This document shows, in pieces, positions 1 to 32,059 of a stretch of 32,059 nt of DNA. Location: assembly GCA_001769125.1 (NCBI GenBank), contig MEOG01000043.1, forward strand, positions 1 through 32,059. The letters run 5' to 3'. The notes beneath the pieces are model-generated. The model did no database searches, was not told where the DNA came from, and was given only the letters and a program-made list of their open reading frames with translations. Numbering within the stretch: the first letter of the stretch is position 1; every line of letters begins with the position of its first letter. The stretch is from Bacteroidetes bacterium GWF2_35_48. GTDB taxonomy: Bacteria > Bacteroidota > Bacteroidia > Bacteroidales > GWF2-35-48. The position numbers and the translations under genes are program-made.

Positions 1-296
1 AAAAACGAAAACTGAAACAGGAAAAACGGAATTAAATAGTTTGTTAACTTTAAATTTTCAATTATATAAAAACGCAATTTATAACCGAGCGTAGTATATT
101 TTGTTTTTGAAAAAGACGGCCTGTATTTGACTGTCTTTTTCATTTTACAGCATATTATAATATTTTTTGTAATATGTGAATGTTGTAACTCATATATAAA
201 ATTTTGTAATGCTTTTTATTCGTAATGCCTGCACATTTGTATTGTGATTATAAGTCACGCCTGAACTGCCAGTCGCAGTAATTTAATTATCGTAAA
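1..296. other. Intergenic leader region at window start
   Basis: No gene is supported in the first 296 bases. The stretch is strongly AT-rich. It holds a terminator-like hairpin at 108-142, presumably for a gene lying before the window, and the 14-mer TGTGAATGTTGTAA at 175-188, which recurs before the DUF6600 gene. A weak promoter-like CACATTTG lies at 232-239 before the first gene. Confidence 0.6.
108..142 (+). terminator. Terminator-like hairpin
   Basis: A perfect 10-bp inverted repeat (TGAAAAAGAC at 108-117, GTCTTTTTCA at 133-142) encloses a 15-nt loop. The right arm itself is T-rich. It probably ends transcription of a gene upstream of the window. There is no long T tract after the stem, so strength is uncertain. 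Confidence 0.5.
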
Positions 297-722
297 ATGA
301 AAAAAATATTAATAGCAGTTGCAGTTAGTTCGCTGTTAGGTGCAGCAATCTTTTCCGGTTGTCAATCATCAGCAGAGAAAGTTAAAGATGCAGAAGATAA
401 TGTAATGATTGCAAATCAAGAATTAAACAGAGCATTGGCAGATTCTATTTATAAATTCAGAAAAGATGCCGATGAGAAAATAAAAGCACATGAGCAAAGT
501 GTATCAGATTTTAAAGCAAGAATAGCAAAAGAAAAAAAAGAAAACAGAATTCAATACGAGACAAGATTAGCTGAAATAGAGAAGAGAAACAGTGATCTGA
601 AAAAGAAATTGGATGATTACAAAGAAGTCGGTAAAGAGCATTGGGAAAATTTCAAAAAAGAATTTTCTCGTGAAATGAATGACTTGAGTGAGGCTTACAA
701 AGATTTATATGTTATAAAATAA
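297..722 (+). CDS. Small coiled-coil lipoprotein, function unknown
   Basis: The 141-residue protein starts with a lipoprotein signal peptide: MKK, a hydrophobic core over residues 4-19, then FSGC with the lipidated Cys at position 22. The rest is highly charged (Lys/Glu/Asp), almost free of Gly and Pro, and looks like one long helix or coiled coil (about 25-135). It would sit on the outer or inner membrane and reach into the periplasm. No catalytic motif is visible and I do not recognise a named family. It is the first gene of a run of small envelope proteins on the same strand, 18 bp before a beta-barrel gene, so co-expression is likely. The A-rich leader lacks a Shine-Dalgarno sequence. Confidence 0.8.
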   Translation: MKKILIAVAVSSLLGAAIFSGCQSSAEKVKDAEDNVMIANQELNRALADSIYKFRKDADEKIKAHEQSVSDFKARIAKEKKENRIQYETRLAEIEKRNSDLKKKLDDYKEVGKEHWENFKKEFSREMNDLSEAYKDLYVIK

Positions 723-740
723 TTTAATAATTTAATAAAA

Positions 741-1379
741 ATGAAAAAAATAATATTAGCAATAGTCGCAATAACATTATTGATAAATTATGTTAAGGCA
801 CAAGAAAACGTAACTGATTTTCGTGAACGATTTTTATTTGGATTTAAAGCAGGTTTAAATTATTCAAACGTTTATGATACAGAAGGGGAGGAATTTAGAG
901 CCGATCCTAAATTTGGTTTTGCAGGAGGAATATTTGTTGCGATTCCAATCGGAATGTATTTGGGAGTACATCCTGAAATACTTTTGTCTCAAAAAGGGTT
1001 TAAGGCAACGGGTGTATTACTTGGGAATACCTATGAATTTACTCGTACGTCCAATTATATTGATGTTCCTATTTTATTCGCACTAAAACCGAGTGAGTTC
1101 CTGACCATTGTAGCAGGTCCTCAATATTCGTATCTGTTTAACCAAAAAGATGTATTTACAAATGGAACCACAAGTATGGAACAAGAGACAGAATTTGAGA
1201 ATGACAATTTACGTAAAAATACCTTGTGCTTTAAAGGAGGAGTTGATATTAATCTTAAAAACATTGTCCTAAGTGCAAGAGCAGGATGGGATATTTTAAA
1301 AAATAACGGATCCGAGGCATCAACAACCCCACGATACAAAAATGTATGGTATCAGGCTACCATCGGATACAGGTTTTAA
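741..1379 (+). CDS. Outer-membrane beta-barrel protein, PorT-like
   Basis: The 212-residue protein has a signal peptide (1-20, likely cleaved after VKA). It then shows the alternating strand pattern of a small outer-membrane barrel: FGFKAGLNYSNV early, GGIFVAIPIGMYLGVHPEIL in the middle, a YIDVPILFALK strand, and a C-terminal YQATIGYRF. The terminal Phe is the usual BAM recognition signal. This matches the Bacteroidota PorT/OMP_b-brl_2 type, whose members are mostly of unknown role. It lies 18 bp after the coiled-coil lipoprotein and probably shares its transcript. Confidence 0.85.
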   Translation: MKKIILAIVAITLLINYVKAQENVTDFRERFLFGFKAGLNYSNVYDTEGEEFRADPKFGFAGGIFVAIPIGMYLGVHPEILLSQKGFKATGVLLGNTYEFTRTSNYIDVPILFALKPSEFLTIVAGPQYSYLFNQKDVFTNGTTSMEQETEFENDNLRKNTLCFKGGVDINLKNIVLSARAGWDILKNNGSEASTTPRYKNVWYQATIGYRF

Positions 1380-1509
1380 TAAAACATTTTTTTTTTAATC
1401 TAAGCCTTAATATTTGTTGCTTTCATGCACACTTTAATAGGCTCAATAATAGTCAATACATTTCACATCAAACAATATAAATTAAGTAAATAAAATAAAA
1501 TAAAATAAA

Positions 1510-1929
1510 ATGAAAATGAAAATGAAAATATCAGCATTGCTTGCATTTATTGCAATTCTAATTATTCCAACAATACAAAGTTGTAAAAAATATTCCGATG
1601 GACCGGTAATAAGTTTACGTTCCAGAACTGAACGTTTAGCAAATACATGGAAGGTTGAAAATTATAAAAGAAATGGAACAGATTATACTTCCTTGGTTTC
1701 AAACTATACAGAAACTTATACAAAAAGTGGTGATTATTCATATTCATGGGGAAGCCTTACAGGAACAGGTAAATGGGCTTTTCAGAGCAATGATGAAGAA
1801 ATCAAGATAAGTGGAACAGACAACCAAAGTTCTCAGACATTGATTATTCTTAAACTGAAAGAAAATGAGTTTTGGTACTATTATATGGATGGGAATGATA
1901 GAAATGAATTTCACATGATTTCTAATTAG
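1510..1929 (+). CDS. Lipocalin-like lipoprotein
   Basis: The 139-residue protein has a signal sequence ending in a lipobox (IQSC, Cys25 from the first Met). The mature part contains RLANTWKVENYKRNGTDYT and a later GTGKWAFQS...IKISG...LKLKENEFWYYY, the W-x-(V/L) plus short beta-strand pattern of Bacteroidota lipocalin-like lipoproteins. Ligand and role are unknown. The start is ambiguous: Met1, Met3 and Met5 are all possible because the leader and first codons form an A-rich short repeat (MKMKMKI). Its TAG stop codon is also the first three bases of the repeat element that follows. Confidence 0.7.
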   Translation: MKMKMKISALLAFIAILIIPTIQSCKKYSDGPVISLRSRTERLANTWKVENYKRNGTDYTSLVSNYTETYTKSGDYSYSWGSLTGTGKWAFQSNDEEIKISGTDNQSSQTLIILKLKENEFWYYYMDGNDRNEFHMISN

Positions 1930-2120
1930 TGTTTGTCCAGAATGTCCGACCTGCCTGCCGCAGGCAAGTAGCTGCGTTACTCTCGCCCTGAAAAACAGTC
2001 GTTTCGGCTTAGCTCAACGCATCGCATGTACAATAGGACACTCCTGGTTTTCATGTCTTCGAAAGCATTTCGTCAAGCTCAATGTATCACCTTGAACTTG
2101 ACGTTTTCTTATCTGACACT
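1927..2120 (+). mobile_element. MITE-like repeat element, copy A (divergent)
   Basis: This copy begins TAGTGTTTGTCCAGAATGTCCGA, nearly identical to the left end of the copies at 3763 and 31969, and shares the later blocks TAGCTGCGTTACTC, CTCCT(T)GGTTTTCA and CGAAAGC. It differs by an inserted palindrome at 1952-1966 (TGCCTGC c GCAGGCA) and by a 7+4-bp hairpin at 2071-2103 (CGTCAAG ... CTTGACG). The right end is degenerate; I place it near CTGACACT at 2113-2120, though it could extend to about 2152. No ORF inside looks real. The TAG at its left edge is the stop codon of the upstream gene. Confidence 0.6.
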
Positions 2121-2179
2121 GAGTTTTCTTGCAAGCATAAGGACTAATTAGTGATTGCTTATAAATACACGAAATAACA

Positions 2180-2211
2180 AAATTTAAAAAACATTAAATT
2201 TAAAAAACATT
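2180..2211 (+). repeat. Perfect 16-bp tandem duplication in leader
   Basis: AAATTTAAAAAACATT occurs twice head to tail and ends 3 nt before the ATG at 2215. It forms the translation initiation region of the small membrane protein gene that follows. Confidence 0.75.
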
Positions 2212-2214
2212 AAA

Positions 2215-2388
2215 ATGGGCAATTTACTTTATATAGTTGCGGTCTTTCTAATCTTGATTTGGGGAATTAGTTTCTTCGCTTACAATGCGGGAAATTTCAT
2301 ACACTTTTTTCTCTTTATTGCATTAGCAACTTTAATATTCAGAATTGTTCAGGAGAGTAATCTTTTTAAAAATAAATCACTTAAATAA
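2215..2388 (+). CDS. Small lmo0937-family membrane protein (copy 1)
   Basis: This 57-codon gene encodes a protein starting MGNLLYIVAVFLILIWGISF, followed by FAYNAGNFIHFFLFIALATL and a short charged tail ending NKSLK. Two hydrophobic segments (about 3-22 and 29-43) around a conserved F-A-x-N-A-G-x-x-I-H turn are the hallmark of the lmo0937/DUF5670 family of tiny stress-associated membrane proteins. A second, clearly homologous gene lies at 2798. It sits 14 bp before the YtxH gene, so it is probably co-transcribed. Function is unknown. Confidence 0.85.
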   Translation: MGNLLYIVAVFLILIWGISFFAYNAGNFIHFFLFIALATLIFRIVQESNLFKNKSLK

Positions 2389-2402
2389 ATAAATAATAAA
2401 TT

Positions 2403-2639
2403 ATGAGTACACAAAAAGTAGTAATTGGAGCAATAGCTGGTTTAGCTGTTGGAGCATTGTTAGGCGTATTATTTGCACCAAATAAAGGTTCAGATACACG
2501 CAAAAAAATATCTTCAAAGAGTAAAGATATTACGGATGGAATAAAAGAAAAATTTAATGATTTTTTAGACGACATTTCATCGAAATTTGAAAGAGGAAAA
2601 GAGGACGCAAGTGATTTTACAGAAAAGGCGAAGTCCTAA
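2403..2639 (+). CDS. YtxH domain-containing stress protein
   Basis: The 78-residue protein has an N-terminal membrane helix (about 5-25) running into LFAPNKGSDTRKKISSKS, the YtxH signature (LFAPxxGxxTRKK). A charged amphipathic helix to the C-terminus follows. YtxH proteins belong to general stress responses in Firmicutes and are common beside CsbD and lmo0937 genes in Bacteroidota; the biochemical role is unknown. It lies between two lmo0937-type genes. A 10-bp inverted repeat follows the gene at 2679-2716. Confidence 0.85.
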   Translation: MSTQKVVIGAIAGLAVGALLGVLFAPNKGSDTRKKISSKSKDITDGIKEKFNDFLDDISSKFERGKEDASDFTEKAKS

Positions 2640-2678
2640 TTTTTTAAAAACAATCAAGGCAATTTCAGCTTTGAATCA

Positions 2679-2716
2679 GCTTCAGCAATACATAATGTTG
2701 CATGTGTTGCTGAAGC
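2679..2716. terminator. Strong hairpin between stress genes
   Basis: GCTTCAGCAA (2679-2688) and TTGCTGAAGC (2707-2716) form a perfect 10-bp stem. The 18-nt loop can itself fold (ACAT...ATGT). There is no T tract, so it may be an mRNA stabiliser or partial terminator rather than a classical terminator. Confidence 0.5.
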
Positions 2717-2797
2717 AATTGATTGATAAAAATAAAAAATAAGTAAATAACAAATACAAAATCTTAATATCATTCGTCAATTAAAAATTAATAAAAA

Positions 2798-2953
2798 ATG
2801 ACACAGATTTTATATGTTATAGCGGTATTATTAATAATCGCATGGCTCATCGGTTTTTTCGCTTTTAATGCAGGTAAGATGATACATGTCCTTCTTGTTA
2901 TTGCATTTATCGCAGTATTGCTTCGTGTAATTAGAGGGAAAAAAATATTTTAA
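2798..2953 (+). CDS. Small lmo0937-family membrane protein (copy 2)
   Basis: This 51-codon gene encodes a protein starting MTQILYVIAVLLIIAWLIGF, followed by FAFNAGKMIHVLLVIAFIAVLL and RVIRGKKIF. It has the same two-helix architecture and F-A-x-N-A-G-x-x-I-H turn as the protein at 2215, so the two are paralogues about 0.6 kb apart. The tail is basic. The next gene starts 18 bp downstream. Family lmo0937/DUF5670; function unknown, with general-stress association known from other bacteria. Confidence 0.85.
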   Translation: MTQILYVIAVLLIIAWLIGFFAFNAGKMIHVLLVIAFIAVLLRVIRGKKIF

Positions 2954-2971
2954 ATTTTATATAAAATAAGT

Positions 2972-3337
2972 ATGAAAATTTTAAAAAAAAATAAACTATA
3001 TTTAACAGGAGCATTGATTTTATTATTTCTTTATCCTCTTAAATCAAATGCACAAAGTAACGATTCAACTATTTCTGCTTCAACAACGTTCAATGTATCT
3101 GTTCCTCCTGAAACAGAAACAGAAATAGAAAGAAACAGAATCAAAGCACAAATTTTACTCATTCGCTTGGATGAAATCAATGCAAGGGATAAATCAGAAA
3201 TGAATTTTGCAGATAAAAGAAAAATGCGAAAAGAAGTACGTTCAATCAGATGGGAGTTAAATAGAATTGGCGGTGGCGTATATATTTCAGCAGGAGCAAT
3301 TATAATAATAGTAATTCTGTTGGTCATTTTCTTGTAA
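2972..3337 (+). CDS. Exported protein with C-terminal membrane anchor, unknown
   Basis: The 121-residue protein has a cleavable signal peptide (1-27, SNA before Gln). A Ser/Thr/Glu-rich linker follows, then a charged helical segment with many Arg, Lys and Glu (about 50-98), and a very hydrophobic C-terminal helix (about 103-121, rich in Ile and Val). It would be periplasmic and tethered by its C-terminus. I do not recognise a family. Its position 18 bp after the lmo0937-type gene, inside a stress/envelope cluster, suggests a related role. Confidence 0.7.
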   Translation: MKILKKNKLYLTGALILLFLYPLKSNAQSNDSTISASTTFNVSVPPETETEIERNRIKAQILLIRLDEINARDKSEMNFADKRKMRKEVRSIRWELNRIGGGVYISAGAIIIIVILLVIFL

Positions 3338-3423
3338 AATAATTAACAAATATAACCAATAAACTATTTATTAACCGCCTATAGTTTTCACAGAAATTAA
3401 TTCAAAAATAACATTACGAACAA

Positions 3424-3765
3424 ATGGAAAAAGAAATACCGATATTAAAAACGCTGCTTGAAAAAGCATCTGATTATGGAAAAACAAGTTATGAATTAGT
3501 AAAACTTAAAGCTCTTGATAAAGCGTCCGGCATAATTTCTTCATATATTATGAATACAGTCGTTTTTATGCTTCTTGGATTAGTTTTACTTTTTTTTAGT
3601 TTCGGAATTGCAATTTGGCTGGGAGATATTCTTGGCAAACTATTTTATGGATTTTTTGCAGTTACTTCGTTTTATGCGCTTGTAGCAATTGTTTTGCATT
3701 TTATATTTCATAAAATAATTAAAAAAAGGATACGCAATTCAATTATTAAAAATGCACTTAAATAG
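3424..3765 (+). CDS. Holin-like (phage_holin_3_6/DUF1469) membrane protein
   Basis: The 113-residue protein has a charged N-terminal helix (1-35, with EKASDYGKTSYELVKLKALDK), two membrane helices (about 42-62 and 72-92) and a basic C-terminal tail (HKIIKKRIRN). This is the layout of the phage-holin-superfamily DUF1469 proteins, which in Bacteroidota are chromosomal and found with YtxH and CsbD-type proteins rather than in prophages. No phage gene is nearby. The TAG stop codon is the left end of the repeat element that follows. Confidence 0.7.
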   Translation: MEKEIPILKTLLEKASDYGKTSYELVKLKALDKASGIISSYIMNTVVFMLLGLVLLFFSFGIAIWLGDILGKLFYGFFAVTSFYALVAIVLHFIFHKIIKKRIRNSIIKNALK

Positions 3766-3965
3766 TGTTTGTCCATAATGTCCGAGCATAGCACCAGCTG
3801 GCTCAAACAACCACCGGTTGTTTGCCCTGTTACTCTTGTGTTGAAAACAGTCATTTACAAAAGTAAACTCCTTGGTTTTCAACACTGCGAAAGCCCTGCC
3901 TACCGGCAAGGCAGGCTTGCTCTCGAACATTCTGAACCAAACACTGACTGTATGGACAGACACTA
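3763..3965 (+). mobile_element. MITE-like element, copy B (complete, TA ends)
   Basis: The 203-bp element has 15-bp terminal inverted repeats: TAGTGTTTGTCCATA at 3763-3777 and TATGGACAGACACTA at 3951-3965 (14 of 15 pair). The outer TA on each side could be a target duplication as in IS630/Tc1-type elements. Inside are three perfect hairpins: CAAACAACC/GGTTGTTTG (3804-3824), GTGTTGAAAAC/GTTTTCAACAC (3838-3885, with a nested TTTAC/GTAAA) and CCTGCCT/AGGCAGG (3895-3915). No transposase or convincing ORF is inside. The left TAG is the stop codon of the upstream gene. A second TAGTGTTTG follows at 3968. Confidence 0.75.
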
Positions 3966-4014
3966 AATAGTGTTTGAAGCACTGATTTTATGAACAACTC
4001 TTAAATAATATTTT

Positions 4015-4407
4015 ATGCAAAATATAACTTCTCATACTGATTTAAAAACAGCAATACAATTACTGGAAATTGAGCAAAAATTAAAAGAACAGATTTTAAA
4101 AGATCAACTTTACCTGACTGTTGAAAGTCTTAAACCACATAATTTGCTGAAGAGTGCGTTGAAAGATGTTATTTCAACACCGGATAATACACATAATCTA
4201 TTTGATAGAATAATAGGTTCTGCTTCGGGTTTTTTTGCAAAAAAAATTGTAGTTGGGGGGTCTGAAAATATATTCAGAAAACTAATCGGATATGCAATGC
4301 AGTATGGTGTTAAAAATTATGTTACGAATCATACGGAAACAATAAAATCAGTTGCTCAATTTATATTTCAATTTTTCACAAAAAATAAAAATTCTGAAAA
4401 TCAATGA
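4015..4407 (+). CDS. Conserved hypothetical protein upstream of transporter
   Basis: The 130-residue protein has no signal peptide. It begins with a charged helical segment (about 10-50, IQLLEIEQKLKEQ), then a Gly/Ala-rich region (about 66-82, DRIIGSASGFFAKKIVVGG) and amphipathic helices to the end. No catalytic motif is visible. The family looks like a small Bacteroidota-specific protein that may lie on the membrane. Its last codons overlap the start of the AI-2E family gene by 4 nt (ATGA), so the two are translationally coupled. Confidence 0.75.
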   Translation: MQNITSHTDLKTAIQLLEIEQKLKEQILKDQLYLTVESLKPHNLLKSALKDVISTPDNTHNLFDRIIGSASGFFAKKIVVGGSENIFRKLIGYAMQYGVKNYVTNHTETIKSVAQFIFQFFTKNKNSENQ

Positions 4408-5522
4408 TTATTAAAGCAAATACAATCCCATTTTATTTAAAAGCAGTTTTGTTTCTCGTAGGAATTTATTTCTTAATAACAATGCTGCAAATTGCACGTG
4501 AGATTATTGTTCCTCTCGTGTTTGCTATTATTATAGCTGTTGTCCTTCACCCGGTAATAAATTATTTTGTAAAAAAGAAAATTAACAGGATATTAGCTAT
4601 TGTAATAGTTTTATTACTCACATTTATAATCATTATAGGAATAGGTTCTCTTATTTTTTCACAGGCAATCCGGTTCAGTGAATCATGGCCTGTTCTTATT
4701 GATAAATTCACAGCTATACTTAACCAAACTGTAACCTGGGCCTCCAGACACTTTGAAGTAAACCCACAAATTATTCAACAATGGATTGCTTCTATAAAAA
4801 GCAATCTTCTTAATTCAAGCAGTTCCGCACTGGGACAAACAATTATGTCTATAAGCAGTGGAATAATGGCTTTATTTTTAGTTCCTGTTTATGTTTTCAT
4901 GATTCTTTTTTATGAACCTATTATTCTCGTTTTTATTAACAGACTTTTTGCATCAAGCAATCAAAGTAAAGTAGCAGAAATTGTTCTGCAAATTAAAAAT
5001 GTTATTCAACGTTACCTAATAGGTTTAGTAATTGAATTTGTAATTGTAGCAATTTTAAATTCCGTTGCACTATTAATACTTGGAATTGATTATGCTATAC
5101 TACTCGGGATTCTCGGAGCATTGCTTAACCTGATTCCATATATCGGAGGAATGATCGGAGTAGCACTTCCTATGCTGGTTGCCTTTGCGACTAAATCAAC
5201 TGCTTGGTATGCACTTTATGTTCTGATCTTTTATTTTATTATTCAACTTATAGACAACAACTATATCATCCCAAAAATTGTCGCTTCTAAAGTAAAAATC
5301 AATGCCCTTTTTTCAATTATTGTTGTTATAGCTGGAAATGCTTTGTGGGGTGTCCCGGGAATGTTTCTTTCTTTACCAGTACTTGCAATTATAAAATTAA
5401 TTTTCGATCATATAGAGCCATTGAAACCATGGGGATTTTTATTAGGAGACACCATGCCTCCTATAATAAAAATAAAAATAAAACCCATCAACCTTATTCG
5501 GAGAAAAAAAGTAATTATATAG
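4404..5522 (+). CDS. AI-2E family transporter (PerM-like permease)
   Basis: This is a 372-residue polytopic membrane protein with an N-terminal pair of helices (about 12-60), a third near 65-85, a soluble middle section (about 90-150) and four or more helices to residue 350. The segment ending NALWGVPGMFLSLPVLAIIK and the loop QLIDNNYIIPKIVASKVKIN are characteristic of the AI-2E/UPF0118 (YdiK, PerM, TqsA) family. Family members export various small molecules; the substrate here cannot be read from sequence, and autoinducer transport should not be assumed. Length is normal. It overlaps the previous gene by 4 nt. Confidence 0.9.
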   Translation: MIIKANTIPFYLKAVLFLVGIYFLITMLQIAREIIVPLVFAIIIAVVLHPVINYFVKKKINRILAIVIVLLLTFIIIIGIGSLIFSQAIRFSESWPVLIDKFTAILNQTVTWASRHFEVNPQIIQQWIASIKSNLLNSSSSALGQTIMSISSGIMALFLVPVYVFMILFYEPIILVFINRLFASSNQSKVAEIVLQIKNVIQRYLIGLVIEFVIVAILNSVALLILGIDYAILLGILGALLNLIPYIGGMIGVALPMLVAFATKSTAWYALYVLIFYFIIQLIDNNYIIPKIVASKVKINALFSIIVVIAGNALWGVPGMFLSLPVLAIIKLIFDHIEPLKPWGFLLGDTMPPIIKIKIKPINLIRRKKVII

Positions 5523-5552
5523 TCTGTGTTATTCATGAACTTCAATAAATGA

Positions 5553-5672
5553 GTTACAGGTTACAAGTTGCAGGTTGCAGGTTGCAGGTTGCATGGCGGC
5601 AGACAGGGCTGCAAGTAAAGTGTTGATATATCTAATATTATTGCAAACAACCTGCAACATGCAACTTGCAAC
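5553..5672. repeat. Opposed arrays of 7-bp repeats (heptad inverted repeat)
   Basis: The left arm (5553-5594) is six head-to-tail heptads: GTTACAG, GTTACAA, three GTTGCAG and GTTGCAT. The right arm (about 5645-5672) holds four heptads of the opposite orientation (AAACAAC, CTGCAAC, ATGCAAC, TTGCAAC). The arms can pair over 21 to 28 bp around a loop of about 50 nt. It lies between the AI-2E transporter gene and the next gene. Confidence 0.8.
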
Positions 5673-5762
5673 AAAGGGCTGAAGTTTATTACTTAAATAG
5701 AATAGAATTAGTGACTGAATTATTAAATAATTATAACATTATACAAATAAATTATATTTAAA

Positions 5763-6158
5763 ATGAAAACAACAAAACGTTTAGGCATCTGGATGGATCA
5801 TTCAATTGCTAATCTTATTAAAATATCAAAAGATGCAATTGTGATAAAAACAATAGAGGCAACTCCGTTATTAACAGGAAAATTTAAAAATTTAAAAAAA
5901 GATGAAAATCTTAAACAAAACAAAGAAAAAAATCAACTTTCAATTTTTTATAAAAAAATTAGTGAAATAATAAAAGAATATAAAGAAGTAGTCTTATTTG
6001 GACCAACTGATGCTAAAAATGAATTAATGAATTTATTAAAAAGCGATCATCTTTTTGAGAATATAAAAATAGAAGCCATAAATGCTGATAAAATGACAGA
6101 AAATCAGCAACAAGCTTTTGTGAAAAATTACTTTAACCTTTTCGAAAAAAATCATTAG
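5763..6158 (+). CDS. Small protein with possible eRF1-domain-like fold
   Basis: The 131-residue cytoplasmic protein opens with KRLGIWMDHSIANLIKI, has a long Lys-rich middle, and near residue 80 carries YKEVVLFGPTDAKNELMNLL. The V-V-L-F-G-P-x-x-A-K-x-E-L pattern resembles domain 3 of archaeo-eukaryotic release factors and the bacterial baeRF/host-attachment families, but the protein is far too short to be a release factor and has no GGQ loop. Role unknown; the fold assignment is inference. The PIG-L gene starts 6 bp later. Confidence 0.55.
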   Translation: MKTTKRLGIWMDHSIANLIKISKDAIVIKTIEATPLLTGKFKNLKKDENLKQNKEKNQLSIFYKKISEIIKEYKEVVLFGPTDAKNELMNLLKSDHLFENIKIEAINADKMTENQQQAFVKNYFNLFEKNH

Positions 6159-6164
6159 AATAAA

Positions 6165-6833
6165 ATGACAAAATTAATCAGACTTCCCCGTGAACCGGGT
6201 GCAAAAACAAAAAATGTTGCTGTAATTGTCGCTCATCCAGATGATGAAACTCTGTGGACCGGCGGAACTTTATTGAACCATCCTTCATGGAAATGTTTTA
6301 TAGTTTGCATGAGCAGAGTAAACGATCCGGATCGGGCGCCAAAATTTTATAAAGCTCTGGAAACTTATAAATCCAAAGGCATAATGGGTAATCTTGATGA
6401 TAGCCCGGAACAAAAACCATTGGATGAACTGGAAATTGAAAACGCTATCCTAAATTTATTACCACAAAATTTTTTCGACCTGATAATAACTCATAATCCA
6501 TCTGGTGAATACACAAAACATCTCAGGCATGAAGAAATAAGCAGGGCTGTTATTAAGCTCTGGCATTCCGGTAAAATATTTACGAATGAGCTACGAACTT
6601 TTGCGTATGAAGACGTTACTGAAAAAAATCATCCTATGCCTGTAAAAGAAGCTCCGGTTTACCGTTTTTTAACGAAACGGATTTGGCTTCGGAAATATAG
6701 TATAATAACAGAAATTTATGGATTTGAAAAAAACAGTTTTGAAGCTGAAACAACGCCAAGAGCAGAAGCATTCTGGCAATTTACTGATCCGTTTGATGCG
6801 AAAAAATGGCTTAGTAATGGAGGTGTTTTGTAA
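6165..6833 (+). CDS. PIG-L family (LmbE-like) zinc N-deacetylase
   Basis: The 222-residue protein has the family zinc motif AHPDDE at 23-28 (His24, Asp26, Asp27) and a second His cluster KHLRHEE at 118-124. It belongs to the LmbE/PIG-L superfamily, which removes N-acetyl from GlcNAc-containing conjugates (GlcNAc-PI, bacillithiol and mycothiol precursors, lincosamide intermediates). The substrate here is unknown. It is followed 53 bp later by a GT4 glycosyltransferase and then by a glycosidase and NagB, which suggests work on a GlcNAc-type glycoconjugate. No signal peptide; cytoplasmic. Confidence 0.9.
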   Translation: MTKLIRLPREPGAKTKNVAVIVAHPDDETLWTGGTLLNHPSWKCFIVCMSRVNDPDRAPKFYKALETYKSKGIMGNLDDSPEQKPLDELEIENAILNLLPQNFFDLIITHNPSGEYTKHLRHEEISRAVIKLWHSGKIFTNELRTFAYEDVTEKNHPMPVKEAPVYRFLTKRIWLRKYSIITEIYGFEKNSFEAETTPRAEAFWQFTDPFDAKKWLSNGGVL

Positions 6834-6886
6834 TTTGAAATTAATATTTAGAAAAGAAACGTTTTTATCCACAAAAAAAATTACTT

Positions 6887-8029
6887 ATGAAAGTATTAGT
6901 ATTGTATGATTATCCACCGTCACCGGGAGGACTGGCAACTCAAGGAGATCTTTTGTACAAGGGACTTTTGGAAATGGGTATTGATGCGCGTGCAGTTCAT
7001 TTTGAGTCTGCTCAAGAAAAAGAATGGTATTACAGGTGGTATAAACCCGACGTTGTTGTGGGTGTTGGATATTGGGGGCATACACCTCAATTAATTCTTC
7101 ATCCGCAAAGATACGGTATTCAGCCAGTGCCATGGTTGGTTGCTGATGGATATATCGCAAATTATCAGGAGGTGCTGAACGCCTTACCTCTTATTCTTGT
7201 AACATCTAACTGGGTAAAAGAGATGTATGTCCGAGATGGTATTAATGGAGATAAAATAGTTGTACTTCCTGTTGGTTGCGATACAGATACTTTTATTCCA
7301 TTCAGTAAAGAGGATCCAAAAATTCTTGCAGTACGCGAGGCGTTGGGTGTTTCTCCCGAACAGTTGATGATACTCACAGTGGGAGGAGATGCTGCTTCAA
7401 AAGGCGCACAAGAAGTAATGCAGGTGCTTGCAATTATTGATACGAAAGCACCCGACTGGAAATATATATGCAAAGTATGGCCACAGCCGCGGACAAAAAT
7501 TCAAAATCTGGCCGATCTGGAAATGGCAACACAACTGGGTATAGAGAAAAATGTTTTTTATGCTACCAATACTATTTCGCGGAATTTTATGCCTTATCTT
7601 ATCGGGGCATGCGATATTTATGCGGCTCCTTCGCGGCTGGAAGGATTTGGAATGCCACAGGTGGAAGCCGGAGCATGTGGTAAACCGGTTGTCAGTATTA
7701 AAGCCATGGGCATGCTGGATACACTCATTCATGGCGAAACAGCTTTTCTTGCAGAGGTTGCACAGAGAATCGTTGTAAACCATGTTATTCTTGGGGATGA
7801 ATCAGGCTTTGAACAGAATCATAAAGTATTGTTTAAAATTCCACGAACCGTTGATTACCGGGCCAATGTTCAGGATATAGCCCAGCATTTACTTGTTCTT
7901 ATGAATGATCCTTTATTGCGTGAAAAAATGGGAAAAGCAGGAAGAGAGCGAGTTGTTGCAAATTTTGATTACCGGGTTGTTGCAAAGAAATTTGTGCAGA
8001 TAATGAAAGACAGATTAGGAGTAAGCTAG
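6887..8029 (+). CDS. GT4 family glycosyltransferase
   Basis: This is a 380-residue GT-B glycosyltransferase. The N-terminal domain starts VLVLYDYPPSPGGLATQGD (donor-independent Rossmann domain with the usual Gly-rich loop). The C-terminal domain has VLPVGCDTDTFIP, LTVGGDAASKGAQ and the sugar-nucleotide site EGFGMPQVEAGACGKPVV with the E-x7-E pair. Family GT4 is retaining; donor and acceptor are not predictable. The closest look-alike context, bacillithiol BshA beside BshB, is not supported because the N-terminal motif differs. It lies between a PIG-L deacetylase and a glycosidase on the same strand. Base composition is slightly richer in GC than neighbouring intergenic DNA. Confidence 0.88.
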   Translation: MKVLVLYDYPPSPGGLATQGDLLYKGLLEMGIDARAVHFESAQEKEWYYRWYKPDVVVGVGYWGHTPQLILHPQRYGIQPVPWLVADGYIANYQEVLNALPLILVTSNWVKEMYVRDGINGDKIVVLPVGCDTDTFIPFSKEDPKILAVREALGVSPEQLMILTVGGDAASKGAQEVMQVLAIIDTKAPDWKYICKVWPQPRTKIQNLADLEMATQLGIEKNVFYATNTISRNFMPYLIGACDIYAAPSRLEGFGMPQVEAGACGKPVVSIKAMGMLDTLIHGETAFLAEVAQRIVVNHVILGDESGFEQNHKVLFKIPRTVDYRANVQDIAQHLLVLMNDPLLREKMGKAGRERVVANFDYRVVAKKFVQIMKDRLGVS

Positions 8030-8121
8030 TAAAAAATTGTCTTCAAACCGACTATAAAAACAAAAAATTTGTAATAATTAATAACAGAAAATATTTTACG
8101 AATAAATACAAAAAAAATATC

Positions 8122-9330
8122 ATGCAATCCCCATTTGACGAAGAAATTAAAGAAGCCAGACATGCTGCATTAGAAGTATTGATTCATAACTCCCACGGGC
8201 CCTATCACGGGCTTCCCCGCACCGCTGGATGGGGATATCCGGAACCATATACCCGTGATCTTATGTTTTCTATTTTGGGAATTGCTGTTTCTGAAAATGA
8301 AAAGCTCATGGAGAGTATCCGAAAAGTGTTGGAAACACTTGCGCAAAATCAGACAAGCCGTGGTCATATTCCTTCACTGGTGCATGACAAGGATGATCGT
8401 GGAGCAAGCGATTCGACTCCATTGTTTTTGATGGGTGTTGGTATTTACCGAAAAGTTACAGGAGAAAATTTCTTTCTTCAAAATGCAGTTGAAAAATCAT
8501 TAATCTGGATGGAGTATCAAAGTCCGTCTGATCGTTATTTAGTCGCACAACAACCCACGAGCGACTGGCGCGATGAGCAATGGGTAACTGGTTATGGTTT
8601 GTTTGTAAATACGCTTGTATATAGTTATCTCCGGCTTCTTGGTTGTGATGACAGGGCTGAAAAAGTACGTCATGAAATGGGTCGCTTTACCATTACCGGC
8701 GGTATAATGCATCGTCATGTTCATGAAGGATTGGTTGTCAAACATAAACCTTATTATGCATTCTGGTCGTACAAAATTCATAGCAGTGAGCGCTTTGATT
8801 TGCTCGGAAATAGTCTTGCCATTCTATCTGGAATAGCTTCGCCTTCACGTGCAGATGAAATGGTTTCGTGGATAGAAGAAGAGTGCGAAGGCATGAAAAA
8901 AAGAGGAGACCTTGCAGTTGATTTACCTCCAAATTTTTTCCCTTACGTTCATCCTGTTGACCCTGACTGGCATTCCCGTTATTCAATATACAACAAGCCG
9001 GGAGAGTACCATAATGGGGGGATATGGCCTTTTATTTGCGGATTTTATGTGGCAGCTTTAGTTGCTGCAAAAAGGTATGCGTTGGCAAAAGAAAAACTTA
9101 TCGCACTTACGCATTGTATAAAAATTTCAAATTCCGGAACTTTAAATTTTGGATTTAATGAATGGTTAAAAGCTCAAGATGGAAAACCTATGGGGCAAGA
9201 CTGGCAAACCTGGAGCGCTGCATTGTATCTGTATGCATCAAAATGTGTAGAAGAAAAAAAAACTCCGTTTTTTGATGAATGCAGAAATTATTCAGGTGAA
9301 TCGAAAATTGTTCCTTCCGTTTTTCCTTAA
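8122..9330 (+). CDS. (alpha/alpha)6 glycosidase, GH100/debranching-like
   Basis: The 402-residue protein without signal peptide resembles neutral/alkaline invertases (GH100) and amylo-alpha-1,6-glucosidase-type toroids. Visible landmarks are YTRDLMFSILGIA (about 42-54, a conserved Asp), SDWRDEQWVTGYG (about 147-159), YHNGGIWPFICGFY (about 295-308) and NEWLKAQDGKPMGQDWQTWSAALY near the C-terminus. The acid pair is probably the Asp in DWRD or YTRD and a Glu in NEWLKAQ. Substrate unknown. It follows a GT4 gene by 92 bp and precedes nagB by 87 bp, so an intracellular role in sugar metabolism or remodelling of the GT product is likely. Confidence 0.8.
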   Translation: MQSPFDEEIKEARHAALEVLIHNSHGPYHGLPRTAGWGYPEPYTRDLMFSILGIAVSENEKLMESIRKVLETLAQNQTSRGHIPSLVHDKDDRGASDSTPLFLMGVGIYRKVTGENFFLQNAVEKSLIWMEYQSPSDRYLVAQQPTSDWRDEQWVTGYGLFVNTLVYSYLRLLGCDDRAEKVRHEMGRFTITGGIMHRHVHEGLVVKHKPYYAFWSYKIHSSERFDLLGNSLAILSGIASPSRADEMVSWIEEECEGMKKRGDLAVDLPPNFFPYVHPVDPDWHSRYSIYNKPGEYHNGGIWPFICGFYVAALVAAKRYALAKEKLIALTHCIKISNSGTLNFGFNEWLKAQDGKPMGQDWQTWSAALYLYASKCVEEKKTPFFDECRNYSGESKIVPSVFP

Positions 9331-9400
9331 TAATTTGGATTTTTTAAGTTCTTTTTCCTGCAAAAGTTCAGTATATAATTTATCAATCAAAATAAATAAT

Positions 9401-9407
9401 AAAGGAG
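9401..9407 (+). promoter_or_regulatory. Canonical Shine-Dalgarno of nagB
   Basis: AAAGGAG lies 10 nt before the nagB ATG. It is notable because the other annotated genes here have A-rich leaders without such a sequence. Confidence 0.7.
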
Positions 9408-9417
9408 TTAACCTGAC

Positions 9418-10218
9418 ATGAGAATATTAATAAAAAAAGACGCAACCAAAGTTGGTTCATGGGTAGCTGATTACATAATTGAAAAAATAAAAGCGTATAA
9501 GCCAACATCTGTAAAACCTTTTGTATTGGGATTGCCAACGGGATCTTCTCCTGTTTCAACATATAATGAACTTATACGAAGACATAAAGCAGGTGATATC
9601 TCTTTTAAACATGTTGTAACATTTAATATGGATGAGTATGTCGGTATCCCTGAAACGCATTTGCAGAGCTATCATTATTTTATGAATCATAATTTTTTTA
9701 ATCATATTGATATCCCAAAGGAAAACATTAATATGTTAAATGGAAATGCATCTGACCTTGAAAAAGAATGTAATGAATATGAGGAAAAAATTACCCAAGC
9801 AAAAGGGATTGATCTTTTTCTCGGAGGAATAGGCTCTGACGGGCATATTGCATTTAATGAGCCTGGATCATCTTTAACTTCAAGAACAAGAATTAAATCT
9901 CTCTGTTATGATACTATTCATGCAAATTCACGCTTTTTTGAAAATAATCTGTCTGATGTTCCGTCCAGAGCCCTTACAGTAGGTGTCGGTACAGTGATGG
10001 ATGCTAAAGAAATCTTAATTATTATTACCGGATTTGATAAAGCCCGCGCATTGAGAGAAGTTGTCGAAGGCTCTGTCAGTCATATGTGGCCAGCTTCCAT
10101 TCTTCAGATACATCAAAAATGCATTATGGTTTGCGACGAACCCGCAACACTGGAGCTGCATGTAAAAACAGTAGAATATTTTAAAAATTTAGAAAATATT
10201 ACTGCTGAGAAAATTTGA
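9418..10218 (+). CDS. nagB: Glucosamine-6-phosphate deaminase
   Basis: The enzyme converts glucosamine-6-phosphate to fructose-6-phosphate and ammonia. The protein has 266 residues, the same length as E. coli NagB, and the active-site residues fall at identical numbers: Asp72 in FNMDEYVGI, and Asp141, His143 and Glu148 in [11 protein letters not shown]. The phosphate loop LGLPTGSSP is at 38-45. It is cytoplasmic. Its place after the PIG-L deacetylase, GT4 and glycosidase genes suggests it channels GlcN-6-P into or out of that pathway. It has a strong Shine-Dalgarno (AAAGGAG at 9401), unlike its neighbours. A long hairpin follows at 10267. Confidence 0.96.
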
Positions 10219-10266
10219 ATTTGTAAAAATAATTATACTATACCAGTCATGAATTGCGCTTTTGAA

Positions 10267-10315
10267 AAACCCTTGAGATCTCAACTGGATAGGCACGATG
10301 CGACCTCAAGGGTTT
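10267..10315. terminator. 11-bp stem hairpin after nagB
   Basis: AAACCCTTGAG (10267-10277) and CTCAAGGGTTT (10305-10315) pair perfectly around a 27-nt loop that holds GCACGATGC. A better T tract follows on the - strand (GGGTTTTTC) than on +. It probably separates nagB transcription from the DUF6600 gene, or is a dispersed palindromic element. Confidence 0.55.
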
Positions 10316-10321
10316 AACCGA

Positions 10322-10353
10322 TTGACAAAACCTGACCGATAATAGTATATTTG
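10322..10353 (+). promoter_or_regulatory. Bacteroidota-type promoter for DUF6600 gene
   Basis: TATATTTG (10346-10353) fits the -7 consensus TAnnTTTG, with TTGAC starting at 10322 about 21 bp before it as a -33-like element. The leader would be about 120 nt and contains TGTGAATGTTGTAA (10377-10390). Confidence 0.45.
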
Positions 10354-10478
10354 AAATCAATGCTTTTAATATTAAGTGTGAATGTTGTAATTTTTATGAT
10401 GAATTACATAACAAATTACGAAAGAAATAGACCCAACTTTGTATCATGAATATTTACACGTACACTAAAATTCAAACC

Positions 10479-11426
10479 ATGAAATCTAAATTCAATTTAA
10501 TATTAATTTACTTTATTTTTACTTTGTGTATTAGTATTAACCCCGAGAAAGTCTCGGCACAAGAAGGATCTATTACTTTTCAGGTTTTTTATGATGAATT
10601 GAGTCCTTATGGAACATGGGTAGACAATTATGAATATGGTTATGTATGGATACCAAATGTAAATTTTGGATTTACTCCTTATTCAACAAATGGTTATTGG
10701 TTGTATACCGATGAAGGATGGGCATGGGTTTCTTATTATTCATGGGGCTGGGCACCGTTTCATTATGGACGCTGGTTTAATGATAATCACTACGGATACA
10801 TGTGGATTCCTGATAATGAATGGGGACCGGGATGGGTTACCTGGAGACAAGCTGACGGCTATTACGGATGGGCTCCTATAGGACCGAATGTTCAGGTTTC
10901 TGTCGCTTATTCCGTAGACTATGAAGTAGCCAACAATCAATGGACTTTTGTAAAAGAAAAAGATTTTGGAAAAACAAATATTGATAATTATTATATTAAA
11001 AACAAAAAAAATGGTGCTTTAATAAGCAAATCCAAAGCAATTAAAAATATACGAAAAGATGATTCACGAAACGTAATATACAATGCAGGTCCGGATAAAA
11101 TAGAAGTAGAAAAAAGTACCGGAAAATCCATTTCTCAAATTTCAATAAAAGCGATTGATAAACCCGGTCAGCATTTGAACAATGATCAGCTTCAGATGTA
11201 CAGACCTAAAATGGAAAAAAATATTCCAGACCAGCAAAAACCTGTTCCTTTAAAAGTTGAAAAATCAAATACAGATAACCGGAAATCAAAAGGAGATAGA
11301 AACAAACAACCAATTTATAATCCGAAAAATAATAGTAACGATCAAAATAATCAAAAAAGAAATCCCTCAAATAAGCAAAATGAAGGAAGACAAAAACAAG
11401 AATCAAAACCATTAAAAAGAAAATAA
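10479..11426 (+). CDS. DUF6600 (YXWGxW-type) exported protein
   Basis: I prefer the ATG at 10479 because MKSKFNLILIYFIFTLCI then forms a normal signal peptide cleaved near VSAQ; an earlier in-frame ATG at 10446 would add 11 residues. The mature N-terminal half (about 30-150) is rich in aromatic repeats: SPYGTWVDNYEYGYVWIP, GYWLYTDEGWAWVSYYSWGWAPFHYGRW, GYMWIPDNEWGPGWVTWR and GYYGWAPIGP, the DUF6600 pattern. The C-terminal third is a low-complexity Lys/Asn/Gln-rich tail. Function is unknown; the family is common in Bacteroidota envelopes and the tail may bind anionic surface polymer. The gene is monocistronic by appearance. Confidence 0.85.
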   Translation: MKSKFNLILIYFIFTLCISINPEKVSAQEGSITFQVFYDELSPYGTWVDNYEYGYVWIPNVNFGFTPYSTNGYWLYTDEGWAWVSYYSWGWAPFHYGRWFNDNHYGYMWIPDNEWGPGWVTWRQADGYYGWAPIGPNVQVSVAYSVDYEVANNQWTFVKEKDFGKTNIDNYYIKNKKNGALISKSKAIKNIRKDDSRNVIYNAGPDKIEVEKSTGKSISQISIKAIDKPGQHLNNDQLQMYRPKMEKNIPDQQKPVPLKVEKSNTDNRKSKGDRNKQPIYNPKNNSNDQNNQKRNPSNKQNEGRQKQESKPLKRK

Positions 11427-11520
11427 AAATACATCTATGAATTATTTAAAAAGACTGCTTATGGCTTCAGACAGAAATTTACTGAATCATTTCTTCTCAT
11501 AAGTTTTTGTTTGGCATAAG

Positions 11521-11565
11521 TAGTATTTGCAAAATAACCACTTTTCATGCTGACACTAAGTAGTA
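11521..11565 (+). repeat. Short degenerate relative of the TAGTGTTTG element
   Basis: TAGTATTTGC at 11521-11530 and CTGACACTAAGTAG at 11550-11563 resemble the left and right ends of the MITE-like elements with almost no interior. The right-hand block (TTTTC, then CTGACACTAAGTA) recurs near 11840-11860 and, weakly, at 2105-2123. Confidence 0.35.
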
Positions 11566-11615
11566 AAAATAAGTAACATTAATTTTTCATACTATTAATT
11601 TAATAAATAAAAAAA

Positions 11616-11801
11616 ATGAACACAACTGAATTAAAAGGAAACTGGAACGAGCAAAAAGGTAAGCTCAAACAAAAATTTGCTTTTTTAACCGAAAATGACT
11701 TGCTGTTTGAAGAAGGAAAGAAAGACGAGATGCTGGGAAAACTTCAGATTACACTGGGCAAAACGAAAGAACAACTGCATTCAATTATTGAAGCTCTTTA
11801 A
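11616..11801 (+). CDS. CsbD family stress protein
   Basis: This 61-residue hydrophilic protein has the CsbD signature: ELKGNWNEQKGKLKQKF at the start and KDEMLGKLQITLGKTKEQL at the end. CsbD is a sigma-B-controlled general stress protein in Bacillus and is abundant under stress in many bacteria; its mechanism is unknown. It stands alone between two short repeat remnants and is followed by a clear terminator at 11885. Confidence 0.93.
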   Translation: MNTTELKGNWNEQKGKLKQKFAFLTENDLLFEEGKKDEMLGKLQITLGKTKEQLHSIIEAL

Positions 11802-11802
11802 G

Positions 11803-11865
11803 TAGTGTTTGCAAGAAGGCACATTGTAAGCAAAAAACATAAGTTTTCTAACTGACAATAAGTAC
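11803..11865 (+). repeat. Degenerate TAGTGTTTG-type repeat after csbD-like gene
   Basis: TAGTGTTTGC starts 2 bp after the CsbD stop codon, and TTTTCTAACTGACAATAAGTAC ends the unit. It matches the ends seen at 11521-11565 and loosely the MITE-like elements. Confidence 0.35.
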
Positions 11866-11884
11866 TTTTTTCATAGTGCGAAAG

Positions 11885-11923
11885 TTATCGTTTGGCGGTA
11901 TTCGCTGAACGATAATTTTTTTT
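11885..11923 (+). terminator. Rho-independent terminator
   Basis: TTATCGTT (11885-11892) pairs with AACGATAA (11908-11915), with a nested GCG/CGC, and is followed directly by eight T residues. This is the most classical terminator in the window. It ends the CsbD transcript before the Mla genes. Confidence 0.8.
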
Positions 11924-11938
11924 ATGTCTAAAATACGA

Positions 11939-11980
11939 TGTAATAAATATTACAATTTATGAAACAAAATTGTACATTTT
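11939..11980 (+). promoter_or_regulatory. Dyad and promoter-like box before mlaE-like gene
   Basis: TGTAAT aaat ATTACA (11939-11954) is a perfect 16-bp dyad of operator size. TACATTTT at 11973-11980 matches the Bacteroidota -7 box at seven of eight positions. Both precede the lipid transporter operon. The assignment is tentative. Confidence 0.35.
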
Positions 11981-12001
11981 TAATAAAAGAAGGACAACAA
12001 A

Positions 12002-12016
12002 ATGCTTAAAAAATAA
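12002..12016 (+). CDS. Four-codon leader mini-ORF (MLKK) coupled to mlaE-like gene
   Basis: ATG CTT AAA AAA TAA, preceded at 7 nt by AGAAGGA (11988-11994), a good Shine-Dalgarno. Its stop codon overlaps the first ATG of the next gene in TAATG. It may serve as a ribosome-loading leader for the transporter operon. It is too short to prove by composition. Confidence 0.35.
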   Translation: MLKK

Positions 12017-12783
12017 TGATGAAATCTAAAGAGGTAAGCATATTTTTTACAGACATTACAGATATTTTTTTATTTACGATACGTGTAATCAGGGAAACCT
12101 TTTCACGTAATTTTGAATTTAAAGAGTTTATTCATCAATGTTTTCAAATTGGGAATAAAACATTGCCGTTGATAGCAATTACAGGCACAATAATGGGATT
12201 GGTTCTGACAATTCAATCGCGTCCAATTCTGATTGAATTCGGGGCTGTTTCAATGCTTCCCGGAATGGTTGCCGTTTCTATTATAAGAGAAATGGGCCCT
12301 GTAATTACCGCACTGATATGTGCCGGAAAAATCGGATCGGGAATGGGAGCGGAATTAGGCTCAATGAAAGTTACAGAGCAAATAGAAGCTATGGAAGTCT
12401 CTTCTACGAATCCAATGCGATATTTAGTTGTTACGAGAGTATTGGCTGCAATGCTGATGGTACCTTTATTGATATTATATGCAGATGCTCTTGGATTGAT
12501 TGGAAGCTGGGCAGGCGCAAATATCAAGGGGGATGTTTCTTTTGCTTTGTTTTTTTCTCAGGCATTTAGTCATGTTGATTTTATTGACTTTTTACCTGCT
12601 GTTATTAAATCATTTTTTTTCGGAGCTGTAATTGGTATCGTGGGTTGTTATAAAGGATACAATGCCGGGCGCGGAACAGAAAGTGTTGGAATTGCTGCAA
12701 ATTCAGCCGTTGTGTTGGCATCCCTTCTGGTAATTATTGTTGATATGATTGCTGTACAATTTACTGACATGCTGGTATTATGA
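12016..12783 (+). CDS. mlaE: MlaE-type ABC transporter permease
   Basis: This is a 255-residue inner-membrane permease of the MlaE/YrbE family, which moves phospholipids between the inner membrane and an MCE protein. Landmarks are ITGTIMGLVLTIQSRPILIEFGA (first long membrane helix), ISIIREMGPVITALICAGKIGSGMGAELGSMKVTEQIEAMEV style EQIEAMEV coupling helix at about 115-130, and three C-terminal membrane helices ending in VDMIAVQFTD. Length is normal. It has two adjacent ATG codons at 12016 and 12019. The stop overlaps the ATPase start by 4 nt, so this is the first gene of an E-F-D operon. Symbol by family; the substrate is inferred. Confidence 0.88.
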   Translation: MMKSKEVSIFFTDITDIFLFTIRVIRETFSRNFEFKEFIHQCFQIGNKTLPLIAITGTIMGLVLTIQSRPILIEFGAVSMLPGMVAVSIIREMGPVITALICAGKIGSGMGAELGSMKVTEQIEAMEVSSTNPMRYLVVTRVLAAMLMVPLLILYADALGLIGSWAGANIKGDVSFALFFSQAFSHVDFIDFLPAVIKSFFFGAVIGIVGCYKGYNAGRGTESVGIAANSAVVLASLLVIIVDMIAVQFTDMLVL

Positions 12784-13565
12784 TAACTGAACAGGTAATA
12801 ACGTCAAAGAATCCATCCACTGCTGATAAAAGTGATGAGATTGTTATAGAACTAAAAAATATTAAAAAATCTTTCGATAAGCAGGAAGTGTTAAAGGATG
12901 TTTCTTTAAAACTTTTTAATGGAGAAAATCTTGTTATTCTTGGAAGGTCAGGCTCTGGAAAATCAGTTTTGATAAAATGTATTGTACGCTTGCTGATACC
13001 CGATGAAGGAACAATTAATGTACTTGAAGAAAATGTTGGAACATTAAATAGTGCAGGATTGGATGCATTAAGAAAAAAAATCGGATTTCTTTTTCAAAGT
13101 GGCGCATTGTATGATTCCATGACTGTTAAACAAAACCTTGAATTTCCCTTGCGAAGAATAAATAAGGATTTAAAACAACAAGAAATAGATGAAAAAGTAT
13201 TGACTGTTCTCGATAACGTTGGTCTTGCAGATGCTTTGGATAAAATGCCTTCACAACTTTCAGGAGGAATGCGTAAGAGAATAAGTCTGGCACGCACAAT
13301 TATTGCAGATCCTAAAATCATGCTGTATGACGAACCCACTGCTGGATTGGATCCTATAACATCGGATGAAATTAGTTCTCTTATTAATGAAGTACAAAAA
13401 AAATATAAAACATCATCTATCGTAATTACTCATGATATAGAATGTGCACGTACAACTGCCAACCGTATTCTGATGCTTCAGGATGGTGTTGTTTATAAGG
13501 AAGGAACATTGGAAGAAATTGAAAAATCAGATGATCCTTTTATCAAATCATTTTTTAAACTATAA
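12780..13565 (+). CDS. mlaF: MlaF-type ABC transporter ATPase
   Basis: The 261-residue nucleotide-binding subunit has Walker A GRSGSGKS at 55-62, a Q-loop (FLFQSGALYDSMTV, the SGALFDSMTV-like stretch typical of MlaF), the signature LSGGMRKR at about 160, Walker B IMLYDEPTAGLDP and the H-loop VITHDI. The GGMRKR signature separates Mla ATPases from most other ABC importers. It energises lipid movement by the permease encoded just before it (4-nt overlap). A weak extension of about 20 residues precedes the core domain. Confidence 0.92.
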   Translation: MITEQVITSKNPSTADKSDEIVIELKNIKKSFDKQEVLKDVSLKLFNGENLVILGRSGSGKSVLIKCIVRLLIPDEGTINVLEENVGTLNSAGLDALRKKIGFLFQSGALYDSMTVKQNLEFPLRRINKDLKQQEIDEKVLTVLDNVGLADALDKMPSQLSGGMRKRISLARTIIADPKIMLYDEPTAGLDPITSDEISSLINEVQKKYKTSSIVITHDIECARTTANRILMLQDGVVYKEGTLEEIEKSDDPFIKSFFKL

Positions 13566-13622
13566 TTTCAGTTGATTATAAGTCGTACACTTCGGTGCTT
13601 TAGTGTTCGCAAATAATTTTCA

Positions 13623-13647
13623 AACCTGTCTGCCGACAAGGCAGGTT
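13623..13647. repeat. GC-rich hairpin module, stand-alone copy
   Basis: AACCTGTCT (13623-13631) and AGGCAGGTT (13639-13647) pair at eight of nine positions (plus one G-U) around GCCGACA. The stem is the same CCTGYCT/AGGCAGG module found inside the element at 3895-3915. It lies between the mlaF-like and mlaD-like genes. Confidence 0.6.
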
Positions 13648-13709
13648 GATAAATTTTCAAATCATATCGCAAAGTGCCAAAGGCAAATTCTAATACTAAA
13701 TACTAAAAT

Positions 13710-14342
13710 ATGGAAACGCACACTATTAAATATAAAATCAGGCTTGGTCTTTTTATTGTTGGAGGGACTATTCTTTTTGTTATTGCAATTTTTTTAATCG
13801 GAAAACAAAAGAATTTATTCAATAAAGTTTTTAAACTTTCAACAACATTTAATAATGTGAGCGGATTACAGGTCGGAAGCAATATTCGTTTCTCCGGAAT
13901 TAATGTAGGAACCGTTGATAATATCAAAATTATAAATGATACAATGGTTCGTGTTGATATGCTTATTAAAAAAAGTGTTCAGGCTTTTATTAAAACGGAC
14001 AGTGAGGCAGGTATCGGATCTTCAGGAATAATAGGCGATCGGCTTATGATTGTTACTCAAGGAAGTAAAAATTCTCGTATGGTAACCGATGGTCAAAGCA
14101 TTGCTTCAACAGAACCTGTTGAAACAGACTCCATCATTGCCAGTCTTAAAATTACAACAGATAATGCAGCAATTGTTTCAGAACAACTGGCGGAAATAAT
14201 GGTAAAGATAAATAATGGAGAAGGCATACTTGGACGATTAATTCAGGATTCAGTCATGGCTGAAAATATTAATCAGACCACAATAAATATCAAAAGAATC
14301 AGTAAAAAAGTATCTAAAATGATAAATAAATATTCAAAATAA
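13710..14342 (+). CDS. mlaD: MCE/MlaD family lipid-binding protein
   Basis: The 210-residue protein has a single N-terminal membrane anchor (about 12-33) and one MCE domain (about 38-115) with the typical GLQVGSNIRFSGINVGTV motif and GSSGIIGDRLMIVTQG. A helical tail follows (about 140-205) that would form the hexamer stalk. MlaD rings shuttle phospholipids in the periplasm. It is close to the 183 residues of E. coli MlaD and shorter than many Bacteroidota MCE proteins. It is separated from the ATPase by 144 bp holding a hairpin, so it may have its own expression level. Confidence 0.88.
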   Translation: METHTIKYKIRLGLFIVGGTILFVIAIFLIGKQKNLFNKVFKLSTTFNNVSGLQVGSNIRFSGINVGTVDNIKIINDTMVRVDMLIKKSVQAFIKTDSEAGIGSSGIIGDRLMIVTQGSKNSRMVTDGQSIASTEPVETDSIIASLKITTDNAAIVSEQLAEIMVKINNGEGILGRLIQDSVMAENINQTTINIKRISKKVSKMINKYSK

Positions 14343-14441
14343 TTTTGTTGGATTATTTTAGAAATTATTTTTGAATTTACAATAACGAATATTATTTAAT
14401 AAACATATAATTTCCACGACAGAGATTTACAATTGTACGCT

Positions 14442-15335
14442 ATGTATGCAATAAAGACACTTAAAAAAATTGGAGATCTTTTTAAAGAAACCTTTATTGG
14501 ATTTATTACCGACAGTGGACTTAAATTAAGTGCTGCATTATCTTATTACACTATATTTTCTTTGCCTCCTTTGTTAATCATCATAATCTCCCTGAGTGGT
14601 ATTTTTTTTGGTGATGATGCTGTCAGAGGTGAGATTTTCGGACAGATTAACGGCTTGGTTGGAAACGATGCCGCATTGCAAATTCAGGAGACTATTAAAA
14701 ATGTTAAGCTTTACAACAGTAATGTGTACGCAACAATATTGGGTTTTGCTATATTAATAATAGGCGCTTCAGGTGTATTTGCCGAAATTCAGGAATCAAT
14801 AAATTATATATGGGGAATTAAAGCAAAACCGAAACGTGGATTTATGAAGTTTATTTATAACCGCTTGATGTCTTTTTCAATGATAGGGTCTGTAGGCTTT
14901 TTATTAATGGCAAGTCTAATAATGAATTCCGTTATAGATATTTTGAGTAAGCGTCTGGCTATTTATTTCCCACAAGATTCAATTATGTTATTCCGTATTA
15001 TTACAATCATGGTTATCTTTATTATCATCACAGTTTTATTTACTATTATTTTTAAAACACTTCCTGATGGTAAAATTGCAATGCGAGATAGTATTGTGGG
15101 AGCTGCTTTTACTGCATTTTTTTTTATGATTGGCAAATTTGCGATAGGCTTTTATCTCAGCAGGTATAGTATTGTTTCAGCGTATGGAGCTGCCGGTTCT
15201 GTCATTATTATCCTTGTTTGGGTTTATTATTCTGCGATTATACTCTATTTCGGTGCAGAGTTTACAAAAGTTTTTGCAAACACACATGGAAAAAAAATAA
15301 TTCCAAATTCATATACAGTTCAGATTAATAAATAA
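14442..15335 (+). CDS. YihY/virulence factor BrkB family membrane protein
   Basis: This protein of about 297 residues has six membrane helices. Family landmarks are SGLKLSAALSYYTIFSLPPLLIIIISL near residues 27-50, IWGIKAKPKRGFMKFIYNRLMSFSMI in the middle and AYGAAGSVIIILVWVYYSAIILYFGAEFTKVFA near the end, each read here as separated pieces. I use the ATG at 14442 rather than the in-frame TTG at 14433. The YihY/BrkB family was once called ribonuclease BN by mistake; its role is still unclear, with links to envelope integrity and transport. It sits between the Mla genes and a DUF748 protein, suggesting a shared envelope-lipid function. Confidence 0.88.
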   Translation: MYAIKTLKKIGDLFKETFIGFITDSGLKLSAALSYYTIFSLPPLLIIIISLSGIFFGDDAVRGEIFGQINGLVGNDAALQIQETIKNVKLYNSNVYATILGFAILIIGASGVFAEIQESINYIWGIKAKPKRGFMKFIYNRLMSFSMIGSVGFLLMASLIMNSVIDILSKRLAIYFPQDSIMLFRIITIMVIFIIITVLFTIIFKTLPDGKIAMRDSIVGAAFTAFFFMIGKFAIGFYLSRYSIVSAYGAAGSVIIILVWVYYSAIILYFGAEFTKVFANTHGKKIIPNSYTVQINK

Positions 15336-15358
15336 AAAATTATTTATAATGATATTTA

Positions 15359-17755
15359 GTGAAAAATAAATCTGGATTAATAAAAAGACTTATAATAATT
15401 ACGGGAGCTCTTCTCTTTTTCGGATTATTACTTATACTCCTGACCTCGCTTGCTGCAAAATATCTGATAGAAAGGTATGATGAGAAATATACCGGGAGGC
15501 AAATTAAAACTGGCTGGATTTATACAAATCCGTTTACCGGGTATGTTCACATAAGCAATCTTTTAATTTATGAATCTGATTGTTCCTCTGCACTGAAAGA
15601 ATCAGACAGTATTTTTTTTTCAGCAAAAGAAATTTACGCAGATTTTGCAATACATAAACTGTTTTCAAAAAATGTTGAAATTACAGAGATCGCATTATTT
15701 AATCCAAAAGGAATAATTATTCACAAGGATGCAGATTTCAACTTTAGTGATATTATTAAAAAATTCACTCCGGATTCTTCAGCTAAAACACAATCAAAAA
15801 TTCATTTTAACATTTTAAATATAAAAATTAATAATGGTAAATTTTATTATCATGAAAAAATTATTCCTGTAAAATATTCAATAACAAATGTAAATATTGA
15901 AAGTGCCGGAATGCAATGGGACAGTGATTCAATCAGTGCAGATTTTACTTTTTTATCAGGAACCGGAAGTGGCAGCTCAAAAGGAGATTTTACAATTTAT
16001 TTCAAAAATCTTGATTACCATCTGGCAGTTAAGATTAAAAAATACAATTTGAAATTTATTGATCAATATCTTAAAGATTTAATGAATTTTGGATATTTTA
16101 AAGTGAAATTAGATGCAGATCTTCAGATATCAGGAAATTTACAGGAACAGGGAAATATAAATACGAAAGGTCAAATTGTACTGCATGATTTTCATTTAGG
16201 TAAAAACACAATTGAAGCTTATGCTTCTTTTAAAAAATTAGTAGTAGCAATTAAAGAAATAAATCCGAAAAATCATAAGTTTTATTATGATTCCATTTTG
16301 CTTTATAATCCATATTTCAAATACGAAAAGTATGATTATCTCGATAATCTTGAAATGATGTTTGGTAAAAACGGATCGAATATTTCATCTGCACAATCTG
16401 ACACAATCGGGTTTAATCTGATTCTTGTCATTGCAGATTATGTAAAATTACTATCAAAAAATTTCTTTCAGAATGATTACAGGCTTAATAAGTTGGCAAT
16501 ACATAATGGCTGTTTCGAAGCAAATGATTATTCACAGTCAGAGAAATTTTCAATAAAAGTTAATCCGTTTTTTGTATTTGCTGATTCTGTAAATAAAAAA
16601 AATAAATGGATCCGATTAGTTCTTAAATCATCCATTAAGCCTTATGGTAAAGCTTCTTTAAATGTAAAAATAAATCCTGAAGACAGTGTTGATTTTGACA
16701 TGAATTATAATGTTCAGGGCATAGCAGCGTCTATGTTTAATCCGTATTTAATTTCTTATACCTCTTTTTGTGCAGACAGGGGAACATTAGAACTAAATGG
16801 TAACTGGACTGTCAGAAATGGAATTTTGAAAAGCAGCAATCATTTGCTCTTAATTGACCCGCAGGTAATCAGGCATCAAAAAAATAAAGATACAAAATGG
16901 ATTCCTTTACCTTTGATTCTATCCTTTGTTCTTGAACGCAGCAATGTTATTGATTATGATATTCCTGTTACAGGCAATCTGAAAGACCCAAAATTTCATT
17001 TGTCTGATGTTATCTTTGATTTGCTGAAAAATCTTTTATTAAAGCCACCTACTGCTCCTTACAGGATGTATGTGAGAAAGACAGAAAATAAAATAAAAAA
17101 ATCACTTGTATTGAATTGGGAAATGCAGCAAAGCTCGTTGTCGCCTAATCAATTAAAATTTATAAATAAAATGGCAGATTTTCTTGTTGATAATCCTGAT
17201 GCAACAATCGCAGTTCATCCAATGGTTTATACAGAGAAAGAAAAAGAATCCATTTTGTTTTTCGAGGCAAAGAAAAAATATTTTTTATTAACCCAGCATA
17301 AAAAAGCAGCGTCCCTTACTGAAGATGATACATTGATTATTGAAAATATGTCTGTAAAAGATAGTGTATTTGTCCGTTTTGTAACCAGATACGTCGGAAA
17401 TACTTTATTATTTACAATGCAGGATAAATGCCAAAAGTTTTGTGGAACAATGCTTGTCAATTCGCAATTTGAACTATTATGCAAAAGAAGAAAAAACGCT
17501 TTTATGTTAAGTTTTAAAGAGAAAAAAATAAGTCGAAGAATTAAGATTCACATCCCCGAAAGCAACACCCCTTATAATGGTTTTTCATTTTATAAAATCG
17601 TATATATCGGAGATATTCCTGAGGCCTTAATCAAAGCTTATCACCAAATGGATAAATTAGACCATAAATTTGCGCGAAAGAAATTTGAAAAAAAGCGCAT
17701 GCAGATTAAAAAAGCTCTTTATAAAGCGAAACAATTATTTAAAATTAAATCTTGA
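15359..17755 (+). CDS. DUF748/AsmA-like intermembrane protein
   Basis: This protein of 798 residues starts at GTG (15359). It has one N-terminal membrane helix (about 11-35) and then a long periplasmic beta-rich body. The stretch FAIHKLFSKNVEITEIALFNPKGIIIHKD style KNVEITEIALFNPKG at about 100-120 is the DUF748 entry seen in AsmA-clan proteins, and the region around 580-640 (LSPNQLKFINKMADFLVDNP) matches the DUF748 C-terminal part that resembles an OmpA-like segment. AsmA-clan proteins (TamB, YhdP, YdbH) are thought to form hydrophobic bridges for phospholipid between membranes. It lies 23 bp after the YihY gene and may belong to the same operon. The C-terminal 60 residues are very basic. Confidence 0.78.
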   Translation: MKNKSGLIKRLIIITGALLFFGLLLILLTSLAAKYLIERYDEKYTGRQIKTGWIYTNPFTGYVHISNLLIYESDCSSALKESDSIFFSAKEIYADFAIHKLFSKNVEITEIALFNPKGIIIHKDADFNFSDIIKKFTPDSSAKTQSKIHFNILNIKINNGKFYYHEKIIPVKYSITNVNIESAGMQWDSDSISADFTFLSGTGSGSSKGDFTIYFKNLDYHLAVKIKKYNLKFIDQYLKDLMNFGYFKVKLDADLQISGNLQEQGNINTKGQIVLHDFHLGKNTIEAYASFKKLVVAIKEINPKNHKFYYDSILLYNPYFKYEKYDYLDNLEMMFGKNGSNISSAQSDTIGFNLILVIADYVKLLSKNFFQNDYRLNKLAIHNGCFEANDYSQSEKFSIKVNPFFVFADSVNKKNKWIRLVLKSSIKPYGKASLNVKINPEDSVDFDMNYNVQGIAASMFNPYLISYTSFCADRGTLELNGNWTVRNGILKSSNHLLLIDPQVIRHQKNKDTKWIPLPLILSFVLERSNVIDYDIPVTGNLKDPKFHLSDVIFDLLKNLLLKPPTAPYRMYVRKTENKIKKSLVLNWEMQQSSLSPNQLKFINKMADFLVDNPDATIAVHPMVYTEKEKESILFFEAKKKYFLLTQHKKAASLTEDDTLIIENMSVKDSVFVRFVTRYVGNTLLFTMQDKCQKFCGTMLVNSQFELLCKRRKNAFMLSFKEKKISRRIKIHIPESNTPYNGFSFYKIVYIGDIPEALIKAYHQMDKLDHKFARKKFEKKRMQIKKALYKAKQLFKIKS

Positions 17756-18077
17756 GCTTATTGATTACTGCGTTGGAGGAGTCAGAAATCAGAAGTCGGG
17801 AGTCTACTCTTACTCCCTGCCCGCTACGCAGGAGGCGGGTCTGGCAAGCTACTCCTACTCCTACATTTCTAAGTTTTTGAATAATTCAATATAGACATTT
17901 TAATAGTAACTATTTTGTCGAGTTTATTTCTTACATGTACAAAGAACCAATATAGCCACCTCCAATCTGAGTCAGCTTTTTATTGTGTGAATCATGTAAT
18001 AAATTTAAAAAGTCATGTAACATTCAAAATAAAGAAAATATCCATCTTTGTGATAGTATTAACATAAATAAATAAAA
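17756..18077. other. Intergenic region with repeats and putative promoter
   Basis: No gene is supported in these 322 bp. The first third has heptad-like units (GAGTCAG, AAATCAG, AAGTCGG, GAGTCTA at 17779-17806), a CCCGC/GCGGG hairpin at about 17819-17839 and TACTCCTACTCC. The last third has TGTGAATCATGTAA (17986-17999), related to the motif at 175 and 10377, and CATCTTTG at 18043-18050, a near match to the -7 box, 28 bp before the OmpA-type gene. Confidence 0.6.
17779..17806. repeat. Heptad repeat array (GAGTCAG type)
   Basis: Four 7-bp units lie in a row: GAGTCAG, AAATCAG, AAGTCGG, GAGTCTA. They are followed by a GC-rich hairpin and by opposite-strand-like CTACTCC units to about 17870. It is a weaker relative of the arrays at 5553 and 26482. 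Confidence 0.55.
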
Positions 18078-18875
18078 ATGAAAAAGACAAGTCTTTTAAT
18101 TGCAATTGCAATTATGGTTTTCAGCTTGCTATTTACATCCTGCGGACCCAGTAAAAAACTTCTTGATTCTGAAGCCAGGGTTAATAAACTACAAAAAGAA
18201 AATGCTGAAAAAATCAGCAAAATAGATGAATTAGACAAGCAGGTGGCAGACCTAAATAAGGATAAGTCATTTTTACAAAATGAAAATTTTGTTATTAACA
18301 ATAATTTAAAATCGCTTTCCACTGACTCAAAAATAACAATTGCAGATCAAGCAAAGCGTTTGAAAAACCTTCAAAATATGATTCAAACACAGAAGGATGT
18401 TATGAGTAAACTCAAAAATTTAATATCAGAAGCATTAATGAATTTTAAGGCAGATGAAATATATGTTGACATCAAAGATGGTAAAGTGTATGTTTCTCTT
18501 GAAGAAAAATTGCTATTCAAATCCGGCAGCGCTGTAGTGGATACTAAAGGAAAAGAGGCGTTGAAATCTCTGGCAAAAGTATTAAATAGTACAAAAGATA
18601 TAACAGTAATGATAGAGGGACACACCGATGATGTTCCTATTAAAACAAAGCAATTTGAAGATAATTGGGCACTGAGTACTGCAAGAGCAAATACAATTTT
18701 ACGCTTATTAACGAAAGAATATGGCTTTGATTCAAAATGTATAACCGCTTCCGGTAGAGGGGAATTTCATCCTGTTAAAACAAATGAAACAAAAGAAGGG
18801 CGTTCCAGCAACCGCAGGACAGAAGTTATACTGTCTCCTGATCTTAAAGAATTGAATAAACTTTTATATGAATAA
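18078..18875 (+). CDS. OmpA family peptidoglycan-binding lipoprotein
   Basis: The 265-residue protein has a lipoprotein signal (LLFTSC, Cys22), a coiled coil (about 30-115, heptads such as VNKLQKENAEKISKIDELDKQ) and an OmpA C-terminal domain (about 135-250). The domain shows IEGHTDDVPIK, NWALSTARANTILRLL, ASGRGEFHP and GRSSNRRTEVIL, with the Asp and Arg residues that bind diaminopimelate. It would anchor the outer membrane to peptidoglycan at a distance set by the coiled coil. A likely promoter lies at 18043-18050. Similar MotB-like lipoproteins are widespread in Bacteroidota. Confidence 0.92.
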   Translation: MKKTSLLIAIAIMVFSLLFTSCGPSKKLLDSEARVNKLQKENAEKISKIDELDKQVADLNKDKSFLQNENFVINNNLKSLSTDSKITIADQAKRLKNLQNMIQTQKDVMSKLKNLISEALMNFKADEIYVDIKDGKVYVSLEEKLLFKSGSAVVDTKGKEALKSLAKVLNSTKDITVMIEGHTDDVPIKTKQFEDNWALSTARANTILRLLTKEYGFDSKCITASGRGEFHPVKTNETKEGRSSNRRTEVILSPDLKELNKLLYE

Positions 18876-18960
18876 TTACGAATGGAATGTTTTTTGTATA
18901 ACCGATTTTTTAGATACCTGAATTAATTAAGCCCTGATATTAAAGATAAATTTCAACAAA

Positions 18961-19512
18961 ATGAGTCGAAAAATATTTTATTTTATTTTGACATTACTGA
19001 TTGCAGCTCTCTTTAGTTTTTGCGACACAGAAACTTCAACGAGAGACACAGTATTTAATGCTAACGTAAATAATAACAAAAAGCAAACAGCGCAGAACGC
19101 AGAACTGGTTTCTGTTCCCAATGATACATTTAAAAGTATCAAAGAAAATATTTTAGAAAAAAATATGCCAAATGATCTTGTTTTTTTGAATAAATATAAA
19201 GGCAAATATCCAGATGACGTTAATTTATTAGATCATCCTGTCATAAAAAAAAGATTGAAAAAAATGATTGGAAAGCAATATGATTATCTTAAGAAAATAT
19301 GGGAAGAGGAAGCTCCCATCGAAATAAATAATGGGCTTTTTTATGCTTATGCAATGCAGGCTCACAGTGGAGGTGACCCCGGCGCCATTATCATGGCAGA
19401 TATTAAAAAAAATATTTTGTATGTAGGTATCAGAAAAAATCAGAATATAAATATTTATTCGGAAAACAGAAGCAAGGCTCCTCAAAGGTTATTGGATTGG
19501 TCTATGGAGTAG
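18961..19512 (+). CDS. Secreted or lipidated protein of unknown function
   Basis: The 183-residue protein has an N-terminal hydrophobic signal (about 5-20) followed by Cys21, but the lipobox reads LFSFC, with Phe where Gly, Ala or Ser is usual, so lipidation is uncertain. The next part is a disordered Asn/Thr-rich linker. The C-terminal two thirds contain LLDHPVIKKRLKKMIGKQYDYLKKIWE and GLFYAYAMQAHSGGDPGAIIMADIKKNILYVGI. The latter half resembles a small beta domain that senses or inhibits something, but I cannot name a family. It lies 85 bp after the OmpA-type gene. Confidence 0.6.
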   Translation: MSRKIFYFILTLLIAALFSFCDTETSTRDTVFNANVNNNKKQTAQNAELVSVPNDTFKSIKENILEKNMPNDLVFLNKYKGKYPDDVNLLDHPVIKKRLKKMIGKQYDYLKKIWEEEAPIEINNGLFYAYAMQAHSGGDPGAIIMADIKKNILYVGIRKNQNINIYSENRSKAPQRLLDWSME

Positions 19513-19934
19513 TTATTTTTTATTTATATAACTGAACTTTCGCATAAATTAAATTGAAAAAAAATGATTTCATCAGCCTTTTTCAAGAGTATAAAAATAA
19601 TTTTTGCTTTATCTTTTTTAACAAAAAATTGTGGCTGAAATCAAAATAAAAAATATTACGGTGCGCTGCACCTTTTTAAACAACGCAGCTATTGCTGCTA
19701 CAAATGTTATCGCAGCTCTACTGCTATATTTGGAATGCAGCGGCAGAGCCGCAAAATATTTGTAAAATACAAAAGGCATAGAAAAAACAAGGTGCAGAGT
19801 ACAGGAATATCTTTTGCATGAATTAATATTTATTAATAGTATCAAATTACAAAAATATATAGTTCTTTTTCATGCGAAAATTCAGTTAGTCGAATATTAA
19901 AACTCACTTTAAAAAAATCTATATATAATGTTTA
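19513..19934. other. Gene-free stretch filled by a MITE-like element
   Basis: No credible gene lies in these 422 bp. Almost all of it is the repeat element at 19529-19888. The last 46 bases are an AT-rich leader for the GH130 gene. Apparent ORFs here are by-products of the hairpins. Confidence 0.7.
19529..19888. mobile_element. MITE-like element with 17-bp inverted ends and hairpin chain
   Basis: The left end TAACTGAACTTTCGCAT (19529-19545) and right end ATGCGAAAATTCAGTTA (19872-19888) pair at 16 of 17 positions, giving a 360-bp unit. Inside are four short GC-rich hairpins: GGTGC/GCACC (19660-19672), GCAGC/GCTGC (19685-19698), GCAG/CTGC (19712-19724) and GCGGC/GCCGC (19740-19752), the last three spaced about 27 nt apart with ATATTTG-like linkers. 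No transposase is encoded. I see no clear target duplication. Confidence 0.65.
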
Positions 19935-20975
19935 ATGATAAAAGTAAAAAAAGAAGGAATACTATTATATAAGACTTCATTTGAATTTGAGAATGAAGGC
20001 GTACTGAATCCGGCAGTTATTCGCGAGGGAGATAATGTTTATCTTTTTTACAGAGCTGTGCAACAAGGAAACCGATCAAGCATTGGTTACTGTAAATTAG
20101 ATGGTCCATTGACAGTTGTAGAAAGATGGGATAAACCATTAATATCTTCTGAATTTGAATATGAATCACAGGGTGTTGAAGATGCACGTATTGTAAAAAT
20201 TGACGATTTATACTATTTAACATACACTGGATATGATGGAACAAATGCGCGTGGAGCATTAGCCACGTCAAAGGATTTAAAGCAATTTAAAAAACAAGGA
20301 CTTATTGTTCCGCCTATAACCTATGCAGAATTTGTATTTCTTGCAGAAACAGCAGGAAAAGTAAATGAAAATTATTATCGAAATTATAAATTTTATTATC
20401 AGGAAGTAGATCCTGAAAAAAAGATAATGTTATGGGATAAGAATGTAATTTTTTTCCCTCGAAGAATAAAAGGTAAATTAGTTTTCCTTCATCGTATCAG
20501 GCCGGGTATTCAAATAGTTTCTATAGATAATTTGTCGGATCTAACAAAGGAATTCTGGGAAAATTATTTTATCAATTTGCAAGATCATATTGTTATGGAC
20601 CCTGTTTTTCCTCATGAATTAAGCTATATTGGAAGTGGTTGTCCTCCCATAGAAACAGAACACGGCTGGTTGTTAATATATCATGGTGTAAAAGAAACTA
20701 AAAAGGGTCTGGTATATTCAGCCTGTGCTGCATTATTAGATTTAAACAACCCTTCCATCGAATTATCAAGACTACCAAATGTATTTTTTTCTCCGGAATA
20801 TGATTGGGAATTAAAAGGAGAAGTAAATAATGTTGTTTTTCCTACAGGTACAGCCATTTTTGGAAACACTTTATTTATTTATTATGGTGCGGCAGATACA
20901 TGTATAGCATGCGCTTCTGTCAGTTTACCTGAACTATTAGCAGAATTATTAATTTATAAAAACAAAAATGAATAA
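19935..20975 (+). CDS. GH130 family glycoside phosphorylase/hydrolase
   Basis: This is a 346-residue five-bladed beta-propeller enzyme. Landmarks are NPAVIREGDNVYLFYRA (25-41), SQGVEDARI with the catalytic acid Asp83 (78-86), YYLTYTGYDG, and later PPIETEHGWLLIYHGV and FPTGTAIFGNTLFIYYGAAD. GH130 enzymes act mostly on beta-mannosides, by phosphorolysis or hydrolysis; which one applies cannot be decided from this reading. No signal peptide, so cytoplasmic. It overlaps the next gene, a glycosyltransferase-toroid fusion, by 8 nt, which implies a coupled pathway. Close homologues are often mislabelled as pesticidal proteins in databases. Confidence 0.87.
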   Translation: MIKVKKEGILLYKTSFEFENEGVLNPAVIREGDNVYLFYRAVQQGNRSSIGYCKLDGPLTVVERWDKPLISSEFEYESQGVEDARIVKIDDLYYLTYTGYDGTNARGALATSKDLKQFKKQGLIVPPITYAEFVFLAETAGKVNENYYRNYKFYYQEVDPEKKIMLWDKNVIFFPRRIKGKLVFLHRIRPGIQIVSIDNLSDLTKEFWENYFINLQDHIVMDPVFPHELSYIGSGCPPIETEHGWLLIYHGVKETKKGLVYSACAALLDLNNPSIELSRLPNVFFSPEYDWELKGEVNNVVFPTGTAIFGNTLFIYYGAADTCIACASVSLPELLAELLIYKNKNE

Positions 20976-23310
20976 TGAAACTTTATTAACTGCATTTGAA
21001 GAAATAATCTCTCCTAAAAAAGTATTATCAGATGTATATGTAACGCAAAAAGAAAAAAAAGAAACAATTCAAACAACAAAAGACAAAACTCTTGCTTTAA
21101 AAAAATCAATATCAGAAGTTTTGGTTATCACTTCGTATCCTCCAAGAGAATGTGGCATTGCAACCTACTCTCAAGATTTAATCAAAGCCTTAAATAATAA
21201 ATTCAACACTACACTTACGGTTAAAGTCTGCGCTGTTGAATCTTATAATTCAAATAATGTTTATCCTGAAGAAGTAAAATATGTTTTGAATAGCTCTGTC
21301 GCAACTAAATATGGTAAATTAGCTTTAAAAATTAATTCAGATCTCGCTGTTAAAATTGTATTGGTTCAACATGAATTTGGTTTTTTCAAAACACAGGAGC
21401 AGGCCTTTCTGCAATTTTTATTCGACCTTTCAACGCCAATATCAATAGTATTTCATACTGTTTTGCCACATCCGGATGAAAATTTAAAAAATAAGGTAAA
21501 AATCATCGCTGATATTTGTAAATCAATCATTGTTATGACTCATAATTCTGCTGATATTTTAATGAAAGATTATGATGTTTCAGAACAAAAAATTTCAGTT
21601 ATAGCGCATGGCACTCATTTAGTTCCTCATTTGAGTGAGCAATTATTAAAAGTAAAATATGACCTTACGGGACGAAGCGTATTAACAACATTTGGTCTTC
21701 TTAGTTCAGGGAAAAGTATTGAAACAACCTTAAACGCTTTACCCACTATTATTAAGAAAAATCCTGAGGTTATTTTCTTGATTATCGGCAAAACGCATCC
21801 GGAAGTTCAAAAAGAAGAGGGTGAAAAATACCGTGAAAAACTTGAACAAAAAGTTGACTCAAATAATTTGCGAGATCATGTTATTTTTATAAATAAATAT
21901 CTGGCTCTTCCCGATTTGCTTGAATACTTGCAGCTAACAGATATTTATCTTTTTACAACAAACGACCCGAATCAAGCTGTTAGTGGGACTTTTGCCTATG
22001 CAATGAGTTGTGCTTGTCCTATCATTTCGACACCTATACCGCATGCAAAAGAATTTTTGACGGAGGACAAAGGAATTATATTTGATTTTTGCAATTCAGA
22101 TCAATTAGCAGCAGGTGTTATACGCTTGCTTAACGATAATGAGTTGCGTAGGAATATCAGTTTAAATACATTGCAGAATATAGTGTCCACATCATGGGAA
22201 AACTCTGCGGTAGCACACGCAATGCTATTCGGAAAAATAGTGGAGGGTAAAATAAAAACGCATTACAAGCTTCCGGTAATAAATCTGGAACATTTAAAGC
22301 ATCTAACAACACAAACAGGTATTATTCAATTTTCAAAAATTAATCAACCGGATATTGAATCAGGATATACCTTGGATGACAATGCAAGAGCATTGATTGC
22401 TGCTTGTATGTATTTTGAGTTTAATAATAATGAGGAAAGTGTAAAGTATATTCATACTTATTTAAACTTTATTGAATTTTGCCAGCAGACAGATGGTAGT
22501 TTTTTTAATTATGTAGATAAAGATCATAAATTTACAGATCAGAATAAAGAAACAAACCTTGATGATGCAAACGGTAGAGCGATATGGGCTTTAGGATACC
22601 TGATTTCATTAAACGGATTATTACCCGTGGAAATCATTGCACAAGCAAAAATAATAATTGAAAAATCGTTAAAACGCTTCCATACGGTTCATTCTACCCG
22701 TGCTATGGCATTCGCAATAAAAGGAATATATTATTATTACAGTACCGTAAAATCATCTGAAAATTTTTACCTTTTAAAAACCTTTGCCGATCGCTTAGTT
22801 CAAATGTACAAGCATGAATCCAATGAAAAATGGGAATGGTATGAAGCTTATCTGACCTATGCAAATAGTGTTTTACCGGAGGCGATGCTGTACGCTTGGT
22901 TATTAACAGATAAGCCTGTTTATAAAGATATAGCAATATCCTCGTTGAATTTTCTTTTAGCGCAAATATTTAATGAAAACGGAATTGAAGTAATTTCAAA
23001 TAAACATTGGTTGCAAAAAGGTGAAACAGCCGGTCATTTTGGAGAACAACCTATTGATGTTGCCTACACCATAATGACATTAAATAAATTCCGATATATT
23101 TTTATGGAAGAAGAATATAAAAAGAAAATGGAAATTGCCTTCAATTGGTTTTTAGGAAACAACCGCCTGCATCATATTGTTTACAATCCTTGCACAGGAG
23201 GCTGTTACGATGGACTGGAAGAAAAACATGTGAATCTTAATCAAGGAGCAGAATCTACAATAAGTTATCTGATGGCGCGATTAACAATGGAAAAATATCA
23301 CAGTGAATAA
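20968..23310 (+). CDS. GT4 glycosyltransferase fused to an (alpha/alpha) toroid domain
   Basis: The 780-residue protein has two parts. Residues about 50-430 are a GT-B glycosyltransferase: VLVITSYPPRECGIATYSQDL at the start, ISVIAHGTHLVP, LLSSGKSIETTLNALP and the donor region DPNQAVSGTFAYAMSCACPIIST. Residues about 455-775 are all-helical with repeated toroid motifs: GYTLDDNARALIAA, NLDDANGRAIWALG, GEQPIDVAYTIMTL and NLNQGAESTISYL, which look like a six-hairpin glycosidase or sugar-binding domain. A charged 45-residue N-terminus precedes them. It is coupled to the GH130 gene by an 8-nt overlap. Product unknown; a beta-mannoside-type oligosaccharide is one possibility. Confidence 0.82.
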   Translation: MNNETLLTAFEEIISPKKVLSDVYVTQKEKKETIQTTKDKTLALKKSISEVLVITSYPPRECGIATYSQDLIKALNNKFNTTLTVKVCAVESYNSNNVYPEEVKYVLNSSVATKYGKLALKINSDLAVKIVLVQHEFGFFKTQEQAFLQFLFDLSTPISIVFHTVLPHPDENLKNKVKIIADICKSIIVMTHNSADILMKDYDVSEQKISVIAHGTHLVPHLSEQLLKVKYDLTGRSVLTTFGLLSSGKSIETTLNALPTIIKKNPEVIFLIIGKTHPEVQKEEGEKYREKLEQKVDSNNLRDHVIFINKYLALPDLLEYLQLTDIYLFTTNDPNQAVSGTFAYAMSCACPIISTPIPHAKEFLTEDKGIIFDFCNSDQLAAGVIRLLNDNELRRNISLNTLQNIVSTSWENSAVAHAMLFGKIVEGKIKTHYKLPVINLEHLKHLTTQTGIIQFSKINQPDIESGYTLDDNARALIAACMYFEFNNNEESVKYIHTYLNFIEFCQQTDGSFFNYVDKDHKFTDQNKETNLDDANGRAIWALGYLISLNGLLPVEIIAQAKIIIEKSLKRFHTVHSTRAMAFAIKGIYYYYSTVKSSENFYLLKTFADRLVQMYKHESNEKWEWYEAYLTYANSVLPEAMLYAWLLTDKPVYKDIAISSLNFLLAQIFNENGIEVISNKHWLQKGETAGHFGEQPIDVAYTIMTLNKFRYIFMEEEYKKKMEIAFNWFLGNNRLHHIVYNPCTGGCYDGLEEKHVNLNQGAESTISYLMARLTMEKYHSE

Positions 23311-23321
23311 TAAAATTCAAA

Positions 23322-23342
23322 ATGGGGGCACTCCCACCCCAT
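23322..23342. terminator. Short GC hairpin between convergent genes
   Basis: ATGGGG (23322-23327) and CCCCAT (23337-23342) pair around 9 nt, 12 bp after the glycosyltransferase stop codon. No T tract follows, so it is a candidate only. Confidence 0.35.
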
Positions 23343-23352
23343 TCGCCATTCT

Positions 23353-23506
23353 TTTGCACTCGTTGCCGCGGCGACTCCGCCTACCTATTTGTCCACCCTG
23401 AGAAAAGCACTAATTTAGCAATGTAGATTCTTGTATATTTTTTATCGCATTTACCTGCTGACACTTTTTCTAATAATGCGAAGGAACAAACAAAACTTCA
23501 TATTCA
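23353..23506. repeat. Direct repeat copy 1 (3' end of DUF4139 gene and flank)
   Basis: This segment repeats 24734-24868. The last 75 bp (23432-23506) match with three substitutions and two single-T differences, and encode on the - strand the final dozen codons of the DUF4139 protein (ending IPSHY or VPSHY). The remainder matches with a GC-rich insertion near CCGCGGCG. It lies beyond the 3' end of the DUF1016 gene. Confidence 0.75.
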
Positions 23507-23536
23507 AATATTCAGCCAACCATGTTTCTTTCCAAA

Positions 23537-24694
23537 TTATTCCACATCATCATAGTCCTCCAGAATTTGTTTCAGTTGTTTTTTATTTGGAAGATATAAT
23601 TGATATTTGGAAGCAAAAATCTGCTTGTTTTCTATAGGCAGGGTAATCTCCACTAATGCTTCGCTTTTCTTTTTACACAGCACAATTCCAATAGTTTGGT
23701 TTTCATCGTTATCTTTTATAAACCTGTCGTAATAATTCACATACATCTGCATTTGCCCGAGATCTTCATGTGTAAGCTCCCCTATTTTTAAATCAATCAG
23801 CACAAAGCACTTCAACAGGCGATTGTAGAATGAAAGGTCAATATGGTGGTGCTTATCGTCGAAGGAAATACGTTTCTGACGCGCTTCGAAAAGAAATCCC
23901 TTGCCCAACTCCATCATAAATTCCTGAAGTTTGTCTATAATGGCCTTCTCTAAATCAGTTTCTGTATATTCTGGGTATTCTTTTAGCTGTAAAAATTCAA
24001 GCACCAGCGGTTCTTTCAGAAAATCATGAGGATGTTCAATAATTTGCCCCTTTGTCGCCAGTTGTCTTACCTTTTTCTTATCCCTGCTTAGAGCCAGTCG
24101 TTCATACAAAGAACTATTAAATTGCCGTTTTAATTCTCTGAATGACCAATTCAGTTCAAAAGATTCCGTTTCGTAAAATTGCCTTTCTGCTTCATTGTTA
24201 ATGCCCATGAGGAATACATAATGCGACCAGCTTAATAAAGGAATCCGTTCGTATTTCGTCAAGGTTGTAGCCGCTTTTATCTCATTTGATTCCGCAGACA
24301 TTATCTGCGTTTTTGTTAAATTCGTCAACACTGTTGACGAAATCAGTTTCTCTGTATTATTAAAAATCGACGACAGTGTTGACGATTTTTAATACATGAT
24401 ATAGAAAGCTCTCATTCGTTCTATGTTCTTCAAAGAAAATCCTTTCCCAAAACTCATTGTTAATTTTTCTGCCAACTTCTGAAGAACCATTTTTCCGTAT
24501 GCTGCACGCTCCTTTCCTCCCTGCTCATCTTCTACAATTATTTTCCCAATGTTGTAATTTGTATACAACTGGTTCAGGTTGACAGAAGTATTAATCCTGA
24601 TCCTGCTGAACTGAATCAATTGTGCTATTTCTTCAAACAGGCTGCTAATTCCATCTGATTTAACAGGAACTTTCTTATACTTTGTCATGTGCAA
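23537..24694 (-). pseudogene. DUF1016 (YhcG-like) PDDEXK nuclease, broken by one stop codon
   Basis: The two parts (24694 to 24389 and 24331 to 23537) lie in the same frame, separated by an in-frame TAA at 24389-24391; the 57 nt between them also translate without further stops. Read through, it gives about 385 residues, a normal length. The N-terminal DUF1016_N domain has LYTNYNIGKIIVEDEQGG and GFSLKNIERMRAFY; the C-terminal nuclease has GFLFEARQKR, HHIDLSFYN and VLIDLKIGEL with the Asp and D-x-K core, so the catalytic site is intact. It is on the - strand in an otherwise + region and is flanked by direct repeats, which suggests acquisition by transfer. A nonsense mutation or sequencing error is possible. 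Confidence 0.8.
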
Positions 24695-24733
24695 TCATTT
24701 TGTTTAATTCAACCACATCAGTAATACCCCCCA

Positions 24734-24868
24734 GTTCGCACTCGCCCGCCTGTTTGCACGCCCTGAGACAAGTGATAGACTAGTGGACACTAGTATGTAT
24801 ATTTTTATCGCATTTACCTGTTGATACTTTTCTAATAATGCGAAGGAATAAACAAAACTTCATATTCA
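24734..24868. repeat. Direct repeat copy 2 (3' end of DUF4139 gene and flank)
   Basis: This is the counterpart of 23353-23506. It includes the stop codon and last codons of the DUF4139 gene (24832-24868) and about 100 bp downstream of it. It carries the short palindrome ACTAGTG/CACTAGT near 24780-24795. Confidence 0.75.
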
Positions 24869-26403
24869 TAATTTAATGTTTTCTTTTCGCCAGCTCCGAG
24901 ATTAACTTCCCATTTCAAGTCTGAATAAGGATTTGCAGAACCATAAACTTTTTGTTTTTTCACTACGGCATTGCCTCCATTAGAAACAGTTCCTGTAACA
25001 TTTTTAGTAACATCAACCGTTACATTTTTCTTTTGCAAATTTTCAATAGTAATGCTTCCTTTAAGCAATATTTTACTATAATTTGTTTTTCCTATTTTTT
25101 TGAAATTATCAACACGGGTGGATTCTTCTTCTGTATTTTTTAAAATCACATCTATGGCTTTGGATAATTTTATAGTTGTGGTTGATCCTGCAGGAGTATA
25201 CGTTAATCTGTCTTGCGCAAGAAATTGATTTTTTTCAGTAATTACCATGACAGAAGCTGTTGTAAAAGGAAAACTCGTAGAATTTTTTATTTCTATAGAG
25301 TGAAATACTTCGTAAAGGGTTTCACTGTTATCGCAATACATGTAAGATGCATAATTTACTTTGTCCGGAATACTTGCCTCATACTTATCTTTATAATTTA
25401 AGGTATTGGCAAAAATCGGAAAAGCTCCTTTTGTATTTTTAGGTAAATTTATTTTTCCAAGATTGTAATAATACAAATCATTATTTTTCTCCCCCTCTGT
25501 TTCAAAGGTAGAAACAAACCCAGATTCATCTGAAATGGAGGTTGTAGAACGGCTTACTGTTTGTACCTGATAAGCGTTGCTTAACATATTATTATCAAAC
25601 CTGTCGTTATTCCTGTAAATGTTTGCAGCAGTCGCAGGGGTAATTCCTGCATAGGTCATAGGGTCTAATTTTGTTCCAAAAAATAATTGCGGGGAGCCAA
25701 CAACAACTTCTGTTTCAACATCGGTTAAATCTTCTGCCGTGTTTTCAATGATTGCTTTCATTTCAAGGCGCGCTTCTTTATCATTAATGATTTTCAAAAA
25801 ATAAGAGGGTATCCAGTTCATGCCAAGCTGCATGTAATATTCCTGAAGAAAAATATTATCATTGCTTTTCTCTGTGCGTACTTTCGCCATTTTAACAATG
25901 CTGTCTTTTTTAACATTTGAATTTATATCTTCTGTAAATTCAAAATAACGGATATCAGAAACAGGGATAAACATAAATTTACCGCCATCTGTTTTGATTT
26001 TTATTAATGAAGATTCGGAAATAAAATCAAGAATTTTTCCGGATGCTGTTTTTTCACTTTTTTCATACTGGGCAAGGGTCAAAACCACTTGTTTTCCAAT
26101 ATTAGCATTGAATATTTGAGAAACAGATTGAACTTTAGAAGATTTTTGAAGGGTATCAATATCAAATGTAATACTTTTAATCGAATTGTCTTTTGAAGAA
26201 CCTAACCAGTAAGAACCAAGCAACGCCTGACCCGGAACAGGAAGTTCTATCAAATTATTAGATGCCTTCAAATTTCCTTCTTTAGAAACCATGCAGGTGG
26301 AATTTTTGAAAATACTGATTTTTTTTAAAGGCAATACTGATTGCGCTTGTAAGAATGCCGGAATGAATACCAGACACATAATTGATAAAATAAAATTTTT
26401 CAT
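24832..26403 (-). CDS. DUF4139 (mucoidy-inhibitor MuiA-like) exported protein
   Basis: The 523-residue protein has a signal peptide (1-20, FLQAQ). A DUF4140-like N-terminal part follows (about 28-130, ISIFKNSTCMVSKEGNL, VPGQALLGSYWLG), then the DUF4139 body (about 195-520) with YYMQLGMNWIPSYFLKI, ENTAEDLTDVETEVVVGSPQLFF and the final ENLQKKNVTVDVTK and LKWEVNLGAGEKKTLNYEYEV. The family is periplasmic or secreted, named after a Streptomyces and Azotobacter-type mucoidy inhibitor, with unknown biochemistry. The last dozen codons are duplicated at 23432-23506. A promoter-like box lies 24 bp upstream at 26427. Confidence 0.88.
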   Translation of the reverse strand: MKNFILSIMCLVFIPAFLQAQSVLPLKKISIFKNSTCMVSKEGNLKASNNLIELPVPGQALLGSYWLGSSKDNSIKSITFDIDTLQKSSKVQSVSQIFNANIGKQVVLTLAQYEKSEKTASGKILDFISESSLIKIKTDGGKFMFIPVSDIRYFEFTEDINSNVKKDSIVKMAKVRTEKSNDNIFLQEYYMQLGMNWIPSYFLKIINDKEARLEMKAIIENTAEDLTDVETEVVVGSPQLFFGTKLDPMTYAGITPATAANIYRNNDRFDNNMLSNAYQVQTVSRSTTSISDESGFVSTFETEGEKNNDLYYYNLGKINLPKNTKGAFPIFANTLNYKDKYEASIPDKVNYASYMYCDNSETLYEVFHSIEIKNSTSFPFTTASVMVITEKNQFLAQDRLTYTPAGSTTTIKLSKAIDVILKNTEEESTRVDNFKKIGKTNYSKILLKGSITIENLQKKNVTVDVTKNVTGTVSNGGNAVVKKQKVYGSANPYSDLKWEVNLGAGEKKTLNYEYEVLFIPSHY

Positions 26404-26426
26404 GGTATAAAGTTTTTATTGATTTA

Positions 26427-26434
26427 CAAATATA
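26427..26434 (-). promoter_or_regulatory. -7 promoter box of the DUF4139 gene
   Basis: On the - strand this reads TATATTTG, a perfect TAnnTTTG box, 24 bp before the start codon. The -33 element is not clear. Confidence 0.45.
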
Positions 26435-26481
26435 TTAATAATTTTTAAACTGAAGTTACGTAACTTTTTAGAAAAGTAGAA

Positions 26482-26557
26482 CAGTCAGCAGTCAGCAGTC
26501 GGCAGTCAGACAGACTGTAGACTTTGGACTGTAGACTGTAGACTGTGGATTGTGGAC
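26482..26557. repeat. Opposed heptad arrays (CAGTCAG / GACTGTA type)
   Basis: The left arm holds four 7-bp units (CAGTCAG, CAGTCAG, CAGTCGG, CAGTCAG at 26482-26509). The right arm holds six opposite units (GACTGTA, GACTTTG, GACTGTA, GACTGTA, GACTGTG, GATTGTG at 26513-26554). The arms pair through CAGTC and GACTG with almost no loop. It lies in the divergent region between the DUF4139 and transpeptidase genes. Confidence 0.8.
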
Positions 26558-26609
26558 AAATTAATAAAAAAAGCATTTTGCATAACATGAGTTATTAATA
26601 GTTTTTTTG

Positions 26610-26617
26610 TAGATTTG
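26610..26617 (+). promoter_or_regulatory. -7 promoter box before the L,D-transpeptidase gene
   Basis: TAGATTTG fits TAnnTTTG. Transcription would start near 26624, just before the TTG start or about 64 nt before the GTG start of the gene. No -33 element at the right spacing was seen. Confidence 0.4.
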
Positions 26618-26636
26618 CACATCAAATTATTACAAC

Positions 26637-28658
26637 TTGAAACAGTATTATTTTCACTTTCGTACTTATTTTGGTTTTCATAAGTTCGTGAAAACAATTT
26701 TTTCGTTAGAAACTTTTTTATCTATATCCACTATTTTTCGAACATTGACTGTTGTTAAAATTTGTATTTTTATTTTACCCTTTTTATTTTTAGCCTCATG
26801 CCAGGAAAAACCAAAAAAAATACCCAGCACAGCAGAAGAAGATGCGTGGAGCAAATTCGATAAACGTAAAATGCGTACAGCGATGATGAACCGACTCAAT
26901 ACATTGAATGATGTAAATCCTGTTTGTCATACTGAATTTGAAAATTTTGATTCGCTGAAAATTTTTTATCAGAAAAGAAATTTTGAACTGGTCTGGACAA
27001 AACAATTAAATCAAAATACGAGCCTTGATACGTTAATGTTTTATCTTCGGAAAGCCTATTTGCAGGGCATAGACAGCTCCTATTACGATCTTGATTTTAT
27101 CAAAATGTATTTTGAGGAATACAATAAGACAATACATAAAGAAAGAAATCTTGATTATTTTTCACTTGCGAATCTTGAATTATTCTTATCAAATGCAGCA
27201 TTACTTTACACGGATCAACTGAAATATGGTGTTGTCAACCCTGCAAAATTATTTCCTGAAACATATAAACTTCCTTTAAAAAAAAGAGATAGTTTAAATT
27301 TTTTTCAGCCTCTTCTTTCAGAAGATATTGGTGTTTTTCTTCGTCAAATACAACCGAGAAGTGCTGAATACAATGGATTGATAAAAGCTTTACAGATTTA
27401 TCGGACGTATCAGGAAAAAGAAGGCTGGGATTCAATTCCAAATACGAATATCAAATTAAAATTATTTAAAGGAGATACCTTTCCTTATTTGAAACGAATA
27501 GCAGAAAGACTTTTAGTAACCGGAGAGCTTGATTCTGTATCATTTTCAAAAATGAATTTTTTAATTTATGATACTATTTTATATAAGGCAATTTTAAAAT
27601 ACCAATTAAGAAATGGACTGCTTGATGACGGCGTAATTGGATATAATACAATAAATGAAATGAATACTTCTGTAAGCAGCAGAATAAGGCAGATTGAATT
27701 AAACCTCGAACGCCAGCGCTGGCTTCAATATCCTGATAGCGGTTTTTATGTGAAAGTAAATGTTCCCGACTTTTATCTGTTTGCTTACGATAGTGGGAAA
27801 GTGCAGCTTGATATGCGTGTTTGCTGTGGCGAACGCAAAACAAAAGACCGGGCTTTGAAAATTGCAATGTTTGAAGAAAAGGGAAGCTTAAAACCTATTG
27901 AATACAATCATGAAACACCAACTTTTTTCAGCAGCATTTCGCATTTTATTATCAATCCGCAATGGACAGTACCAGAAAATATCGTGAAAAAAGAAATGAT
28001 ATTTAAAATTATTCAGGATTCTTCGTATTTAAAAGATAATAATTTTCGCGTGTTTTATAGAGATGTTGAAGTTGATCCTAAAACCGTAAACTGGAAAAAA
28101 TACCGTGCAGGAAATGTCCCATACAAGTTTATGCAGGAAGCCGGAGATATTAACGCACTCGGTAAATTAAAATTTGTTTTTTATAATCCGTTCAGTGTGT
28201 ATATGCACGACACTCCGTCCAAACATGCATTCAGACGCACTACCCGAGCTGTTTCACATGGTTGTATTCGCCTTGAAAAACCATTTGAGTTTGCTGAATT
28301 TTTAATGCGTTACGACAAGAAATTTGATTTGAACGACCTGCGAATAGAACTTGGGTTGAAACCCGAAGTGTATAAAGACAAAGATAAAGAGAAGGAAAAA
28401 CAAAAAACATGGTATCAGAAGCAAGCCGATAAAAAGAAATTTGAAGAGAAGAAAAAAATTTGGGAAGAACGACAGGAAGCAATAAAAAAAGGAGAATTAG
28501 TTGATAAAACAAAAAAAGTAGTTTTGAAAAAAAATGTTCCTGTTTACATTGATTATTATACTTCTTGGCTTGACGCAGCAGGTATTGTTCAGTTTCGACC
28601 AGATGTGTATTATCTTGATTTGATTGTTAGCATGGAAATGGAGAGAAAAAGAAATTGA
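26637..28658 (+). CDS. YcbB-type L,D-transpeptidase lipoprotein
   Basis: This 673-codon frame starts at TTG; GTG at 26688 or TTG at 26745 are equally plausible, the last giving a 19-residue lipoprotein signal ending LASC. The order is: signal and lipobox (LASC), scaffold domain (about 70-300), a peptidoglycan-binding-like repeat (YQLRNGLLDDGVIGYNT), then the catalytic domain with VSHGCIRLEKP, the nucleophile being Cys543. It forms 3-3 cross-links in peptidoglycan. The C-terminal domain carries an insert of about 60 Lys/Glu residues (about 585-640) before VPVYIDYYTSWLDAAGIVQF, absent from E. coli YcbB. The SpoIIE-type gene starts 50 bp later. Confidence 0.88.
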   Translation: MKQYYFHFRTYFGFHKFVKTIFSLETFLSISTIFRTLTVVKICIFILPFLFLASCQEKPKKIPSTAEEDAWSKFDKRKMRTAMMNRLNTLNDVNPVCHTEFENFDSLKIFYQKRNFELVWTKQLNQNTSLDTLMFYLRKAYLQGIDSSYYDLDFIKMYFEEYNKTIHKERNLDYFSLANLELFLSNAALLYTDQLKYGVVNPAKLFPETYKLPLKKRDSLNFFQPLLSEDIGVFLRQIQPRSAEYNGLIKALQIYRTYQEKEGWDSIPNTNIKLKLFKGDTFPYLKRIAERLLVTGELDSVSFSKMNFLIYDTILYKAILKYQLRNGLLDDGVIGYNTINEMNTSVSSRIRQIELNLERQRWLQYPDSGFYVKVNVPDFYLFAYDSGKVQLDMRVCCGERKTKDRALKIAMFEEKGSLKPIEYNHETPTFFSSISHFIINPQWTVPENIVKKEMIFKIIQDSSYLKDNNFRVFYRDVEVDPKTVNWKKYRAGNVPYKFMQEAGDINALGKLKFVFYNPFSVYMHDTPSKHAFRRTTRAVSHGCIRLEKPFEFAEFLMRYDKKFDLNDLRIELGLKPEVYKDKDKEKEKQKTWYQKQADKKKFEEKKKIWEERQEAIKKGELVDKTKKVVLKKNVPVYIDYYTSWLDAAGIVQFRPDVYYLDLIVSMEMERKRN

Positions 28659-28708
28659 ATTTTTTACACTAAATAATTATCCATGATGTTTAAACTTACA
28701 CCTGAAAG

Positions 28709-30709
28709 ATGACGAATCAGAAAGAAAATTATAAAAAGCAAAACCGTTACTTCTATTTTTTTATTATAATAATACTATCCGTTTCAGTGATTGTTCTTTT
28801 TGGAATGCTTCTCAATATGGCAAATACGGCTGAATCCCTTGCTCAATCACTTATTAATAAAACAACAAGCGAGGTTAACGATAAACTTGAAAATTATTTT
28901 GATAAAATTAAAGGAAGCCTCATCGCTACGAAACAACTTTGTGATCAGGGTATACTTGATGCTTTAAAAATAAATAACACAAGTGCTTATTTCCTGCCTG
29001 TGTTCAACACGTATCCCGAGGTAAATACAATTGTTGTTGCGAATACTGAAGGGAATGAATTTTCTATTATTCGGGAAGACTCAACATGGCTTACAAATGT
29101 AGTGTTTGAATCTTCAGACTCAGGTATGGTCATTAACAGAGAACTGTGGAAAGGAAATATTTTTGATAAAATAATCATAAAAAAATGGACTGATTGCAAT
29201 GCGCAATATGACCCGCGTACGCGTCCCTGGTTTATTGGCGCAATGAAAACTGAATACCCGGAAGAACCATGGTGGACAGAACCATATATCTTTTTTACAC
29301 ATCAGATTCCTGGTATTACCGCATCTATGCGATCATTTTGCCCCTATACAAAAAAAACAAGCATTATTCAATATGATATTTTATTATCTGAAATTTCTGA
29401 ATTTACAATATCTGAACATACCACAGCAAACAGTAAAACTTTTGTATTGACAAATGATTTAAAGGTTATCGGGTTACCAAATGAACCCAAGTTTAACAAC
29501 CCCGACTCTATTTCAAAATATGTTCTTAAAGAATTTAATAAAATTGGTTCGGGAGTACTGGAAAGTTCGGTAAATAATTGGAAACAACTTGGCGAAAATT
29601 ATTCTGATGCATTTAGTCTTGAGATTAACGATGAAAAATGGTGGATAAAAATATCACGTTTCGAACTCGGGAAAAATAGATTATTTTTAATCGGAGTAGC
29701 TGTTTTGGAAAACGATTTTCTTTCAGAAGTAAATAGTACTAAAAATGTTGTCATTGGAGGATTTCTAATTGTATTGATAATAATAATAATCGTTATCAGA
29801 CAATATATTGTTAAAAGAAAAATGAATTTGCTCCTTGCCTTGCAAAAAGAACAAATAAGTAATCAAAGAGATGAAATCAGCAAGCAGCATAAATTAGTTG
29901 TTGAACAAAAAAAAGAAATAGAAGACAGCATTCGTTATGCTAAACGAATTCAGACGGCGGTATTGCCTGCAGATAAATATGCTGACTCAATACTTGGAGA
30001 ACACTTTATCGTTTTCAGACCAAAGGATGTTGTCTCCGGCGATTTTTACTGGGCAACACAAACCGAAGAATGGATTATTGTAACTGCTGCCGATAGTACC
30101 GGACATGGCGTTCCTGGTGCTTTCATGAGTATGCTAGGTGTTTCATTTCTGAATGAAATTGTAGGTAAAAAAGATGTAACAAATACAGGTGATATACTCA
30201 ATAATTTACGCACTTCTATAATTGATGCATTAAAGCAGACAGGCAAAGAAGGCACTCAGAAAGATGGTATGGATATGTCTATTGTTGCCATACATAAAAC
30301 CAGAAAATATGCTCTCTGGTCCGGAGCAAATAATCCTATTTGGATTATCAGGAACAGCCCTGTTGAAAATACATCTATAGAGATTACCGACTCTGTTGAA
30401 GAAATAAAGCCGGATAAAATGCCTGTGGCTATTCATGAGAGAATGGACAGTTTTAAAACGCATGAAATCCAACTAAACCCGGGAGATAAATTGTATCTTT
30501 TTACAGACGGCTTACCAGATCAGTTTGGCGGTCAGAAAGGGAAAAAATTCCTTTACAAGAGATTTAAGGAAATATTGGTTAAATATTCCGGTTTACCAAT
30601 GTTGGAACAAGGAAAACAAATTGAAAAAGAACTCAATAATTGGGTAAACGGTTTTGATGAAAAATTTGAGCAAATTGATGATATCACAGTTTTAGGCTTG
30701 AGGATATAA
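28709..30709 (+). CDS. Cache-domain sensor with SpoIIE/PP2C phosphatase
   Basis: The 666-residue membrane sensor has helix 1 at about 15-37, a periplasmic Cache domain (about 40-345, with the typical DPRTRPWFIGA at about 168), helix 2 at about 350-368, a coiled coil (about 375-415, KEQISNQRDEISKQHKL) and a SpoIIE phosphatase domain (about 420-665). Metal-binding motifs are FRPKDVVSGDFYW, ADSTGHGVPGAFMSMLG and LFTDGLPDQFGG. Such proteins dephosphorylate anti-anti-sigma or related regulators in response to a small extracellular ligand. No partner kinase or STAS protein lies in the window. No HAMP domain is visible. Confidence 0.93.
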   Translation: MTNQKENYKKQNRYFYFFIIIILSVSVIVLFGMLLNMANTAESLAQSLINKTTSEVNDKLENYFDKIKGSLIATKQLCDQGILDALKINNTSAYFLPVFNTYPEVNTIVVANTEGNEFSIIREDSTWLTNVVFESSDSGMVINRELWKGNIFDKIIIKKWTDCNAQYDPRTRPWFIGAMKTEYPEEPWWTEPYIFFTHQIPGITASMRSFCPYTKKTSIIQYDILLSEISEFTISEHTTANSKTFVLTNDLKVIGLPNEPKFNNPDSISKYVLKEFNKIGSGVLESSVNNWKQLGENYSDAFSLEINDEKWWIKISRFELGKNRLFLIGVAVLENDFLSEVNSTKNVVIGGFLIVLIIIIIVIRQYIVKRKMNLLLALQKEQISNQRDEISKQHKLVVEQKKEIEDSIRYAKRIQTAVLPADKYADSILGEHFIVFRPKDVVSGDFYWATQTEEWIIVTAADSTGHGVPGAFMSMLGVSFLNEIVGKKDVTNTGDILNNLRTSIIDALKQTGKEGTQKDGMDMSIVAIHKTRKYALWSGANNPIWIIRNSPVENTSIEITDSVEEIKPDKMPVAIHERMDSFKTHEIQLNPGDKLYLFTDGLPDQFGGQKGKKFLYKRFKEILVKYSGLPMLEQGKQIEKELNNWVNGFDEKFEQIDDITVLGLRI

Positions 30710-30768
30710 CATGAACAAGCAAAATGAGCAGTAGGATTATTTTGCAAATTTTCAATCACAATTATTTT

Positions 30769-31971
30769 ATGAGTATATTAAAAATATGTATCATTTTTAT
30801 ATTTGATTTTCTTTTATTGATATTAGGAGGAATCCTGATTTTAACATCCTGCAAACACGAGCCGCTTGAAAAAGATTACGACCTTTCTCCAATGCTGCGT
30901 CTTATTGAGGATGTATCTTATGTTTCGTCGGATACAACATTGCAAATCGGCACTCCTTTTTCCATAGAAATACAGGCATCAGGAAATACAATTTTCAATA
31001 AAAATATTACCCGTTTTTCAATCTGGAAAATTAATGAAACAGACTCATCCCTCGCATTTGATTCAACATTGTCGTCTGTAAAATTAAATTCCATCCGACT
31101 TTTTCAATGCAGAACCACATCAGGCAGCGAGAAATGGCGCTTTGAAATAATCGATCAGGATGGCCGGAAAAAAGATACATCTTTTACGATTACGGCTGTC
31201 AACAATCCTCCAAACATTAGTTTTATTTCAGGAAATAATTATACTGTTAATGGCTCAACTATTAATTTCTCGTCACAATTTAAGGTTGGAATTAACGCGA
31301 ACATAAATGCTATGTCAGGTGGTTATCTGAAACAATTTAATGTATATCGCACTATAAATAATCTGACGACTGATATTTTTGATACAATAATAAATTCAGT
31401 TTCATTCACAGATACCCGTTTTTACACGACATCCAATCAAGTGGCTACAGAAAAGTGGTATTTCAAAATAACAGATAACAGGGGTGAATCAAAAACAATT
31501 ATTCTTACAATTTTTACTGCTCAGATAACACCCCTGAATTGTGAATTTTTTGGCGTTTTGTATAATTCAATCGGCCCTTTTGCTAATTCATGGGACTTGA
31601 TTTCTGATGCTTCAATCCTCCTAACTGCACCCGATTCGAGCGCGGATATGCAAAACACAACTACCGCAACATCCTATGCTCCTTATTATTTTTTTAATTC
31701 GTGGAGGGCTCTAAATACAACAAGATTTAAAAGATTAAATTATTTCAGTTATGAAAATGCAATCATGGAAGATGCCGTGGATGCTTATTCTGGTACAACT
31801 ATCTCTCAACCTTCTTCTTATGCAAATACTGTATCTCCGGGTATTATGTACGTGGCAAAACTTCGCGGCAAAAATAATTATATAATCATTCGTGTAAATA
31901 ATGTAATCTACACCGATTCAGACAGCCTCGACCGTATTGAATTCAGTTACAAAAAAGCTTGTTCTAAATAG
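30769..31971 (+). CDS. Large lipoprotein of unknown function
   Basis: I prefer the ATG at 30769, which gives a 28-residue lipoprotein signal ending ILTSC (Cys28); an earlier in-frame ATG at 30724 would add 15 residues. The mature protein is about 370 residues, beta-rich, with two repeats resembling Ig-like domains: a first SIWKINETDSSLAFDS...KWRFEIIDQDGRKKD and a second FNVYRTINNLTTDIFDT...KWYFKITDNRGESKT. The repeats share (E)KW(R/Y)F(E/K)I-x-D-x-x-G, so they are internal duplicates. The C-terminal third may be a binding domain. No family recognised. Its TAG stop is the left end of a repeat element. Confidence 0.8.
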   Translation: MSILKICIIFIFDFLLLILGGILILTSCKHEPLEKDYDLSPMLRLIEDVSYVSSDTTLQIGTPFSIEIQASGNTIFNKNITRFSIWKINETDSSLAFDSTLSSVKLNSIRLFQCRTTSGSEKWRFEIIDQDGRKKDTSFTITAVNNPPNISFISGNNYTVNGSTINFSSQFKVGINANINAMSGGYLKQFNVYRTINNLTTDIFDTIINSVSFTDTRFYTTSNQVATEKWYFKITDNRGESKTIILTIFTAQITPLNCEFFGVLYNSIGPFANSWDLISDASILLTAPDSSADMQNTTTATSYAPYYFFNSWRALNTTRFKRLNYFSYENAIMEDAVDAYSGTTISQPSSYANTVSPGIMYVAKLRGKNNYIIIRVNNVIYTDSDSLDRIEFSYKKACSK

Positions 31972-32059
31972 TGTTTGTCCATAATGTCCGATAGCTGCGT
32001 TACTCTTGTGTTGAAAACAGTCATTTACAAAAGTAAACTCCTTGGTTTTCAACACTGCG
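31969..32059 (+). mobile_element. MITE-like repeat element, copy C (cut by window end)
   Basis: The first 23 bases match the left end at 3763, then TAGCTGC replaces the first hairpin, and 31999-32059 is identical to 3829-3889 over 61 bp, including the GTGTTGAAAAC/GTTTTCAACAC stem (32008-32018 with 32045-32055). The right end is beyond the window. The TAG forms the stop codon of the preceding gene. Confidence 0.75.

Follow-up and report, generated by a model that had tools for sequence, protein, structure and literature searches.

The window analysed here is the entire contig C43 (32,059 bases) of genome G000 (5.98 Mb, 142 contigs), Bacteroidetes bacterium GWF2_35_48. It carries three copies (A, B and C) of a repeat, each beginning at the stop codon of an open reading frame, and one end of a second repeat family. 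The repeats are called MITEs on grounds given below. The features concerned are the following.

1510-1929 (+): ORF of 139 amino acids; copy A opens with its stop codon, TAG
1923-1928 (+): left target hexamer of copy A, TAATTA; the right copy of the hexamer lies at 2145-2150
1927-2146 (+): MITE copy A (family 1), whose left end coincides with the stop of the 139-aa ORF 1510-1929 and whose right end, AAGGACTA, is diverged
3424-3765 (+): ORF of 113 amino acids, matching Pfam Phage_holin_3_6 at 30.8 bits; it ends at the TAG of copy B
3759-3764 (+): left target hexamer of copy B, TAAATA; the right copy of the hexamer lies at 3964-3969
3763-3965 (+): MITE copy B, 203 bp, the locus of the original prediction
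3763-3787 (+): left arm of copy B, made up of the element end and the inner stem part
3838-3885 (+): core hairpin of copy B, GTGTTGAAAAC..GTTTTCAACAC, with inner stem TTTAC/GTAAA; its arms covary among copies
3919-3945 (+): inner inverted copy of the left arm in copy B, the pairing partner of the left end in the consensus; family 2 is arranged likewise
3946-3965 (+): outer right end of copy B, GACTGTATGGACAGACACTA, a sequence shared exactly with the right ends of contig-edge IS copies
11542-11558 (-): family-2 MITE end with 1 mismatch, adjoining the hexamer TAAGTA
30724-31971 (+): ORF of 415 amino acids; it ends at the TAG of copy C
31969-32059 (+): MITE copy C, cut by the contig end

There are exactly three perfect matches to TAGTGTTTGTCC in the window, all on the plus strand (at 1927, 3763 and 31969), and ten matches when up to two mismatches are allowed, against 2.17 expected from shuffles. 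The original prediction held that the TAG opening each copy is the stop codon of the gene upstream, and this is correct for all three, TAG being the last codon of the ORFs of 139, 113 and 415 amino acids. Pfam searches of the first and the last of these ORFs gave no match. The pairing claimed for the outermost 15 bases of copy B (14 of 15) is also found. The bounding TA described for that copy is present, but it is the inner part of a larger site: the full flank is the hexamer TAAATA on both sides, and the target is TANNTA. Beyond the prediction, the analysis brought out the polarity of the ends, the IS source of the repeats, a second family and an inner pairing partner of the left end.

In G000 the element is short, non-coding, dispersed and present in many copies, with a commonest length of 146 bp, and the left-end 12-mer has 43 exact copies against 2 for the reversed pattern. 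Small palindromes (e.g. CCTGCCTACCGGCAAGGCAGG or TTTCGACAAGCTCAA) sit at fixed points of some copies, including window positions 3895-3915, and their insertion lengthens 146-bp elements, for example to 167 bp. Short antisense frames such as ATGACTGTTTTC... were rejected as coding because the frame varies among copies when the sequences are read by eye. A plasmid search for the element gave no match, and a 23-mer had no exact match in viral contigs.

A search with the right end led to a complete IS of 1,646 bp in the same genome (C133:6885-8530). It has the same kind of ends as the MITEs, is flanked by TAATTA on both sides and encodes a transposase of 443 amino acids. This protein scores 332 bits against NCBIfam NF033593 (ISNCY_1; cut-off 325), matches DDE_Tnp_1 and DDE_Tnp_1_6 only in Pfam, and matches the IS5/IS1182 models weakly and far below their cut-offs. 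A scan of species genomes for relatives of the transposase yielded 36 loci, whose records are mostly assigned to Bacteroidota or its orders, with a few from Ignavibacteriales, Spirochaetia, Neomarinimicrobiota and Oscillospiraceae. A TAG-starting end like TAGTGTCTGTCC (at most 3 mismatches) lies near the gene in 33 of the 35 relatives' loci inspected besides L121. Because the IS and the repeats have their ends in common, and the ends of the relatives are alike, the repeats are, as judged from sequence, MITEs of an ISNCY-type IS, that is, its non-autonomous derivatives. Their movement in trans by the 443-aa DDE transposase, acting on the common TAGTGTYTGTCC ends, is very probable.

Fifteen inspected contig ends of G000 lie inside copies of the IS (C24, C39, C45, C57, C72, C77, C87, C89, C100, C101, C105, C125, C134, C135 and C137), so the assembly has been broken by this IS family and the IS copy number is undercounted. 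The second MITE family has ends TAGTGTYNGCAAGAAAA and is larger than the first, with 154 ends in G000 (pattern search with at most 1 mismatch) against 0 for the reversed control. Tip, target, core hairpin and inner-copy architecture are common to both families, and the terminal sequence differs. Elements also occur in tandem (L284, L242, L230, L272, L275 and L278 in G046; L008/L009 in G000), mostly 2 or 3 bases apart, and look as if they had re-inserted in their own target copy.

The target of the elements is TANNTA, mostly in the form YTANNTAR. The IS ends at contig edges read CACTA-NNTA in all 15 printed cases. Among 72 MITE insertions with both flanks (L006, L010 and L029 left out), the middle NN is the same on both sides in 58, and 38 of these 58 have TA as both flanking pairs. 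A target duplication is thus present, comprising either 2 bp (NN) or 4 bp (ANNT). The TAGTGTTT run of the left end recurs immediately behind the right target copy in L007, L012 (window 3968-3976), L016, L020 and L034. A genome-wide excess of TAGTGTTT was sought in a sample of G000 and none was found (18 in 400 kb against 71 of TAATGTTT); remnants of old insertions as a general source of stop codons were rejected on this basis.

The number of copies at stop codons is far above chance, and mostly the same end of the element faces the gene. Left ends abut a stop in 37 of 100 cases and right ends in 5 of 76 when both MITE families are taken together (Fisher p = 1.8e-6). The count drew on 96 family-1 ends and 128 family-2 ends (the 154 mentioned above come from a slightly different pattern and were not all fetched); 28 further ends have no assignable side, and 5 of those lie at stops. 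As a null, oriented non-coding TANNTA sites were collected from 20 stretches of 20 kb each of G000 (GC 0.35, coding density 0.90), with genes called by a simple longest-ORF rule. A stop is touched by 31 of the 755 sites (19 + 12), and by 10 of 154 in the form YTANNTAR. The left ends exceed both nulls (p = 6e-20 and 1.4e-9), and the preference for stops over random placement that was originally proposed is therefore upheld. The right ends are at chance level (p = 0.37 and 1.0) and so serve as an internal control. The asymmetry is seen in each register: the stop lies in the last positions of the hexamer at 23 of 100 left and 5 of 76 right ends, and within -2..+2 at 14 of 100 left and 0 of 76 right ends. 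Further from the gene the polarity is absent, as 15 left and 13 right ends lie 3-100 bp behind a stop (p = 0.84). Since the copies are related, none of these counts are independent.

Insertion at stops is nevertheless a preference and not a rule for the copies. Only 14 of the 43 exact left-end 12-mers in G000 end an ORF of at least 93 amino acids; most copies do lie away from stops, the outcome named in advance as speaking against the idea, but the enrichment stands. A curated set of 38 insertions consists of 36 of the 43 exact copies and 2 variants, leaving out L008 and L009 (a tandem pair), L013 (cut), L027, L032, L037 and L039. In the register TANN-TAR stops are found at 14 left and 2 right ends in the printed orientation; with the inverted copy L035 reassigned, the tally by the element's own sides is 13 left to 3 right.

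A difference between the two halves of the core target was rejected as the cause of this polarity, because the half-sites are nearly equal and both are strict away from stops, with A at outward position 4 in 95% and 94% of cases. At stops, the A at this position on the gene side is absent in 7 of 23 cases, against 3 of 63 among the other left ends (p = 0.003).

The proteins appear to be unharmed by the insertions. Joining the flanks of the 13 ordinary stop cases at left ends reconstructs an empty site that is TAA in 6 of them, TAG in 5 and unclear in 2 (AAG in L022; AAA in L031, probably through a one-base deletion). Where the site is readable, the insertion has thus left the protein as it was. 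The model in which insertion turns a TAA stop into TAG fits the 6 TAA sites but not the 5 TAG sites. At copy B the joined site is AAA TAG, and the empty site of copy A (1927) is likewise already TAG. Nor is simple conversion of TAA a sufficient description of the 37 left-end stop cases, because 14 of them have the stop within -2..+2 of the element; in the 11 at +1 the element comes just after the gene's own, retained stop.

The part of the prediction that saw in the repeat a mobile inverted-repeat element sparing the gene is supported. The gene at L031 runs past the edge of the locus and encodes at least 657 amino acids. Its orthologue in G001, a genome of the same genus, is 73% identical, ends in TAA and is followed by 120 bases free of the element. 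For the 113-aa gene of the window, an orthologue was sought in three genomes and no match was obtained. The 377-aa gene of L017 has a 45% relative in G048 that ends in TGA, and no relative of it was found in G001.

The same kind of element is present in three other genomes, with 27 exact 12-mers in G046, 26 in G052 and 6 in G051. In G046 the 12-mer marks the opposite end of the element, and sides were assigned by the core. Counting only the register TANN-TAR and ORFs of at least 74 amino acids, G046, G052 and G051 have 6, 3 and 1 stop cases at left ends and 1, 1 and 0 at right ends, which sums to 10 left and 2 right (p = 0.04). The right-end case in G046 (L285, 412 amino acids) yields no stop codon when its empty site is read, and the one in G052 (L255) is a short frame of 74 amino acids. 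At L242 and L272 a second element forms the flank, and their empty sites are uninformative. A 12-mer in G013 (L237) ends an ORF of 422 amino acids without a recognisable core and was not counted.

The autonomous IS copies lean the same way, with 7 of 34 left ends and 1 of 28 right ends at stops (p = 0.06). This count covers 33 of the 36 transposase loci and the IS ends of G000, and an end was scored as not at a stop if what lies upstream of it is an open frame or no gene at all. The left-end rate is higher for the MITEs (37 of 100) than for the IS (7 of 34; p = 0.09). When everything is pooled there are 54 left and 8 right cases, for which p = 2e-9 is overstated because the copies are related.

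The hairpin within the element is real. The RNA fold of copy B (3763-3965) has z = -7.1 against shuffles, and a consensus fold of 46 copies from four genomes, computed on the strand antisense to the left-hand gene, has 40 pairs, 18 of them with at least two Watson-Crick types; 1,790 of 1,837 cells are paired, G-U included. The alignment contains 46 of 49 extracted copies (without L003, L006 and G052_L253, and with L035 turned round). In the family-1 consensus the left end pairs with the inner inverted copy of itself and not with the right terminus; in the minimum-energy fold of copy B alone, the two termini pair. Family-2 ends have the form TAGTG-NNN-GCAAGAAAA, and in 34 of 45 elements the left end and the inner copy have the same NNN, compared with a mean of 9.4 and a maximum of 23 in 2,000 shuffles. 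The match is 15 of 23 once elements identical over 60 bases are removed. The outer right end of this family does not follow the variable bases of the left end.

Among the family-1 copies in their extracted orientation, 48 of 49 have the lower free energy on the antisense strand, with the inverted copy L035 as the exception; in family 2 this holds for 42 of 45 copies. Against dinucleotide shuffles the antisense strand is better in 18 of 24 copies, with a mean z of -6.1 compared with -4.9 for the sense strand, and copy B is reversed (sense -7.1, antisense -6.4). Selection for the antisense strand, as a strong claim, was rejected, because much of the energy gap is due to base composition and copy B shows the opposite. 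The role of the hairpin probably lies with the element and not with the gene. An Rfam scan of five loci gave three sub-threshold matches, none of them inside the element.

The pattern as a whole hints at an unusual, polar and gene-sparing mode of insertion. The explanation that we consider best, and would give an even chance, is that IS-derived MITEs enter TANNTA sites with a polarity that arises mainly from targeting and not from a recruited function of the hairpin. The ISNCY-type transposase would move the MITEs in trans by their ends into the palindromic TANNTA, of which a TAA or TAG stop can be part, so that an insertion there would spare the protein. The polarity would come mainly from a transposition complex that chooses, or orients itself on, targets at the 3' ends of genes; loss of disruptive insertions would add to the pattern, and the hairpin would need no recruited function in the mRNA. 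Three observations suggest that insertion itself is polar: the autonomous IS copies, in a small sample, lean the same way; polarity is absent 3-100 bp behind stops, where a hairpin in the 3' UTR should work equally well; and the gene-side half-site is relaxed, as if a cue other than the palindrome had chosen the site. The relaxed base is a wobble position and may also reflect later drift. Against targeting stand the small IS sample (p = 0.06) and the higher left-end rate of the MITEs (p = 0.09), which selection acting on MITEs predicts.

In its specific form, to which we hold only tentatively and at somewhat less than even confidence, transposase and MITEs would choose stops with polarity, placing the left end on the gene side of a TAA or TAG, with one good half-site being enough. 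What is read would then be the end of a gene instead of a palindrome, perhaps through the termination of transcription or translation. We know of no mechanism by which a DDE transposase senses a stop codon with polarity.

Selection might produce the same distribution from unbiased TANNTA insertion if copies with the left end at a stop were kept because a hairpin read in one fixed direction directly after the terminating ribosome benefits the upstream mRNA, or damages it least (stability, processing). The excess of MITEs over IS at left ends points in this direction, as does the strong covarying fold, which beats shuffles on the mRNA-sense strand too (24 copies, and copy B in particular), and effects of ERIC elements on mRNA are described as depending on orientation (PMC2229807, PMC3049150). 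The evenness of left and right ends 3-100 bp behind stops is difficult to reconcile with it, however, and so are the leaning of the autonomous IS copies and a fold whose mean z somewhat favours the strand antisense to the gene (lower in 18 of 24 copies) over the mRNA strand. Selection of this kind is a possible but somewhat unlikely cause of the polarity.

Random insertion at TANNTA followed by purging of disruptive copies, with the stop cases as leftovers in a gene-dense genome, is improbable as a full account. A coding density of 0.90 and the existence of TANNTA sites at stops (31 of 755) are in keeping with it, and the right ends (5 of 76) fit it well. For the left ends it is strongly disfavoured, since they exceed both nulls so widely, and a symmetric target alone cannot yield a left-right polarity.

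That the elements are transcription terminators spread by selection is very unlikely. The hairpins do sit directly behind stop codons, and the original prediction had proposed such a role, but a scan of 1500-4500 for intrinsic terminators (GC-rich stem and T run) found none inside 1927-2146 or 3763-3965, and the L031 gene has a stem with a T run downstream of the element. Integron-like cassettes, in which gene and hairpin are gained together, are extremely improbable: attC sites resemble the element in having a hairpin directly behind the stop codon in a fixed orientation, but the ends here are the IS ends TAGTG...CACTA and not an attC core site, the copies are scattered over contigs, and the orthologue of the L031 gene lacks the element.

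A repeat that ends a gene is already known, and the polarity is the surprising feature. Pneumococcal BOX repeats, the precedent, supply the stop of 36 annotated CDSs, without strong evidence of truncation relative to orthologues, and pneumococcal repeats are enriched between convergent genes (sections on repeats in PMC3049150). The same sections describe short interspersed repeats with partly IS-like ends, which is similar to the elements here, but BOX belongs to another phylum and is built of boxA, boxB and boxC modules (compared by description), and these sections of PMC3049150 report no left-right polarity at stops. The MITEs RUP, Correia and ERIC, as far as described in PMC2229807, are also less than about 200 bp long with TA-containing ends and terminal inverted repeats, and RUP is moved in trans by a resident IS, the mode proposed here. 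Compared with that description, the MITEs here differ in targeting TANNTA, in concentrating at stops with one end and in having a consensus fold in which an inner copy is the partner of the left end.

The transposase passes the cut-off of the ISNCY model NF033593, and nearly all of its inspected relatives have TAG-starting ends. The IS1202 family, once filed under ISNCY, is similar in size (1.5 kb, 441-457 amino acids) and inserts in a fixed orientation beside dif/pdif sites (PMC10132070). That family is modelled on TnsB and has a 5-bp target duplication beside XerC sites (PMC10132070); the transposase here matches DDE_Tnp_1 and weakly IS5/IS1182, and the target is TANNTA. Searches of the open-access literature turned up no account of repeats that meet stop codons with a left-right polarity, and none in which this ISNCY group favours stop codons or has MITE derivatives.

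Many bacterial IS stay out of genes through selection only. If the targeting interpretation is true, an element that inserts at stop codons and turns one particular end to the gene would have a mechanism for harmless spread, and its choice of gene-sparing targets would read gene ends instead of a DNA palindrome. This would also explain the puzzling TAG stops found at the borders of repeats in genomes of this kind. The polarity is directly testable because the opposite end of the element is an internal control, and the covarying hairpin, whose core is kept while the termini differ between the families, offers a handle on the role of the MITE interior.
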